Shown here in pieces: positions 1 to 62,606 of a stretch of DNA of 62,606 bases. Origin of the DNA: an uncultured Opitutaceae bacterium. Its GTDB lineage: Bacteria; Verrucomicrobiota; Verrucomicrobiia; Opitutales; Opitutaceae. Location of the stretch: the NCBI GenBank assembly GCA_903916755.1, contig CAIWXW010000114.1, positions 1 to 62,606 of the forward strand, in the 5' to 3' direction. The position numbers and the translations under genes are program-made. The number at the start of each line of letters is the position of its first letter. Position 1 is the stretch's first letter. The notes beneath the pieces are model-generated. The model saw only the letters and a program-made list of their open reading frames with translations. It did no database searches and was not told the origin of the DNA.

Positions 1-1
1 C

Positions 2-1507
2 CGCGCCGACGACACGGTGGTGATCGTGACCCCGAACAACGAGACCATCCGCCACGAGTACGAGCTGGGCTTCACCCGCTGGTACCAGGCGCGGACCGGA
101 CGGACGGTCGCCATCGACTGGCGGGTCCTCGGCGGAACGAGCGAGATCGGCCGGCTGATCCAGGGCGAATACATCGCGGCCTTCCAGAACTACTGGACGG
201 GAAAGCGCGGGCAGCCCTGGAGCGCCGAGGTGCAGGCCGCCTTCCAGGATGAGCGCCGGGCGGCGGCCGGGTCCCCGGCGGCGCAGGCCGCCCGGGCCGC
301 CTTCCTGGCCTCCGATCTCGGCTGCGGCATCGACGTGTTCTTCGGGGGCGGGACCTTCGCCTTCGACGACCAGGCGGCGCGGGGCAACCTCGTCGACAGC
401 GGCCTGCGGCAGCTGCATCCGGACTGGTTCTCCGACGCGGCCATCCCCGCGGGGTTCGACGGCAACGCCTTTCGGGACCCGGCGGGCCGCTGGTTCGGCT
501 GGGTCATGAGCTCCTATGGGATCATCTTCAATACGGACGCGATCCGGCGACTGGGGTTCGCCCGTCCGCCCGCGCAATGGAGCGATCTGGCCGATCCCCG
601 CTTCCAGGGCGAGATCGCGCTCTGCGATCCGACCAAGAGCGGCTCGATCGCGATGGCCTTCGACGATGTCATCCAGCAGCAGATCCAGCGGCGGCGCGCG
701 GCGGGCGAGGCCGAGGCCAGCGCGGTGCGCGCCGGCTGGAACGACGGCCTCCAGCTGCTCCAGCGGATCGGCGCCAATGCGCGCTACTTCACGGACAACT
801 CCCAAAAACCGCCGATCGACGTGGCGGCCGGCGACTGCGCGGCGGGGATGTGCATCGATTTCTACGGGCGCCAGCAGGAGGAGGCGCTCCGGCGGCGCGG
901 GGCGTCCGGCCGCGTGGAATTTGCCACCCCGCCCGGCGGCACCTCCTATGCCGTCGACCCGATCGGGCTGATGCGGGGCGCCCCGAACGGGGCCGTGGCC
1001 CGCGCCTTCCTGGAATATACGCTCTCCCTCGAGGGCCAGAAGCTGCTCAATTTCAGCCCGGGCACCCCCGGCGGCCCGCGCGACTTCGCCCTGCGGCGGA
1101 TGCCGATCCGCCGCGACTTCTACACCCACGAGGAATGGAAGCCGCTGCGGAGCGATCCCGATGCCGCCCCGTACGCCGGGACCGAACAGCTGGTCTACCA
1201 CCCCGAATGGACCGCCCGCCGGTTCCGAGAGATGGCCTTCATCGTCCGCGTCATGTGCCAGGACACCCATGACGAGCTGGCCGCCGCCTGGCGGGCGGCG
1301 AACGCGGCGCCGGAACCGCGGCGGGCGGCGGCGCTGGCCCGGCTGCAGGACATGTCGGCGGTCAGCTACGAGCGGGCGGGGGGCGCCATCACCGCGGCCC
1401 TGACCTCGCGCGACCCGGTCGACGAGGTGCGGATGGCGCGCGAGCTCGCGGACGATTTCCGGCGGCAGTACGCCGATGCCGCGGCGCTCGCCCGTGGCGG
1501 CGGCTAA
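2..1507 (+). CDS. ABC transporter substrate-binding protein, Fe3+ type (5' end outside window)
   Basis: This is the C-terminal ~500 residues of a periplasmic type-2 solute-binding protein of the kind that feeds Fe3+-type ABC importers. The frame is open to the left edge (reading ADDTVVIVTPNNE), so the signal peptide and true start lie upstream. The opening beta-strand, the NTDAIRRLGF segment, the PAQWSDLADPRFQGEI segment and the late SYAVDPIGLMRGAPN segment fit extracellular solute-binding family 1. The ligand is not provable; iron is the usual one, but 2-aminoethylphosphonate or sugar phosphates are alternatives. Its stop overlaps the stop of the convergent rpe by 3 bp. The only matching permease in the window is about 13 kb away on the other strand, so cognate partners are more likely upstream, outside the window. 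Confidence 0.8.
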   Translation, partial: RADDTVVIVTPNNETIRHEYELGFTRWYQARTGRTVAIDWRVLGGTSEIGRLIQGEYIAAFQNYWTGKRGQPWSAEVQAAFQDERRAAAGSPAAQAARAAFLASDLGCGIDVFFGGGTFAFDDQAARGNLVDSGLRQLHPDWFSDAAIPAGFDGNAFRDPAGRWFGWVMSSYGIIFNTDAIRRLGFARPPAQWSDLADPRFQGEIALCDPTKSGSIAMAFDDVIQQQIQRRRAAGEAEASAVRAGWNDGLQLLQRIGANARYFTDNSQKPPIDVAAGDCAAGMCIDFYGRQQEEALRRRGASGRVEFATPPGGTSYAVDPIGLMRGAPNGAVARAFLEYTLSLEGQKLLNFSPGTPGGPRDFALRRMPIRRDFYTHEEWKPLRSDPDAAPYAGTEQLVYHPEWTARRFREMAFIVRVMCQDTHDELAAAWRAANAAPEPRRAAALARLQDMSAVSYERAGGAITAALTSRDPVDEVRMARELADDFRRQYADAAALARGGG

Positions 1508-2172
1508 AGGGCCGCGATGCCCGCCGCGAAGGCCGCCGGGTCGGCCGCCTTGAAGAAGGATGTGCCGACCACGAAGGCATCGGCGCCGGCGGCACGGCAC
1601 TGAGCCGCATTCGCCAGGTCGATCCCGCCGTCGACCTCGATGCGGAAGGTGAGGTTGCGCTGGTCGCGCAGGTCGCGGATCTCGGCGATCTTGGCCAGCT
1701 GGTCGCGCCGGAACGCCTGGCCGCCGAACCCGGGCTGGACCGTCATGACCAGAACCAGGTCCACCTGCGACAGGAGGGCCTCGATCGCGACGGCCGGGGT
1801 GCCCGGATTGAGGACAATGCCCGCGTGCTTGCCCATCTCCCGTATGCGGGTGAGGGTGCCGATCACGTCATAAGCCGGCTCGATGTGGATGCTGAGGCGA
1901 TCCGCGCCTGCCCGGGCGAAGGCCTCGATGTACAGGTCGGGCCGCTCCAGCATCAGATGGGTGTCGAAGAACAGCTTAACGCCATCCCGCCGGAGCGAAG
2001 CCAGGGTCTCCGGCCCAAAGGAGAGATTGGGCACGAAGTGCCCGTCCATGATGTCCAGGTGCAGCCAGGGGATCCGGAGCCGTTCGACCAGTCCGGCGCC
2101 GTCGGCCAGGCGGGCGTGGTCGCTCGCCAGGAGGGAGGGGGCCAGGATCGGGGCGTGCAGCGGGTTGGCCAT
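1504..2172 (-). CDS. rpe: Ribulose-phosphate 3-epimerase
   Basis: A TIM-barrel enzyme of 222 residues, the normal family length, interconverting D-ribulose 5-phosphate and D-xylulose 5-phosphate in the pentose phosphate pathway in the cytosol. Visible hallmarks are APSLLASD near the N terminus, LHLDIMDGHFVPN carrying the first catalytic Asp, HLMLERP with a metal-binding His, MTVQPGFGGQ, and VDGGI carrying the second catalytic Asp. It starts with ATG 3 bp after the stop of the upstream lipoprotein gene and is the last gene of the leftward rpmF-plsX-fabH-bamD-lptE run, so it is probably co-transcribed with envelope biogenesis genes. Confidence 0.95.
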   Translation of the reverse strand: MANPLHAPILAPSLLASDHARLADGAGLVERLRIPWLHLDIMDGHFVPNLSFGPETLASLRRDGVKLFFDTHLMLERPDLYIEAFARAGADRLSIHIEPAYDVIGTLTRIREMGKHAGIVLNPGTPAVAIEALLSQVDLVLVMTVQPGFGGQAFRRDQLAKIAEIRDLRDQRNLTFRIEVDGGIDLANAAQCRAAGADAFVVGTSFFKAADPAAFAAGIAAL

Positions 2173-2175
2173 GAC

Positions 2176-2715
2176 TCACCAGACGTCCAGCACGGCGTGG
2201 GCCACCTTGGCCGACAGCGCGGTCGCCAGAAGCGGGATCGTGTTGTACTCGGACTGCAGCTGGTTGCCGATCGCGGAGGAATGGGGCAGGCCGTTGTCGA
2301 CATAGACGCCCTGCTGGACGGCGACGACCCGCTGGTCAAAGAAGGCGCGGCCGGAGCGGTTGTCGCGGAGGGAGCAGGTGGCGCCCAGGGTGACGTTGAA
2401 CTTGCTGGCCAGGCCCGTGTCGCTCTCGAGGACCGCGGCCACCTCGCGGTGGTAGTCGGACAGGACGACCGTCAGGGTGGCGTCGGCTTCCTGCGGCGAA
2501 TTTACCAGGACCACCCGGCCATCGTCCTCGAAGGTCTGCCGCAGCTGCGTGGTCACCGGCACCTGGGCCTGCGCCAGGGTCACGACGTGATTGGCGACGG
2601 GCGCGATGTAGAGGGTGGTGAACGCCAGCTTGCCGGACGTGCCGAGCTGGTAGTGGGCGCACCCGGCGAGGCCGAGGCTGAGCGCGAGAAGGAAAGCCAG
2701 GACCCCGGGACGCAT
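2176..2715 (-). CDS. LptE-like outer-membrane lipoprotein
   Basis: A 179-residue lipoprotein. I place the start at the ATG at 2715, giving a short signal peptide ending in the lipobox LAGC, with the acylated Cys at about residue 19; an upstream in-frame extension exists but lacks signal character. The mature part resembles LptE/LPS-assembly lipoproteins: a strand-rich domain with a segment like TLYIAPVANHV and alternating strands around VVLSDYHREVAAV. LptE plugs the LptD barrel that delivers LPS to the outer leaflet. It follows the bamD-like gene by 19 bp, so both belong to one outer-membrane assembly block. LptE sequences diverge strongly, so the family call is moderate, while the lipoprotein call is firm. 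Confidence 0.65.
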   Translation of the reverse strand: MRPGVLAFLLALSLGLAGCAHYQLGTSGKLAFTTLYIAPVANHVVTLAQAQVPVTTQLRQTFEDDGRVVLVNSPQEADATLTVVLSDYHREVAAVLESDTGLASKFNVTLGATCSLRDNRSGRAFFDQRVVAVQQGVYVDNGLPHSSAIGNQLQSEYNTIPLLATALSAKVAHAVLDVW

Positions 2716-2734
2716 GGCTGACCTTGGACCGGCC

Positions 2735-3775
2735 CTAGAAGAAAAGGAAGTGCTTCTTCGGCGCGCCACCGGGCAGGAGGGCGCCCGCGGCCTTGGCCTC
2801 AACCAGCGCGAGCTTCTTCTTGGCCAGGATGGCCGGCTCGGAATCCGGGTAGGCCGTGATCGCCTCGTTGTAGAACACGCGGGCGGCGGTGTAGTTGTCC
2901 CGCTTGATGAAGTAGAAGTCGCCGATCTTGATTTTGCTCTCGGCCAGGACCCGCTTCATGTGGTCCAGCCCCTGCGCGGCGGTCGCGATGTTCGGGTCCC
3001 CCGGGAACAGGATCATGAAATCCTCGTAATAGGTGATGGCTTCGCGCGTCTCCGCCTGGTCGTAGTAGGCGCCTTCCACCAGCGAGGCGTGCGCCTTGGC
3101 CAGCTCGAGGTAGGCGTAGGGCACGAGGACGCTCTGCTGGTAGGTGTTCACCATCTGGTCGAGGGCGTCGATCGCCTCCTCGGTGTTCTTCAGCTGCTCC
3201 TGGCCGCGGGCGTTGGCCATGAGGGCCAGCGGGGCGTAGTCACTGTAGGGCGCATTGAGGACGACCGCCGCGAGGTAGGCGATCGCGCGCTCCCGGCTGC
3301 GCACGCCGGGGATGACGCCCCAGATGTGGTTGCGGGCGCCGTCCAGGAGCATGCTGGCAATGCGGTATTCCGTGCCGATCAGCTCGTTGAAGCGGCCTTC
3401 GTTGGGATAGCGGGCGATTTCGACCTGGAACGCCTCGAAGGCCTTGTAGTACTGGCGGCGCTTCAGGCGGAGGTGGCCGATCTGGTAGTAGGCCTCGGCC
3501 GCGTAGATGGAGCTGCCGTAGTTCTTGACCACCTTGTTGTAGGTGTGGATGGCCGACAGGGGGTGGCCATTCTCCTGGGACCGGCGGGCCGAATTCATCA
3601 GGTCCAGGGCGCGATGGCCCTGGGCGCCGGTGAGCCCGCTGAGGGCGCCGCCCTCGATCCGCCAGCCGGTGGCCGGATCCCAGACCAGGTCGGCGCGGGC
3701 GGAAGCGCCGGCCGCACCCAGCCCCACCAGGAGGAAAATCAGGGTACGCAGGGAGGGAAGGGAAGGAAGACGCAT
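2735..3775 (-). CDS. BamD-like outer membrane assembly TPR protein
   Basis: A 346-residue exported protein rich in TPR-like helical hairpins (AAEAYYQIGHLRLKRRQYYKAFEAF, split over two repeats, and ITYYEDFMILFPGDPNIATAA near the C-terminal third), the pattern of BamD/YfiO of the beta-barrel assembly machine. The N terminus is a signal peptide with a likely cleavage after SARA at about residue 28. It has no lipobox Cys, whereas Escherichia BamD is a lipoprotein. It is longer than classical BamD (about 245 residues). It sits between fabH and the LptE-like lipoprotein on the same strand. A related periplasmic TPR role is the alternative. Confidence 0.7.
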   Translation of the reverse strand: MRLPSLPSLRTLIFLLVGLGAAGASARADLVWDPATGWRIEGGALSGLTGAQGHRALDLMNSARRSQENGHPLSAIHTYNKVVKNYGSSIYAAEAYYQIGHLRLKRRQYYKAFEAFQVEIARYPNEGRFNELIGTEYRIASMLLDGARNHIWGVIPGVRSRERAIAYLAAVVLNAPYSDYAPLALMANARGQEQLKNTEEAIDALDQMVNTYQQSVLVPYAYLELAKAHASLVEGAYYDQAETREAITYYEDFMILFPGDPNIATAAQGLDHMKRVLAESKIKIGDFYFIKRDNYTAARVFYNEAITAYPDSEPAILAKKKLALVEAKAAGALLPGGAPKKHFLFF

Positions 3776-3793
3776 GGAAGCAGCAACGAAGGG

Positions 3794-4801
3794 TTACCAG
3801 CGAACCAGCGCGCTGCCGTAGGTCAAGCCCGCCCCAAATGCCACCAGGAGACTAATATCCCCGGTTTTGATCCTTCCGGCGCGCCGGGCCTCGTCCAAGG
3901 CAATCGGAATCGAGGCGGCGGAGGTGTTGCCGAAACGGTCGAGATTGATGAAAAAGCGGTCCATGGGGAGTTCGAGATACTGGGCAATCGCCTCGATGAT
4001 GCGGGAATTGGCCTGGTGGGGAATCACTAGGGCGATCTGATTCGTACCCACCCCATGTTGTTCCAGAATATCGCGCGCGGCCTCCTCCATGGCCCGGACC
4101 GCCGTCTTGAAGATCTCCCGGCCCTTCATCTTCATGAAATGCCCGCCGGCCGCGAGGGTCTTGGCCGAAGGCGGCAGGCTGCTGCCGCCAGCCGGGATGC
4201 ACAGCAGGTCGGCGCTGGCGCCGTAGGTGCCCAGGCGGGTGCCCAGGAGCCCGCGTCGGACCGGGCCGCCGGTGGGGTCGGGCGAGGGGCCGAGCACGAT
4301 CGCCCCGGCCCCGTCGCCAAAGAGAACGCAGGTGGCCCGGTCCTTCCAGTCCACGATGCTGGAGAGCTTCTCGGCTCCGATGACCAGGGCGCGGTGGTAC
4401 CGCCCGGAGGCCAGCATGGCGCAGGCGGTGTCCAGGGCGTAGATGAAGCCCGAGCAGGCGGCGTTGAGGTCGAAGCAGGCCGAAGCGGTGGGCAGTCCGA
4501 GCTTGTGCTGGATGATGCAGGCGACCGCCGGCATCGGCATGTCGGGCGTGATCGTGGCCACGATCAGCAGGTCGATGTCCGCCGCGGCCACCCGCGCGTC
4601 GGCCAGGGCCCGGCGGCCCGCCTGGACGCCCATGTCGGAGCAGCCCTCGCCGGGGGCGGCGATGCGCCGCTCGCGGATGCCGCTGCGGGTCCGGATCCAC
4701 TCATCGGAGGTGTCGACCGTCCGGGCCAGCTCCGCGTTGCCGAGGATGCGCTCCGGGGCATAGGAGCCGGTGCCGAGGATGACGGGGGAGCGCGGAGACA
4801 T
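3794..4801 (-). CDS. fabH: 3-oxoacyl-ACP synthase III (KAS III)
   Basis: A thiolase-fold enzyme of 335 residues that condenses acetyl-CoA with malonyl-ACP to start fatty-acid synthesis. The catalytic triad is visible: Cys in [12 protein letters not shown], His in IPHQANSRI and Asn in [10 protein letters not shown]; the C-terminal [13 protein letters not shown] ending is also typical. The start is an ATG, 52 bp downstream of plsX. The order rpmF-plsX-fabH is a widely conserved bacterial arrangement that links phospholipid synthesis with a ribosomal protein. No fabD, acpP or fabG follows here; the next gene downstream is bamD-like. Confidence 0.95.
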
Positions 4802-4853
4802 GGGCGGTGACGGCGGGGCCCGGGCGGTGGTTAGCCGGCCCGCGACCGGAGGC

Positions 4854-5921
4854 TCAGTGGCCGGTGAGCGAGTCGACCGGGCGCGCCAGCGCCTCGTTCG
4901 CCCGCGCGATATCGGCCTCGATGCGGTGATTCATGTCGGCGGCGATCAGCTTGTTCGCCGCCTGCAGGGCGCTCTTGATGGCGTGGCGGTTGGAGGAACC
5001 GTGGGCCTTGAAGACATTGCCGCGGACACCGAGGAGCTGGGCGCCGCCATAGCGCTCGGGATCGATCCGGTTGCGCAGCGCGGCAAAGGCGCCCTTGGAC
5101 AGGAAGGCCCCGGCGGCGCGCATGGGATTGGCGCGCAGCTCGGTCTTCAGGATCCCGGTGAAGAAGCTCACGAGCGATTCCCAGCTCTTGACCATGATGT
5201 TCCCGACGAACCCGTCGCAGACCACCACGTCGACCTTTTCGGCGAAAACGTCGAAGCCCTCGATCGGACCGACGTAATTGACGATCTCGTCGATCCGGCG
5301 CAGCTGCTCGTTCGTCTCGGCGATCAGCGCGTTGCCCTTGCCCTCCTCGGTGCCGATGGTCATCAGCCCGACCCGGGGATTGGAGACGCCCAGGACGACC
5401 CGGCAGTAATGGCTGCCCAGGATCGCGTTGTGGACCAGGTATTCCGGCCGGGCCTCGGGATTGGCCCCGGCGTCGATCAGGACAAAGTGGCCGCCCTCGC
5501 GGGGCACGACCGCGGCGAGGGCCGGACGGGCGATGCCTTCCATCGTGCGCAGGCGCAGGGTGCCGCCCGCCATCAGGGCGCCGGTGTTGCCGCAGCTGAC
5601 GACCACGCTCGCGTCGCCGTTCTTCACCAGCTCGATGGCTCGCACCATGGAGGAATCGCGCTTGCGCTTGAGCGCCATCAGCGGCTTGTCCTCCATCGTG
5701 ATCACCTCGGAGGCGTGCAGGAGCGACAGCCGCGGATTGCGGAGCAGGCCGGCCGCGGCGATCAGCGGCTGCAGGATCGCCTCGTCACCGACCAGGGTGA
5801 CCGGATTCAGCTCGGGGAACTGCTGAAACGCCAGCTTGACGGCGATGACGATCTCGGACGGACCCAGATCGCCACCCATGGCGTCGACGGCAATCCGACC
5901 CGTGGCGCCGGAAGAAGACAT
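4854..5921 (-). CDS. plsX: Phosphate acyltransferase PlsX
   Basis: Makes acyl-phosphate from acyl-ACP, the first acyl donor for PlsY in glycerophospholipid synthesis; a peripheral membrane enzyme. The 355-residue length is normal. Recognisable PlsX signatures are [12 protein letters not shown] at the N terminus, [12 protein letters not shown] in the middle, [14 protein letters not shown] and [19 protein letters not shown] near the C terminus. It follows rpmF by 9 bp and precedes fabH, so it is in the middle of the rpmF operon. No anomaly seen. Confidence 0.95.
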
Positions 5922-5930
5922 GCCTGAAGA

Positions 5931-6110
5931 CTAGGCTTCGACGTCGAGCACTTGCCGGCCGCGATACATGCCGGTCTTCGGATTGACGCGATGCGGGCGG
6001 ACCAGGGATCCGTCGGTCGGATCCTTCGCAAATTGAGGCGCTTTGAAGGCGTTGGCAGCCCGGCGGTTAGCGCTGCGGCGCTTGGATTGTTTTCTTTTCG
6101 GATTAGCCAT
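5931..6110 (-). CDS. rpmF: 50S ribosomal protein L32
   Basis: A 59-residue basic protein of the large ribosomal subunit. The start is the ATG at 6110, which gives the conserved opening MANPKRKQSKRR; an upstream in-frame ATG at 6146 would add 12 residues without family support. The C-terminal half (RPHRVNPKTGMYRGRQVL) is typical of L32. The paired Cys residues of zinc-binding L32 forms are absent, so this is the Cys-free type. It is the first gene of the leftward run and the promoter must lie in the 6111-6312 gap shared with trpD. Confidence 0.93.
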   Translation of the reverse strand: MANPKRKQSKRRSANRRAANAFKAPQFAKDPTDGSLVRPHRVNPKTGMYRGRQVLDVEA

Positions 6111-6175
6111 GGTGAGTCGGAAATGGATGCGGCGAACCCCCGGCATTGGAGCGGAAGCGAACCTTAAGAGGGTCT

Positions 6176-6204
6176 GAGTAAAGGACCGCGCTCCGAGGCG
6201 TCAA
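6176..6204 (-). promoter_or_regulatory. Possible promoter for the rpmF operon
   Basis: On the minus strand TTGACG (6204-6199) is followed after 17 bp by TTACTC (6181-6176). The -35 matches five of six consensus bases but the -10 is weak, and it would give a leader of roughly 60 nt before rpmF. It lies in the only non-coding gap upstream of the operon (6111-6312), which is also the trpD upstream region. Confidence 0.35.
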
Positions 6205-6312
6205 GTGTGAAGGGCGGGAGTCAAAAAGGCCGCGGGACGGCGGGGATTATTTAAGCCGATGTCCCGAAAATGATGGATGCCCGCCCGGAGTTCCACCTTT
6301 TATCTACCTTTG

Positions 6313-7362
6313 ATGGTCGCCTCGCCCCTCGCCGCCCTGACGGCCCAGCTCCTCGCCCGCCGCGACCTTGCGCCCGCGGACGTGGCCGCCGCCGCCGCCG
6401 CGCTGGCGGCGGCCGAGGTGCCCGAGGCGCCCAAGGCGGACTTCCTGACGGCCCTGGCGGAGAAGGGCGAGACTGCCACCGAGGTCGCGGCCTTCGCCGC
6501 GGAATTTCGCTCCCGGGCGGTCGACTCCGGGGTCGGCGCCTGGGCGGCCGAGGCGATCGACATCGTCGGCACCGGCGGCGACCACGCCGGCGGCTTCAAT
6601 ATCTCCAGCGTGGTCGTCCTGGTCCTCGCGAGCGCGGGCGTCACCGTCATGAAGCATGGCAACCGCGGCATCACCTCCCGCTGCGGCAGCGCCGACCTCC
6701 TGGCCGGGCTCGGCGTCGACCTCGAGGCTCCGCCGGAAAAGCAGCGCCGGGCGCTGGGGGAACTGGGCTTCGCCTTCTTCTTCGCCCCCTCCTACCATCC
6801 CGCCTTCCGCTCGATCACGCCGGTGCGGAGGGCGCTCGCGGCGCGCGGCCAGCGCACGGTCTTCAACATCCTCGGCCCCCTGACGAATCCGGGCCGGCCG
6901 GGCCGGATCCTGCTGGGCTCCTTCGCCGACGGCTGGGTGCCGCGGCTGGCCGGCGCGCTCGAGGTCCTCGGCACCGAGGCCGGCCTGGTCGCCCACGGCC
7001 GGATCGACGCGACGCGCGGGATCGATGAATTGACGTCCGCCACGGTGAACCGCGTGCGCGGCGTCGGCCGGCTGCGCGACCTCGATGGGGAATGGCGGGC
7101 CGCCGACTTCGGGCTCGCGCCGGCGTCATTCAGCGAGCTGCAGGGCGGCGACCTCGCGGCCAATCTCGCGCTGGTCGAGGCGCTGGTCGGGGGCCGCGGC
7201 CCGGCGGGCCTGGTCGACACGATCGCGCTCAACGCCGCGGTGGCGCTGTGGATCTGCGGGCGGACGGAGACTCCGGCCGAAGGGATCCCGCAGGCGCGCG
7301 AGCTCCTGCTGGGCGGCGCGGTCGCGCGGAAGATCGCCGATGTCCGGGAGTTCTACCGATGA
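6313..7362 (+). CDS. trpD: Anthranilate phosphoribosyltransferase
   Basis: Transfers the phosphoribosyl group of PRPP to anthranilate, the second step of tryptophan synthesis. Family hallmarks are the PRPP-binding GTGGD motif in DIVGTGGDHAGGFNISS, VMKHGNRGITSRCGSADLL, and ILGPLTNPGRP. I chose the ATG at 6313 (349 residues); an ATG at 6277 would add 12 unrelated residues, and neither has a clear ribosome-binding site. Its stop overlaps the start of glmM in an ATGA arrangement, so the two are translationally coupled. No other trp gene is adjacent, so tryptophan genes appear dispersed. Confidence 0.93.
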   Translation: MVASPLAALTAQLLARRDLAPADVAAAAAALAAAEVPEAPKADFLTALAEKGETATEVAAFAAEFRSRAVDSGVGAWAAEAIDIVGTGGDHAGGFNISSVVVLVLASAGVTVMKHGNRGITSRCGSADLLAGLGVDLEAPPEKQRRALGELGFAFFFAPSYHPAFRSITPVRRALAARGQRTVFNILGPLTNPGRPGRILLGSFADGWVPRLAGALEVLGTEAGLVAHGRIDATRGIDELTSATVNRVRGVGRLRDLDGEWRAADFGLAPASFSELQGGDLAANLALVEALVGGRGPAGLVDTIALNAAVALWICGRTETPAEGIPQARELLLGGAVARKIADVREFYR

Positions 7363-8699
7363 GCGCCTCCCGGAAGTATTTTGGCACCGACGGGGTCCGG
7401 GGAGCCTATGGCGGCCCCGTGATCAACGAGGCCTTTGCGCAGCGGATGGGCTTTGCCGCCGCCCGGTGGGCCGGGGGCGAGGGCGCGGTCCTGATCGGCC
7501 GCGACACCCGCGGCTCCGGCCCGGCGCTGGCCGCGGCGCTGGCCCGCGGGCTCGCCGCGGGCGGCCTGCGCCCGACGCTCCTCGGCGTCCTGCCTTCGCC
7601 CGCCGTGTCCTTCGCGGTCCTGGGGGCGAAGGCGGCGCTCGGCGCGGTGATCACCGCCTCGCACAATCCGGCCGAGGAAAACGGGATCAAGTTCTTCGCC
7701 AGCGGCGGCCAGAAGCTCAGCGACGCCGACGAGGCCCGGATCGAGGCGCTCCTGCCGGCGGAGCCGCCCGCGAACGCGCCGGCGGCCCCGGCCGCCGAGG
7801 ACCCGCGGGCGGAGGCCGAATACATCGCGGCCGCCGCCCGCCTGCTGCCGGCCGGCGCCCTCCGGGGCTGGCGGATCGTGGTCGACAGCGCGAACGGCGC
7901 GACCACCACCACCAGCCCGGCGGTCTTCCGCGCCCTCGGCGCCGAGGTCATCGGCCTGGGTGACGCGCCCAACGGCTCCAATATCAACGCCGGGGTCGGC
8001 AGCCAGCATCCTGCGGCGCTGTCGGAACGCGTGCGCGCGGTCGGGGCGCGGCTGGGCGTGGCCCACGACGGCGACGGCGACCGCTGCGTCCTGTGCGACG
8101 AGCATGGCGAGATCCTGGATGGCGACGAGATCCTCGTCATCCTGGCCACCCACGCGCTGGCCCAGGGCACCCTGGCGGCCCGAGCCCTCGTCGTGACCGA
8201 CCAGAGCAATCTCGGCGTCGATGCGGCGGTCCGCGCCGCGGGCGGCCGGGTTTTCCGCACCGCCATCGGCGACCGCTATGTCTTCGAGCGGATGCAGGCG
8301 GAGGGCGCCCGGCTGGGCGGAGAGTCTTCCGGCCACGTCATCTGCTCGGAGATTTCGCCGGGCGGCGACGGCCTCGTCGCGGCGCTCAAGGTGATCGAGG
8401 TGATGCGGGCGACCGGCCGGCCGCTGTCCGCCTTGCGGCGCGGGCTGCGCAAGTTTCCGCAGGGAGTCGATGCGATCGCCGTCCGCGAAAAGCGGCCGCT
8501 GGCCGCGATGCCGGCCCTCGCCACCGCCATCAGCCGGCTGACCGACGAGCTGGGGGAGCGGGGCCGGGTCCTGGTGCGCTACTCGGGCACCGAGCCGAAA
8601 CTGCGCCTCCTGGTCGAGGGTGAGACCGACGCCAGCGTGCAGCGCGGGCTCGCGCAGCTGCGGTCGGCCGTCCAGGCCGATCTCGCGGCGGTCTCCTAG
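7359..8699 (+). CDS. glmM: Phosphoglucosamine mutase
   Basis: Converts glucosamine 6-phosphate to glucosamine 1-phosphate for UDP-GlcNAc, hence peptidoglycan and LPS. Four alpha-D-phosphohexomutase signatures are visible in order: the active-site serine loop ITASHNPAEENGIK, the metal loop DGDGDRC, the sugar-binding GGESSGH, and the phosphate-binding RYSGTEPKLR. The opening KYFGTDGVRG is the classic GlmM start. The ATG at 7359 overlaps the trpD stop and gives 446 residues, the normal length. Its stop overlaps the stop of the convergent TMTC-like gene by 3 bp. Confidence 0.95.
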   Translation: MSASRKYFGTDGVRGAYGGPVINEAFAQRMGFAAARWAGGEGAVLIGRDTRGSGPALAAALARGLAAGGLRPTLLGVLPSPAVSFAVLGAKAALGAVITASHNPAEENGIKFFASGGQKLSDADEARIEALLPAEPPANAPAAPAAEDPRAEAEYIAAAARLLPAGALRGWRIVVDSANGATTTTSPAVFRALGAEVIGLGDAPNGSNINAGVGSQHPAALSERVRAVGARLGVAHDGDGDRCVLCDEHGEILDGDEILVILATHALAQGTLAARALVVTDQSNLGVDAAVRAAGGRVFRTAIGDRYVFERMQAEGARLGGESSGHVICSEISPGGDGLVAALKVIEVMRATGRPLSALRRGLRKFPQGVDAIAVREKRPLAAMPALATAISRLTDELGERGRVLVRYSGTEPKLRLLVEGETDASVQRGLAQLRSAVQADLAAVS

Positions 8700-10858
8700 G
8701 GGGACGCCGGGGGCGGTTCCCGCGACTGGCGCAGCTCCTCGAGCGCCTCGCGTTCGCGGCCGAGCGCGTGCAGGAGGAGCGCGCGGTTGTAATGCGCCTG
8801 CGGATAGGCCGGCCGCAGCCGCAGCGCCCGCGCATAGTGGGCCAGCGCCGCCTCGTCCTGGCCGGTCGCGCGCAGGGCGTTCGCGAGGCTGTTCTCCGCC
8901 TCCGGATAGTCGGGCTGGGCCCGGAGGGCCGCGGTCAGGTGGGGGATCGCCGCCGGCATGTCGCCGCCGGCGGCCAGGAGCTGCGCCAGGTTGAAATGGG
9001 CCGCCGCAAAAGCCGGCGCGAGGCGCAGCGCCTCCTCATAGCGGGCGCGGGCCCCCGCGCGGTCGCCGGCCGTGGCCAGCATGTTGCCCAGGTTGTTCAG
9101 CGCCTCCGGATAGGCGGGGCGGAGCCGCACCGCCTCCTGGATTTCGGCGATGGCCGCGGGGACGCGGCCCGCCGCGCCATAGGCGATGCCCAGATTGTTC
9201 CGCACCTCGGGGGAGCCCGGCGCCAGGGCGCGCGCCCGTTCGCCCTCGGCGATGGCCGCGGCCACCTGCCCGCTCTGGCGGAGGGCGTTGGCCAGGTTGT
9301 TGTGCGCCCGGACGTGGCCCGGGGCGAGGCGGATGGCCTCGCGGTATTCGGCGATCGCCTGCGGCAGGTGCTGGCTGGCGGCGAGCATGACGCCGAGGTT
9401 GTAGTGCGCGTCGGGATAGGCGGGCCGCAGGCGCAGGGCCTCTCCGTATTCCTGGCGCGCCTCCTGGTCGCGATGCAGGGCGCGCAGCGCGTCGCCCAGG
9501 TCGACGTGCGCCTCGGGCGAGTCGGGCTTGAGGGCGAGCGCCCGCTGGAAATAAACCAGCGCATCCTGCGGATGCCCGTCCTCCACCAGGAGCGTGCCGA
9601 GGTTGGTGTCCGCCATCCAGCAGGCCGGATTTCTTTCCAGGGTGGTTCGGTAAAACGTCGCCGCATCGCGGTAGGCGCGGCTCTGCCGCCAGGTCAGCGT
9701 CCCCAGGACCGCCAGGACCAGGGCCGCCGCCGGCGGAGCCGCCCGGCTGCGCCACCGGGCCCAGCCCGCCGCCGCGAGCGCCAGGATTGCCAGGCTGGCG
9801 AGGTACTGGAAATGATCGGCCACGAACGAAAAGATGAAGGGGTAGACGTTGATGAAACCAAGCGCCGGAAAGAGGGTGCCGACGAAGCAGAGGAGCGCGG
9901 CCAGCGGCGCGCGGGTGCGATGCCGCAGCGCCGCGGCCGCCGCCAGGAGGGCGAGGGCGGCCAGCGGGAAGAGGTCCTGCCACAGGACTGCCGGATCCAC
10001 GGTCCAGCGCGGGTAGATGAAAATCAGGTTCGCCGGCCAGACGAGCTTGCCGAGGTAGAACCAGATCGCGCGGCCGGCGACCAGGACGCGCTGGGCGGGG
10101 GTGAAGGCAAACTGCGCTCCCTGGGCCCCGATATAGGCGTGCTCCACCCAGGCCGTGAAAAGACCGCCCGCGAGCGCGAGGACCAGCCAGGGCACGAGCG
10201 GACCGACGTCCCGCCTCCAGCTGAGGCGGCCCCGCTGCCACCAGAAGACCACCAAGAGCGCGGCGGGAAGGGTCGCCGTCACCGACTTGCTCAGCAAGGC
10301 GGCCAGGAAGCAGCCTAGGGCCAGCGCATACGAGCGGCCCCGTCGGTCCTGGTCGAAGCGCAGGTAAGCCAGGGCGGACAACAAGTAGAAGACGGTCGAC
10401 AGCGTGTTCTTTTGCTCCGAGATCCATGCGACCGACTCGACCGTCACCGGATGCAGGGCGAACAGGAAGCCCGCGAACGCCGCCCCCGGGACGGCCAGCC
10501 GCCGCAGCAGGAGGATCAGGAGGCCGGCCGCCGTGGCGTGCAGCAGCACATTGGTGACATGGTAGCCGAACGGAAGGTCGCCCCAGAGGCGGTGCTCGAG
10601 CCAGAAGGCCGAGTGCAGCACCGGGTAATACTGGGCCGTGGCGCCCGGCGTGAACCAGATGCGCGCGAGCCCGGCCGGCGGCCGCAGCTCCGGCCGGGTC
10701 ACATGGAAATCGTCGTCCCAGACGAATCCGCCATGCAGGGCCGGCGCGTAGGCGGCGAAGGTGACCAGGAAAAGCAGGGCGGCGATGATCCAGGCCGGCG
10801 GCGCGCCCGCGGCGCGGGAAGCGAGGGGAGCGACCACGGGTTGGGGCGGCGGATTCAT
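8696..10858 (-). CDS. TMTC-like membrane protein with C-terminal TPRs (third of three)
   Basis: A 720-residue protein starting at the ATG at 10858. The N-terminal ~400 residues contain many hydrophobic helices with GT-C glycosyltransferase-like features: an acidic first external loop (GGFVWDDDFHVTRP), and the segment FALHPVTVESVAWISEQKN. That is the eukaryotic TMTC/DUF1736 pattern; a later YLGKLVWPANLIFIYPRW segment fits too. The C-terminal ~310 residues are about nine TPR repeats (for example AHYNLGVMLAASQHLPQAIA). In animals TMTC proteins are O-mannosyltransferases; a protein-glycosylating role here is inference. The start overlaps the upstream paralogue by 4 bp. This copy is closer to the first paralogue than to the middle one. 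Confidence 0.8.
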   Translation of the reverse strand: MNPPPQPVVAPLASRAAGAPPAWIIAALLFLVTFAAYAPALHGGFVWDDDFHVTRPELRPPAGLARIWFTPGATAQYYPVLHSAFWLEHRLWGDLPFGYHVTNVLLHATAAGLLILLLRRLAVPGAAFAGFLFALHPVTVESVAWISEQKNTLSTVFYLLSALAYLRFDQDRRGRSYALALGCFLAALLSKSVTATLPAALLVVFWWQRGRLSWRRDVGPLVPWLVLALAGGLFTAWVEHAYIGAQGAQFAFTPAQRVLVAGRAIWFYLGKLVWPANLIFIYPRWTVDPAVLWQDLFPLAALALLAAAAALRHRTRAPLAALLCFVGTLFPALGFINVYPFIFSFVADHFQYLASLAILALAAAGWARWRSRAAPPAAALVLAVLGTLTWRQSRAYRDAATFYRTTLERNPACWMADTNLGTLLVEDGHPQDALVYFQRALALKPDSPEAHVDLGDALRALHRDQEARQEYGEALRLRPAYPDAHYNLGVMLAASQHLPQAIAEYREAIRLAPGHVRAHNNLANALRQSGQVAAAIAEGERARALAPGSPEVRNNLGIAYGAAGRVPAAIAEIQEAVRLRPAYPEALNNLGNMLATAGDRAGARARYEEALRLAPAFAAAHFNLAQLLAAGGDMPAAIPHLTAALRAQPDYPEAENSLANALRATGQDEAALAHYARALRLRPAYPQAHYNRALLLHALGREREALEELRQSREPPPASP

Positions 10859-12864
10859 GGCCGCGGGGCCGGCGGACCCGAGGCCAACCGGCGCATCATC
10901 TCGCGGGCAGGGGAGAACGCGGGATCGAGCCGCAGCGCCTCCGCGTACTGGGCCATCGCCTCCGAGAAGCGGCCGGACTGGGCCAGGGCGTTGCCCAGGT
11001 TGAACCGCAGCCGGACATTCGCGGGATGAGCCTCCACCGCGCGCGTGAAATGGACGATCGCCTCGGCCAGCCGGCCGGTCTGGGCCAGCGCGATGCCCAC
11101 GTTGCTCTCCGTCTCGACCGCCCCCGGCTGCAGCTGCGCCGCCCGTTCGAGGTGCGCCAGCGCCTCCGGCAGCCGGCCGGATTGCGCGAGCGCGATGCCG
11201 AGATTGTTTTCCGCGTCGGCCTGCGCGGGGTTCAATTGGAGGGCGCGCTCGAAATGCGGCAGCGCCTCCGCCCCGCGGCCGAGCGCCCGCAGCGCGTTGC
11301 CCCACGCCGTCTCGGCGGCGGCATAGTCCGGCCGCAGGCGGATCGCCTCCGCCAATTGCGCGATCGCCTCCGGGTAGCGCCGCGCGTCCGCGAAGCCGAC
11401 GCCCACGTCATAGTGGGCTCCCGGCGATTCGGGGCTGAGGCGCAGGCCGGCCTGGAAATGGGTCATCGCCTCGTCCCGCCGGCCGAGGCTCCGCAGCACC
11501 GTGCCGAGGTCGAGCTCCGCCTGGGGCAGATCGGGCTTGAGCCGCAACGCCTGCCGCAGGTCGTCCGCCGCCTCCTGCAGCCGGCCCGTGTCCGTCAGCA
11601 GGGCGCCCAGATTGGTGTAGGCGAGCCAGGCGCCGGGGTTCTCGCGCAGGGTGGCGCGGAACAGCGTCTCCCGATCCCGGTAGATCCGGCACTGGCGCCA
11701 GCAGAGGACGCCGAGGAGGGCGACCGCCGCCACCGCGACGCACCCCGGCGGCAGGGGGGCGGACCGGGCCGCCCAGGCGGCCCAGGCCGCCGCGAGGAAG
11801 GCGATGACGCCGATGATCGCCAGGTGCTGGTAGTGATCGGCCACCAGCGAGAACCGCATGAAATATACGTCCGAAAATCCCAGCACCGGAATGAGCATCA
11901 CGCCGAAATAGCCCCAGGCGAAGAGCGCCGGCCGCGCCGGGCGGCCGCCGGCGGCGAGGAGACCCGTGACCGCGAGGGCGCCCAGGAGCGGCAGCCACCA
12001 GAGCCCGCGCTGCGGGCTGATTTCCCATTGGGGGTAGACAAAGGCGAGGTGCGCCGGCCACAGCGCCTTCCCGAGGTAGAACCAGACCGCGGCGCCCGCC
12101 CCGAGCGCCCGCGTCAATAGCCCGGCCTCGCGGATCACTTCGCCGGTCCCGTGCCGCTGGAACCAGACATCCACCGCGGCCAGCGCGATCGCAGCGCCGA
12201 AGAACGGCGCCAGCCGGCGGAGGTCCGCCGCCGTCGGCCGGCGATGCCACGCGATCACGCCGAGCAGGACGAGGGGCCACGGGGCGACCGAGCCCTTGCT
12301 GAGGAGGGCGAGGACGAAGGCCAGCCAGCTGAGCGCGAGCCATTTCCCGGAGCCTGCGGCCGGCCGCGCGCGGGCCGGCTCCGTGCGGAGAAAGGCCAGC
12401 AGCGCGCAGAGCGCGAAGAGCAGGCCGAGCAGGTTCTTTCGCTCGGCGATCCAGGCCACCGATTCCACGTTCACCGGATGGACCGCGAAGAGGGCCGCCG
12501 CCAAATAGGCGCCCGGCACCTGCAGCCGGCGCAGCGCGGCCCAGAGCAGCACCGCCGTCAGGGCGTGCAGGACCAGGTTCGTGGCGTGATAGCCGGCGGC
12601 GCGGTCCCCCCAGAGCCGCCACTCGAGCCAGAAGGAGGTCTCCGTGACCGGCCAGTAATCGGGGGTGCGGGTGCTGAACCAGAACTGCCGCAGCCCGTCG
12701 GGCGCCTGGACAAAGTGATTGCCCGTCAGCGAACTGTCGTCGTCCCAGACAAAGCCGTTGCGCAGGACCGGCGCATAGGCGGCGAAGACCAGCGCCATAA
12801 GCAGGGCCGCCCCCCAGCCCCAGGCGGGCCGGCGCGAGGCGGTAAGCCAGGGAAAGGTCGTCAT
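10855..12864 (-). CDS. TMTC-like membrane protein with C-terminal TPRs (second of three)
   Basis: A 669-residue paralogue of its two neighbours, start ATG at 12864 overlapping the preceding stop by 4 bp (ATGA). The membrane half has the acidic first loop NGFVWDDDSSLTGN, then FAVHPVNVESVAWIAERKNLL and YLGKALWPAHLAFVYPQW, the same GT-C/TMTC landmarks in the same order. The C-terminal third is TPR (for example AENNLGIALAQSGRLPEALA, repeated with small changes). It diverges from the flanking copies in the loop after the first helix and in the charged segment after WIAERKN, suggesting a different acceptor or donor. Function in glycan transfer is inferred from fold and family only. Confidence 0.8.
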   Translation of the reverse strand: MTTFPWLTASRRPAWGWGAALLMALVFAAYAPVLRNGFVWDDDSSLTGNHFVQAPDGLRQFWFSTRTPDYWPVTETSFWLEWRLWGDRAAGYHATNLVLHALTAVLLWAALRRLQVPGAYLAAALFAVHPVNVESVAWIAERKNLLGLLFALCALLAFLRTEPARARPAAGSGKWLALSWLAFVLALLSKGSVAPWPLVLLGVIAWHRRPTAADLRRLAPFFGAAIALAAVDVWFQRHGTGEVIREAGLLTRALGAGAAVWFYLGKALWPAHLAFVYPQWEISPQRGLWWLPLLGALAVTGLLAAGGRPARPALFAWGYFGVMLIPVLGFSDVYFMRFSLVADHYQHLAIIGVIAFLAAAWAAWAARSAPLPPGCVAVAAVALLGVLCWRQCRIYRDRETLFRATLRENPGAWLAYTNLGALLTDTGRLQEAADDLRQALRLKPDLPQAELDLGTVLRSLGRRDEAMTHFQAGLRLSPESPGAHYDVGVGFADARRYPEAIAQLAEAIRLRPDYAAAETAWGNALRALGRGAEALPHFERALQLNPAQADAENNLGIALAQSGRLPEALAHLERAAQLQPGAVETESNVGIALAQTGRLAEAIVHFTRAVEAHPANVRLRFNLGNALAQSGRFSEAMAQYAEALRLDPAFSPAREMMRRLASGPPAPRP

Positions 12865-14834
12865 CGGGCGCCCGGCTGCCCCAGGGCCGACCGCAGTTGC
12901 GGCAGCAGCGACAGGGCCGGGGGGAACCCGGGCTGCAGGCGCAGCGCCGCCTCGCACTGGGCTATGGCCTCCGGGATCCGGCCGGTGTTGGCCAGCGCCA
13001 GCGCCAGGTTCACGCGGGTGTCGACGTCGTCCGGCTTTAATTCGCTGGCGGCCAGGAAGTGGACGATCGCCTCGGCCAGGCGGTTGGTCTGGGCGAGGGC
13101 GAGGGCCAGGTTGTACTGGACCTCCGCGTCCTTGGGCGCGAGCGCGAGCGCGCGCGTCAGGGGACCAATCGCATCCGCGGGCCGTCCGGCCTGCACGAGG
13201 ACCCGCCCCAGGTCCGAATTGATCAGGACCGAATCCGGCTCGATGCGGAGCCCCAGGCGGAATTGCTCGAGGGCCTCGGCCATCTGCCCCTGGGCGATCA
13301 GGGCATGGCCGAGGTCGCCCCGCACCTTCGGCAGCGTGGGATCGAGCCGGATCGCCTCGCGATAGTGCGCGACCGCCTCGGCGGGGTGGCCGGACCAGAA
13401 GAGCACCCGGCCGAGGGCGTAGTGCGCCTTCACGTAGTCCGGTTCGAGCGCCAGGGCCCGGCGGTAGTGCTCCCCGGCGGCCGGCAGCTGGGCCTGCATG
13501 TAGAAGACGTTGCCAAGGTCGTACTCGGCCAGCGCGTTGTTCGGCTTGATGCGCAGGGAGGCCTCGTACTCCTGCCGGGCCTCGGGGATGTGGCCGAGCC
13601 CGAGCAGGGTCACGCCGAGGTTCTGGTGCCCCATCCACGAATCCGGGTTCCGGGCGAGGGTGGTGCGATAGAAGGTGACCATGTCGGAATACATCCGGCT
13701 CTGGCGCCAGCTGAGGACCCCGAGGAGGGCGAGCAGCAGCGCCCCCGCCACCGGCGCGAGCGGGCTGCGCCAGCGCGCCGCCGTCGCGGCGGCCAGGGCG
13801 AAGATCCCCAGGGTCGCCAGATATTGGAAGTGGTCGGCGACGAAGGAAAAGATGAAGGCGAAGATGTTAAAGAAGCCGAGAATCGGAAAGAGGGTGCCGG
13901 CAAAAAAAAGAAAGGCCGCGAGCGGCGCCCGCGAGCGGCGCCGGTACCGCCAGAGGCCCAGCAGCAGCACGATGGCCGCGAGGGGAAAGAGGTAGGGACC
14001 GGCCCGGGCCGGATCCACGTGCCAGCGGGGGTAGATGAAGATCAGGTGGGCGGGCCAGGCGAGTTTCCCCAGGTAGAACCAAAAGGCCCGGCCCGCGACC
14101 AGGAAGCGCTGCGGCCAGCTGAACAGGAAGTCGGACCCCTTGGCCCCGATATAGCTGTGTTCCACCCAGGCCGTGAACAGCCCGTCGGCCGCGCCCAGGA
14201 CAAACCACGGCAGGAAGGGCGCGACGTCCTCCTTCCAGGCCAGCCGGCCGCGCTGCCACCAGCAGGCGATCAGGAGCGCGGCCGGCAGGCTGGCCGTGAC
14301 CGACTTGCTAAGGAGGGCGCAGGCAAAGCCGGCCAGCGCGAGCCCATACCAGGCGGGTTCGCGGTTGCGGGCATAGCGCAGATAGGCCAGCGCGGCGGCG
14401 AGATAGAAGACGGTCGACAGGGTGTTCTTCTGCTCGGAGATCCAGGCCACCGATTCGACGCATACCGGATGAAGGGCGAACAGGAATCCCGCGAAAACCG
14501 CCCCCCGCACCCCCAGGCGCTGCAGCACCGCGATGAACAGGCAGGCGGCCAGCGCGTGCAGGAGCACATTCGTGAGGTGGTAGCCCACCGGCGCGTCGCC
14601 CCAGAGCCGGTGCTCCAGCCAAAAGGCGGAATGGAGCAGGGGATAGTACTGCTCCGTGGCCCCCACCTCGAACCAGATGCGGCGCAGGCCCGCCACGGAC
14701 TGCAGGGCGGGCCGCGTGACGTAGTCGCTGTCGTTCCAGATGAGGCTGCCGCGCACCGCCGGGAAGTAGGCCAGCAGCGTGACGGCGAAGAGGAGCAGCG
14801 CGACGCGCCAGCGATGCGCGAACCAGGCCGTCAT
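12861..14834 (-). CDS. TMTC-like membrane protein with C-terminal TPRs (first of three)
   Basis: A 657-residue protein with about 11-12 predicted membrane helices followed by about eight TPRs. The first external loop reads SLIWNDSDYVTRP, so the WDDD of the paralogues is WNDSD here, still acidic. Other landmarks are HSAFWLEHRLWGD, FALHPVCVESVAWISEQKN and YLGKLAWPAHLIFIYPRW. TPR landmarks include YREAIRLDPTLPKVRGDLG. The ATG at 14834 overlaps the stop of the ABC permease gene by 4 bp, and its own stop overlaps the next paralogue by 4 bp. Such tandem triplication within one transcript suggests a multi-subunit or sequentially acting membrane system. Confidence 0.8.
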   Translation of the reverse strand: MTAWFAHRWRVALLLFAVTLLAYFPAVRGSLIWNDSDYVTRPALQSVAGLRRIWFEVGATEQYYPLLHSAFWLEHRLWGDAPVGYHLTNVLLHALAACLFIAVLQRLGVRGAVFAGFLFALHPVCVESVAWISEQKNTLSTVFYLAAALAYLRYARNREPAWYGLALAGFACALLSKSVTASLPAALLIACWWQRGRLAWKEDVAPFLPWFVLGAADGLFTAWVEHSYIGAKGSDFLFSWPQRFLVAGRAFWFYLGKLAWPAHLIFIYPRWHVDPARAGPYLFPLAAIVLLLGLWRYRRRSRAPLAAFLFFAGTLFPILGFFNIFAFIFSFVADHFQYLATLGIFALAAATAARWRSPLAPVAGALLLALLGVLSWRQSRMYSDMVTFYRTTLARNPDSWMGHQNLGVTLLGLGHIPEARQEYEASLRIKPNNALAEYDLGNVFYMQAQLPAAGEHYRRALALEPDYVKAHYALGRVLFWSGHPAEAVAHYREAIRLDPTLPKVRGDLGHALIAQGQMAEALEQFRLGLRIEPDSVLINSDLGRVLVQAGRPADAIGPLTRALALAPKDAEVQYNLALALAQTNRLAEAIVHFLAASELKPDDVDTRVNLALALANTGRIPEAIAQCEAALRLQPGFPPALSLLPQLRSALGQPGAR

Positions 14835-16525
14835 ACGCGGAAGATCGCGCCCAGCTTTCGCCCCAGCATCAGGCTCAGGCCCACGATCGTGACCCCCAGG
14901 AAGACCATGGCCCAGGTCCCCAGGGCGCTGGCGATGAACTTGCCGTCGCCCAGGACCTGGTAGAGCTCCAGGATCGCCTTGGTGACCGGATAATACGCCT
15001 GCTTTTGCGCGAGCACCAGGGAGTCGCTGACCTCGAGCATCGCGAAGGCGAAGGCGAGCAGGCCGCCCGCGATGACGCTGGCCATGATGAGCGGCAGCGT
15101 GATCCGAAAGACCGACTTGAGCGGCGGGCAGCCGAGGCTCTGTGCCGCCTCCTCGAGGGTTTCGCTGGTCTGCTCGAAGCCGGCGGCGGCCGAACGGACG
15201 ACGTAGGGGAGCCGGCGAATCGCGTAGGCTACGATCAGGAGGACGGTGGGGTTGCGCACGGGATTGAGGAAGGCGAAGAAGCGGCCCTCCTGGGCCATGG
15301 CGAGGTAGCCGAAGGCCAGCACCAGCCCCGGCACGGCCAGCGGCAGCATGACCAGAAAATCGAGCGCCTGGCGCCCGACCGCCCGGCTGCGGACGATCAC
15401 ATAGGCGATCGCAACCCCCAGGAGGACGTCGAGCACCGTCGAGATGCCCGCGTACTTCAGGCTGTTGGCGATGGCGGGCACCGTGAGCTCGTGGCCGAGC
15501 GCCAGGTGGAAGTTATCGAGCGTAAGCGACCGCGGGAGGATGCCGCCGTACCAGTCGCGCGAGCAGGCGACCAGGATCACCCCGAGGTGCGGCAGGAGCG
15601 CGAGGAAGGTGACCGCGGCAAAGAAGGCGGTGCAGAGCAGGGCGCGGGCGCGCGGCAGCCGCCGGGCGCCCCCGGCGCTGGTCGCCTTCGCCATCATGCC
15701 GTAGCCGGTGCGGCCGAAGAGGCCCTTGCCCACGGCGTAGAGCGTGACGGAGCCCACCAGCATCAGCGTGACCAGGGCATAGGGAAACGGATTTCCCCCG
15801 ATGTCCTTGAGCCCATAGTAGATCTGCACGCTGGTGACCTTGGCGTAGTCGAAGACGAGCGGCGTCCCCAGGTCGGTGAAGCTCCAGATGAAGACGATCG
15901 TGCCTCCCGCAAACAGCCCCGGGCGAATGAGCGGGAGGGTCACGCGGCGAAACCGGCGCAGGCCGGTGCAGCCGAGGTTCTCCGCGGCCTCCTCGAGCGC
16001 GGGGTCGAGGTTGGCCAGGGCGGCGACCGCGTTGAGGTAGATGATCGGATAGAGCGAGAGGGCGTCGATCAGCGCGATGCCCCAGAACTGGTTGGCCGCC
16101 AGCCAGTCGAAGCCCCAGCCCGGCGCGCGCAGGTGCAGCGCGATCACCAGCGCGTTGAGGGCCCCGTACTGGCCGAAGATCTGCCGCAGCCCGATCGCGC
16201 CCACGAAGGGCGGCAGGATCAGCGGGATCAGGACCAGCGAGGCGAAGAGCCGCTGGCCCGGGAACCGAAAGCGGTCGGCCAGGAAGGCGAGGGGAAGCGC
16301 CACGGCGAGCGCCAGGCCCGTGGCCGCGCAGGCGAGCAGGAAAGAGTTGAGCAGCGCGTCCCGGTAGGTCGGGTCGCCGAGCAGCACCCCGAGGCAGGCA
16401 AAGCTCACCCGCCCGTCCGCGTCGACGAAGCCGCCCTTCAGGATCTGAAAAATCGGCCAAAGGAAGAACGCGGCAAAGAAGACGGCCGTGAGGCCGACAA
16501 CGAGGCGCGCGAACGGCTTCGACAT
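14831..16525 (-). CDS. ABC transporter permease, Fe3+ type, duplicated
   Basis: A 564-residue inner-membrane permease consisting of two fused permease halves, as in FbpB/SfuB iron importers. Two EAA-type ATPase-coupling loops are visible: EEAAENLGCTGLRRFRRVTL in the first half and EEAAQSLGCPPLKSVFRITL in the second. The ATG at 16525 (MSKPFARLVV) is chosen over an upstream in-frame ATG at 16618 because the extension is Pro-rich and lacks membrane character. It is the first gene of a four-gene leftward run with the three TMTC-like genes, all overlapping by 4 bp. No ATPase or binding protein is adjacent; the Fe3+-type binding protein at the left window edge is the only candidate in view. Confidence 0.88.
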   Translation of the reverse strand: MSKPFARLVVGLTAVFFAAFFLWPIFQILKGGFVDADGRVSFACLGVLLGDPTYRDALLNSFLLACAATGLALAVALPLAFLADRFRFPGQRLFASLVLIPLILPPFVGAIGLRQIFGQYGALNALVIALHLRAPGWGFDWLAANQFWGIALIDALSLYPIIYLNAVAALANLDPALEEAAENLGCTGLRRFRRVTLPLIRPGLFAGGTIVFIWSFTDLGTPLVFDYAKVTSVQIYYGLKDIGGNPFPYALVTLMLVGSVTLYAVGKGLFGRTGYGMMAKATSAGGARRLPRARALLCTAFFAAVTFLALLPHLGVILVACSRDWYGGILPRSLTLDNFHLALGHELTVPAIANSLKYAGISTVLDVLLGVAIAYVIVRSRAVGRQALDFLVMLPLAVPGLVLAFGYLAMAQEGRFFAFLNPVRNPTVLLIVAYAIRRLPYVVRSAAAGFEQTSETLEEAAQSLGCPPLKSVFRITLPLIMASVIAGGLLAFAFAMLEVSDSLVLAQKQAYYPVTKAILELYQVLGDGKFIASALGTWAMVFLGVTIVGLSLMLGRKLGAIFRV

Positions 16526-16656
16526 CGCGGCGAGTGTGCCGGGCGGCGCCAAGGCCGGGCAAGGCGGAACTGGACCGGCCATTTGACTAATGGGAACCGG
16601 CCCGCTCGACTGGGGCATGCCGTCCCGAGTGCAACCGCGTTAGCTGGCCGCGCGCC

Positions 16657-17985
16657 TTGGATCCCACGCCCTCATCCGATCCCAGCCTGCCCGATTCCCA
16701 CCGGACGATCTCCGTGCCGGGAGGGGCGGGCTTCTGGCGGAAGCTGCTGGCCTTCTCGGGCCCCGGCTACCTGGTCGCGGTCGGCTACATGGACCCGGGC
16801 AACTGGGCCACCGACATCGAGGGCGGCTCGCGCTTTGGCTACACCCTGCTCTGCGTCATCCTGCTCTCCAACCTGATGGCGATCCTCCTGCAGGCGCTGA
16901 GCGCGCGGCTCGGAATCGCCACCGGCCGCGACCTCGCGCAGGCCTGCCGCGACCACTATTCGCGGCCGGTCGCGGTCGGGCTCTGGCTCCTGTGCGAGAT
17001 CGCGATCTGCGCCTGCGACCTGGCCGAGGTGATCGGCACGGCCATCGCGCTCAACCTGCTTTTTCACCTGCCGCTCGTCTGGGGCGTGGTGCTGACCGGA
17101 CTGGACGTGCTGGTCGTCCTCTGGCTGGGCCGCCACGGCTTTCGCTGGCTCGAGCGGCTGGTCATCTCGCTGATTCTGCTGATCGGCGTCTGCTTCGGCC
17201 TGGAGATCCTCTTCTCGCATCCGGCGGTCCGCGACATCGTCGGCGGCCTGTGGCCCGATCCGCAGATCATCTACCAGCCGCACATGCTGTATCTGGCGAT
17301 AGGCATCATCGGCGCCACCGTCATGCCCCATAACCTCTATCTGCATTCCTCCATCGTGCAGACGCGGAAGTACGTGCAGGACGCGCCGGGCCGGCGCGAG
17401 GCGATCCGCTTCGCCTCGATCGATTCGTTCACGGCCCTGATGTTCGCCCTCTTTATCAACGGCGCGATCCTCGTCATGGCCGCGGCCACGTTCCATTCGC
17501 ACGGCCGCCACGACGTGGCGGAGATCGCGGATGCGTACAAGCTGCTCTCGCCCATGCTGGGGGTGGGCATGGCGGGCGTCATCTTTGCCGTGGCGCTGCT
17601 CGCCTCCGGCCAGAACTCCACGCTGACCGGCACCCTCGCGGGCCAGATCGTGATGGAGGGCTTCCTCAATCTCCGGCTGCAGCCCTGGCTGCGCCGGCTG
17701 ATCACGCGCGGCCTCGCCATCGTGCCCGCGGCGTTCGTGGCCGGCTACTACGGCCCGCAGGGCACGGCCAAGCTCATCATCCTGAGCCAGGTCGTCCTGA
17801 GCCTGCAGCTGCCCTTCGCGGTGATCCCGCTGGTGCTCTTCACCAACGACCGCCGCAAGATGGGCGAATTCGTCAGCCCCCGCTGGCTCCAGGTCCTGGC
17901 CTGGGCGACCGCGCTCCTCATCCTGATCCTCAACCTCAAGCTGGTGCTCGATTTCTTCGGGCTCACCGGCGCCCCCGCCTCCTAG
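16657..17985 (+). CDS. mntH: Mn2+/divalent metal NRAMP transporter
   Basis: A proton-coupled divalent metal importer of 442 residues and about 11 helices. The two metal-binding helix motifs are intact: [13 protein letters not shown] in TM1 and [11 protein letters not shown] in TM6. The pattern DPGNWATD is that of bacterial MntH. No ATG is available before TM1; the TTG at 16657 is the best start, with a GTG (SVPGGAGF region) as an alternative. It is divergent from the permease operon with a 131-bp gap, and uspA follows 13 bp downstream, so both may be one transcript. No manganese riboswitch or MntR box was recognised upstream. Confidence 0.9.
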
Positions 17986-17998
17986 GGCCCCTTCGCCG

Positions 17999-18424
17999 AT
18001 GTACCACCGCATCCTGGTTGCTCTCGAAAACGGCCGCGCGGACGAAACCCTCGTGCCGCACATCGCCGCCCTCGCGCACAAGCTCGGCTCCGAACTCCTG
18101 CTCCTCCACGTGGCGGACGGCTGGGCCGCGCGGCATTTCGACCACCTGAAGCTGGCGGAATCCGGCGAGATGAAGGCCGACCGCGCCTACCTCGATGCCA
18201 TCGCCGGCCGCCTGCAGGCCGAGGGGCTGAAAGTGGCGGTGGAACTGGGCCGCGGCGAACCCCCGGTTGAAATCATGCGGGTGGCGGTGGCGCGGGCCTG
18301 CGACTTGATCGCCATGACCTCGCATGGGCACAAGCTGCTCGGCGACCTGCTGCTGGGCAGCACAATCGACAAGGTGCGCCATGGCACCTCGATCCCGCTC
18401 CTTGTCGTCCGACAGGGAGCCTGA
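17999..18424 (+). CDS. Universal stress protein (UspA family)
   Basis: A single-domain 141-residue Usp. The opening YHRILVALENG with strand 1 and the ATP-binding loop GHKLLGDLLLGST (the GX2GX9GS-type pattern, here SHGHKLLGDLLLGST) indicate an ATP-binding rather than UspA-type nucleotide-free member. It lies 13 bp after mntH on the same strand, a frequent partnership between small Usp proteins and membrane transporters, where the Usp may sense or tune transport. Ends 7 bp from the convergent rpmA. Confidence 0.9.
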   Translation: MYHRILVALENGRADETLVPHIAALAHKLGSELLLLHVADGWAARHFDHLKLAESGEMKADRAYLDAIAGRLQAEGLKVAVELGRGEPPVEIMRVAVARACDLIAMTSHGHKLLGDLLLGSTIDKVRHGTSIPLLVVRQGA

Positions 18425-18431
18425 GGGCCGC

Positions 18432-18692
18432 TTAGGACGCGACGACGGGGGCCGTCACGACGGACACCTTGCGGTGCGCCTTGTCGTACTTGACGGTGCC
18501 GTCCGTGAGGGCGAACAGCGTCCAATCCCGGCCCACGCCGACATTCTTGCCCGGGTGCAGCTTGGTGCCGCGCTGACGAACGATGATGTTGCCGGCGATG
18601 ACGGTCTCGCCGCCATAGGCCTTGATGCCAAGCCGCTTGGAGTGGCTGTCGCGGCCGTTGGTGGAAGTGCCCTGACCTTTCTTGTGCGCCAT
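18432..18692 (-). CDS. rpmA: 50S ribosomal protein L27
   Basis: An 86-residue ribosomal protein at the peptidyl-transferase centre. The N terminus [16 protein letters not shown] is the mature form, without the cleavable N-terminal extension of Firmicutes. [22 protein letters not shown] is split over the canonical core. It follows rplU by 12 bp on the same strand, the universal rplU-rpmA pair. Obg (obgE), which often follows, is absent here. Confidence 0.96.
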
Positions 18693-18704
18693 GAGAGTGG
18701 TTCC

Positions 18705-19019
18705 TTAGACGGTGATCGATTCGATCTTGATGACGGAGAGTTCCTGGCGGTGGCCCTGCTTGCGCTCGTAGCCCTTCCGCTTCTTCTTCTTGAAGACGAT
18801 CACCTTGTCGCCGCGGCGATTCTCCAGGATCTTGGCCGAGACGGAAGCGCCCGCCAGGAGCGGCTTGCCGACCTGGAAGGAGGCGCCCTCGCCGGCGGCG
18901 AGCACGTCCTTGAGCTCAACGGTGCCACCCGCTTCCGTGTTCGGATAACGGTTCACAATGAGGACATCGCCCTCAGTAACGTTGAATTGCTGGCCCTGGG
19001 TTTTGATCGTCGCCTTCAT
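18705..19019 (-). CDS. rplU: 50S ribosomal protein L21
   Basis: A 104-residue large-subunit protein. I start at the ATG at 19019 ([12 protein letters not shown]), the family-typical N terminus; an upstream in-frame start at 19094 would add 25 unsupported residues. Hallmarks are the early [13 protein letters not shown] and the basic [16 protein letters not shown] near the C terminus. The upstream leader is pyrimidine-rich and shows no Shine-Dalgarno sequence. Its promoter must lie in 19020-19097, downstream of the pfkB terminator. Confidence 0.95.
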
Positions 19020-19097
19020 GAATAAAAGGAAGAAAGAATCATTTAAGGGCCCCTGATGGCAAGGAAGAACTTGCAGAAGTCGCATCCGCGCCATCCG

Positions 19098-19127
19098 AAA
19101 AACCCGGGCGGCCGGGCGCGGCCGCCC
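19098..19127 (-). terminator. Rho-independent terminator of the PfkB-family gene
   Basis: On the minus strand a perfect 9-bp stem GGGCGGCCG / CGGCCGCCC with a 4-nt loop is followed by GGG and a run of five T. It sits 23 bp after the PfkB-family stop and before rplU, so it insulates the ribosomal pair. Confidence 0.85.
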
Positions 19128-19149
19128 TGTTTCCCATCAAATTGCGGCC

Positions 19150-20040
19150 CTAGGGGTTGAGAACGCGCGCGGCATGGGCAGCCGCCGCGGGCAGCGCCGC
19201 CGCCACCGCCGCCCGCAGCGACTGACCCCGGCGCCAGCGCGCCTCCAGGATGCAGCCCAGGAGCACGTCGCCTGATCCGGTCGCGGAAACTTCGCGAACA
19301 ACCGGAGGCAGCAGGCGCTCCGCGGGGGCGCCGCTCTCGCGGAGCCAGACCGGGCCCGGACCGTCCGTGACGACCCAGGCCCGCGGACCGCCGGCGCCGG
19401 AAATCGCCGAGAGGCGCGCGCCGACCTCGCTGCGGTTCGGTCCCGGCGGAAACAGCCCGTCAAATTCCGTGAGGTTGATCTTCACCAGGGCGAGCGGGCG
19501 GGCGGCCAGCCATGCGAGCGGCGGCCCGTAGGTGTCGGCCACGAGGGGGCCGCGCGCGAGCCAGCGCTCGAGCGCGGCCCTCAGGCAGTCGAAGGCGGGA
19601 TCGTCCCAGCCGGGGATGCTGCCGCAGAGGGCCAGGACGCCCGACGGCTGCGCGTCGAGAAACTCCGCGCACATCCGCACCGCGGTCGCGCCGGGGGCCG
19701 CATCCGGGCCGAGGAAGGTGGTCTCGCCGCCCGGCCCACCGCGCACCACCGTGCCCGCGCGCGTGGGATGCTCCGCTTCGAACGCATGGAACGGCAAGGC
19801 CTCCTCCAGCAGGCGGGAGGTGCATTCCTCGCCGGTGGCGCCGCCGGCGAAGCAAAGGGCGAGGGTCGGTGCCCCCAGCTGCTGCAGCCGCCGCGACACG
19901 TTGATCCCCTTGCCGCCCACCTGGAATGACTCGAGGCGCGCGCGCTGGGTCCGGCCGGGCGACCAATCCGCGAAAGTCAGCGTCCGCTCGGCCAGCAGGT
20001 TGCCCGTGAAGGTGTAGAAAGGTGCCGGGGTTGCATTCAC
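19150..20040 (-). CDS. PfkB-family sugar (phosphate) kinase, 1-phosphofructokinase-like
   Basis: A ribokinase-fold kinase of about 296 residues. The sugar-binding VGGKGINVSRRL motif (GGKGxN) and the ATP/anion-hole VSATGSGDVLLG with the catalytic Asp are intact, and the layout matches 1-phosphofructokinase/tagatose-6-phosphate kinase rather than ribokinase. I take the GTG at 20040 because the preceding 18 codons have no family counterpart; an ATG at 20094 is the alternative and would overlap the divergent glycosylase gene. There is no PTS gene nearby, so the substrate is open. Followed by a strong terminator. Confidence 0.8.
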   Translation of the reverse strand: MNATPAPFYTFTGNLLAERTLTFADWSPGRTQRARLESFQVGGKGINVSRRLQQLGAPTLALCFAGGATGEECTSRLLEEALPFHAFEAEHPTRAGTVVRGGPGGETTFLGPDAAPGATAVRMCAEFLDAQPSGVLALCGSIPGWDDPAFDCLRAALERWLARGPLVADTYGPPLAWLAARPLALVKINLTEFDGLFPPGPNRSEVGARLSAISGAGGPRAWVVTDGPGPVWLRESGAPAERLLPPVVREVSATGSGDVLLGCILEARWRRGQSLRAAVAAALPAAAAHAARVLNP

Positions 20041-20066
20041 GCGGATTCTGGGCTCATGAAACGGGG

Positions 20067-20648
20067 ATGGGACGCAGAGTCCAAACGAAAGCATGGGGCG
20101 GCCGGAACACGGTGGCGCTGGCCCGCGGTCTCCTCGGCCGCCGACTCGTGCGCGTCTGGCCGGACGGGCGGCGGCAGGCCTGGCGGATCACGGAGGTCGA
20201 GGCCTACCACGGCGAGAGCGACCTCGCCTGCCACGCCAGCAAGGGCCGGACGAAGCGGACGGACGTCCTCTATCGCGCCGGCGGCGTATGGTATGTCTAC
20301 CTCTGCTACGGGATCCACGAAATGCTGAACCTCGTCGTCGGGCCGCCCGGGCATCCCGCCGCCGTCCTCATCCGCGGCCTGGAGGGGATTGCCGGGCCCG
20401 GGCGGGTGACCCGCGCCCTGGATATCGGCCGTGCGCTCAACGGTCTTCCCGCGAACCGCGCTTCCGGCCTGTGGATTGAGGCTGGCGGCGCGCCGGTGCC
20501 GCGCCGGGACATCCGGGCTTCCCCCCGGATTGGCGTGGACTACGCCGGGCCCATCTGGTCGCTCAAGCCCTGGCGGTTCACCTGGGCGCCGCCTATTTCG
20601 CCGGCGGCGTGTAGCGCGCCAGCGTCGCGACGCCGGAGCCAAAGTTGA
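20067..20648 (+). CDS. DNA-3-methyladenine glycosylase, AAG/MPG family
   Basis: A monofunctional base-excision glycosylase of about 193 residues that removes alkylated purines. Family signatures are LARGLLGRRLVR, the catalytic Glu in ITEVEAYHGESDLACHA, and the minor-groove intercalation segment GGVWYVYLCYGIHEMLN, followed by AVLIRGLEG. The ATG at 20067 gives a good N terminus; an upstream in-frame start at 20022 is possible. The last ~18 residues run 56 bp into the convergent DUF3108 gene, beyond the normal AAG end at WRF, so that tail is probably tolerated overlap. It lies only 26 bp from the divergent PfkB-family start. First member of a repair-gene island. Confidence 0.92.
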   Translation: MGRRVQTKAWGGRNTVALARGLLGRRLVRVWPDGRRQAWRITEVEAYHGESDLACHASKGRTKRTDVLYRAGGVWYVYLCYGIHEMLNLVVGPPGHPAAVLIRGLEGIAGPGRVTRALDIGRALNGLPANRASGLWIEAGGAPVPRRDIRASPRIGVDYAGPIWSLKPWRFTWAPPISPAACSAPASRRRSQS

Positions 20649-21360
20649 ACTGGACCTCGAACTGCACGGGCAGCCGGCGGCTGTCCTGCGAGACCCACAC
20701 CCGGACGGTCGAGCCGCGCTTGAACATGCCCTTGGGGGGCGTCTCCTCCATGCGCGGCTCGAGGAGGAGCGTATTGAAGGTCCCGAAGGAAGTCTCCACC
20801 TCCTCGTAGCGCACGGCATGGATCGTCAGCTGATAGAACTCGTCGTCAAACAGGACGAGGGCGTCCCGCTTCTGGCCGGGTTTCAGGTTCCAGGTCCGGG
20901 CCGCGAGGAGGCAGGTGATCAGGTCGGTCGGATCGCCCGCCGGCATCGGCAGGGAGCGCAGCGCGGCCGGCGCGTTGGTGTAGTCGGCGGTCCGCCGGGC
21001 ATAGTCGAAGGCCACGGTGTGCGCCTGATGGCGCGAGCGGGTGTTGCTGGTTTCGCCGAGCCAGATCAGCCGGCCATCCCCGGCATCGTACAGCGATTCC
21101 GAGCGCGCGTCGAAGGGCAGGATGAGCCGGGCCAGCCCGCGGGTCTCGGTCGTGCTGACGATCCGCAGCTGCCGGCGCCCGGCCGCATCGACCGCCGACT
21201 GCGCGGTGATCGTGATCCGCCCCGCGCCGGGGATCACGATCCAGGAGACGTGGTAGACCAGCGCCTCGCCGGCGCCGAGCGCCAGGGTCGGCGCCGCCCG
21301 CACGGTGCCGGCCAGGCCGGCCAGGCCGGCCAGGATGAGAAAGAGGGGGGCAAACTTCAT
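20593..21360 (-). CDS. DUF3108 periplasmic protein
   Basis: A 255-residue exported protein with a signal peptide (MKFAPLFLILAGLAGLAGTVRA, cleavage after VRA); the LAGLAG stretch is encoded by a short GGCCAGGCC tandem repeat. The mature domain is DUF3108: GEALVYHVSWIVIPGAG near its start, SESLYDAGDG, and the VWVSQDSRRLPVQFEVQFNFG C-terminal strand pair. Function unknown; members are thought to be beta-rich periplasmic proteins. The start overlaps pdeM by 4 bp, so it is translated in the same leftward run as the ligase-associated repair genes, although repair involvement is not implied by its export. Confidence 0.85.
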   Translation of the reverse strand: MKFAPLFLILAGLAGLAGTVRAAPTLALGAGEALVYHVSWIVIPGAGRITITAQSAVDAAGRRQLRIVSTTETRGLARLILPFDARSESLYDAGDGRLIWLGETSNTRSRHQAHTVAFDYARRTADYTNAPAALRSLPMPAGDPTDLITCLLAARTWNLKPGQKRDALVLFDDEFYQLTIHAVRYEEVETSFGTFNTLLLEPRMEETPPKGMFKRGSTVRVWVSQDSRRLPVQFEVQFNFGSGVATLARYTPPAK

Positions 21361-22019
21361 GCGGAGGCTGAAAGAGGGGAGATTTGGGCGCGGGAAAGCG
21401 AGAAGATGCGGCGGGGCGCGACGGCCCAGAGGGTCTCGTCGTCCGCCAGCTGCCGGTTCCAGGGCGCGCCCGCCGCCCAGGGCGAAAAGGCGGGAAGGAT
21501 CAGGCGGCGGCCCGAGGCGACCAGCGCCGGCAGCTTGAGCCGCGTGCCGGCCCCGTCGCTCCAGGCCAGGGCGGGGTGATGGTGGCCGATGATCTCGATC
21601 GCGCCGGCGGGCGCGGCGAGGCTCGCGTCGCCATGGTGAAACCAGAACCGCCCGCGGTGCTCGCTCCGCTTCGCCGCCCGCGCCCAGCGCAGGTCATGGT
21701 TGCCGGCCAGGATCGTCACCGGCACGGAGGCGTGCCGCAGGAAGGCCTCCGCCGCGGTCTGCCCGTGGAGCGTATGCAGCGAATCCCCGAGCCACAGCAG
21801 CTCCCGCGGCGCATAGTCGCGGATCAGCTCCTGCAGGCGCGTGGCAATCTCGTCGTCGCCCCACAGGGGCAGGAGGTTGCCGCGGGCGCGGTGGCTCTCC
21901 GCATACCCCCAGTGGAGGTCGGCGACCGCCAGCAGCCCCGCCTCCGGCAGCCAGAGCGCGAGCCGCCCGTCCAGCCAGAGGTCAGGCTGGATCTCGGCGC
22001 GGGGCGGCAGCGATGCCAT
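21357..22019 (-). CDS. pdeM: Ligase-associated DNA damage response endonuclease PdeM
   Basis: A 220-residue calcineurin-like metallophosphoesterase with all metal motifs: VADLHWG, GDSLH, AGNHD, HGD and GHHHP. The DLHWG form and the position after a DEXH helicase and an ATP-dependent ligase identify the ligase-associated Mn-dependent DNA nuclease/phosphodiesterase. Its start lies 38 bp inside the helicase gene, and its stop overlaps the DUF3108 start by 4 bp. Works with helicase, exonuclease and ligase in a repair pathway whose lesion is not settled. Confidence 0.93.
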   Translation of the reverse strand: MASLPPRAEIQPDLWLDGRLALWLPEAGLLAVADLHWGYAESHRARGNLLPLWGDDEIATRLQELIRDYAPRELLWLGDSLHTLHGQTAAEAFLRHASVPVTILAGNHDLRWARAAKRSEHRGRFWFHHGDASLAAPAGAIEIIGHHHPALAWSDGAGTRLKLPALVASGRRLILPAFSPWAAGAPWNRQLADDETLWAVAPRRIFSLSRAQISPLSASA

Positions 22020-24582
22020 AGGTTTCGTGGTAGAGGCGCTCGATGGTCGTTTCCGGGTCCTCCAGCGTCATGGTTTCCTTAATCGTGCTCACAAAGATAC
22101 CAAAGGAGAAAGGACTGACCCGGGTTAGTTCCCGCCAATCCCAGGGCAGGGCGGCCACTTCATCCATAAACTCGAGGGCCCGCGGCAGGTCGAGGAAGCC
22201 CCGCGTCGCCTCGGAATAGGCCTCGGCCAGCAGGGGATGATCGGGCTCGTGCTCGCGCAGGACGTTGAAGATCACCTCCGAACTCCACTGCAGGGCCCGC
22301 GTCCCCCGCTCGCTGCCGCTCACCCGCCGCGGCACCATCAGCCCCGTCTGGGCCACCCCGCGGAACTGCCACTTCACGAGCGAGGCGCCGGCCAGGGCGA
22401 CCCGCAGCGCCTCTTCCGCCCCCGCCCGGGCGAAGAGCGGCCGCCACTCCTCGAGCGTCATCTCCTGGAAGGAGCGGACGGTGAGCAGGAAGCCGTAGTC
22501 GTCGATCGTGACCAGGGCATTCCCGCCCTTGGCCGCCTGGACCCGCTGGGCGATGATCCGCGACAGGGCGTCGTTGGCCGAGCGGCCAATCAGGGAATGG
22601 AAAAAATAATGCGTCAGCCCGCGCGCCCGGTGCCGCTCGACCAGGAAGAAGGCGCCGGTGGGAATGGACGAAAGCTCGGCCTGCAGGGCGAAGTGCTGGA
22701 TCAGCGCGTGCCCGTTGGCCGCCGACAGCCCGTAGGTTTCGGCCAGCCAGGCCACGGCGCGGGCGGCTTCCTCCGCGGACGCGGCGCGGCCCTGCGGAAG
22801 CAGCGCGGCCACCCCCCGCCGGAGCCGCACCACTTCCGCGGCGAGCCCGCTGGCCGGCGGCATCTTGTTGGCGTACCAGCGCGGCACGGTCGGCAGCGCG
22901 CCGTCAGCCGCGGCGACCTTGGCGGTCAGGAAGCGCGTCTCGATCAGGCGCACGCAGCGGCCGTTCAGGACGAAGATGTCGCCCGGGCGCAGGCCCTTCA
23001 TGAACGACTCCTCGACCTGCCCGAGCGGCCGACGGCCCAGCCGGACCGCCACCATGCTCTCGGTGGCGATCGTGCCCACGTTCTGGTAGAATTCCCGGGC
23101 CACCTTCGGCGCCGTCAGGGCCAGGCAGCCGCGTTCGTCCACCCGGACCTTGCCGAAGATGTTCTGATACGCCTGCTCGAGCGCCCGTCCGCCGCCGGCC
23201 AGGTAGCGCAGCACGCGGTCGAACTCCGCCCGGGCCAGGGCGCGGAACGGATAGCTGCGCCGAACCAGCGAGAAGGCCTCGTCCGGCGTCACGCTGCCGA
23301 AGATGGCGAGGCCGACCAGGTGCTGCGCCAGGACATCGGCCGGGTTTTCGCTGAAGGCCACCGGCTCGAGTTCGCGCCGCTCCATCATCCGCGCCGTGAC
23401 CGCGCACTCCGCCAGATCGTTGATGTTGCTCGCGACCAGCACGCCATGGCTGGTGCGCCCCATGGAGTGGCCCGAGCGGCCCAGCCGCTGGAGCGCCCGC
23501 GCGACGCCCTTGGGCGCCGACACCATGACGACCGTGTCGATCGCCCCGATGTCGATGCCCATCTCGAGCGAGGTGGAGCAGACGACCGCCCGCAGCTCCC
23601 CGCGCTTCAGCCGGTCCTCCACCGCGAGCCGGACCGCGCGGTCCAGCGATGCGTGGTGCACCTCGATCTTGGCCGCCAGTTTCGGCAGGAGCTGTTTCAG
23701 GCGCAGCCCGATGCTCTCGGCGCCGCTGCGCGTGTTCGTGAAGATGAGGGTCGTGCGCTTGGTGAGCAGCAGGTCGCCGAGCTCGCGCAGGACGCGGGTG
23801 GCGGTGTAGCCGGCGGGCGGATAGGCCTTCGCCCGCAGGGGCGAAAAGACCTCGATCCGCGCCGGCCGCGCCTGGCCCACCTCGGCCAGGCCGCAGGGCC
23901 GGCCCGGCCCCACCAGGAATTCGGCCATGGCGGCAAGCGGCGAGACGGTGGCCGAGAGGCCGATCCGCACGAGCCCGCCGGCCGACACCTCCTCCAGCCG
24001 CTCCGCCGCCACCATGAGCAGGGCCCCCCGCTTGTTGGCGGCGAGCGCGTGCAGTTCGTCGACCACCAGGAAGCGCACGGACCGGAACGCCGGAATCCAG
24101 GCCGGCTGGCTCAGCAGCAGGGTCAGCGTCTCCGGTGTGGTGACCAGAATCGACGGCGGCTTCCGTTTCTGGGCCGCGCGCTCCGCCTGGGTCGTGTCCC
24201 CGGTCCGGGCCCCGATCCGCAGCCAGTCCCACCCGAGCTCGCGCACGGGCTCGTGCAGGTTCTTCTGCAGGTCGTAGGCGAGGGCGCGCAGCGGCGAGAC
24301 ATACACCGCGGTGATGCCGGGGATCGGGGCCGGCCCCGGCGCGGGCGCCCGGCGGGCCCGCGCGAGGTGGTCGAAGATACCCAGGAAGGCGGCGAGCGTC
24401 TTGCCGCTGCCGGTCGGGGAGGACAGCAGGACGGACCGGCCGGCCAGGATTTCCGGGATCGCCCGCAGCTGCGCGGGGGCAAATTGGCCAAATCGCCGAC
24501 GGCACCAGCCGGCGAGCTCCGGGTCGAGCGCCGCGGCCAGCGCCCGCTGCGAAGCCGCGCCCTTAACCGGTGAGAGCAGCAT
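21982..24582 (-). CDS. Ligase-associated DEXH-box DNA helicase (Lhr-core type)
   Basis: A superfamily-2 3'-5' DNA helicase of about 866 residues. Motifs seen: Q-motif region FGQFAPAQL, Walker A SSPTGSGKTLAAF, VSPLRALAYDL, TTPETL, DELHALAANKRG (DELH box), GLSATVSP, and in domain 2 CSTSLEMGIDIGAID and QRLGRSGHSMG. The family-specific C-terminal Lhr winged-helix/core domain follows (HALIQHFALQAELSS region). I take the ATG at 24582; one at 24594 is equally possible. It begins inside the exonuclease-ligase gene (20-bp overlap) and overlaps pdeM by 38 bp, showing tight coupling of the module. Confidence 0.93.
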   Translation of the reverse strand: MLLSPVKGAASQRALAAALDPELAGWCRRRFGQFAPAQLRAIPEILAGRSVLLSSPTGSGKTLAAFLGIFDHLARARRAPAPGPAPIPGITAVYVSPLRALAYDLQKNLHEPVRELGWDWLRIGARTGDTTQAERAAQKRKPPSILVTTPETLTLLLSQPAWIPAFRSVRFLVVDELHALAANKRGALLMVAAERLEEVSAGGLVRIGLSATVSPLAAMAEFLVGPGRPCGLAEVGQARPARIEVFSPLRAKAYPPAGYTATRVLRELGDLLLTKRTTLIFTNTRSGAESIGLRLKQLLPKLAAKIEVHHASLDRAVRLAVEDRLKRGELRAVVCSTSLEMGIDIGAIDTVVMVSAPKGVARALQRLGRSGHSMGRTSHGVLVASNINDLAECAVTARMMERRELEPVAFSENPADVLAQHLVGLAIFGSVTPDEAFSLVRRSYPFRALARAEFDRVLRYLAGGGRALEQAYQNIFGKVRVDERGCLALTAPKVAREFYQNVGTIATESMVAVRLGRRPLGQVEESFMKGLRPGDIFVLNGRCVRLIETRFLTAKVAAADGALPTVPRWYANKMPPASGLAAEVVRLRRGVAALLPQGRAASAEEAARAVAWLAETYGLSAANGHALIQHFALQAELSSIPTGAFFLVERHRARGLTHYFFHSLIGRSANDALSRIIAQRVQAAKGGNALVTIDDYGFLLTVRSFQEMTLEEWRPLFARAGAEEALRVALAGASLVKWQFRGVAQTGLMVPRRVSGSERGTRALQWSSEVIFNVLREHEPDHPLLAEAYSEATRGFLDLPRALEFMDEVAALPWDWRELTRVSPFSFGIFVSTIKETMTLEDPETTIERLYHETYGIAAAPRRDPA

Positions 24583-27295
24583 GGGCGAAGGCATTGGCGC
24601 CGGCGAGCCGGCGGCAGGTTTCCAGGGTGTCGATCTCGCGCGGGGTCTTGTCGGGGCGGAGGCGGGCGATCCGGGGAAACCGCAGGGCGAAGCCGCTCTG
24701 ATGGCGGGTGCTGGGCTGGATTGAATCGAAGGCCACCTCCAGCACGACATCCGGTACCACGGACCGGTAGCGCCCTTTCTCCTCCAGGGTGTGCTCGAGA
24801 AAATGCTGGGTGAGCCGCGCGATCTCCACGTCGGTCAGGCCGGAGTAGGCCTTGCCGACCGTGAGGAGCCGGTCGTGCTCCAGGTCGCGGATCGCAAACG
24901 TGTAGTCGCTCAGCACGTCGCGCCGCTTGCCATGGCCGTATTCCACCCCCACCACGACCACGTCCAGGGTGGCGTAGGCCTTCTTGAGCTTGAGCCAGGC
25001 CAGGCCCCGCCGGCCCGGGGTATAGGCGCTGCGCGGATCCTTGGCCATCAAGCCCTCGTTGCCGCGCGCCCGGGCCTGGAGGAAGGCCGCCTCAATTTCC
25101 GCCGCGGTCGTCGCCTGCTGGAGGGGGGCGAGCGCGATCGCCGGACGCCGGAGGCGGCCGGGCGCGGTCAGCAGGTCGGCCAGAAGCCGCCGCCGGTCGG
25201 CCAGCGGCTCGTGCAGGAGGACCCGGCCGTCCCTCCACAACAGATCATAGGCGGAGATCGAGACCGGAATCTCGGCCCCCAGGAAGAAGTCGTCACCCTG
25301 CCGCCCGAGCCGCTTCTGCAGCTCGGCGAACGGCAGCGCGCGGCCGTCCTTCCAGGCCAGGAGCTCGCCATCGAGGATGAAGTCGCCCGGCAGCGCCCGC
25401 GCGACCTCGGCCAGGTCCGGGAACTGCCGCGTGATCCGGTGCAGGTCGCGCGAGTAGAGCTCGACCCGCTCCCCGGCCTTGTGCAGCTGGCAGCGGATCC
25501 CGTCGTATTTCTCCTCCAGCCAGACCGGCGGCGGGAGCCGCTCCAGGATGGCGCCGGCCGTGGGCTCAGGGCTCGCCAGCATGAACTGCAGCGGATGAAA
25601 GACCTTGAGCTGGATGTCCGCCAGCCCGCCCGCGCGCGCCGCCCGGCTGACCGCCGCCATGTCGCCGCTCAGCATGTTGGCCGACCGCACCTCCTCCAGC
25701 GGACAACCCGCCGCCGCCGCGACCGCCTCCTCGACCAACCCTTCCTTCAGGCCGATCCGCAGCTCGCCGGTGATGATCTTGACCAGGTACTTGGCCTCCA
25801 GGGCCGAAAGCGCGGCGAGGCGCGCCTCCATCCGCTCCAGCTTGGCCACGGGGCCCCGCGCCGCCGCCAGCTCCGCGAAGAACGCGGCCAGTTCGCCCAG
25901 GGCGAGGGCCCGCGGTTCCGTGCGCCCCTGCAGGAGCGCCTCGGCGGTGTCCCCGCTGTCGGCAAAGCGCCGGTAGGTGGCGCGGTACTCCGCCTCGGAG
26001 CGGCCGGCCACCGCCAGGACCGCGCGCTTCAGGACGGACCAACCGAGCTGGAGCGTCCGCTCGTCCGATTGGGGAAAGGCGCGCGCGGTGAAGAAGAGCG
26101 CGGCCAGCCCCGCCGCCCCGGGATCGATCCCCTCGAAATAGTCGCGCAGGAGGGCGATCTTCTCGAGCTTCCTGGGCGTGGCGCGAATCCGCTCCGCCAC
26201 CTGGGCGAACTGCGCAAACCCCGTCGCCCCCGGGGCCGGCGCGTCCTCCTTCGAGGGCGCGGGCGGCGGGAGCGCCACCCCGGGCACCGGCCCTGCGACC
26301 CGGACGCTCGACGGCAAGTCCCACTCGAGCTGGTTGTCCTGGCCGATGGCCCACGCTTCGACCCCGCGCTCGCGCAGCGTCCGCGCAAATTCGACCGCGA
26401 ACCCATGGAGCGTCAGCACGCGTTTCGGCTGCACCAATTCCACGAAGCGCAGCAGTTCCCCGAAGTCCGCATGATCGGACAGCGGGAAGGCCGCCTGGCA
26501 CTGGTAGCGGTAGATGGCCCCCGGATCGAGGGCCCACCCGGTGATCACCGCCGTTCGCGGCGCCGGGATCTTCCGCCGGAACGCGGAGGCGGCCGACTGG
26601 GGCGGACAGATGACGACGTGACCCGGCAGTTCCGGGACCGAGAATTCCCGGTAAGGCGGAAACACCACACCGAACTCCTCGTACACCCGGGTCAGGCGCA
26701 GGGTCTGGGGGTGAAGCATCACCGGCAGCCCGGCGGCGGCCAGGCCCTGCAGCAGCTCCTGGCTCTTGCCCAGGCTGTAGCCGAACAGGACCGGTGTCTC
26801 CCCCTGATCGATCGCCTCGTGGCAGAAGCGGGCGATGTCCGCCAGGACCCGCGCCGCCGGCGGGAAGAGGTAGTGCGGCTTGCCGTAGGTCGTCTCCATG
26901 ATGACGACATCCGCCCGCGGGGTCGCGCAGGTCTCGGCCGAGTGGCTCGGGCGCAGCTTGAAGTCTCCCGTGTAAAGCAGCTTCCCGTGCTCGGGATGGG
27001 CGAGGAGCGATTGCGCCGATCCCCGGATGTGCCCGGCGGGATGGAGCGTGACGGTGGTCTCCGCGGTCAGCTGCTCGGTCTGGCCAAAGGGCAGCACGTG
27101 CTCGATGCGCTCCAGCGGCAGCCGGGCCCGCATCAACCGCGCGGTATCGGCCGAACAGAGGATCTCCCGGTGCGCCGCGATGTGGTCGAAATGGGCGTGC
27201 GAGACGAATGAGCGCTCGACCGGAAAATGCGCGTCGAGCCACCAGCCGACCTGCGGCAGCCAGACCCCGTTGCGGTATTCGACCTCCCATGCCAT
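24563..27295 (-). CDS. Fused ligase-associated DNA exonuclease and ATP-dependent DNA ligase
   Basis: One 910-residue polypeptide joins two enzymes that are separate neighbours in many bacteria. Residues 1-~330 are a metallo-beta-lactamase/beta-CASP nuclease (SNM1/Pso2-like): HAHFDH at 33-38, HPAGHIRGSAQ at 85-95, YTGDF at 108-112, SDHADF at 273-278. After a Pro/Ala linker (~340-358) come the ligase DNA-binding domain (~360-560) and the adenylation domain with motif I EEKYDGIR (nucleophile Lys596), the DGELLAW motif, and the OB domain with the LKLKKAY motif V. The ATG at 27295 is unambiguous. Expected to trim and seal strand breaks with the helicase and PdeM encoded downstream. Confidence 0.93.
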   Translation of the reverse strand: MAWEVEYRNGVWLPQVGWWLDAHFPVERSFVSHAHFDHIAAHREILCSADTARLMRARLPLERIEHVLPFGQTEQLTAETTVTLHPAGHIRGSAQSLLAHPEHGKLLYTGDFKLRPSHSAETCATPRADVVIMETTYGKPHYLFPPAARVLADIARFCHEAIDQGETPVLFGYSLGKSQELLQGLAAAGLPVMLHPQTLRLTRVYEEFGVVFPPYREFSVPELPGHVVICPPQSAASAFRRKIPAPRTAVITGWALDPGAIYRYQCQAAFPLSDHADFGELLRFVELVQPKRVLTLHGFAVEFARTLRERGVEAWAIGQDNQLEWDLPSSVRVAGPVPGVALPPPAPSKEDAPAPGATGFAQFAQVAERIRATPRKLEKIALLRDYFEGIDPGAAGLAALFFTARAFPQSDERTLQLGWSVLKRAVLAVAGRSEAEYRATYRRFADSGDTAEALLQGRTEPRALALGELAAFFAELAAARGPVAKLERMEARLAALSALEAKYLVKIITGELRIGLKEGLVEEAVAAAAGCPLEEVRSANMLSGDMAAVSRAARAGGLADIQLKVFHPLQFMLASPEPTAGAILERLPPPVWLEEKYDGIRCQLHKAGERVELYSRDLHRITRQFPDLAEVARALPGDFILDGELLAWKDGRALPFAELQKRLGRQGDDFFLGAEIPVSISAYDLLWRDGRVLLHEPLADRRRLLADLLTAPGRLRRPAIALAPLQQATTAAEIEAAFLQARARGNEGLMAKDPRSAYTPGRRGLAWLKLKKAYATLDVVVVGVEYGHGKRRDVLSDYTFAIRDLEHDRLLTVGKAYSGLTDVEIARLTQHFLEHTLEEKGRYRSVVPDVVLEVAFDSIQPSTRHQSGFALRFPRIARLRPDKTPREIDTLETCRRLAGANAFAHAALTG

Positions 27296-27369
27296 GGAAC
27301 CTCACACCCTACCGCGATTCCGCGCCGCTTCAAGCGGCCGCGGCGCCAGGGCGACTCACCAACCCAGGG

Positions 27370-28965
27370 TCAGCCGGAAGTCGGCTTCAATCGATCCGCC
27401 ACGGCCAGGGCCTCGCTGACGATCGAGGCCGGATAACCGCTGAGTGCGAGCAGCTTGATCGCGTTGCGCGAATGCGCCGGTCCCGGGCGGATCCGGTAGT
27501 CGAAGCCGTACTTTTCCGCCACGACCTGATCGCTAAAATGAAACATGTCGAACCGCGCTTTGAGCAGCTCCTGCAGCTCGGCATCGTGGGTGGTGACGAG
27601 CACCGTCTGGGAGCGGGCCAAATGGCCGAGCACGGCGACCGAACAGGCAATCCTCTCCTGGGTGTTGGTCCCGCGAAAGATCTCATCGAGCAGGAACACA
27701 AACCGCGCGTCCGGGCTGCTGTTCACGAACTCCAGGACCCGCTTTATTTCGGTGAAAAAGTAGCTTTCGCCTTCGGCCAGATCATCCTCCCGCCGGATGG
27801 AGGATCGCACCTTGGCCCGGGGAAAGACGGCCTCCCGGGCCAGGCAAAAATTGAGCGTTTGCCCCAGCAGCAGATTGATCCCGACCGCGCGAATGAAGGT
27901 CGTCTTGCCTGCCATGTTCGGACCGGCGATGGCCGCCGATCTCCCTTCGAGTTGAACGGAGTTGGGGACCGCTCCCGGAATTGACGGATGGATGAGGTCG
28001 ACCACCCGCAACGAGTGATCTTCGGCAAAGGTGGGGATGCAGCAGACGGCCTGCGACTCGAGAAACGAGGCCACGGCGATGGCGACATCGAGCGCCCCGA
28101 TCGACTCGAAGATGCGGCCGAGCGGGCCTCGCTCCTCCTCCAGCGCCCGGCGGGATCGCAGAAAGACCACGACATCCAGCAAGAAAAACATGTTCAGATA
28201 CAGAAACGCCCCCTGCATCAGTTCCGGCATCGAGGTGCGATCGATCACCAGCCACCCCATGCCTCGCTGCACCCGCTTCCGGGCCGGCGTTTCCTTCCGC
28301 AATATCCTCAGTTCCGGCAATTGATGCGGATCGGCGCTTTTGCTCAGGGCCGCTGCCACGCCGAGCATGACGTCGATCTGCGCAAAGCCGGCGAAGTAAC
28401 GGGCAATCTTCTGCCCGTAGGTAAGATAGACAACCGTGTTGACGAGGACCGCGAGGATCACCGCCAGGAACAGCGCCTTTATCCAGAGCATTCCAATCAG
28501 GCAGGCCAGGGGTATTGCCCCTAAAATATAGAAAATCCAGGACAACGGCGGCACTACCGGAGAGCGCCCGACCAGGAAGGGCCCCAGAAATTGGGCTCCC
28601 GGCTGGTCCAGCCGGCTCAATTGCAGCTGGATTTCCTCGCGGCTCTTCGCGTCCTGCCGAAAGGCCGCATATTGCCGCGCCCGCTCCGACAAGGTCACCG
28701 GATCGACCTCCTCCCGGCGCATCCTCGCATAGAGCATCTGCCGGCCGGGCATGCTGGTGGTCCGATCGATGGCGGCGAACACCTGGTCCATGCCCAGGTC
28801 CTGCCAGGTTTGCTCGTCGACCGATTGGCTCCTTCCGGCCACGAACTCTTCGTAGAGTGCGATTGTCGCCATGTCCCGCTCCCGCGCCACGTCGCGCCCC
28901 CAGGCCTGGCGCAAACTCTCGATCGTCGGCCGGGAGCTCTTCATTCGCGGCTGGGTATGAATCAT
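27370..28965 (-). CDS. Membrane-anchored MutS-like ATPase
   Basis: A 531-residue protein with a C-terminal MutS-type ABC ATPase: Walker A IAGPNMAGKTTFIRA at about 338-352, the DDLAEGESYFFTEI signature region, Walker B FVFLLDEIFRGTNTQER, and VTTHD. The MutS mismatch-recognition and connector domains are missing. Instead there are two adjacent hydrophobic stretches around residues 140-187 (SWIFYILGAIPLACLIGML and ALFLAVILAVLVNTVVYL), and a third weaker one near 255-275, so the protein is likely membrane-bound. Related short MutS-like proteins with membrane helices exist in Bacteroidetes and Verrucomicrobia without known function. It lies 74 bp upstream of the exonuclease-ligase on the same strand. 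Confidence 0.82.
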   Translation of the reverse strand: MIHTQPRMKSSRPTIESLRQAWGRDVARERDMATIALYEEFVAGRSQSVDEQTWQDLGMDQVFAAIDRTTSMPGRQMLYARMRREEVDPVTLSERARQYAAFRQDAKSREEIQLQLSRLDQPGAQFLGPFLVGRSPVVPPLSWIFYILGAIPLACLIGMLWIKALFLAVILAVLVNTVVYLTYGQKIARYFAGFAQIDVMLGVAAALSKSADPHQLPELRILRKETPARKRVQRGMGWLVIDRTSMPELMQGAFLYLNMFFLLDVVVFLRSRRALEEERGPLGRIFESIGALDVAIAVASFLESQAVCCIPTFAEDHSLRVVDLIHPSIPGAVPNSVQLEGRSAAIAGPNMAGKTTFIRAVGINLLLGQTLNFCLAREAVFPRAKVRSSIRREDDLAEGESYFFTEIKRVLEFVNSSPDARFVFLLDEIFRGTNTQERIACSVAVLGHLARSQTVLVTTHDAELQELLKARFDMFHFSDQVVAEKYGFDYRIRPGPAHSRNAIKLLALSGYPASIVSEALAVADRLKPTSG

Positions 28966-29078
28966 TTCCCCGGAGGGGCAATCAATTGCGCGCGGTCGGG
29001 GAGCCGAGAGGGATGCGCCGGAGCCACCGGTTATTCATTTGATTCCTCCCAATTATGGTTACGTTGCGAGTTTCGCCC

Positions 29079-31964
29079 ATGTCGGTCCCGCCCCCCATTC
29101 ACGTCAAAGGTGCGCGCGAGCACAACCTGAAGAACCTCGATATCCGTATCCCGCGGGGAAAGCTGGTTGTCATTACCGGACCGAGCGGCTCGGGCAAGTC
29201 CTCCCTGGCCTTCGATACCATCTACGCCGAGGGCTACCGCAAGTACGTGGAGAGCCTCTCGACCCAGGCGCGGACGCTCCTGGAGCAGCTCAAGCGGCCC
29301 GACGTCGACTTTATCCACGGGCTCTCCCCCGTCCTCGCGATCGAGCAGCGGGTCGGCGGCACCTCGCCCCGGACCACGATCGCCACCTCGACCGAGATCG
29401 CCGACTATGCCCGGCTGCTCTGGGCCCTGGCCGGCGAGCAGCGCTGCCCGAAGGATGGCGGCCGCGTGGTCCAGCGCTCGCTTGACGACAATGTCCAGCG
29501 CGTCCTGACCGAGTGCGCCGGCGAGCGCGTGGTCCTGCTGGCGCCCTTTCTGCGCGCCAAGCCCAGCGTCCTGCGGGACGAGCTGCCGCGGCTGCGCCAG
29601 CGGGGCTTCGAACGGGTGCGCATCGGCGGCGAAATCCGCGGGCTCGACGAGCTGAACCTGATTCCGACCGGCAGCGCCGAAGTGCCGGTCGATCTGGTGG
29701 TCGACCGGCTCGTGGCCCGCGCCGACCAGCGCTCGCGGCTCGCCGACTCGCTCGAACTCGCCTTCCGGGAGGGGCGCGATCGCGCGATCGTGCTGGCCCA
29801 AAAGACGGCCGAGGAGCCCTGGCGCGAGCTCGGGCTCAGCCAGTCGCTGGCCTGCGAGATCTGCGGCGACGTCTTCGAAAAGCTCACGCCCCGGCATTTC
29901 TCGTTCAACCACAGCGAGGGGGCGTGCCCGACCTGCGGCGGCCTGGGCCGGAAGATGCGCTTCGTGCCGGAGCTCATCATCCCCGATCCGGACAGGTCGG
30001 TGCGCGAGGGCGCGATCAAGCCCTGGCGGATCGGCGGAAAAAATCTCATCATCAAGCACAACCTCGTCATCAAGCAGCTGGCCGAGCAGCTGCCCTTCGA
30101 CGCCGACGTGCCCTGGAAGAAGCTGCCGGAAAAAGTCCGTGAAACGCTGATGCACGGGGCGGGGGACCGGCTCTTCGCCTTCAAGCTGCGCCGGATGCGC
30201 GAGGCGCGCCCGCAGCCCTACGGCGGCATCATCGCCGACCTGGAGGAGAGCTTCCGTTCCACCGACAGCGAGGGCTTCCAGGCCCGGCTGACAACCTACA
30301 TGGTCGCGGGCGAATGCCCGGAATGCCACGGTTCGCGGCTCAACGCCCGCAGCGCCGCCGTGCGGGTCGTCACGCCCGCCCGGCGGGAGATCACCTTCCC
30401 CCAATTCATGGCCCAGGATGTGGGAGTGGCCCATGGCCTCGCCCGCGAACTCGCGGCCGCCTACGGCGAGGGACACGCGCTCCTGGACGTCGTCAGCGGC
30501 ATCGAGCGCAGGCTCGGCTTCCTCTTCTCGACCGGCCTTGGCTACCTGACCCTCGACCGCGACTACGCGACCCTCTCGGGCGGGGAGGGCCAGCGGGTGC
30601 GGCTGGCGACCCAGCTCGGCATGGGCCTGATGGGCGTCATCTACGTCCTGGACGAACCCAGCATTGGGCTGCATCCCCACGACAACGAGCGGCTCTTGGA
30701 CCAGCTCCGCTCCCTGCGGGACCGCGGCAACACGGTCCTCGTGGTCGAGCACGACGAGGACACGATGCGGGCGGCCGACGAGATCATCGAACTCGGGCCC
30801 GAGGCCGGCACCGAGGGCGGGCAGCTGCTTTTCCAGGGGACGCCCGAGGCCTGCGCCGCCCAGCCGGCCCGCGTGTCCCGCACCGGCCCCTTCCTCGCCC
30901 GCACGATGGGGGTGGAGAAGGACGCGGCGACCAAGAAGCCCGACGGGGCCTACCTGACGGTGCGCGAGGCGCGGGAGCACAACCTGCGCGGCGTCGATGC
31001 CAAGTTTCCGCTGGGCCTGCTCACCTGCGTCACCGGCGTGTCGGGCTCGGGCAAGAGCACGCTGGTGAACGACGTCCTGGCCGCCGCCGCCGCCCGGCGG
31101 CTGAACGGGGCCAAGGCGCTGCCGGGCAGGCATCGCGCGATCGAGAATCTCGACAGCTTCAACAAGCTGGTCCAGGTCGACCAGGAGCCCATCGGCCGCA
31201 GCCCGCGTTCCAATCCGGCCACGTTTGTCGGCCTGCTCGATCTTCTGCGCGACCTCTTCGCCCAGGTGCCGCTGGCCAAGGTCCGCGGCTACAAGCCCAG
31301 CCGCTTTTCCTTCAATGTCCGCGGCGGCCGCTGCGAGCGCTGCCAGGGCGATGGCGTCATCAAGTTGGACATGCAGTTCATGGCCGACGCCTACGCGCCC
31401 TGTCCGAGCTGCGGCGGCCGGCGCTTCAACCGCGAGACCCTCGAGATCCTGTTCCACGGCAAGTCGATCGCGGACGTCCTGGCGATGACGGTGCGGGAGG
31501 CGATCGTTCTTTTCCGCCACATCCCCCGGGTCATCGACAAGCTCGGCACCCTCGAGGCCGTGGGTCTGGGCTACCTGGCGCTGGGCCAGTCCGCGACGAC
31601 GCTGTCGGGCGGCGAGGCCCAGCGGCTCAAGCTCTCGCTCGAGCTCAGCAAGCGCCAGCAGGGCGACACCCTCTACATCCTCGACGAACCCACCACCGGC
31701 CTGCACTGGGTCGATATCCAGCGCCTCATGGATCTGCTGTTCAAGCTCCGCGACGCGGGCAACACGATCATTGTGATCGAGCACAACCTCGACGTGATCA
31801 ACCTGGCGGACTGGATCATCGACCTGGGTCCCGGCGGCGGCACGGCGGGCGGCGAGATCGTCTATGCCGGGGGACGGAAGGGGATTGAGGCCGAGGCGCG
31901 GTCGCTGACCGGCCAGGCGCTGGCGCGTTGGAGCCGGGCGGCGGCTCCCCCGCCGAAGCGCTGA
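29079..31964 (+). CDS. uvrA: Excinuclease ABC subunit A (UvrA-type)
   Basis: A 961-residue damage-recognition ABC ATPase. Two ATPase halves are intact: Walker [10 protein letters not shown] (34-42) and GVSGSGKST, signatures [10 protein letters not shown] and [10 protein letters not shown], Walker [13 protein letters not shown] and [12 protein letters not shown]. Zinc modules CEIC...CPTC and CERC...CPSC are present. The UvrB-interacting region between the first Walker A and the first zinc module is retained ([14 protein letters not shown] onward). The segment after the first helix reads [13 protein letters not shown] where most UvrA have NPRSTVGTVTEI, so it may be a paralogue. The ATG at 29079 is preferred over a start at 29055. 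Divergent from the MutS-like gene. Confidence 0.9.
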
Positions 31965-32044
31965 GGCGCCGGCAGGGGCCGCGCTCGCGGCGGCAATCCC
32001 GGGCCGCGTTTCGATGGTAGCCATTGGCCATTAGTCACTTGAAA

Positions 32045-32058
32045 AATGCCATGGCATT
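32045..32058. promoter_or_regulatory. 14-bp palindrome upstream of the small starch-binding-like gene
   Basis: AATGCCATGGCATT is a perfect dyad, directly after a -35-like TTGAAA (32039-32044), in the 186-bp gap between uvrA and the next gene. It lies about 90 bp before the ATG at 32151. A dimeric regulator site is possible, but no cognate regulator is encoded nearby. Confidence 0.35.
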
Positions 32059-32150
32059 CCTGTGACGGCTCCACCTCTCGCTTGCGGGTTGGCCCCGCAC
32101 TTGCTTTCCTCAGGCGCAACTCAAGCCGGGCAAACCCGCTCCTCCTCACC

Positions 32151-32540
32151 ATGAAAAGCACGAAGAAGACCGCGTCGCCCGCCCCAGCGACTTTCACCCC
32201 CACGCCCGGCCTCGCGCCCGAGGCCAAAATCACGCGCATTCCGCGCGCCAAGAAAGACAGCGCCGTCGCGGCCGCCGCCAAGCTGCCGGCGACCGTGATC
32301 ACCGCCACGATCGACGTGGGCTACGGCAACACCCTCTACCTCCGCGGCGACGGCCCGGGGCTCAGCTGGAACAAGGGTGTCGCGCTCACCTGCACGGCGG
32401 ACACCGTCTGGACGCTCACGATCGCCGGGGCGACCCGGCCGATCATCTGCAAGTTCCTGCTGAACGACACCACCTGGAGCCGCGGCGAGGACTATACGGT
32501 TCCGGCGGGCGCCGTGACCGAGCTGGTGCCCTCCTTTTAG
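32151..32540 (+). CDS. Small protein with a starch-binding-like (CBM20/48-type) domain
   Basis: A 129-residue protein, start ATG at 32151. The first ~55 residues are Lys/Ala/Pro-rich and look unstructured, with no signal peptide. Residues ~58-129 form a compact beta domain: TIDVGYGNTLYLRGDGPGLS, WNKGVAL, then CKFLLNDTTWSRGEDYTVPAG. This spacing of GN-LYLRG, W-KG and KFLLND-W is that of carbohydrate-binding immunoglobulin-like domains found with amylases and branching enzymes. No catalytic domain is attached. A cytosolic glycogen-binding or regulatory role is inference. Its stop overlaps the convergent acyltransferase stop by 4 bp. Confidence 0.7.
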   Translation: MKSTKKTASPAPATFTPTPGLAPEAKITRIPRAKKDSAVAAAAKLPATVITATIDVGYGNTLYLRGDGPGLSWNKGVALTCTADTVWTLTIAGATRPIICKFLLNDTTWSRGEDYTVPAGAVTELVPSF

Positions 32541-33190
32541 GCGCCGTCGGGATTCAGCTCTCGCAGGCGCGCGGCGATGGCCCGCGCGCTGGCGTCCCGA
32601 TCTTCGCCCGGAGGCGGATTGACCGGCACGCACCGCACCCGGACCCGGGAAAACGGCTTGGGCAGGTAAAATCGGTCCCAGCTGCGGAGCCGCCAGGCGG
32701 ACGCGAATTCGGCGCCGACCAGCAGGATCGGCGCGCGCGCCTGGCGGGTGACAATCAGGGCGCCCGGCTTGAAGTCATAGCAGGGTCCCCGCGGGCCGTC
32801 CGGCGTGATCCCGACGTCGTGGCCGTCGCGCAGGACACCCACCAGGGCCGTCGCCGCCTCGCGACCGCCCCGGCTGCTGGAGCCGCGAACCGCGCGCATC
32901 CCGACGAAGGAAAAGAAGGCCGCGAGCCAGGCGCCGTCGCGGCTGGCGCTCACCAGCCCGTAGACTGGCCGGCCGCCCCGGTAGCGCCGGTAGAATTCCG
33001 CAACGAGGAAGAGCCGGTTGTGCCAGAGCACGAAGGCCACGCCCTGGTCCTGCCGCTCGAATGTCGCGCGCTCCTCCGGCGGAATCTCGAAGCGCAGGGT
33101 GAGTCCCCACACCCGGACCAGCAGCCCCAGGGGCGCGAGCACCAGGCGGCGCCAGCCGGAGATGTGATAGGGCGACGGGGCGGAAGCCAT
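32537..33190 (-). CDS. Lysophospholipid acyltransferase-like protein (DUF374)
   Basis: A 217-residue protein of the LPLAT superfamily, DUF374 branch. The start is the ATG at 33190. Motif I is changed to LWHNRLF, with the catalytic-type His in FVLWHNRLFL, followed by LVSASRDGAWLA, and the second block GITPDGPRGPCYDFKPG, typical of DUF374. The N-terminal helix RRLVLAPLGLLVRVWGLTL likely inserts into the inner leaflet. Family members are thought to acylate lipid A or related precursors, but the acceptor is not established. It stands alone between two convergent/divergent genes. Confidence 0.88.
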   Translation of the reverse strand: MASAPSPYHISGWRRLVLAPLGLLVRVWGLTLRFEIPPEERATFERQDQGVAFVLWHNRLFLVAEFYRRYRGGRPVYGLVSASRDGAWLAAFFSFVGMRAVRGSSSRGGREAATALVGVLRDGHDVGITPDGPRGPCYDFKPGALIVTRQARAPILLVGAEFASAWRLRSWDRFYLPKPFSRVRVRCVPVNPPPGEDRDASARAIAARLRELNPDGA

Positions 33191-33283
33191 GGAGCGGCGG
33201 ACGGTAGGGCAGAAGGCAAGGGGAGGAAAGCGGAGAATCAGTTCGTCTTGTGCTGGGCGGCGGACGGTTCCATTTCCTTGGGC

Positions 33284-33817
33284 GTGTCCGCATTTCCGCC
33301 CTGCCCGCACCTGCCGCCGCCCCGCGAGGGACTGGACTGGCGGCTGCTCGCGGCCCACCGGGACGCGCACCGCGGCGGCGAGTTCTACCTGGACTGCCTC
33401 GAGTATGGGCATTCGCTGTGGATTCGCGGCCACGCGGCGCGGGCCATCCTGTGCCTCGACCGGGCCTTCGGCGCCGAGCTGACGGGCGACGAGCCCGTGC
33501 TGGCGGCCTGGCCGATGCCCTACGCCGCGCTCGTCTGGTTGATCCGCTTCACGCCCGAAGGCGTATTCCTGGGCAATCCGCGCGTGCACTTCCAGCATTA
33601 CGCCGGCCGGATGAACGAGCCGCGCCGCGAGCAGCGGCGCTGGCGCGCCTGGGCCGGGTGGGCCCTGGCGCGCGCCGTCCGGCCGGACCTGCCGGGCGAC
33701 CCGCGGCACGCCGTGGCGGAGCCGTCGGGAGATTCGATTTTTCAGGAGCTCGAGCGCCACGCCTTTCCCGGCGAGGCCGCCCAGTGGCGCCGGATTCTGG
33801 ACGAGGCGGCGCCCTGA
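33284..33817 (+). CDS. Conserved hypothetical protein
   Basis: A soluble, Trp- and Arg-rich protein of about 177 residues that I cannot assign to a named family. There is no ATG before the conserved region; GTG at 33284 is my choice, with TTG at 33278 or 33248 as alternatives. Visible blocks are LDWRLLAAHRDAHRGGEFYL, WPMPYAALVWLIRF, NPRVHFQHYAGRMNEPRREQ and a C-terminal LDEAAP. No membrane helix or catalytic signature is obvious. It is 93 bp from the divergent acyltransferase and 77 bp before the symporter gene. Confidence 0.65.
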   Translation: MSAFPPCPHLPPPREGLDWRLLAAHRDAHRGGEFYLDCLEYGHSLWIRGHAARAILCLDRAFGAELTGDEPVLAAWPMPYAALVWLIRFTPEGVFLGNPRVHFQHYAGRMNEPRREQRRWRAWAGWALARAVRPDLPGDPRHAVAEPSGDSIFQELERHAFPGEAAQWRRILDEAAP

Positions 33818-33894
33818 ACCGGGTTTCTCCCGGAGGCTTCCGCGTGGTTTAGGGTTGAAATCCCCAGCGCCCCGCGAAAAGACAGTCTTACCCC

Positions 33895-35616
33895 ATGCCG
33901 CACCCCATTCAGCTCGGTGGCCTCGATTACGCGATCCTGCTCCTGTACTTCCTCTTCGTCCTCGGCATCGGCTGGGCCCTGAAGCGGCACGTGAAGGGCA
34001 GCTCCGACTTCTTCCTGTCCGGCCGCTCGATTCCGGTCTGGATCACCGGCCTCGCGTTTCTCTCCGCCAATCTCGGCGCCCAGGAGGTGATCGGGATGGG
34101 CGCCTCGGGCGCCCAGTACGGCATCATGACGAGCCACTTCTACTGGATCGGCGCGATCCCGGCCATGATCTTCCTCGGGATCTTCATGATGCCGTTCTAC
34201 TACGGCTCGAAGGCCCGCTCCGTCCCGGAATACCTCAAGCTCCGCTTCGATGAGAAGACTCGCGGGCTGAACGCCGTCTCCTTCGCGGTGATGACGATCT
34301 TCTCCTCCGGCATCTCGCTGTATGCCCTCGCTTCGCTCCTCGAGCTGCTCCTCGGCTGGAACTTCACCTTCAGCATCTGGATCTCCGCCACGATCGTCCT
34401 GGGCTACATCTGCCTGGGCGGGCTGACCTCCGCGATCTACAACGAGGTCCTCCAGTTTTTCATGATCGTCTTTGGCTTCGCACCCCTGGCCTGGCTCGGC
34501 CTGCGCGATGTCGGCGGCTGGGCCGGCCTGAAGGTCCGCCTGGCCGGGGTCGCGACCCAGCAGGGCTTCGCCGCCGGCACCTGGACGCAATCCTGGCGGC
34601 ACATGGGCTCACCCCACGACAATCCCCTGGGCGTTGAATGGTTCGGCCTGGCGATGGGCCTCGGATTCGTCCTCTCCTTCGGCTACTGGTGCACGGACTT
34701 CCTGGTGGTGCAGCGCGCCATGGCCGCCAACTCCATGTCGGCCGCCCGCCGGACCCCGATCATCGCGGCGTTCCCGAAGATGCTCTTCCCCTTCATCGTC
34801 ATCGTGCCCGGCATGGTGGCGGTGGCGCTCCTGCAGGACCACCACGGCGGCTTCACGCTGCCCCTGGCCGCGGACGGCACGCCGAACTACAACCTGGTGA
34901 CGCCGATGATGCTGGGCCACTACCTGCCGCCCGGGCTCCTCGGCCTGGGTTTCACGGCCCTGATGGCCTCCTTCATGTCGGGGATGGCCGGCAACGTCAC
35001 CGCCTTCAACACGGTGTGGACCTACGACATTTACCAGAGCTACTTCGCCCCGGCGAAGACGGATTCCCATTACCTCTTCATGGGCCGCCTCGCGACCATC
35101 TTTGGCGTCATCCTCAGCGTGGGCGTCGCCTACATGGCCGCGCAGTTCAACAACATCATGAACCTGCTGCAGCTGGTGTTCGCCTTCGTGAACGCCCCGC
35201 TGTTCGCCACCTTCCTCCTCGGCATGTTCTGGCGCCGGGCCAACGGCCACGGCGCCTTCTTCGGGCTGCTGGTCGGCACGATCGCCGCGGCCGCCCACCA
35301 CGGGCTCACGCTGCCGGTCGGATCGGCCGTCGGCATCATGAAAGGCGGCTGGCTCGGCGCGGTGGTCCACACCTATCCGAGCGCCATGGCGCAGAACTTC
35401 TGGACCGCGCTCTTCGCCTGGGGCGCCTGCATGGCGGTCACGATCGGCGTCTCGCTCGCGACCGGCCAGAACAAGTCCGACCAGCAGCTGGCCGGGCTGG
35501 TGTACTCCCTTACGCCCAAGCCGGCGGCGGAAAATGAGCCCTGGTACAAGAAGCCCGTCACCCTGGGCCTGATCGTCCTCGCCGCCACCCTGGTCCTGAA
35601 CCTCGTCTTCGCCTGA
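33895..35616 (+). CDS. Sodium:solute symporter (SSS family, SGLT-like)
   Basis: A 573-residue inner-membrane symporter with about 13-14 helices. The opening DYAILLLYFLFVLGIGWALK, the SSDFFLSGRSIPVW loop and the Na+-site region GFTALMASFMSGMAGNVTAFNTVWTYDIYQ mark the SSS family, sugar-transporting branch (vSGLT-like). The ATG at 33895 gives a normal length. Substrate is not deducible; a sugar is likely. A short gene for a two-helix protein follows 10 bp downstream and is probably co-transcribed. Confidence 0.9.
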   Translation: MPHPIQLGGLDYAILLLYFLFVLGIGWALKRHVKGSSDFFLSGRSIPVWITGLAFLSANLGAQEVIGMGASGAQYGIMTSHFYWIGAIPAMIFLGIFMMPFYYGSKARSVPEYLKLRFDEKTRGLNAVSFAVMTIFSSGISLYALASLLELLLGWNFTFSIWISATIVLGYICLGGLTSAIYNEVLQFFMIVFGFAPLAWLGLRDVGGWAGLKVRLAGVATQQGFAAGTWTQSWRHMGSPHDNPLGVEWFGLAMGLGFVLSFGYWCTDFLVVQRAMAANSMSAARRTPIIAAFPKMLFPFIVIVPGMVAVALLQDHHGGFTLPLAADGTPNYNLVTPMMLGHYLPPGLLGLGFTALMASFMSGMAGNVTAFNTVWTYDIYQSYFAPAKTDSHYLFMGRLATIFGVILSVGVAYMAAQFNNIMNLLQLVFAFVNAPLFATFLLGMFWRRANGHGAFFGLLVGTIAAAAHHGLTLPVGSAVGIMKGGWLGAVVHTYPSAMAQNFWTALFAWGACMAVTIGVSLATGQNKSDQQLAGLVYSLTPKPAAENEPWYKKPVTLGLIVLAATLVLNLVFA

Positions 35617-35626
35617 TCCCCCGACC

Positions 35627-35830
35627 ATGAACTTCGACCTCCGCCTGCCCCTCGGCCTCCTCTTCACGCTTTTCGGGGGCATGCTCGTGATCTACGGGCT
35701 GATCAGCGACCCCGCGATCTATGCCCGCTCGCTGGGCTATAACGTCAATCTGGGCTGGGGCGCGGTCATGCTGGCCTTCGGTTTGGTGATGCTGGCCCTC
35801 GCGCTGAGGGCCCGCCGGAACCGGCCCTAA
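35627..35830 (+). CDS. Small two-helix membrane protein next to the symporter
   Basis: A 67-residue protein with two hydrophobic helices (LGLLFTLFGGMLVIYGLI and GWGAVMLAFGLVMLALAL) joined by a loop SDPAIYARSLGYNVN, and a basic C terminus. It begins 10 bp after the symporter stop, so it is translated from the same message. I do not recognise a named family. A small accessory subunit of the symporter is a reasonable inference from position and size only. Confidence 0.7.
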   Translation: MNFDLRLPLGLLFTLFGGMLVIYGLISDPAIYARSLGYNVNLGWGAVMLAFGLVMLALALRARRNRP

Positions 35831-35917
35831 ACGGCCTGCCGGACCCGGGTTAGAAAATCTCTTGCCGAAAAGTCGCGTTCAGCCGAGACTGCCTTTGACC
35901 GCTACCAAGCAAACCAC

Positions 35918-35938
35918 GCGGGCATTACGCCCGCTTTT
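35918..35938 (+). terminator. Hairpin plus T-run between the symporter pair and the next gene
   Basis: GCGGGC-ATTAC-GCCCGC forms a 6-bp GC stem followed by TTTT. It could end the symporter transcript, but it lies only 16 bp before the ATG at 35955, so it may instead be a leader hairpin or attenuator of that gene. Confidence 0.55.
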
Positions 35939-35954
35939 CCGGGACTGAGACTAC

Positions 35955-37808
35955 ATGGACGACGCTGCCGACAAGGAAAATCCGCCTGCGGATTTCAACA
36001 AGATCGATCTGACCCAACTGCAGGGCTTCAGCTTCGGCACCCAATGGACTCAGGACAAGTCCGGTGCCGCCGCCAAGGGAGGCGACCGCGCCGAGCGGCC
36101 GCGCCGTGAAGCTTTTGGCGACGCTCCGAACCGCAAGGACCGGCGCTCGTTCCAGCGCCCGGCCGGTGCTCCCGGCCCCGGTGGCGGCGGCGGTGGCTTT
36201 CGCCCGGGCGGCCCCAGTGGCGCCCCGCGCGAGGGCGGCAATCAATTCCGCGGCGCCCCGCGCGACTCGGCCCCGGGCCAGGATCAGCGGCGCGCCGGTC
36301 CCGGCGGCGGCGGTGATTTCAACCGGCGGCGGCCCCAGGACATGGCGCCGTACGTCAGCCCGTATTTCGCGGCCACGTTCTACCCCGAGGACACCAGCTT
36401 CAGCGCCCTCGTGAAGACGATCCGCGCCTCGTCGCGGACGATCGAGCTCTTCGAGATCGCCCGCACCGTCCTGGCCAAGCCCGAGCGGTTCACCGTGCTG
36501 GTCGGCCGCCGCGCGCCTGCCGGCGAGGGCCCCGGCGGCCGTCCGCCCGAGGGCGCCGTCCCGGCCGCCCCCCCGGCCGCGCCCGCCAAGCCCGCGCTTT
36601 TCCTTTCCGTGCCGGACAACCTGCCCTTCGAGACTGAGGAAGCCGCCGTGTCGCACGTCCTGAACCATCACCTCAGCCTTTTCTTCGACCAGGCCGAGAC
36701 GGAGGTCGAGCCGCCGAAGGGCAATTTCCAGGTGGTCAACCGCTGCACCGTCACCGGGGAGCTGCTCGGGCCCCCGAACTACCACCGCTATGCCCAGATC
36801 GTGGCGCAGCACCACGCGGAGAAGATCCCGCGCATGTCGCTGGAGGCCTACCGGGGCCGCATCGAGTCGGTCCGCGATCCCGAGGTCATCAAGCAGTGGC
36901 TGGAGAAGATGAAGAAGGTGACCCGGTACACCTGGAAGTCGGCCGCGCCCGCCGCCGCCCCGGAACCCGCGCCCGCGCCCGCCCCCGTCGCCGAGACCCC
37001 CGCGGTCGAAGCGGCGGCCCCCGCCGAGACTCCCGCGGCCGAGACACCCTCCGTCGAAGCCCCCGCCGCCGCGCTGGCTCCCGTCGAAGCGGCGCCGCCC
37101 GCCCCGGCCGGTCCCGCGTTCGACTCCCCGGACGAGGCCCGCTCCTACCTCCTGGCGCAAGCCCGGGACAAGGTCGTGCGGCCGGCCGCCACCGCTCGCT
37201 TCCACGGCCGGACCCTCGAGACGATTCCCTCCGAGGAAATCCGCCAGGCCGTCGAAGGGGAGCTCGAGCGCCAGCGCTGCTTTCCCCTCGACACCGCCAA
37301 CGCGCTCCGCGGCCGCCTGCGCCGCGAGCACTTCACCATCTTCAAGAAGGGCTCGAAGGGCATCTCCTATGTCTGCGCGGTGAAGCGGAAATTCCGCGTC
37401 CCGGGCCAGATCTTCGCCGAGAGCATCGGCGCCCTGATCTCCTTCATCGAGGCGCATCCGATGATCCGGGCCAGCGAGCTCAATGAGAAATTCATCGGCA
37501 TCCAGCTGCCGGCCGCGGCCGCCGAGGGCGCGCCGGCGGCCGAGCCCCTGCTTACGCCCGAGCAGCGCGACAAGATCGGCCGCCTGCAGGGCGACCTGCG
37601 CTGGCTGGTCCGCGAGGGCTACGTGACCGAGTTCATCGACGGCGCCCTCTACGCGCCGCCGCCGGTCGTCGAGTCCCGCAAGCGCGAGATGGAGGCCTCC
37701 GAGCAGGATCCCGAGAATTTCCCCGAGGCTTCGGCCGCGGAGTCGCCGGCGATCCCGGAGGAGGGCGAGCCCAGCGCGGCCGCCCCGCCGCCGGCCGCGC
37801 CGGTCTGA
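35955..37808 (+). CDS. Conserved protein of unknown function with disordered Gly/Arg-rich N terminus
   Basis: A 617-residue cytosolic protein with four parts. Residues ~35-130 are Gly/Arg/Pro-rich and disordered (PGGGGGGFRPGGPSG), resembling RNA-binding tails. Residues ~131-325 form a conserved block (YVSPYFAATFYPEDTSF, IRASSRTIELFEIARTVLAK, and NYHRYAQIVAQHHAEKIPR). Residues ~328-388 are an Ala/Pro/Glu linker. The C-terminal ~220 residues carry a second block (GSKGISYVCAVKRKFRVPG, ISFIEAHPMIRASELNEKF). No enzyme motif is seen. The architecture suggests nucleic-acid binding; I recall similar unnamed proteins in Opitutaceae, but no function. A GC hairpin immediately precedes the start. Confidence 0.8.
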   Translation: MDDAADKENPPADFNKIDLTQLQGFSFGTQWTQDKSGAAAKGGDRAERPRREAFGDAPNRKDRRSFQRPAGAPGPGGGGGGFRPGGPSGAPREGGNQFRGAPRDSAPGQDQRRAGPGGGGDFNRRRPQDMAPYVSPYFAATFYPEDTSFSALVKTIRASSRTIELFEIARTVLAKPERFTVLVGRRAPAGEGPGGRPPEGAVPAAPPAAPAKPALFLSVPDNLPFETEEAAVSHVLNHHLSLFFDQAETEVEPPKGNFQVVNRCTVTGELLGPPNYHRYAQIVAQHHAEKIPRMSLEAYRGRIESVRDPEVIKQWLEKMKKVTRYTWKSAAPAAAPEPAPAPAPVAETPAVEAAAPAETPAAETPSVEAPAAALAPVEAAPPAPAGPAFDSPDEARSYLLAQARDKVVRPAATARFHGRTLETIPSEEIRQAVEGELERQRCFPLDTANALRGRLRREHFTIFKKGSKGISYVCAVKRKFRVPGQIFAESIGALISFIEAHPMIRASELNEKFIGIQLPAAAAEGAPAAEPLLTPEQRDKIGRLQGDLRWLVREGYVTEFIDGALYAPPPVVESRKREMEASEQDPENFPEASAAESPAIPEEGEPSAAAPPPAAPV

Positions 37809-37829
37809 CGGCCGAGCCGCGGGCCCCGG

Positions 37830-38273
37830 TCAGCGGAGCCGCAGGCGATGCTGGTGTTCGCCCACAATCCCCAGGTCGAAATGCCAGGCGTCCGCCGGCA
37901 GCCAGGGCCCGATGTTCTCGGGCCATTCAATCGCGAGGCAGAAGGGCGGCTGCAGGAAATCCTCCAGCAGCAGCGCCTCGATCTGCGCCGGTCCCGAGAG
38001 CCGATAGGCATCCACATGCCCGAGGTTGCGCGCGCCCGGCCCCCGGCCCCGGTAGAAGCGGCAGAGATTGAAGGTCGGGCTGGTCACCGGCTCGGCGATC
38101 CCGCAGCCGACCGCGAGCCCCTGCACGAAGGTGGTCTTGCCCACGCCCAGGTCGCCGTGGAGCGCCAGGATCGCGTTCGGGGGCAGGAGCGGGGCCAGCG
38201 CCCGGCCCAGCGCCTGCGTGGCGGCCGCTGAATCCGTCGCCACCCCTGCGCGCAGCTGCTCGATCACGTCCAT
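37830..38273 (-). CDS. tsaE: tRNA threonylcarbamoyladenosine biosynthesis ATPase TsaE
   Basis: A small P-loop ATPase of about 147 residues that drives turnover of the TsaBD complex making t6A37 in ANN-decoding tRNAs. Walker [22 protein letters not shown] and HVDAYRL are canonical. The ATG at 38273 gives the right length; a long upstream open extension overlaps thiL in another frame and is not real. It is the last gene of the leftward pyr-CPBP-thiL run, 10 bp after thiL, and ends 21 bp from the convergent unknown gene. Confidence 0.93.
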
Positions 38274-38283
38274 GGGGCGCGGG

Positions 38284-39213
38284 TCAGCTGCGCAGATGTT
38301 CGTAGCCCCGGAAGTCGGCCAGCCGGAGGGCGGCCGCCGGCCGGGCGCCCGCGGCGGTGAAGGCGCCGATCCGGGAAAGCCGGACCCGCGGGAAGGCGCG
38401 CCGCCAGGCCCGCGCGAAGGCGCCGGCGTCAGCCGAGGCCGCCAGAGCGAACACCAGTTCATAGTCCTCTCCCTCCCCGAGCGCCGAAGCCAGCGACGCG
38501 CCGGGACGCCGCGGCAGCGCCGCCGCGCGGATCGACGCCTCGCCGCCCGCCGGCGTCAGGGCGTGGAGGTCCTTGGCCAGCCCATCGCTCACGTCCATCA
38601 TCGCCCGCACGGCCGGCTGGCGCGCGAGCCAGGCCCCCTCCGCCAGTCGGGGCGCAAACGTGAAGTGATGGCCCCGCCGGACGCTGTCGCCCAGGCTCCC
38701 CGTGACGTAGATCGCATCGCCCAAGCGGGCGCCCGTGCGCCGCAGGACGCGCGGCCCTGCCGCCCCGAGGAGCGCGAGGCTCGCGGCCAGGGCGCCCTCG
38801 GCCTGCGCCACGTCGCCGCCCACGACCGGCACGCCATAGCGGCGCGCCGTGAGCGCCAGACCGCGGTAGAAACCCTGGAGCCAGGCCAGGCTCACGGTCG
38901 CGTCGAGGGTCAGCGCGACCACGGCCGCCACCGGCCGCCCACCCATCGCCGCCAGGTCGCTCAGATTCCGCTTGAGCAGCTTGGCGCCCACCGCGCGCGG
39001 ATCGGCCTTCGCGTCGAAGTGCCGGCCGTAGATCACCGGATCGATGGTCAACAGCTGCCGGCCGCGCCCCGGCGGCAGGACCGCGCAGTCGTCGCCGATG
39101 CCATACGGCGCCGGCGGCGAGGCCGTCCCCAGCCAGCGGCGGATGGCCGCGATCAGCGCCTCCTCGCCCAGCGCGGCGACGGACTCGGAGCGGAGACGGG
39201 TGAAGGGAGGCAT
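38284..39213 (-). CDS. thiL: Thiamine-phosphate kinase
   Basis: Phosphorylates thiamine monophosphate to thiamine diphosphate, the active cofactor. The ATG at 39213 yields 309 residues. Family motifs are [13 protein letters not shown] with the metal-binding Asp pair, [35 protein letters not shown] and EGEDYELVF. It lies 22 bp after the CPBP protease gene and 10 bp before tsaE, the thiL-tsaE adjacency being frequent in bacteria. No TPP riboswitch was seen upstream. Confidence 0.93.
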
Positions 39214-39235
39214 GCGCGGGGCCGGGCGGGCGCTC

Positions 39236-40060
39236 CTAGGCATTCACACCCAGGAGGATCACGACCACGGTCGTCAGGTTGAAGAGGGCGTGCGCCACGA
39301 TCGCCGTGCCCAGCCGCCCCGTCCGCTGGTAGGCGAGGGCGCAGACGGCGGCGAGCATGGTCAGGCCCGCCAGCGAGGCCAGGCTCTGGTGGATCGCGGC
39401 AAAGAGGAGGGAGGAAAGGAGGACCGCCACCCAGCCGGGCAGCCGCCCGCGCAGAAACCGGAACAGCCCGGCGCGAAAGATCAGCTCCTCGGTGACCGGG
39501 GCGGCGATGGTCGCGATGAAAACGAAGGCGAGCCGCAGCGCCGGGGAATGGATGGCCAGGAAGTCATCGATGCTGTTTTCCTGGTCGAGGGGCAGGCCGG
39601 CCCACGTCAGCAGCCCCTGCCAGAGGGCGGCGGCGCCATAGACGAGCGGCAGCGCGATCAGCATGGTCGCGCCGCCTTGCCGCAGGTCGGCGGCCGTGAC
39701 GAGGGGCCCGGCCTCCTCCCGGCTCCGGCCGAAGCCCAGGTGATAGCCGGCCACGCCGGCCAGCAGGCCGCCCTGAAACGCCGCCGCCATCAGCAGCAGC
39801 CGAAGCTCTGCGCCAACCGGATGGCCGCGCAAGACGGTGTTCACGATGATCGGAAAGAGCATCCCTCCGCCGAAGGCGAGGATCAGGAGGAGCAGGAGGT
39901 CGCTGGGCGGGCCCGGCCAGGGCGTCAGCCGGTCCGGCGTCCGCTGCGCCCGCGCCTGCGGCCGGACGACCTTGCTCCAGAGCAGCCAAATCCCCGCCAC
40001 CATCAAGACGCCCTCCAGTCCGACGCCGGCGACGTAGGAAGGATCGACGGGCTGGCTCAA
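39236..40060 (-). CDS. CPBP (CAAX-type) intramembrane metalloprotease
   Basis: A 274-residue protein with about seven or eight membrane helices. The Abi/CPBP motifs are intact: the glutamate pair in [24 protein letters not shown] with the first His, and IVAHALFNL with the second His-Asn motif. Bacterial members cleave or process membrane proteins or serve immunity and envelope roles; the substrate here is unknown. It starts at TTG overlapping the pyrC stop (TTGA), so it is coupled to the pyr genes, most likely by position rather than function. Confidence 0.9.
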
Positions 40061-41346
40061 GCGATCTTCCCGTGGGCGAAGACCGTCCGGCCGTCCACGA
40101 TGGTCATCTTGACCCGGCCCCGGAGCGTCTGGCCGTGCCAGGGCGAGTTGGCCGACTTGCTCATCCCCGCCGCGGCGTCGTAGCGCCAGGATTCCGTCGG
40201 GTCGAACAGGCAGATGTCCGCCGCCGCCCCCGGCGCCAGCGTGCCCCCCGGGAGATGAAGCAGCTCGGCCGGCCGCCGGGTCAGCAGATCGATCACCTGC
40301 GGCAGCTTGAATTTCGCCTGCCGCACCAGGACCCCCAGCGAAACCGCCAGCGCGGTCTCCAGCCCGATGATGCCGTTAGGCGCGAAGTCGAACTCCCGGT
40401 CCTTCTCGTTCGCGGTGTGCGGCGCGTGGTCGGTCGCGATGCAGTCGAGCGTGCCGTCCCGCAGGCCGGCGATGATCGCCCGCCGGTCGGCCTCGGTCCG
40501 CAGCGGCGGGTTCATCTTGAAGTTGGTGTCGTACCCGACCAGCGCCGCCTCGGTCAGGGCAAAATGGTGCGGCGTGCCCTCGGCCGTGATGCGCACGCCG
40601 CGCGCCTTGGCCCGGCGGATCAGCCCGACCGAATGCCGCGAGGAGATGTGCTGGAGGTGGACATGCGCCCCGGTCAGCCCGGCCAGGATGATGTTGCGCG
40701 AGACGATCAGGTCCTCCGCCGCGTGCGGCCAGCCCCGCAGGCCGAGCCGCACCGACATGACGCCCTCGTTCATTACCGCGTCATGCGTCATCGAATGGTC
40801 CTGGCAGTGGTCCATCAGCGGCAGGTCGAACATCTTGGCGTATTCCAGGGCGCGCCGCATCATCTCGTTCGACTGCACGCAGTCGCCGTCGTCGGTGATG
40901 GCGACGATCCCCGCCCGCTTGAGCGAGCCGATCGGCGCCATGACCTGGCCCTTGAGGCCCATGGTGATGCCGCCGGTGGGGTAGACCTTGATCACCGCGT
41001 CGCGCTCGACCGCGTCCTTGATGAACTGGATCGTGCCCGCGTTGTCGGCCGGAGGCACCGTGTTCGGCATGCAGACGACCGTGGTGAAGCCGCCCGCCGC
41101 CGCCGCGCGCGTGCCGGTCCCGATCGTCTCCTTGTGCGTCTGGCCGGGCTCTCGGAAGTGGACATGGATGTCCACCAGCCCGGGGCAGGCGACCAGGCCG
41201 GTGGCGTCGATCTTGCGCGCGCGCTTCCGGTCGGCCGGCGACAGGCGCGGCACCATCACCCCGTCGCGCGCAAACAGGTCGCCGACCGCGTGGCGGCGCG
41301 TGGCGGGATCGATCACCCGGGCGTTGCGGATCCAGAGGGCGGGCAT
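40057..41346 (-). CDS. pyrC: Dihydroorotase
   Basis: Zinc amidohydrolase of 429 residues that closes carbamoyl-aspartate to dihydroorotate. The metal motif DIHVHFREPGQTHKE, the PNTVPPAD segment, the HCQDHS His-bearing loop, and ATDHAPHT are the hallmarks of the long type-I dihydroorotase. Active-site residues appear intact, so this is not the inactive PyrC' paralogue. It follows pyrB by 7 bp, in the order pyrR-pyrB-pyrC, and overlaps the CPBP gene. Confidence 0.95.
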   Translation of the reverse strand: MPALWIRNARVIDPATRRHAVGDLFARDGVMVPRLSPADRKRARKIDATGLVACPGLVDIHVHFREPGQTHKETIGTGTRAAAAGGFTTVVCMPNTVPPADNAGTIQFIKDAVERDAVIKVYPTGGITMGLKGQVMAPIGSLKRAGIVAITDDGDCVQSNEMMRRALEYAKMFDLPLMDHCQDHSMTHDAVMNEGVMSVRLGLRGWPHAAEDLIVSRNIILAGLTGAHVHLQHISSRHSVGLIRRAKARGVRITAEGTPHHFALTEAALVGYDTNFKMNPPLRTEADRRAIIAGLRDGTLDCIATDHAPHTANEKDREFDFAPNGIIGLETALAVSLGVLVRQAKFKLPQVIDLLTRRPAELLHLPGGTLAPGAAADICLFDPTESWRYDAAAGMSKSANSPWHGQTLRGRVKMTIVDGRTVFAHGKIA

Positions 41347-41353
41347 GGCAGGG

Positions 41354-42301
<948 letters not shown>

Positions 42302-42308
42302 GAAGGCG

Positions 42309-42830
42309 TCACTTGCTATTCGTGACGGTGATCTTGTCCCTATTGGGGGCCTCCTTGTCGAGGTTGACGATGATTTTTTCGTCCGGACGGGCCGCCAGCC
42401 GCAGGCCCGCATAGTCGGCCGAGATCGGCAGCCGCCGCCCGCCGCGGTCGACCAGGACGGCCAGTTCCACCCGCGCGGGCCGGCCGTGGTCAAAGAGCTC
42501 GTCGAGCGCGGCCTTGATCGTCCGGCCGGTGAAAAGGACATCGTCGACCAGGATCACGCTGGCGCCGGCGATGTCGACCGGCAGCAGGGTGGGGGTGAAC
42601 TCCTTCGGGATCGGGTGCCGGCCGATGTCGTCGCGGTGAAACGAGATGTCCAGGATGCCCACCCGGGCCCCGAGGAGCCCGGCCAGCCGCTGCGCCAGGA
42701 TGATGCCGCCGTTCGCGATGCCGAGCAGCAGCAGCCGCTCGCCCTTCCGCCGGTTCCCGGCGATGGCTGCGGCCAGCCGCGCGATCGCGGCGTGGATATC
42801 CTCCGGGGAAACGGTCTTCGGCCGCTCCAT
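42309..42830 (-). CDS. pyrR: PyrR bifunctional pyrimidine regulator / uracil phosphoribosyltransferase
   Basis: A 173-residue type-I phosphoribosyltransferase fold. The PRPP loop VILVDDVLFTGRTIKAALDEL (split around the DD) and the FHRDDIGRHP segment match PyrR. In Bacillus PyrR binds UMP-dependent attenuator RNA in the pyr leader. Here the upstream subtilase gene ends only 2 bp before the ATG, leaving no leader or attenuator directly upstream; the protein may act elsewhere or mainly as an enzyme. First of the pyrR-pyrB-pyrC set. Confidence 0.93.
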   Translation of the reverse strand: MERPKTVSPEDIHAAIARLAAAIAGNRRKGERLLLLGIANGGIILAQRLAGLLGARVGILDISFHRDDIGRHPIPKEFTPTLLPVDIAGASVILVDDVLFTGRTIKAALDELFDHGRPARVELAVLVDRGGRRLPISADYAGLRLAARPDEKIIVNLDKEAPNRDKITVTNSK

Positions 42831-42832
42831 CG

Positions 42833-45800
42833 CTAGGGCCCGGACCCGAACCGGCCGAGCCGGCGCGCATTGACCTGGTACATCGGCCAGGCGGAGGGGG
42901 CGGCCACCGTGCCGATCGCAAAGGCATAGAGGCGGTGATCATTGCTGCCGAAGTAGAGGTTTCCGTTGGCGATCACCGGCGAGGAGCGGATGGCATCATC
43001 GGTCGGATAGACCCGGTTCAGCGTCCCATTGGCATTGATCGCGTAGACATTCTGGTCGTAGGAGCCGATGTACACCGTGCCGTTCGCGTCGACGGCGGGC
43101 GTGCTCGCGCGGATCTGCGCCCCGGTGGCGAAGGTCCAGACCGGGGCCCCGCTGGCGCCGGCCAGGGCATAGACCAGCCCGTCGTAGGCGCCGAAATAGA
43201 CCAACCCGTTGGCGCCGATCGCCGGGGAGGAGCTGATGGAATTGGGGGCCCGGAACGACCAGCGCTGGATCCCGCCCGGGGTGAGGGAATACACCGTCCC
43301 GTTGAGCGAGGCGAAATAGAGGTTGCCGCTCCCGTCGATCGCCGCGGAGGCATAGATGCCGCCATCGGCGCCGAACGACCACCGGATCGCGCCCGCGGCG
43401 GTGACCGCGTAGAACCGGCCATTGTCCGAGCCCAGATAGATGGTTCCGTCGGGGCCGACCGCCGGGGCCGCGTAGGACTCGCCCGGGACCGCGGCGGTCC
43501 ATTTGAGCGCGCCGGCCGCGGTCAGCGCGTAGAGATTGTTGTCCGCCGCCTTGAAATAAACCGTGCCGTCGGACGCGATGGCCGGGGAGGAGGCGATGGC
43601 ATTGGTCAGGGTCGGGTCCGTCGGTGTCGGCACCGTGAACCGCCACTTCACGGCGCCGGCCGCCGTCAGCGCATATAGGGTCCCGTTCGCGGCGCCCGCA
43701 TAGACCGTCCCGTCATCGCCGACCGCCACCGCCGAGGTGTCAAAGGTCGAGCCGGAGGAAAACTTCCATTTGCTGGCGCCGGCGGCGGTCACGGCATAGA
43801 GCGTGCCGTCGTCGCCGCCCACGTAAACGGTGCCATCCGCCCCCACGGCGGGGGAGCAGGTGATGCTGTCGGCGGCCGTGGCCTCCCACAGCCCGTCATC
43901 GAGGGTGAGGGTGAACTGGCCCGCGCCCAGGCCCGTCGTGGAATCCGTCCGGCCGTCGACCGCGAAGAGGTACGTCGTGCCGGCCACGGCCGTGAAGCTC
44001 GCGGTGGCGGCGCTGTCCGGCGCGTTCGCATCGCTGGCGATGGCGCCGCCGGTCGCGCCCGCGACCGCGGTCAGCGCGGTGAGGGAACCGCCCGTGTAGA
44101 CCGCGACCAGGGGGTCAAAATCCGCGCTGTAGGCGGACACCTGGTAGGTGCCGCCCTGCGGCGCCGTCCAGCTGTACCAGAGCGAATGCCCGCCGGTGTT
44201 CGAAAGGATCCTCGGCTCACCCGCCTCGGTCGTCGCGTTGACATTGATATCCGTGACCCGGGCGGTCCTGCCGGTCAGGACGGCCGGCGCGCTGAAGGCG
44301 TCGTTGGCGGGAATGACGTCGGCGTTGAGGATGGTCGGGCCAACCGCGCCGTTCACCCCCTGGACCGTGAGTTCGTACTTCGTGCCGGCCTGGACCGCGA
44401 AGGCGACCTGGCTGTAGCCACCCGCCTGGTTGGGTCCGGCCGTCGCCACCGGCGACAGGGCATTGAGCGCCGGGCCGGTGTAGACCGCGAGTTGCGTCGC
44501 GTAGCCGCTTCCCTGCGTGTTCAGGGTGACCTGCCCGCTCTGCGTGGGGGTCCATTCCCACCACAGGGAGGCCCCGCCGGCGAAGGCCGTGATCGCCGGT
44601 TCTCCGGCCTCGAGCGTGGCGCCCGCATTGTTGGAGCGGACGAGGAGGTCGGGCCCCGTGAGGATCGCCCGATTCGCGAAACTGTCATTGAACGGCGTAT
44701 TGACCGTCGACGTGACCGCCTTCTGCAGGTTGAGCCGGCCTCCCGTCTGCACCAGGCCCGCGAAGCTCGGCTTCGCGTCGACGCTGCGCAAGAGGCGGTT
44801 GATCAGCTGCCGGTAGGTGTCGCCCGGAAATTGCGCCTTCAACAGGGCGAGGGCGCCCGTGACAAAGGGCGTCGCCATCGACGTCCCGGAAAGGGTGGCG
44901 GTCGCCGTGTTGCTGTTATTATAGAGCGACAAGACCGAGTCGCCGGGCGCGAAGAGGTCGACCGAGCCCGGCCCGAAGTCGCTGAAGGAGGAGGGCTGGT
45001 CGCGATTGTCGGAGGACGCCACGGCGACGATGTTGTCGAGCGGGTAGTCGGCGGGATAGTTGGGCTCGAAGTCGTTGTTCTGAGTCGCATTGCCCGCCGC
45101 GGTCACCATGACGATGCCGGCCGCGCCCGCCGCCTGGAGGGCCGCCATCTCCGACTGCGAGGCGTCCGCGCTGCCGAAACTCGCATTGATGAAGTTCGCG
45201 CCGTGCGCGATCGCGAAGTCGATGCAGGTGATCTCGGCCGAGGTGGAGCCGCTGCCCGTGCTGTCCAGGAACTTGAGCTCCATGATCTGGACCTTCCAGG
45301 CGACCCCCACCGTGCCGGTGCCGCTGTTGCCGACCGCGCCGAGGATGCCCGAGACATGGGTCCCGTGGCCATTGTCATCATTCGGGGTGCCGAAGGCCGG
45401 GTTGGGCACATTGCTCGGCTTGGCCTTGGTGCCCACATTGAGCGTGGCCGAGACGGTCGCGTTGATGCCGTTGAGGTCATTCACCGCCCCGAAGCCGTCG
45501 TTGTTCTCCTGCGGGTTCTTCCAGAGGTTCGCCGCCAGATCCTGGTGGGTCAGCAGGCCGCCGGAGTCGATCACCGCGATGATGACGTTCGGCGCGTCAT
45601 GGACGGTGTTCCAGGCCGCCGGGGCGCCGATGTCGGCGCCGGCCGCGCCGTTGCCGGGGCCGTTCGCACCCGTGTTCTGAAGCGCCCATTGCTGCGGGAA
45701 GAGGGGATTGTTCGGGATCGCCGCCGCGTGCTTGATGTAGTCCGGCTCGACGAACTCGTACCGGCCGCTCGCGCGCAGGCGGGCCAGCGCCGCCGGCGTC

Positions 45801-46066
45801 GTGTCGCCGTCCGCCAGGCCGAGCACCCGGAGGGCGCCCATCCGCAGGAACTTCTTGCGCACCGTCAGGTGCTCGCCGGCCTCGGCCGCGTCCACGGAGG
45901 AGAGGTGATCGCGCCGGGGCTTGGCGATCACGGCGCCGTCACGGTAGCCCTGCGCCTGTTCCCGCGCGGTGAACGGCACCGGCGCTCCGCCATTGTCCAC
46001 CTGGGCCCGGGCACAGAGGGCCCCGGTCAAAAGCAGCAGGGAGAGGTGGCGGAAGAGGGTTTTCAA
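42833..46066 (-). CDS. Secreted S8 subtilisin-like protease with C-terminal PQQ-type propeller
   Basis: A 1077-residue exported protease. A signal peptide (residues 1-~21, ending CARAQ) precedes a prodomain and the S8 domain with triad Asp167 (VIAVIDSGG), His234 (NGHGTHVSG) and Ser396 (SGTSMATP); the oxyanion Asn is in TAAGN. Residues ~460-730 hold two copies of a beta-sandwich domain (LEAGEPAITAFAGGASLWWEW and TTEAGEPRILSNTGGHSLWY). The C-terminal ~330 residues contain eight PQQ-like blades of the form DGTVYVGGDDGTLYAV, then PMYQVNARRLGR, as in PQQ-propeller proteins. The start is TTG; no ATG is near. It sits 2 bp before pyrR and could be co-transcribed with it. Confidence 0.92.
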   Translation of the reverse strand: MKTLFRHLSLLLLTGALCARAQVDNGGAPVPFTAREQAQGYRDGAVIAKPRRDHLSSVDAAEAGEHLTVRKKFLRMGALRVLGLADGDTTPAALARLRASGRYEFVEPDYIKHAAAIPNNPLFPQQWALQNTGANGPGNGAAGADIGAPAAWNTVHDAPNVIIAVIDSGGLLTHQDLAANLWKNPQENNDGFGAVNDLNGINATVSATLNVGTKAKPSNVPNPAFGTPNDDNGHGTHVSGILGAVGNSGTGTVGVAWKVQIMELKFLDSTGSGSTSAEITCIDFAIAHGANFINASFGSADASQSEMAALQAAGAAGIVMVTAAGNATQNNDFEPNYPADYPLDNIVAVASSDNRDQPSSFSDFGPGSVDLFAPGDSVLSLYNNSNTATATLSGTSMATPFVTGALALLKAQFPGDTYRQLINRLLRSVDAKPSFAGLVQTGGRLNLQKAVTSTVNTPFNDSFANRAILTGPDLLVRSNNAGATLEAGEPAITAFAGGASLWWEWTPTQSGQVTLNTQGSGYATQLAVYTGPALNALSPVATAGPNQAGGYSQVAFAVQAGTKYELTVQGVNGAVGPTILNADVIPANDAFSAPAVLTGRTARVTDINVNATTEAGEPRILSNTGGHSLWYSWTAPQGGTYQVSAYSADFDPLVAVYTGGSLTALTAVAGATGGAIASDANAPDSAATASFTAVAGTTYLFAVDGRTDSTTGLGAGQFTLTLDDGLWEATAADSITCSPAVGADGTVYVGGDDGTLYAVTAAGASKWKFSSGSTFDTSAVAVGDDGTVYAGAANGTLYALTAAGAVKWRFTVPTPTDPTLTNAIASSPAIASDGTVYFKAADNNLYALTAAGALKWTAAVPGESYAAPAVGPDGTIYLGSDNGRFYAVTAAGAIRWSFGADGGIYASAAIDGSGNLYFASLNGTVYSLTPGGIQRWSFRAPNSISSSPAIGANGLVYFGAYDGLVYALAGASGAPVWTFATGAQIRASTPAVDANGTVYIGSYDQNVYAINANGTLNRVYPTDDAIRSSPVIANGNLYFGSNDHRLYAFAIGTVAAPSAWPMYQVNARRLGRFGSGP

Positions 46067-46095
46067 ACGGGAGCGCGCCCGGGGGAGAGGCGGCC

Positions 46096-46101
46096 ATTAT
46101 A
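46096..46101 (-). promoter_or_regulatory. -10 element upstream of the subtilase gene
   Basis: A perfect TATAAT on the minus strand, about 30 bp before the TTG start at 46066, in the 74-bp gap after the helicase stop. No good -35 is found at 16-18 bp; a TTGACT lies 8 bp upstream, too close. It may be the promoter for the subtilase and the downstream pyr genes. Confidence 0.5.
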
Positions 46102-46140
46102 GCACGTGCAGTCAATGTGACGGCCAAACGGAGGGGAAGT

Positions 46141-48633
46141 TTACTTTATTTTGGAATTCCAGCCCTTGAGCCACTCCGTGAACCCCTCATCCGACCGCAG
46201 ACGGGGCCCCCCTCGGTAATCCGGCGCAAGGAGGGCGGTGTAATCGGCCTCGGCAAACCGCCGGCAGTGCAGCAGCACCTTGGCGCGCTGGCCAGGCGCC
46301 CGCACCAGCCGACCGAGGGCCTGATTAACCTTTTGCATGCCAGGAACTTGGTAAACCCGCCGAAAGGCCTCCTCGCGGCCCAGTCCCGCCAGGGCCGCCA
46401 TCCGGGCCTGCTGGACCGGATTCACCTCCGGCAGGGCCGGACCCACGACCATGGCCCGGTCAACCCGCCCGCCGAGCAGGTCGACGCTCTCCGCAAAACT
46501 CGAGCCCAGCACCAGAAACAAGGCGTCGGCCTCGGTGAGCGCCTCCTCGAGCCAGGCCGCCTGGGCCGAAAGGTCCTTCCGGCGCGGCTGCAGGGCCACA
46601 CGCCGGGACGAACCGCCCGACTCCAGCACGCCGGCGATGGCCTCCGCGTAGGCATAGGATGAAAAGAACACCGCCACCTTGCCGTCCGCGCCCAGCGCCT
46701 CCACCGACCGGGCGGTCGTCTCGTAGAACCCGGCGCGCCGCTGGTAGGTCGTGTCCACCCGCAGATCAAAGGCGACGTCGTAGGCGCCGTCCCGCCATGG
46801 GGTCGCCGCCCGCACCCAGGTCAGCGCCGGCTGGCGGGCCTCGCCGGCCCGCAGCAGCTGGGCGCCGCTGGTCACCTGGCCGGAGAGTTTCCGGGTCTGC
46901 CGCCGGGTCAGGTCGCCGAGGCGCCGATCCTCAAGGACCGGCGGAATTTCCTCCGGCAGCGGCGGCTCCTCCGCTGTCAGGCCGAGCGCCTCCGCCTGGA
47001 CATCGGCCGGCGCCGGCGTGGCGCTGGCGAGCACGACCCCGCCAAAGTCGCGAAGCCGGGCGCCGATCGCCGGCGCGGCGTCGAGGCAGGTGAGGGCGAG
47101 CGTGCCGCGGCGCGGGCACCAGCAAAGGTAGGGCAGCTCGTCCTGGTCGAACTGGGCGGCGAGGGCCGCTGTTTCCCACAGCAGCTCGCTGGCCCGCGGG
47201 CCGATGGCGGCATAATCGACGGGGACGGTCGCGATCAGGTTGGCCAGGTCGGCCGCCCGCGCCCGCAGCCCCGCGGCCTCCGCCGCGGGCAGCTCGCCGG
47301 CCGGCTCGAGGGCTTCGAGCCGCCCCGTCCACTCCCCCCATGCCGCCAGCAGCGAAGGGGGGGCGCGGGCCAGCTGCAGGGCGTCCAGCACCACGGCCGC
47401 CTGCTCCGCGTTGGTCGTGTGCGAATACGCGTCCGCCACCCGCGCGGGCAGGTTGTGGGCCTCGTCGATCACGAGCAGCGTGCGGGCCGGATCGAAGCCG
47501 GGCTGGCCGTAGAACAGACCGCTGGCGGACGGCGCGAAGACATAATTGTAGTCCCCAATCCAGACGTCGTTCGCCGCCAGGGCCGCGCGGGTGATCTCGT
47601 ACGGGCAGATCCGGGCGTGGCGGCCGGCCTCGCGCAACGCCGGCAGCTCCCGCGGCTCGTCCTCGCGCTGATAGAACCGCGCCAGGCCGCTCGCCGGCCA
47701 GCGCTCCTCCATGCCGTCGAGGTAGCCGCAGCTCTCGCGCACGCAGTGATAGACGGAGTTGACGCAGTGCTCCGACTTCGGCCGCACGAGCCATACCGCC
47801 ACGCCGCCGTCCGGCGTCATCGCCGCCAGGGTCTGCGCCACCTGGATCTGGCCGGTCGATTTGCTGGTGAGGTAAAGCACCCGCTCGCACCGCCCCGTCC
47901 GCAGCTGCCCAAGGGCGCATTCGAGCAGGACGCCGGTCTTGCCGAATCCCGTGGGCGCCTCGAGGACCACCTTGGCCGCCGGCCCGGCGATCGCCGCGGC
48001 GATTTCCGCCTGGATCGTCTCCTGGCCCGGCCGGAGGCGGTCGAAGGGCGAGCGGAAGCGGAGCACGGCGAGCCGCGCGCGGGCGCGCAGGCGCAGGTCG
48101 AGGAATTCCGTGACCCGCTCCAGCTGCCCCCGAAAGACCGCCTCGTCGGACGGAACGATCCCGACCACCTGCGTCAGGCCGGTATCGGTCTCGACAAATA
48201 CGAGTTCCGCCCCGAGCGCGGAGGGCCGCGCGCCGGGCTCGGCCATCCGGCGCAGAAAGAGGTAGGCCGCCGCCTGCGCAAAATAGGCCGGATAGTCCCG
48301 CCGCAGCTCGGCTTCGTCGGCCGGCAGCGCCCGGGTCACGGTCTTGATCTCGCGGAGGGTAACCCCGGCGGCCGACCGCACCACCTGGTCGATGCGGCCG
48401 GTGAAACCCAGGATCCAGCCGTGGTGCGCAACTTCTCCGGTGATGGCCACCTCGAATTCGACCGCGGCGTTCTCCGCCGCCGCGCGCACCTGCAGCTGGC
48501 GGTGCCAGTGATTGCCCAGCTGCGCCCGCCACAGGCCCGCGGCCCCGCCGACCGGCTCCCGCGGCCCGAGGGTGAAGTCGGAAAGCTCCCCGACGCCCAG
48601 CCGGGCGCGGCGGAGATCGAGGTCGAATTCCAT
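46141..48633 (-). CDS. PD-(D/E)XK nuclease fused to an XPD/DinG-type Fe-S helicase
   Basis: An 830-residue protein starting at the ATG at 48633. Residues ~1-185 form a Cas4/AddB-like nuclease domain: GFTGRID with Asp82, LREIKTV with Glu95 and Lys97, and the later YFAQAAAYLFL helix. Residues ~200-830 are a superfamily-2 helicase: Walker A EAPTGFGKTG (225-234), four Cys suited to a 4Fe-4S cluster (Cys290, Cys297, Cys302, Cys343 in RICPYE), the DEAH box at 390-393 (VIDEAHN), VVLASATPAPAD and a helicase motif VI QALGRLVRAPGQRAK. Such proteins may process DNA ends or flaps in repair. It follows the RecO-like gene by 5 bp. Confidence 0.88.
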   Translation of the reverse strand: MEFDLDLRRARLGVGELSDFTLGPREPVGGAAGLWRAQLGNHWHRQLQVRAAAENAAVEFEVAITGEVAHHGWILGFTGRIDQVVRSAAGVTLREIKTVTRALPADEAELRRDYPAYFAQAAAYLFLRRMAEPGARPSALGAELVFVETDTGLTQVVGIVPSDEAVFRGQLERVTEFLDLRLRARARLAVLRFRSPFDRLRPGQETIQAEIAAAIAGPAAKVVLEAPTGFGKTGVLLECALGQLRTGRCERVLYLTSKSTGQIQVAQTLAAMTPDGGVAVWLVRPKSEHCVNSVYHCVRESCGYLDGMEERWPASGLARFYQREDEPRELPALREAGRHARICPYEITRAALAANDVWIGDYNYVFAPSASGLFYGQPGFDPARTLLVIDEAHNLPARVADAYSHTTNAEQAAVVLDALQLARAPPSLLAAWGEWTGRLEALEPAGELPAAEAAGLRARAADLANLIATVPVDYAAIGPRASELLWETAALAAQFDQDELPYLCWCPRRGTLALTCLDAAPAIGARLRDFGGVVLASATPAPADVQAEALGLTAEEPPLPEEIPPVLEDRRLGDLTRRQTRKLSGQVTSGAQLLRAGEARQPALTWVRAATPWRDGAYDVAFDLRVDTTYQRRAGFYETTARSVEALGADGKVAVFFSSYAYAEAIAGVLESGGSSRRVALQPRRKDLSAQAAWLEEALTEADALFLVLGSSFAESVDLLGGRVDRAMVVGPALPEVNPVQQARMAALAGLGREEAFRRVYQVPGMQKVNQALGRLVRAPGQRAKVLLHCRRFAEADYTALLAPDYRGGPRLRSDEGFTEWLKGWNSKIK

Positions 48634-48638
48634 GGTCC

Positions 48639-49301
48639 TTATTCCAGCAGGATTTCGGTGTTCTGCCGCAGGTAGTCCTCGAGCCGCCGCTGCAGCTCGC
48701 CCAGCTCCGGCCCTTTCAGCCGGGCCGGATCCAGCTCCGCCAGGGGCGTCCGCAGCACGTGCTCCGCCAGAGACCGCAGGTCCGCGGGCAGCGACGGCAG
48801 CCACTGTTGCGGCAACGGGTGGCCCTCGTCCCGGGCGAACCGGTACATGCTCTTGAAAAGCACCGCATCGGGATCGGCCGGGCTGGCGAAGGCCCCGAAG
48901 GCGGTCCGCAGGAGGGCGCCGGTCTTGGCATGGCTCTCCGGATCAGGCGAATTGCGCGCCACGAGGGCGGCGAAAGCGGAGGCCGCCCGCAGCGCCTCGT
49001 AGCTGCGTCCGATCGCCGCCGCCCGCGTGATCACGCGCACCTCGCGCAGGAACCAGGTCCGGCCCTGGTTGGAGCTCTCCAGCTGCACGTCGACCTCCTC
49101 AAAGAGGTCGAGCACCTGCCGCTGCTTCGAGCCCGCCTGGGAGATCCGGACGAAAATGGGCAGGATCCCCTGCGCGACGGAGAAGAGCGTGCAGCGCTGA
49201 AATTTCTCCGCCGGCGGGTGCTTGAGCAGCACGAAGGCTTCAGTATGGAGGGCGACCGCAGGCAAGATTCGGACTCGATCCCGGAAACCGGGAATTTGCA
49301 A
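48639..49301 (-). CDS. RecO-like protein
   Basis: A roughly 220-residue protein. The N-terminal part (VALHTEAFVLLKHPPAEKFQ, then FSVAQGILPIFVRIS) has the pattern of the RecO OB-fold start, in which a T-EA-VL strand is followed by a charged turn and a hydrophobic strand; the remainder is helical as in RecO (RSYEALRAASAFAALVARN). The Cys zinc-finger of many RecO proteins is missing. Sequence divergence makes this tentative; a RecO-type role in RecFOR recombination is inferred. No ATG is available; TTG at 49301 or at 49265 are the possible starts. Its direct linkage to the nuclease-helicase gene supports a repair function. Confidence 0.5.
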   Translation of the reverse strand: MQIPGFRDRVRILPAVALHTEAFVLLKHPPAEKFQRCTLFSVAQGILPIFVRISQAGSKQRQVLDLFEEVDVQLESSNQGRTWFLREVRVITRAAAIGRSYEALRAASAFAALVARNSPDPESHAKTGALLRTAFGAFASPADPDAVLFKSMYRFARDEGHPLPQQWLPSLPADLRSLAEHVLRTPLAELDPARLKGPELGELQRRLEDYLRQNTEILLE

Positions 49302-49304
49302 ATA

Positions 49305-49976
49305 TCACCGGCGGTCCGGCCCGGGGGCCGCGGCCGGCCGCCAGGGCGGGGCAATCGCCCCGCCGGAGATGATGAGCTTCATGGCCTCGCCCACCGACAT
49401 TTCCAGCTCGACGATCTCGCGCCGGGGCAGGAGCAGGAGGAAGCCGCTGGTGGGATTGGGGGAGGTGGGGACGAACACCGACCAGACCTCGTCCGGGATC
49501 CGCGCCTGCAGCTCCCCGGGCGCCTTGTTGGTCAGGAAGCCCACCGCCCAGGAGCCCTTGCGCGGAAACTCGACCAGCACCGCCTGGTTGAACATCCGGC
49601 TCTGGGAGCCGAACGTGCCCACGATCTGCTTCACGGTCGAGTAGATGCCGCTGACTCCCGGCACCCGCAGGATGACGCGCTCGGCCAGCCCGAGGAAGAA
49701 CTTGCCGAAGACGTAGCGCGAAAGGTAGCCCAGCGCCGTCACCAGCACCATGACGATCAGGGTCGCCAGGATGTCCCAGCCGATCTCGAGGCTGGGCCGG
49801 TCGCGCAGGGTCTCGGGGACGTAGAAGAAGAACAGCGGCCGGAAGGTTCCGCCGATCAGGTCGACGATCTTGCTGAACGCCAGGATCGTGACGAACAGCG
49901 GCGCCAGCAGCAGCGCGCCGGAGATGAAGGCGTTGCGCAGGCTGACAAAGCGGGAGACGGGCGGGGCGTCGGGCAT
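49305..49976 (-). CDS. DUF502 membrane protein
   Basis: A 223-residue inner-membrane protein with two helices: ISGALLLAPLFVTILAFSKIV near the N terminus (split) and ILATLIVMVLVTALGYLSRYV. The family mark VFVPTSPNPTSGFLLLLPR and the IYSTVKQIV segment identify DUF502. Members occur widely without an assigned function; envelope or transport roles have been suggested. The ATG at 49976 is clear. It starts 21 bp after ybeY and ends 3 bp before the RecO-like start. Confidence 0.9.
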   Translation of the reverse strand: MPDAPPVSRFVSLRNAFISGALLLAPLFVTILAFSKIVDLIGGTFRPLFFFYVPETLRDRPSLEIGWDILATLIVMVLVTALGYLSRYVFGKFFLGLAERVILRVPGVSGIYSTVKQIVGTFGSQSRMFNQAVLVEFPRKGSWAVGFLTNKAPGELQARIPDEVWSVFVPTSPNPTSGFLLLLPRREIVELEMSVGEAMKLIISGGAIAPPWRPAAAPGPDRR

Positions 49977-49997
49977 GGCGTCAGGGGACGGTAGGCG

Positions 49998-50486
49998 TCA
50001 CCGGCGGGCGGAGGAAGGCTGAAAGGAAAACCGCGGGATGGCCCCCGCCCGGCGCAGGAGGGCGAGGGCCCGGGCCTCCGCCCGGCGCATGGCCCGCCGC
50101 GGCGCCGGCGCGCGGTCGTCATGCCCGGCCAGATGCAGCCAGCCATGGGCCAGGTAGAGCATCAGCTCGCTCGAGAAATCCCCCCGGGGCCGCTGGCGGC
50201 GCGCGGCGTCCGCCGACACGCAGATCTCCTCTCCGGCCTCGGGCGAGGGACCGGGAAAAGTGATGACGTCGGTCGGCGAGGGATCGGCCAGGAACGAGCC
50301 GTGGAGGGCCGCGAGCGCCGCGTCGGTCAGGAAGACGACGGAGAGCTCGGCGGAGGAGCCGGCGTCGCGGCCCGGCACGCGCAGCGCGGCGCGGTTCGCC
50401 TCCAGGACCTGCACCGCGCGGATGACGGCGCGGCGATCGAGACGGAGCCGGGGGTGCAGGCGGCGGATCGAGATCGGGCGCTTCAA
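49998..50486 (-). CDS. ybeY: YbeY-type rRNA maturation endoribonuclease with an altered zinc site
   Basis: A 162-residue YbeY protein needed for 16S rRNA 3'-end processing and ribosome quality control. The diagnostic TDVITFPG block and an HGWLHLAGHDD motif are present. Canonical YbeY has three zinc-ligand His in HGxLHLxGYDH; here His114 and His118 are kept but the third position (124) is Asp, and an extra His occupies position 122. Start is TTG at 50486, whose TTGA overlaps the pgpH stop. PhoH-PgpH-YbeY is a common operon order, so the family call is firm despite the changed ligand. Confidence 0.88.
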   Translation of the reverse strand: MKRPISIRRLHPRLRLDRRAVIRAVQVLEANRAALRVPGRDAGSSAELSVVFLTDAALAALHGSFLADPSPTDVITFPGPSPEAGEEICVSADAARRQRPRGDFSSELMLYLAHGWLHLAGHDDRAPAPRRAMRRAEARALALLRRAGAIPRFSFQPSSARR

Positions 50487-52873
50487 CTTTCGACCTTGAA
50501 CTTGGTCTCGGCCGCCTTGTCGCTCTCGGGATACGACACGCGCGCGTGCAGCATGTTCAGGAGCGTGAAGATGAAGCTGTTCTTGATCTTCGCGACGTCC
50601 TCGAAGGTGAGCGGCGCCTCGCTGAGCTGGCCGTCGGCGACGCGCTCGGCAATGACCCGGTCGATGATCTGGCCGAGCTGCTCCGGGGTGGCCGAGCGGA
50701 GCGAGCGGGAGGCGGCCTCGACGCCGTCGGCCAGGGAAATGACCGCGCTTTCCTTGAACTGGGGCTTCGGCCCCGCATAGCGATAGGGGCCGTCCGGCAC
50801 GACCGGCCGCTCCAACTCGGCCTCGGGGCGCCGGGCCGGCGTGGCGGCGGCGCGGCGCGCCGCCGCGAGGCTCACCGCGCGCTCGTAGAAATAGCGGGCC
50901 CGGCTGGTGCCGTGGTGCTGCCAGATCACGTCGATCACCGTCCGCGGCATCCGGTGCTTGCTGGCCAGCTCCACGCCGTCCGGCACGTGCTGCATGATCA
51001 CGCGGGCGGAGTCCGCCGGGTCCATGGCGTCGTGCGGGTTCAGCCGGTCGCGCTGGTTCTCCGTGAAGTACGCCGAGTTCGGGATCTTGCCGACGTCGTG
51101 GAAGAGGGCGCATACGCGGGCCAGGAGCGGGTTGGCGCCGATCGCGTTGGAGGCGTTTTCGGACAGCTGGGCCACCACCAGCGAATGATGGTAGGTGCCG
51201 GGCGCCTCGAGCTGCATCCGGCGGAGCAGGGGATGGTTGTAGTCGGTGAGCTCGAGCAGCGTGATGTCCGTCGTCCGCTTGAAGAGCGATTCGAGCACCG
51301 GGAGGAAGCCGACCACGGCGACGCCGGTCACCAGGCCGCTGCAGAGGCCCGCCGTCATCTCCCGCACCAGCGTGTCGACCGGCGTCTGGTCGGCGATGCC
51401 GATCAGGGCGGCGAAGGCGGCCACGGTGAGCCCGCCCATGCCCGCCGCGCGGACGACCCGCGTGCGCCGGCTCGCATTGCGGCAGCCGAAGATGGCGACC
51501 AGCGAGGCCAGGAAGGTGATGACCAGCAGATCGAGGCGGTTGCCGTAGATGACCCCGGTGAAAATCGAGATGAGCAGCGCCATGAAGATGGCGGAGCCCG
51601 CATCGATCAGAATCGCGACGATGAGCGGCGCCAGGGCGGTCGGCGCCACGTAGGGCAGGGTGGAGGCCCAGGCGCTGTCGCTCTGGAATATCTCCACGCC
51701 GCCCAGGGAATACACCACCCGCACGAGGGCGAGGTTGAGGATGACGACCAGCGCCAGGAGCCCGAGGCGCCCGTTGCGCCGCAGGGTCTCCGGGTCCTCC
51801 AGGCGGATATAGAGCAGGGAGGCCAGCACCATCGCCAAGACCAGCAGGACATGGCCGAAGAGCGTCAGTCCCTCGCCCCGCTCCACGTTGGCGTGGGTCC
51901 GGAGGTACTCCTGGTAGGCGCGGAACATCTCATATTGCTCGGCCGTGACCCGCTCGCCGGCCTCGATGATGGTCTGGCCGCTGGGCACGGTGACCGTGAC
52001 GGACTTGAGTCCGGCCAGGGCCCGCTCGACCCGGCGCTGCGTCGCCGCCCGGTCGAAGACCAGGTTGGCGACGACGCCGTTGCTGAAGAAGCGGAACAGG
52101 GCCTGGGTCGCCGGCCGCGGCACGCCCTCGGCGGCGAGGCTGACGCGCAGGAAGGTGAGCGCGTCCTCGCGCGACTGGACCGGATGGAGCGAAACCTCGC
52201 CGTCGGGCCGCACAATCTGGAAGACGACGACGCCGTCGCTGCCGGCCGAGCCGAGCGAGGCGTCATGGACGCCCGTGCCGTAAATCTCCTGCAGGGCGGC
52301 CAGCCCGTTCTCAAACAGGGTCGCGCGCGCGGCGGCGTCGCCGGCCGAAAGGAGCGCCATCAGGTCCTCGCCCGTCACGTGATAGGGCCGCGTGGCGTTG
52401 AAGTCGTCCGCCATCGCCTGCAGCGACGCGTTGCGGTCGGTGAAGCTCAGGTTGGCGGCATTGGCGGCGGCCGGATGCTTCGCCTCAAAGGCGGCCAGCT
52501 TGGCCAGCAGATCGCGCGCGGCCGCCTCGAACTGGCGCAGCGACGCCAGCTCCAGCCGGTAGACCGGGGGCACCCGGCCCAGCGCCTGCTCGCGCGCGCC
52601 GCGGGTCTTTTCCTCGCTGGCGTAGGAGAAGGGCGCGCTGGCCACGACCTGGACGGTCGCGAGCTGGTGCGGCAGCACCGGCACGTTGACCGTGTTCACG
52701 CCGACCGAGCTCACGAAGACGATGACCGCGACCGTCAGGATGAAGATCAGGCCCGCCACCACCCGGCTCTGGTCCAGGAATTCCCGGAAGGGTGCGCCCG
52801 GCGCCGACGCCGGTCCCCGGCGGCTGGCCGCGAGGCCCCCCACGATGAGCTTGAGCTGGTTTTTGACGGACAC
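50483..52873 (-). CDS. PgpH-type 7TM-HD phosphohydrolase (c-di-AMP phosphodiesterase family)
   Basis: A 796-residue membrane protein with N-terminal helix (VVAGLIFILTVAVIVFV), a large extracytoplasmic 7TMR-HDED domain (~70-345), a 7TM block (~345-540) and a cytoplasmic HD domain. The HD motifs are TYHHSLVVAQLSENA, ALFHDVGKIPNS, and VIWQHHG. This architecture is that of PgpH, which hydrolyses cyclic di-AMP in Gram-positive bacteria. The GTG at 52873 is the start. It follows phoH and precedes ybeY with a 4-bp overlap. c-di-AMP use in this organism is inferred only. Confidence 0.92.
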   Translation of the reverse strand: MSVKNQLKLIVGGLAASRRGPASAPGAPFREFLDQSRVVAGLIFILTVAVIVFVSSVGVNTVNVPVLPHQLATVQVVASAPFSYASEEKTRGAREQALGRVPPVYRLELASLRQFEAAARDLLAKLAAFEAKHPAAANAANLSFTDRNASLQAMADDFNATRPYHVTGEDLMALLSAGDAAARATLFENGLAALQEIYGTGVHDASLGSAGSDGVVVFQIVRPDGEVSLHPVQSREDALTFLRVSLAAEGVPRPATQALFRFFSNGVVANLVFDRAATQRRVERALAGLKSVTVTVPSGQTIIEAGERVTAEQYEMFRAYQEYLRTHANVERGEGLTLFGHVLLVLAMVLASLLYIRLEDPETLRRNGRLGLLALVVILNLALVRVVYSLGGVEIFQSDSAWASTLPYVAPTALAPLIVAILIDAGSAIFMALLISIFTGVIYGNRLDLLVITFLASLVAIFGCRNASRRTRVVRAAGMGGLTVAAFAALIGIADQTPVDTLVREMTAGLCSGLVTGVAVVGFLPVLESLFKRTTDITLLELTDYNHPLLRRMQLEAPGTYHHSLVVAQLSENASNAIGANPLLARVCALFHDVGKIPNSAYFTENQRDRLNPHDAMDPADSARVIMQHVPDGVELASKHRMPRTVIDVIWQHHGTSRARYFYERAVSLAAARRAAATPARRPEAELERPVVPDGPYRYAGPKPQFKESAVISLADGVEAASRSLRSATPEQLGQIIDRVIAERVADGQLSEAPLTFEDVAKIKNSFIFTLLNMLHARVSYPESDKAAETKFKVES

Positions 52874-52887
52874 GGCGGGGGGAGGGG

Positions 52888-53859
52888 TCAGACGCGGGCT
52901 TCGCCGGCGGGATTCTTGAACCGGTCGTAGGCCTCGATGATCCGCTGGACCAGCGGATGGCGGACGACGTCCGCGCTGCTGAAGGTGTGAAAGTCGATCC
53001 CGGGCACGTCGCGCAGGACATTGCGGACCTCCAGCAGGCCCGAGGCCTTCGAGCGCGGGAGATCGATCTGCGTGATGTCACCCGTGATCACCATCCGCGA
53101 ATCCTCCCCCAGGCGGGTCAGGAACATCATCATCTGCTCGGACGTGGTGTTCTGCGCCTCGTCCAGGACGATGTAGGCGCGCGACAGGGTCCGGCCGCGC
53201 ATGTAGGCGAGCGGGGCGATCTCGATCGCCCCGGCCTCGGTCAGCCGGGCCACCTCGGCCGGCTCAAGCATGTCATTGAGCGCGTCGTACAGGGGCCGCA
53301 GGTAGGGGAGGATCTTCTCCCGGAGGTCGCCCGGCAAGAACCCCAGGTTCTCGCCGGCCTCGACGGCCGGGCGCGTGAGGATGATCCGCTGGACCTCGTT
53401 GTTCAGGAAGGCGGAGACCGCGGCGGCCACCGCCAGGTAGGTCTTGCCCGTGCCGGCCGGCCCGATGCCGAAGACGACGGACTGCTTCAGCATCGACTGC
53501 AGATAGAGTTTCTGCGCCAGCGTCTTGGGCACGACGCTCCGGCGGCTGGTCGCGATGACCAGCGGCTGGTCCAGCAGCGCCCGCAGCTGCCGGCCGTCGC
53601 CCCGCCCGAAGGAATCCGCCAGGCGCGTGAAGTCGGGCGTGCGGATATTCATTCCCTGGCCGCGGGCGGCATCCAGGAAGCCGAAGAAGTCCTCCGCGAC
53701 CGCCAGCGGCTCCGCCGGGGCCTCGATCTTCAGCCAGCCGTCGCGCGACACCAGCTTCACGCCGAGCGCCCGCTCCGCGTGCTCCAGGTTCTCCTCCCGG
53801 CCGCCATAGAGCTGGCTGAGGGAGCGGGGGCTGGCGAAGTGCAGGACTTTCGAAGGCAT
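52888..53859 (-). CDS. phoH: PhoH-like ATPase
   Basis: About 323 residues. The Walker A FGIGPAGTGKTYLAVA, the Walker B AYIVLDEAQNTT and the TGDITQIDLPR motif define the PhoH family, thought to couple ATP hydrolysis to RNA metabolism, often next to YbeY. An N-terminal KH-like segment (GGREENLEHAERALGV) supports RNA binding. Start choice is open: ATG at 53859 (used here) or GTG at 53877, which would overlap the HIT gene stop in a GTGA arrangement. It precedes pgpH by 14 bp. Confidence 0.93.
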   Translation of the reverse strand: MPSKVLHFASPRSLSQLYGGREENLEHAERALGVKLVSRDGWLKIEAPAEPLAVAEDFFGFLDAARGQGMNIRTPDFTRLADSFGRGDGRQLRALLDQPLVIATSRRSVVPKTLAQKLYLQSMLKQSVVFGIGPAGTGKTYLAVAAAVSAFLNNEVQRIILTRPAVEAGENLGFLPGDLREKILPYLRPLYDALNDMLEPAEVARLTEAGAIEIAPLAYMRGRTLSRAYIVLDEAQNTTSEQMMMFLTRLGEDSRMVITGDITQIDLPRSKASGLLEVRNVLRDVPGIDFHTFSSADVVRHPLVQRIIEAYDRFKNPAGEARV

Positions 53860-53873
53860 CGGTTGGCGGCCGC

Positions 53874-54371
53874 TCACGGGCGGAGCATTTTCCGCGCCTC
53901 TTCGTTCAGGCGGTCCCAGGTGGCCTCAAGGGCCTGGGGCAGGATCCGGGTGCTGCCGATGACCGGCATGAAATTATTGTCGCCGCTCCAGCGGGGCACA
54001 AGGTGGCCGTGAAGGTGCGAGATGCTGCCGCCGGCCGCCGAGCCGAAGTTGAAGCCGACGTTGACCCCGTCGGGGTTCAGGGCCGCCTTCAGCAGCAACC
54101 GGCCGAAATTGATCTCTTCCATCAGGTCGGCCCGCTCGGCCTGGGTCAGCGCGTCGAGCTCCGACACGTCCCGGAACGGAACGGCGAGCAGGTGGCCCGG
54201 ATTATAGGGATAACGGTTCAAAATCAGGTAGGAGAGGGCGGACCGGTGGACAATCAGGGCGGCGCGATCGTCGCCGAGGGCGGGCAGCGCCGTGAACGGA
54301 CGCTCCATCCCGGACGGATAGCCGGGTGACTGGATGTACTCCATGCGCCAATAGGCGTGCAGCTGCTCCAT
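53874..54371 (-). CDS. HIT-domain nucleotide hydrolase/transferase
   Basis: A 165-residue histidine-triad protein, start ATG at 54371. The active-site motif SHLHGHLVPRW gives the HxHxH pattern with the catalytic middle/last His. The opening HAYWRMEYIQSP and LVPRWSGDNNFMPVIGSTR tail are typical of the AP4A phosphorylase/Fhit-like bacterial branch that hydrolyses dinucleoside polyphosphates. It is the first gene of the leftward HIT-phoH-pgpH-ybeY run and lies 138 bp from the divergent TetR start. Confidence 0.92.
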   Translation of the reverse strand: MEQLHAYWRMEYIQSPGYPSGMERPFTALPALGDDRAALIVHRSALSYLILNRYPYNPGHLLAVPFRDVSELDALTQAERADLMEEINFGRLLLKAALNPDGVNVGFNFGSAAGGSISHLHGHLVPRWSGDNNFMPVIGSTRILPQALEATWDRLNEEARKMLRP

Positions 54372-54386
54372 ATTCAAAACCGTTCA

Positions 54387-54415
54387 AGCAAAGTCCCTTG
54401 GACCGCCAAAGTCAA
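54387..54415 (-). promoter_or_regulatory. Possible promoter of the HIT-phoH-pgpH-ybeY run
   Basis: On the minus strand TTGACT (54415-54410) is followed after 17 bp by TTTGCT (54392-54387). It would start transcription just before the HIT ATG at 54371. The -10 matches only three consensus bases. Confidence 0.35.
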
Positions 54416-54462
54416 AGGCGGCGTCGCTCAAGCGGCGCCCCAAGTGACTGCTTGCAATTTAT

Positions 54463-54476
54463 ATGACGATCGTCAT
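54463..54476. promoter_or_regulatory. 14-bp palindromic operator candidate for the TetR regulator
   Basis: ATGACGATCGTCAT is a perfect dyad, 34 bp before the TetR ATG. It sits between a -35-like TTGCAA (54452-54457) and a weak -10-like TCTATT (54477-54482). This placement suits an autorepressor blocking RNA polymerase. Confidence 0.7.
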
Positions 54477-54509
54477 TCTATTGGCAACAGGCGTAACTCA
54501 TTCCACCCC

Positions 54510-55094
54510 ATGCGTTATTCTCGCGACCATAAGTCCACCACCCGCCGCCGCATCGTCGCTGCGGCCAGTGCGGCCTTTCGTGAGCGCGGCGTCGATGGGA
54601 CGGCGGTGGACGACGTGATGCGCCGGGCCGGCCTGACCCACGGAGGCTTCTATGCCCATTTCGGCAGCAAACTCGAACTCATCGCCGAGGCCTGCGCCGA
54701 GGCCTTCGATGCCGCCCTGGAAAACCTGGAGCGGATCGCCCGCCAGACGACACCCGGCCGCCGCGCCCGGCTGCTGATCGACAGCTACCTTTCACGGCAC
54801 CACCGCGACCACCCCGGGTCCGGCTGCGTGATCGTGGCGGTCGGGGCCGACATGGCCCGCTATAACGGCTCGATCCGCGGCGGTTATGCCGCGGGCTTCG
54901 AACGCCATCTCGACCGGCTCTGCGCCGCGCTGCGGCTCTCGGCCGACCCCGGGCGGAACCGCGACCGGGTCAACCACCTGATGAGCTCGCTGGTCGGCGC
55001 GCTCCTGTTCGCCCGCGCGGTCGAGGACCCCGCGCGCAGCGAGGCGCTCCTCCGGTCCGCCCGCCGCACCCTGCGGGAAGAATTTTGCCAATGA
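54510..55094 (+). CDS. TetR/AcrR-family transcriptional regulator
   Basis: A 194-residue repressor. The N-terminal helix-turn-helix is clear: RRRIVAAASAAFRERGVDGT, then VDDVMRRAGLTHGGFYAHF, the recognition helix ending GGFYAHFGSK. The C-terminal domain is an all-helical ligand-binding dimerisation domain. The ATG at 54510 is preferred; the open frame extends upstream but overlaps the HIT gene. The stop overlaps the next ketosynthase start (ATGA), so the two are translationally coupled, implying that the regulator controls its own operon through the dyad at 54463. Confidence 0.92.
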   Translation: MRYSRDHKSTTRRRIVAAASAAFRERGVDGTAVDDVMRRAGLTHGGFYAHFGSKLELIAEACAEAFDAALENLERIARQTTPGRRARLLIDSYLSRHHRDHPGSGCVIVAVGADMARYNGSIRGGYAAGFERHLDRLCAALRLSADPGRNRDRVNHLMSSLVGALLFARAVEDPARSEALLRSARRTLREEFCQ

Positions 55095-56404
55095 CCACCC
55101 TCCCACGACGCGTCGCCATCACCGGCCTCGGGGCCGTCACCCCGGTCGGCCACACCGCCCCGGCCACCTGGGCCGCCCTCACCGCGGGCCGCAGCGGCAT
55201 CGGCCGGATCGAGCGCTTCGACGCCACCGAGTGCGCCTCCCGCATCGCTGGCGAGGTCCGCAACTTCGACCCGGTCGCGCCGCGCTGCGCCCCGGTCCAC
55301 CCCCGCGGCCCCGCCGGTGAAGCGGTCACCGCCGGCCTGACCGCCAAGGAGGTTAAGAAGCTGGGGCGGTTCTCCCATCTGGGCATGGCCGCCGGGCTCG
55401 AAGCCTACGCCGACTCGGGGCTCGACGCGGTGCGCGCGACCCTGCGACCCGAGCGCATGGGCGTGAACCTGGGCGTCGGCCTGGGCGGCCTGCCCGAGAT
55501 CGTCGCCATGCATGAGGTCTGGCGCCAGGGCGGCTTCCGCAAGATATCCCCTTTCTTTATTTTGCAGTCGGCGCCCAACATCCTGGCCGGCCAGCTCGCG
55601 ATCCTGCTCGATTGCCGCGGGCCGAACCTGAGCGTCGCCTCCGCCTGCGCGACGAGCGGGCACGCCCTGGGCGAGGCCATGCGGGCCATCCAGCGGGGCG
55701 ACGCCGACGTCATGGTGGCCGGCGGCGCCGAGGCGGTCATGACGCCGATCGCGGTCGGCGCCTTCGCGCAGATGCGCGCCCTTTCCACCCGCAATGACGC
55801 GCCGGAGCGGGCCTCGCGGCCCTACGACCTCGACCGCGACGGCTTCGTCATCAGCGAAGGCGCGGTGGTTTTCATGCTCGAGGAAATGGAGCACGCGAAG
55901 CAGCGGGGCGCCCGCATCTACGGCGAACTGCGCGGCTACGGCGCGACCGCGGATGCCTTCCATCTCTCGGCGCTCGCCCCGGAGGCCGAGGGTTCCCGCC
56001 GCGCGATGCAGCTCGCGCTGGCCGACAGCGGCCTCGCCCCCGTCCAGATCGGCTACGTTTCGGCCCACGCGACCTCCACGCCGGCCGGCGACGGCGAGGA
56101 AGCCGCCGCGATCGCCGCCGTATTTGCGACGGCCAAGGAGCAGCTTAACGTCAGCGCCGTGAAGTCGATGACCGGCCACCTCCTCGGCGCCGCCGGCTCG
56201 CTGGGCGCCATGGCGGCCACGCTGGCCATCTACCACGGGGTGATCCCGCCCACCATCAACCTCGACAACCTCGATCCGGCCTGCGCCGCCCTCGGGCTCA
56301 ACTTCACGCCCAAGGTCGCGGTGGAGAAGCGGATCGACGCGGCGCTGGCCAACAGCTTCGGCTTCGGCGGGACGAACGCCTCGCTGGTCATCGGCCGCGT
56401 CTAA
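55091..56404 (+). CDS. 3-oxoacyl-ACP synthase II (FabF-like)
   Basis: A 437-residue ketosynthase. Catalytic Cys lies in VASACATSGHALG; His in SAHATSTPAGDGEE and KSMTGHLLGAAG; and GFGGTNASLVIG ends the protein. It resembles FabF but has an insertion between residues ~60 and 85 (VAPRCAPVHPRGPAGEA). Being coupled to TetR and away from other fab genes, it could be a specialised synthase, for example for membrane adaptation, rather than the main chain-elongation enzyme; both are possible. Starts at the ATG at 55091. Confidence 0.9.
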   Translation: MTTLPRRVAITGLGAVTPVGHTAPATWAALTAGRSGIGRIERFDATECASRIAGEVRNFDPVAPRCAPVHPRGPAGEAVTAGLTAKEVKKLGRFSHLGMAAGLEAYADSGLDAVRATLRPERMGVNLGVGLGGLPEIVAMHEVWRQGGFRKISPFFILQSAPNILAGQLAILLDCRGPNLSVASACATSGHALGEAMRAIQRGDADVMVAGGAEAVMTPIAVGAFAQMRALSTRNDAPERASRPYDLDRDGFVISEGAVVFMLEEMEHAKQRGARIYGELRGYGATADAFHLSALAPEAEGSRRAMQLALADSGLAPVQIGYVSAHATSTPAGDGEEAAAIAAVFATAKEQLNVSAVKSMTGHLLGAAGSLGAMAATLAIYHGVIPPTINLDNLDPACAALGLNFTPKVAVEKRIDAALANSFGFGGTNASLVIGRV

Positions 56405-56484
56405 CGGCGCCTCGGCGGATGCCGCGCCTTTGACAATTCCCTCGGGGTGGCTTCGCTCCGTCGTCTCCCTCCCGTAACTCGCCC

Positions 56485-57135
56485 ATGCACCCGATTCCCG
56501 CCGATTCCCTGCTCGCCGCCCTGAAGTGGCGCTACGCCACCAAGAAGTTCGACCCGGAGAAAAAAATCCCGCCGGAGATCTGGAGCGCCCTGGAGGCGTC
56601 GCTCGTCCTGGCGCCGTCCTCGTTCGGCCTCCAGCCCTGGAAGTTCGTCATCGTGCAGGACCCCGCGGTTCGCGCGCAGCTGGCGGCCGCCTCCTATGGC
56701 CAGCACCAGACGGTGGATTGCTCGCATCTAGTCGTTTTCGCGGTGCACAAGGATGTGAACGCGGAGGCGGTGGACCGGTACATCGATCGGATCGTCGAGG
56801 TGCGCGGCGGATCGAAGGAAAAGCTGAAAGGGTTCCGCGATGTCATGGTCGGCGCGACCGACCACGCCCGGGGGCAGGGCACCCTCCACGCCTGGATGAG
56901 CCACCAGATCTACATCGCCCTAGGCCAGTTCATGACCGCCGCCGCGCTCCTCCACGTCGACACCTGCCCGATGGAGGGCATCGAGCCCGCGAAGTACGAC
57001 GCGATCCTGGGCCTGCCGGCCCAGGGCTACCACGCGGTGTGCGCCTGCCCGGCGGGTTATCGCGCCGCCGATGACAAGTACGCCACGATTGCCAAGGTGC
57101 GCTTCCACGCCGCCGACGTCGTAAGCTACGTCTGA
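56485..57135 (+). CDS. NAD(P)H-dependent flavin oxidoreductase (nitroreductase family)
   Basis: A 216-residue FMN enzyme of the NfsB/NfnB type. The opening ALKWRYATKKFDPEKKI gives the Arg-Lys FMN-phosphate contacts, LAPSSFGLQPWKF is the FMN-binding SSFGLQPW motif, and the C-terminal KVRF-type end fits too. It could reduce quinones, nitroaromatics or enoates. Located 80 bp after the ketosynthase and 20 bp before an MDR reductase, so possibly part of one redox block. Confidence 0.9.
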   Translation: MHPIPADSLLAALKWRYATKKFDPEKKIPPEIWSALEASLVLAPSSFGLQPWKFVIVQDPAVRAQLAAASYGQHQTVDCSHLVVFAVHKDVNAEAVDRYIDRIVEVRGGSKEKLKGFRDVMVGATDHARGQGTLHAWMSHQIYIALGQFMTAAALLHVDTCPMEGIEPAKYDAILGLPAQGYHAVCACPAGYRAADDKYATIAKVRFHAADVVSYV

Positions 57136-57155
57136 CCTCCGACCCGCCTGCCCGG

Positions 57156-58154
57156 ATGCGCGCCCTGCAGCTCACCGCCGTCAACCAGCTGGTCCTCGCC
57201 ACCGTGCCGGACCCCCAGCCGGGCCCGGGGGAGGCGCTGATCGCGCTGCGCGCCGCCGCGCTCAACCACCGCGATGTCTGGATCAAGCTGGGGCAGTATG
57301 CCGGACTCAAATTCCCGTGCATCCCGGGCTCGGACGGCGCCGGGGTGGTGACCGCGGTGGGCTCCGCGGCCGACCAGGCCTGGGTCGGCCGCGAGGTTGT
57401 GATCAATCCGGCCCTCGAATGGGGCTCTGACCCGCGCGCACAGGGCGGCGGCTTCTCGATTCTCGGCCTGCCGCATGATGGCACGCTGGCGGAGCAGGTG
57501 GCGGTGCCGGTGGCGCAGCTCACCGCCCGCCCGGCTCACCTTTCGTGGGAGGAGGCCGCGGCGCTGCCGCTGGCCGGCCTCACCGCCTACCGCGCGCTCT
57601 TTGCCCGGGCGCAACTTCGCTCCGGCGAGCGGGTCCTGATCTCGGGAGTGGGCGGGGGCGTCGCCCTGACCGGCCTTCAATTCGCGGTGGCGGCCGGCGC
57701 CGAAGTCTGGGTCACCTCCAGCTCGGAGGAGAAGATCGCCCGCGCGGTGGAGCGCGGCGCCCGTGGCGGGTTCCTCTATTCCGAGGCCGGCTGGGAGAGG
57801 AGGGCCGCGCAGTCTCCGGGCCCTTTTGATGTGATCATGGACAGCGCCGGCGGGGCGGGCTTCGGGGCCCTGGTGGACGCGGCGGGGCCCGCCGCCCGGC
57901 TCGTGTTCTTCGGCGCGACCCGCGGCAATGTCCCGGATTTTCCCCTGCGCAAGATCTTCTGGCGCCAGATCTCCCTCTTCGGGACGACCATGGGCAGCCC
58001 GGCGGACTGGGCGGACATGACGGCGTTTGTCGCCCGGCACCGGATTCGCCCGGTGGTCGACCGGGTCTTCCCCTTCGGGGAGGCGGCGGCGGCCTTCAAC
58101 CTGATGGAACGGGGCGGCCAGTTCGGCAAGATCGCGGTCCGGATCGGGTCCTGA
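57156..58154 (+). CDS. MDR-family NAD(P)H-dependent oxidoreductase (quinone reductase/alcohol dehydrogenase type)
   Basis: A 332-residue medium-chain reductase. The catalytic N-terminal domain has ALNHRDVWIKLGQYAG and GSDGAGVVTAVG; the Rossmann domain has ISGVGGGVALTGLQFAVAAGA. Structural-zinc Cys residues are absent, and the Cys/His catalytic zinc set is not evident, so a zinc-free quinone-reductase-like activity is favoured. No membrane segment. It is on the same strand as the flavoprotein and the ketosynthase. Confidence 0.88.
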   Translation: MRALQLTAVNQLVLATVPDPQPGPGEALIALRAAALNHRDVWIKLGQYAGLKFPCIPGSDGAGVVTAVGSAADQAWVGREVVINPALEWGSDPRAQGGGFSILGLPHDGTLAEQVAVPVAQLTARPAHLSWEEAAALPLAGLTAYRALFARAQLRSGERVLISGVGGGVALTGLQFAVAAGAEVWVTSSSEEKIARAVERGARGGFLYSEAGWERRAAQSPGPFDVIMDSAGGAGFGALVDAAGPAARLVFFGATRGNVPDFPLRKIFWRQISLFGTTMGSPADWADMTAFVARHRIRPVVDRVFPFGEAAAAFNLMERGGQFGKIAVRIGS

Positions 58155-58205
58155 CGCTTTTTGATTCGTCAGCCACCGCCGGATGCCAAATAGATGAGGG
58201 TCGCA

Positions 58206-58622
58206 ATGAAACGACTTGTTCTCCTGGCGGTGGCGGCCCTCTTCCTCTCGGCCTGCAAAACAAAGACTTCGGTGGACCACGCGGCCCATCTGGAGCGTTT
58301 CAATCATATCTTCGTCGAGCACGTCCTGTCCGACGGGCACAGCATCGATGAATTGATCGCCCGCGAGCTGCGCAGCCGCGGCTATGACGCCTCCGCCGGC
58401 CCGCTGACCATGATGCCGCCCGACACCGAGGCGATCATCGCCTACCAGGCCGAATGGACCTTCGACTTCACGACCTACATGATCGAACTGGATATCGCCA
58501 TCCGCGAGGCCAAGACCGGCCGCCAGATCGGCGTCGGCCAGACCTTCCGGCCCGCCTTCACCGGCAACGACCCCATGGTCATGATCAAGCGGGTCATCGA
58601 CCCGACCTTTCCCCAGAAATAG
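58206..58622 (+). CDS. Small lipoprotein of unknown function
   Basis: A 138-residue lipoprotein, start ATG at 58206 preceded by a GAGG Shine-Dalgarno. The signal peptide ends in the lipobox LSAC, acylated Cys at about residue 16. The mature part has an alpha/beta look: LERFNHIFVEHVLSDGHSID, then YQAEWTFDFTTYMIELDIAI and RQIGVGQTFRPAFTG. It resembles outer-membrane lipoproteins with a DUF4136/DUF4410-like fold, but I do not recognise a specific family. Confidence 0.8.
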   Translation: MKRLVLLAVAALFLSACKTKTSVDHAAHLERFNHIFVEHVLSDGHSIDELIARELRSRGYDASAGPLTMMPPDTEAIIAYQAEWTFDFTTYMIELDIAIREAKTGRQIGVGQTFRPAFTGNDPMVMIKRVIDPTFPQK

Positions 58623-58650
58623 GGGGCGCGCCCGCGCCCGGGGACAAAAG

Positions 58651-58727
58651 TGGCGTCCTCGGCGGGACTCGAACCCGCAACATCCGGCTTAGAAGGCAGG
58701 TGCTCTATCCGGTTGAGCTACGAGGAC
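58651..58727 (-). tRNA. tRNA-Arg (anticodon TCT)
   Basis: A full 77-nt cloverleaf with encoded CCA. The acceptor GTCCTCG/CGAGGAC, D stem GCTC/GAGC and T stem GCGGG/CCCGC all pair, and the loop CTTCTAA holds TCT. The anticodon stem CCTGC/GCCGG carries one T29:C41 mismatch. It decodes AGA and possibly AGG. Confidence 0.93.
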
Positions 58728-58823
58728 AGGACGAGGCCGGACGATGACGGCTCCGGACCCGGGTTCAAGTGATGTTTTGGCGGCCGGAATTGCCTCGAGG
58801 CGCAAAAGTGCCACCATGCCCGC

Positions 58824-59231
58824 ATGGTAAAAATGACCGGCGAATACCAGGGCGACCTCCACTGCACCGCGATCCATGGCCCATCGGGCACGGCGCTGGC
58901 GACGGATGCCCCCAAGGACAATCACGGGCGGGGGGAGTCCTTCTCCCCGACGGACCTCCTGGCCACGGCCCTGGCCACCTGCATCGCCACGACCATGGCC
59001 CTGGCCGCGCGCGTCCACCAGGTCGACCTCAAGGGCCTCCGCTATGAGGTCACCAAGGAGATGTCCGCCACGCCGCCGCGCCGGATCGCCCGCCTGGCCG
59101 TCGAACTCTGGCTCCCGCCGGCCGCGCGGAATGTCCCCGCCGGCGTCCTCGAAAAGGCCGCCCACAGCTGCCCGGTCCACCGCAGCCTGGCCGCGGAGGT
59201 GGATCAGGTGATCACGCTCCATTGGGAGTGA
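58824..59231 (+). CDS. OsmC-family peroxide reductase
   Basis: A 135-residue OsmC/Ohr-like protein. The two redox Cys are in ALATCIATTMAL and AHSCPVHRSLAAEV; the catalytic Arg/Glu context is normal for the YhfA/OsmC branch. Acts against organic peroxides, probably with a thiol donor. Start ATG at 58824. Its 3' end is partly repeated about 2 kb downstream. It is followed by a strong hairpin at 59330. Confidence 0.93.
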   Translation: MVKMTGEYQGDLHCTAIHGPSGTALATDAPKDNHGRGESFSPTDLLATALATCIATTMALAARVHQVDLKGLRYEVTKEMSATPPRRIARLAVELWLPPAARNVPAGVLEKAAHSCPVHRSLAAEVDQVITLHWE

Positions 59232-59329
59232 GGCCGAAGACTCCCCGGCCCTCGTCCCCGCGAAACCGCCAAGGTGATGGGGCGTGAGGCTGCGGTCGGC
59301 ATTCGCTCGGAGAGGCTTTAGAAGGCCAT

Positions 59330-59382
59330 GCCGTTGAGCAGGGCGGAGCCGCTGCAGCTCCGCCCCGCTCAACGGCTTATTT
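59330..59382 (+). terminator. Long inverted repeat with T-rich tail after osmC
   Basis: GCCGTTGAGC-A-GGGCGGAGC pairs with GCTCCGCCC-C-GCTCAACGGC over 19 pairs with one A/C mismatch and a 7-nt loop, followed by TTATTT. It lies 98 bp after the osmC stop and immediately before the AT-rich hipB promoter, so it probably ends the osmC message and isolates the toxin-antitoxin genes. Confidence 0.75.
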
Positions 59383-59393
59383 GTCAATATAAC

Positions 59394-59450
59394 ACATATT
59401 TTAATAGGTATTATAGTTGATTATCAGATTTAAGACCTATTTAAATAGGT
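59394..59450 (+). promoter_or_regulatory. hipBA promoter/operator region with two palindromes
   Basis: ACCTATTTAAATAGGT (59435-59450) is a perfect 16-bp dyad ending 3 bp before the hipB ATG. A related imperfect dyad, ACATATTTTAATAGGT, lies 41 bp upstream (59394-59409), and a TATTAT -10-like element (59409-59414) abuts it. The region is far more AT-rich than the flanks. This fits HipB autorepression at paired sites. Confidence 0.75.
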
Positions 59451-59453
59451 GAA

Positions 59454-59789
59454 ATGGACAATGCCACTAAAGGCACTGAGTCACGCGCTGGGGAGCGCGC
59501 CTTGGTGCGCGGCCTCTTGGAGCGCGTGCGCGCCCATCGCCTAAGACGCAACTGGAGCCAGGCCGAACTCGCACGCCGCGCGGGAATATCGGTGCAGAGT
59601 TACCAGAATTTCGAAACGGGCCACGGGAATATCACGCTCGCAAATCTTCTCCGCATCTTGGGAGTCCTAGGTCTCGCCAGCCGCATCGCTTTGCTCGTTC
59701 CCGAACCTGAGGAGGAACGGACGCTGAAGGATATCAGCCGTCCGCCGCGCCAGCGGGCGAGAAACAAGAAACCCAACCGGGCGGACTAG
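59454..59789 (+). CDS. hipB: HipB-type antitoxin, XRE HTH
   Basis: A 111-residue antitoxin and repressor. The XRE helix-turn-helix runs RRNWSQAELARRAGISVQSYQNFETGHGNI (two helices around residues 31-60), followed by a hydrophobic dimer helix ANLLRILGVLGLASRIALL and a charged tail rich in Arg/Pro. It binds the palindromes just upstream and neutralises HipA, whose gene starts 2 bp after its stop. Composition is lower in GC than neighbours in the promoter region only. Confidence 0.92.
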   Translation: MDNATKGTESRAGERALVRGLLERVRAHRLRRNWSQAELARRAGISVQSYQNFETGHGNITLANLLRILGVLGLASRIALLVPEPEEERTLKDISRPPRQRARNKKPNRAD

Positions 59790-59791
59790 CC

Positions 59792-61084
59792 ATGGCCACT
59801 TCTGCTCCCGCGCTCAAGGTCCTGTGGTCGGATGGCCGCCCGGTCGGAAAAGTGGTTGTTCCGGGGCTCACCTATTTCGGATACGACGAGGCATGGCTGG
59901 CAGGTGGCTACAATCTCTCCCCTTTGGCTGTTCCTTTCACGCCGGTTGTTTTTCGCCAGCGGGAGGATGGCTTTGACCAATTGCCGGGATTCCTGAGCGA
60001 CTGCCTCCCCGATCAATGGGGACGTCGAATCATGGAGCGGCAGTTTAGGGAGCTTGATCTCACTCCGACGCCGATGCGCATGCTGGCGTGGGTCGGAACG
60101 CGCGGCCTCGGGGCTCTTTCCTTCGCACCGGCCTTGGGCGGAATCCACAGCCCGTCGGCGTGGGAGCCGGTAACGCCGCTTCTTTTGACCCGGGAAGCTC
60201 AGGCCGTGGCCCGCAACAGCCCGTCTGAGACTTTCCGGCACCTGCGTGAGGGGGGCACCGCCGGGGGAGCCTACCCGAAAGCGACGGTTGGCCTCCTCCG
60301 CGACGGAACGCTCGTCACTGGCGGAAACGTCGCCTCCGCCCACTTCCCAGGCATGAAGCTCGGAATCCTAAAGCTGGATGTGGAAGACGACCCGCTGCGT
60401 CCTGCGACGGACGGACGGGTAGAGGCCGCCTACCTCCGCATGGCCCGGGCCGCTGGCATCAAGGCGGCCCGGGCCCGCGTTCTCACCGACGACACCTCGA
60501 CTCGACCCCGCCATCACCTCTTCGTCGAGCGCTTTGATTTGGCCCCGAAGGGTCGCCGTTTGCATTTCCTATCCCTGGCGGGCGCTCTGAACCGCCATAA
60601 CCTGACCTACGTCGATCTGCTCGTGGCCACCCGCGACTTGACGGGAGACCGCGTCCAGGTGCTCGAGGCCGTGCGTCGGATGTGCTTCAACGTCCGGAGC
60701 GGCAATGCTGATGATCACGGCAAGAATCATAGTTTTCTCTTCAATCCAGTATCGGGCCGGTGGACATTGTCGCCCGCCTACGATCTGACCCCGAGCCACT
60801 CGATGGACCGCGACATGCGCGGACTTTTTCCGACAACCTTCGGCCTGTCTCCTCGCCGGCAAGCATTGGCAGACGTGGCGGCGGAAGTCGGGGTTACGGT
60901 TGGGGAATTCGAGGAAATTGACGGCGAAGTGGCTGCCATCGTGGCCCGTTGGCCGGAGCACGCCGAGCGCCTGGATTTATCCGAACCCTTGGTGGCCCGA
61001 GCTGCTGGCATCCAAAGCGAACTTGCCGGCTCCCTCTCTGCTGAAACACCCACCCGAAGCTCGCGCCGCCGTCCGAGGTGGTGA
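59792..61084 (+). CDS. hipA: HipA-type serine/threonine kinase toxin
   Basis: A 430-residue HipA. Landmarks: N-subdomain FLSDCLPDQWGRRIM (68-81), the P-loop-like GGTAGGAYPKA (154-164), the catalytic loop SGNADDHGKNHSFLF (303-317, Asp308), and metal-binding YDLTPS (Asp331). The typical HipA phosphorylates glutamyl-tRNA synthetase to cause growth arrest and persistence. All key residues are intact, so it is probably active. It is coupled to hipB and lies between osmC and its decayed partial copy. Confidence 0.93.
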   Translation: MATSAPALKVLWSDGRPVGKVVVPGLTYFGYDEAWLAGGYNLSPLAVPFTPVVFRQREDGFDQLPGFLSDCLPDQWGRRIMERQFRELDLTPTPMRMLAWVGTRGLGALSFAPALGGIHSPSAWEPVTPLLLTREAQAVARNSPSETFRHLREGGTAGGAYPKATVGLLRDGTLVTGGNVASAHFPGMKLGILKLDVEDDPLRPATDGRVEAAYLRMARAAGIKAARARVLTDDTSTRPRHHLFVERFDLAPKGRRLHFLSLAGALNRHNLTYVDLLVATRDLTGDRVQVLEAVRRMCFNVRSGNADDHGKNHSFLFNPVSGRWTLSPAYDLTPSHSMDRDMRGLFPTTFGLSPRRQALADVAAEVGVTVGEFEEIDGEVAAIVARWPEHAERLDLSEPLVARAAGIQSELAGSLSAETPTRSSRRRPRW

Positions 61085-61186
61085 TGGCGCCAGTCACGCC
61101 AGTCAGCGGCCAAGGACGTGATGGGGCTGTGGCGGCGGACACGATCAGGCTTCCGGCCAATACTGTCCCCGCCTATTTAGCTAGAA

Positions 61187-61312
61187 TCTCAATGGCGTCT
61201 CCCTCCGCTATGAGGTCACCAAGGATATGTCCGCCACGCCGCCCATAGCTGCCCGGTCCACCGCAGCCTGGTCCTGGAGGCGGATCAGGTGATCACGCTC
61301 CACGGGGAGTGA
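61187..61312 (+). pseudogene. Decayed partial copy of the osmC 3' end
   Basis: Two blocks match the intact osmC: 61202-61245 matches 59036-59079 with one mismatch in about 42 positions, and 61243-61312 matches 59162-59231 with seven mismatches in about 70, including the stop codon. About 80 bp of osmC between the blocks, and the whole 5' half, are missing. No start or full frame exists, so it is a remnant. Confidence 0.85.
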
Positions 61313-61344
61313 AACCGGGGCTGCGCTTTCTTCGGCTGTTGTAC

Positions 61345-61372
61345 TTGACTCGGCTTTTGGAGATTCTACTTT
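61345..61372 (+). promoter_or_regulatory. Possible tRNA-Asp promoter
   Basis: TTGACT (61345-61350) and TACTTT (61367-61372) are separated by 16 bp, about 22 bp before the tRNA-Asp. The -35 is good; the -10 is weak. Confidence 0.45.
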
Positions 61373-61393
61373 CGAACTCTTTCCCGGTTCCCC

Positions 61394-61470
61394 GGGGTGG
61401 TAGCTCAGCTGGTTAGAGCGTCTGCCTGTCACGCAGAAGGTCGCGGGTTCGAGTCCCGTCCATCCCGCCA
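61394..61470 (+). tRNA. tRNA-Asp (anticodon GTC)
   Basis: A complete 77-nt cloverleaf with encoded CCA. Acceptor GGGGTGG/CCATCCC with one G-T pair, D stem GCTC/GAGC, anticodon stem TCTGC/GCAGA with loop CTGTCAC and anticodon GTC, T stem GCGGG/CCCGT with a wobble. Decodes GAC and GAT. Confidence 0.95.
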
Positions 61471-61476
61471 TTTTAA

Positions 61477-61526
61477 GGGTCTACACCAAAGATTGGGGGT
61501 CTACGGGTCTACACCAAAGATTGGGG
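61477..61526. repeat. Two-copy 28-bp tandem repeat after tRNA-Asp
   Basis: The 22-bp core beginning GGGTCTACACCAAAGATTGG occurs at 61477-61498 and 61505-61526, a period of 28 bp, starting 7 bp after the tRNA 3' end. Only two copies exist and the spacer is 6 bp, so this is not a CRISPR. It may be a remnant of an integration site or a partial duplication. Confidence 0.8.
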
Positions 61527-61562
61527 AGGGGTGTGGACAGATGGTTGGGTTGATGTGGTGGG

Positions 61563-62075
61563 TTAACCGCACTGAGCGATGACGCGCAGGCGGTAATTTT
61601 TAATCGAGCGGACGCCGTAGGCTCTGCGCTGGATGAGTTTCATTTTTCGGTGGAAGCCCTCGGTGATGCCGTTGTTGCGGGTGAAGCGCCACATGCGGAC
61701 GATCTCCTCGGTCCACTCGGAGAGGGACTTGGCGAGGGTGCAGGCGGGCTCGAGCTGGCTGGCCCTGAGGGTGGCGATCAGGCCGAGCAGTTCCTGGACG
61801 TGGCGCTCGCACGCGGGCCGGGATTGTTTTTTCCAAGAGAGCAGCCGGCAGAGGCGCTGCTTGATCTCGTAGATGCCCTGCAGGGCGGGCTGCTGGGCGA
61901 AGAGCTGCGTCAGGCGCTCGCGCTGAGCCGGATCGAGCCGATCCGGCCGGGTGCGCAGGAGACCCAGCCAGCCCCGATTCCAGCCGAGGGCGGGACAGAG
62001 CTGGCGAGCGAGTTTGAGGAGGTGCTGGCCGACCAAGCGGATGGCGTGGAAGCGATCGGCGACGATCGCCCCGCG
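61563..62075 (-). pseudogene. ISL3-type transposase, C-terminal fragment
   Basis: The minus strand encodes the back half of a DDE transposase of the ISL3 type: GAIVADRFHAIRLVGQHLL with the second catalytic Asp, then, after about 120 residues, RNNGITEGFHRKMKLIQRRA with the catalytic Glu, ending NYRLRVIAQCG. The N-terminal zinc/HTH part and first catalytic Asp do not precede it in frame; a piece of that central region lies just beyond, in the opposite orientation (62084-62185). An inactive IS remnant. Confidence 0.88.
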
Positions 62076-62083
62076 GCGCAGGC

Positions 62084-62185
62084 TCATACCTCCGCACCCT
62101 CCGCGGCCGAGACAAGGTCCGCGTGATCTGCATCGACCTGTCCAACAGCTACCGGGCAATGATCAAACGCTGGTTCCCACGGGCG
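62084..62185 (+). pseudogene. ISL3-type transposase, central fragment in reverse orientation
   Basis: Plus-strand frame reads YLRTLRGRDKVRVICIDLSN, then SYRAMIKRWFPRA, which is the segment carrying the first catalytic Asp (CIDLS) that should directly precede the VADRFH block encoded on the minus strand next door. The reading stops resembling a transposase after WFPRA. Consistent with a local inversion of about 100 bp inside the old element. Confidence 0.75.
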
Positions 62186-62488
62186 GCGGCACAGGCTCCG
62201 CGTGCGGCGCCACGGGATCCAAGCCATCGCCCAGATCACGACTACTTCCCTGCCGATCGAACCGCACCCCTAAGGCTAGTCGGCGCTTCCGCGCTTCCTG
62301 TCCCCCGGCTGGATTAAACCTCCGAGAGACCGGCCGCGCGGGCGAAGCCGTCGCTGCGAACATTGCTTATGGCCGCCGTGCCGAGCGCCTCCTGGCGACG
62401 ACTTCCCGGTGTTGGAGACGGCGCGCTGCGGCAGGGGAATGCGATATTCCGCGTTCCCCTTTCCCGCGGCGCGGTCGCCGGTTCTTGA
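62186..62488. other. Non-coding stretch with a 10-bp hairpin
   Basis: No supported gene. At 62434-62459 GGGGAATGCG and CGCGTTCCCC pair over 10 positions (one G-T) around ATATTC; it lies 30 bp after the amidase stop on the minus strand and may terminate that gene, although no T-run follows. Remaining sequence may be IS debris but I cannot align it. Confidence 0.4.
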
Positions 62489-62605
62489 CTATGGTGCCCC
62501 CGGCACCGGCCCAAAATCGGGCGGCGCCATCCGGTGATGGGTGGCGGCCTCATAGGCGGCGGCGATCTTCAGGAGCACGGGCTCGCTGAACGGCCGGCCC
62601 ATGAA
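62489..62605 (-). CDS. Amidase, C-terminal end (5' part outside window)
   Basis: The minus strand from the right edge reads FMGRPFSEPVLLKIAAAYEA, then ATHHRMAPPDF and a stop at 62489. The FMGRPF-E--LL-IAAAYE pattern is the usual C terminus of amidase-signature enzymes, including GatA-like proteins. The gene must continue beyond 62606. The catalytic Ser-Ser-Lys part is not in view. Confidence 0.7.
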   Translation of the reverse strand, partial: FMGRPFSEPVLLKIAAAYEAATHHRMAPPDFGPVPGAP

Positions 62606-62606
62606 A

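Follow-up and report, generated by a model that had tools for sequence, protein, structure and literature searches.

An ABC permease gene followed by three GT-C/TPR genes in an uncultured Opitutaceae bacterium: a variant TMTC-like branch that is probably unconnected to the importer

Why should the permease gene of an ABC importer be followed, in what may be one transcript, by three genes for TMTC-like membrane proteins? The question is raised by a locus of an uncultured Opitutaceae bacterium (GCA_903916755.1, contig CAIWXW010000114.1, positions 1-62,606, which is the whole stretch of DNA analysed and is referred to here as the window). The first-pass annotation of this DNA described four leftward genes with 4-bp overlaps at 14831-14834, 12861-12864 and 10855-10858, all of which were confirmed in the sequence, and proposed as one idea a membrane glycosylation system linked to the importer. 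The relevant features are:

2-1507, plus strand: solute-binding protein (SBP) of the SBP_bac_6 type, truncated by the contig end and probably the partner of the permease
7359-8699, plus strand: glmM, the convergent flank, which adjoins the permease gene in three genus mates
8696-8699: CTAG, in which the T3 stop overlaps the convergent glmM stop; distal edge of the presumably inserted trio
8696-10858, minus strand: T3, GT-C/TPR protein of subfamily alpha, 720 aa
10855-10858, minus strand: ATGA overlap of the T2 stop and the T3 start
10855-12864, minus strand: T2, GT-C/TPR protein of subfamily beta, 669 aa
12861-12864, minus strand: ATGA overlap of the T1 stop and the T2 start
12861-14834, minus strand: T1, GT-C/TPR protein of subfamily alpha, 657 aa, with Asn34-Asp35 in the first external loop
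14831-14834, minus strand: ATGA overlap of the permease stop and the T1 start
14831-16525, minus strand: ABC-importer permease, 564 aa, with two BPD_transp_1 stretches and its ATG at 16525
16657-17985, plus strand: MntH/Nramp, divergent from the permease

The ATGA overlaps are ordinary in this DNA and nothing exceptional, since the stops of T3 and glmM overlap as well, as do trpD and glmM (again by ATGA, 7359-7362). When 40 pairs of TMTC-like genes adjacent on one strand were compared, 11 showed a 4-bp overlap, two of the 11 lying in the window (this count leaves out L154 and L167, in which the downstream reading frame does not stay open through the stop). A promoter scan of positions 8500-17000, which is weakly informative for such an organism, returned no promoter-like site on the minus strand.

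If the trio served the importer, it would modify or assist either the permease or the binding protein, or else use the imported solute, and the tight ATGA overlap between the permease and T1 fits such a link. Comparison of neighbourhoods makes this reading very improbable. The permease is present in 78 of 100 family genomes, the source genome included (77 of the 99 others), and in all 13 genus genomes (the source and 12 of 12 genus mates); full-length matches in the family are 63-78% identical, the others being fragments at contig ends, and the protein is thus equally conserved where the trio is missing. Among the 13 genus genomes, only that of the source carries a T1-like gene on the permease contig. 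Neighbourhoods were inspected in 49 other genomes (40 hand-picked from the 77 with a match, plus nine further genus mates): a gene of the T1-T3 branch was found near the permease in none of the 49 (tblastn, E<=1e-8), and 47 of them hold no TMTC-like gene of any kind within the stretch examined. The remaining two, which lend the importer link weak support, contain a TMTC-like gene of another clade (gamma) downstream of the permease, directly after an EamA gene in L051 and approximately 5.4 kb from the permease in L022. Conversely, the permease occurs in 0 of 80 loci of the GT-C/TPR family (loci of 3-18 kb), and co-conservation of permease and TMTC-like genes was therefore rejected.

Following the permease, 34 of the 49 neighbourhoods have an EamA transporter on the same strand, seven have an MFS gene on the opposite strand and eight have neither; six contigs (L024, L027, L031, L033, L213 and L219) stop 1-4 kb downstream, with EamA or MFS preceding the end. 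MntH (16/49) and ZnuA (5/49) lie within 6 kb upstream, a gene content that suggests a tendency of the locus towards metal transport. In three genus mates, G038, G104 and G094 (loci L041, L212 and L040), permease and glmM are close-set, with -4, 1 and 204 bp, respectively, between their stops versus 6,131 bp in the window, and in these genomes, as in the window, C32 and RplU lie upstream. As permease and glmM adjoin in these three relatives, the trio was most likely gained in the lineage of the source genome rather than lost in the others. The question of whether the permease-TMTC order is conserved in the Opitutaceae is thus answered in the negative, the permease lying beside the T1-T3 branch only in the source genome among those examined; this tells against the proposed importer-glycosylation link, and the alternative that the first-pass annotation had also allowed, namely that the coupling is accidental, appears to be the better reading so far as the comparison reaches. 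Given the exact ATGA overlap, a coupling that is young and confined to this species is still conceivable. The permease-trio order is known from a single genome, in which selection on the arrangement is not measurable.

The permease itself matches BPD_transp_1 in two stretches (79.6 bits versus a cut-off of 26.4), which identifies it as a fused binding-protein-dependent permease, similar to the FbpB/PhnU2-like fused ABC permeases. Its best PDB sequence match is 9j4r ('Iron ABC transporter permease', E 8e-26) and its best NCBIfam model is PhnU2 (167.8 bits versus a cut-off of 593.25); the best NCBIfam models of both the permease and the SBP are 2-aminoethylphosphonate ones, each far under its cut-off, and from these sequence matches iron and 2-aminoethylphosphonate cannot be told apart as substrate. 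The SBP, encoded by the first gene of the window, is also found downstream of the plsX-fabH region in G038, G104 and G094, and in G038 an ABC ATPase adjoins it (as read from its sequence), so that permease, SBP and ATPase seem to make up a split importer that does not include the trio. Two PF13416 matches elsewhere in the source genome were considered as partner SBPs and set aside, neither having a recognisable permease-sized gene next to it within the 2.9 and 4.0 kb inspected; the SBP at the edge of the window is to be preferred.

The GT-C core with C-terminal TPRs that had been proposed for the trio was borne out by structural models, PDB comparison and Pfam, and the common acidic first loop and HPV-x-VESVAWI segment are likewise present in all three proteins. 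Pfam located TPRs at the C-terminus of T1, T2 and T3, while PMT_2 (PF13231, cut-off 26.1) was matched by T1 (35.6) and T3 (28.3), T2 not being listed at E<=0.01. AlphaFold models of the membrane part were obtained for T3 (pLDDT 95.9, pTM 0.94; 81-row alignment A2) and T2 (pLDDT 91.0, pTM 0.91; 58 rows), the alignments A2 and A3 comprising 78 and 55 of 92 listed rows, with the remainder dropped by hand. For each model, the 50 VIA entries listed are all GT-C enzymes or GT-C-like GPI transamidase subunits, including OST, ArnT, PMT, PglB and AftD; the best PDB matches are to OST, ArnT and PMT. Thus, T3 aligns with OST (8age_A; Z 21.3, rmsd 5.0, 325 residues aligned), ArnT (5ezm; Z 18.7, rmsd 4.5, 319 aligned) and Pmt1-Pmt2 (6p25_B; Z 18.2, rmsd 4.3, 330 aligned), and T2 with 6ezn_F (Z 20.4, rmsd 4.6, 313 aligned). 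Foldseek returned four matches for T3 at E<=0.001, all of them GT-C (best E 6e-4), with moderate TM-scores of 0.42-0.54 for these four best matches and unrelated transporters of low probability from rank 26 onward. On these models the membrane domains of T2 and T3 are of the GT-C fold, and T1 may be counted with them through its 69% identity to T3. ArnT, PMT and OST resemble T3 in fold but share only 8-12% identity with it in aligned rows and are not known to have a TPR tail. Judged from the order of the helices, the invariant ionisable residues and the TPRs would lie on the external side of the membrane. The source genome also contains two GtrA-family matches, which would be compatible with a lipid-linked sugar donor.

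The three proteins had been described as paralogues arising by triplication; they are homologous, but unequally so. T1 and T3 share 69% identity over the membrane part, T2 being 42-45% identical to either, and dN and dS are 0.25 and 1.01 for T1 against T3 and 0.56 and 0.93 for T1 against T2 (dS near saturation). In the genomes searched, the closest relative of T1 is T3, other matches over most of the domain reaching at most 66% and one 145-residue fragment 67%. A FastTree phylogeny of 171 membrane parts separates 20 gamma sequences (support 1.0) from the 151 others, assigns T1 and T3 to an alpha clade (122 rows, 0.991) and T2 to a clade of 11 rows (1.0), and sets T1 in a two-row clade (0.85). 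An IQ-TREE tree of 54 of 67 matches (13 under 100 bits omitted, no gamma included, bootstrap not settled) agrees on the alpha clade and that of T2 and does not resolve T1 and T3 as sisters; its third clade of seven rows, with replaced motifs, groups near T2 in the FastTree of 171. A plain triplication was rejected, as T2 belongs to a separate, supported clade. In the motif counts below, the classes alpha, beta and gamma were set by the best BLAST query and differ from the tree clades (alpha 122 rows, that of T2 11).

As set out in the sections of PMC7801869 consulted, human TMTCs carry the motifs DD (EL1), RxD, KE(T/Q)xxT (EL3), DW (EL4), YRP and ERxxY, the Glu of KE(T/Q)xxT and the Asp of DW are modelled as metal ligands, and full-length prokaryotic homologues are mentioned. 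These motifs were mapped onto T1-T3 by motif order and spacing, without aligned TMTC sequences. On that basis, T1-T3 resemble human TMTC1-4 in the N-terminal GT-C domain, the EL3 lysine and the C-terminal TPRs, and T2 and T3 also match the Asp pair of the first external loop, but RxD becomes (Q/R)KN, KE becomes K(S/G), DW becomes (I/V)Y, and T1 has ND for DD. An HP-x-x-E segment of T1-T3, which we take to resemble that of human TMTCs, may be added to the likenesses. All of these, together with the prokaryotic homologues, would be expected if T1-T3 were true bacterial TMTC orthologues, i.e. metal-dependent O-mannosyltransferases acting on periplasmic proteins in the manner proposed for human TMTC1-4. 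We regard this as quite improbable. DUF1736 (PF08409) has no match in T1-T3 at E<=0.01, and the one match in the source genome at E<=10 lies under the cut-off (E 0.35) on another contig, so the domain does not serve as proof of TMTC identity.

Furthermore, the proposed metal-binding residues are replaced. The Glu of KE(T/Q)xxT is present in 20/20 gamma sequences and 0/151 others (T1 S178, T2 G191, T3 S192), and an acid at the DW position (before Tyr268) in 17/20 gamma sequences and 1/151 others (Asp in none, Glu in one; T1 I267, T2 V276, T3 I281). Similarly, the acid of RxD is found in 20/20 gamma sequences and in six of the 151 others, where Asn mostly stands instead; gamma sequences keep the R and E of RxE (20/20), EHR (20/20) and the Arg of the YRP site (20/20 versus 0/149 others). 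Residue 334 (T1 numbering) is Glu in 20/20 gamma sequences and Asp in 151/151 others. The ERxxY Arg position, placed by spacing, does not discriminate between the two, because His occupies it in 20/20 gamma sequences and in 143 of the others (Arg in eight); one residue further on, gamma sequences have Arg and the others never do. The gamma-type bacterial proteins (e.g. that of L022) thus share architecture and a homologous membrane part with T1-T3 but, unlike the T1-T3 branch, keep the canonical charged residues and form a clade of their own; some of their genes adjoin alpha genes (L154, L195). Since the motif positions differ so sharply between gamma and the T1-T3 branch, T1-T3 may be placed in a variant branch of GT-C/TPR proteins that is not TMTC proper, although it may work alike. 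The earlier TMTC identification therefore holds for the architecture and some motif positions but not for DUF1736 or the proposed metal ligands, and its first-loop Asp pair holds for T2 and T3 but not for T1.

Given the replaced ligands, and in T1 also the missing first Asp, it is possible that catalysis has been lost in T1-T3. They could then be non-catalytic GT-C scaffolds that bind a carrier lipid or protein, with TPRs acting in the assembly of, for example, outer-membrane receptors, an idea with which Asn in place of the first EL1 Asp in 18 of 128 alpha-class sequences with the column filled (T1 included) would agree. Against this reading, which we consider unlikely, stands a set of residues conserved as an active site would be. 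The second Asp of the EL1 pair is retained in 128/128 alpha-class and 21/21 beta-class sequences (149/149; in gamma, the first is kept in 19/20 and the second in 17/20), and Lys177 (T1 numbering) in 171/171. E127 and K136 are kept in all but two and one of 151, respectively, and A2 shows no variation at H86, H93 and D334 (T1 numbering); across its 81 rows, T3 residues D49, H100, H107, E141, K150, K191 and D348 are invariant. The T1-T3 proteins are probably enzymes.

Copies of the family are numerous: T1 has 20 matches at E<=1e-60 in the source genome and 2-16 in each of the 12 genus mates, and as many as six or seven family genes can lie within 20 kb (L100, L114). Among the best 80 of more than 568 matches, the record titles of relatives name Opitutaceae, other Verrucomicrobia, Bryobacterales and other Acidobacteria, Planctomycetota, Fibrobacteres, Deltaproteobacteria and others. 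A TonB-dependent receptor lies directly upstream on the same strand in 14/68 slots versus 5/788 other slots (Fisher p 9e-13, a count and p value that ignore relatedness in a sample dominated by Opitutaceae; before removal of L141 and L134 as repeats of counted contigs, 15/71 versus 6/796). Eleven of the 14 receptors are 1,121-1,262 aa long, and two (L097, L100) are fragments cut by the end of a contig or locus; the family gene that follows the receptor is alpha-class in 13 cases and beta-class in L100. These proteins are labelled receptors on the strength of Plug matches: Plug was matched over the cut-off in L129 and on contigs C104, C179 and C98 of the source genome, just under it in L164, and in L121 no match was obtained though the protein is alike in sequence; the receptor that precedes the TMTC pair in L107 (contig C98, with a Plug match) escaped the phmmer queries and is not in the count. 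The window trio has no TonB-dependent receptor neighbour. Other neighbours vary, this receptor being the sole recurrent one among genes called by a GC3/ORF-length heuristic, by which small genes may be missed. A polyprenyl-phosphate-sugar synthase as conserved neighbour gained no support: GT2-like genes (phmmer) occur in five places of the loci, four of them in a slot adjoining a TMTC-like gene, with no consistent orientation.

The receptors upstream of family genes would suit the scaffold reading. They also enter a more specific proposal, in which alpha, beta and related sequences constitute a separate branch with a rebuilt active site (KE Glu, DW Asp and an Arg lost, an EL2 Lys-Asn gained, the EL5 Glu changed to Asp), using another donor or metal-free chemistry and having many dedicated TonB-dependent-receptor partners in the Opitutaceae. 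We put this forward tentatively, as rather unlikely; if true, each copy would modify or assemble its own surface protein, and the trio of the window would be an orphan array.

The reading that we favour, and consider likely, is that T1-T3 are inner-membrane GT-C glycosyltransferases whose co-transcription with the permease would be mere read-through. On the periplasmic side, the external loops would receive a sugar from a polyprenyl-phosphate carrier, and the C-terminal TPRs, facing the same way, would hold or select the acceptor. The trio is a tandem array between the permease and glmM, genes that adjoin in three genus mates, and any transcription shared with the permease would have no functional meaning for the importer.

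Among the PMC papers searched, none was seen from title and start of abstract to treat the GT-C/TPR family in the Opitutaceae or its pairing with TonB-dependent receptors; the family is unusual and little studied. The analysis removes a tempting but unsupported link between importer and glycosylation. It draws attention instead to a large bacterial branch of TMTC-like GT-C/TPR proteins, with lineage-specific expansion, in which the residues presumed catalytic in human TMTCs are consistently changed, and the recurrent pairing with TonB-dependent receptors makes the question of the acceptor testable.

In the product of T1, one of the three TMTC-like GT-C/TPR genes behind the permease, Asn replaces the leading residue of the Asp pair in the first external loop (window 14733-14735); 17 other alpha-class sequences share this replacement.

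GT-C/TPR genes, for the most part of the alpha class, were also observed downstream of TonB-dependent receptor genes (loci L117, L118, L121, L127, L129, L137, L140, L143, L147, L151, L156 and L164). Own-genome cases of this arrangement are L097, L100 and, with one intervening gene, L095; in L095 and L150 a protein of approximately 500 aa separates the receptor from the GT-C/TPR gene. The receptor in L100 (G000:C104) precedes an array of six TMTC-like genes, three belonging to the clade of T2 and three to the third clade of the 54-row tree (grouping near T2, with replaced motifs), interspersed with other large proteins (774 and 639 aa). Long proteins of a second kind adjoin TMTC-like genes at three loci:

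L094 8410-10158, long protein of the second kind
L100 11332-13251, long protein of the second kind
L110 8428-10200, long protein of the second kind

Pfam identified TPRs close to the end of the L094 product and no GT-C match in it.

Gamma-type TMTC-like genes occur near the permease in L051, following permease-EamA, and in L022, approximately 5.4 kb downstream; both are independent of the T1-T3 trio in the window. The convergent permease and glmM genes of one genus mate (L040) are separated by 204 bp which, judged by eye from the sequence, resemble a long GC-rich inverted repeat.

With regard to the importer, one further gene is relevant:

Window 2-1507, FbpA/PhnS2-like solute-binding protein gene, truncated by the contig end

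In L224, its counterpart adjoins an ABC ATPase gene (3001-4071). The window's solute-binding protein, encoded approximately 13 kb from the permease, is likely to be a partner of it.
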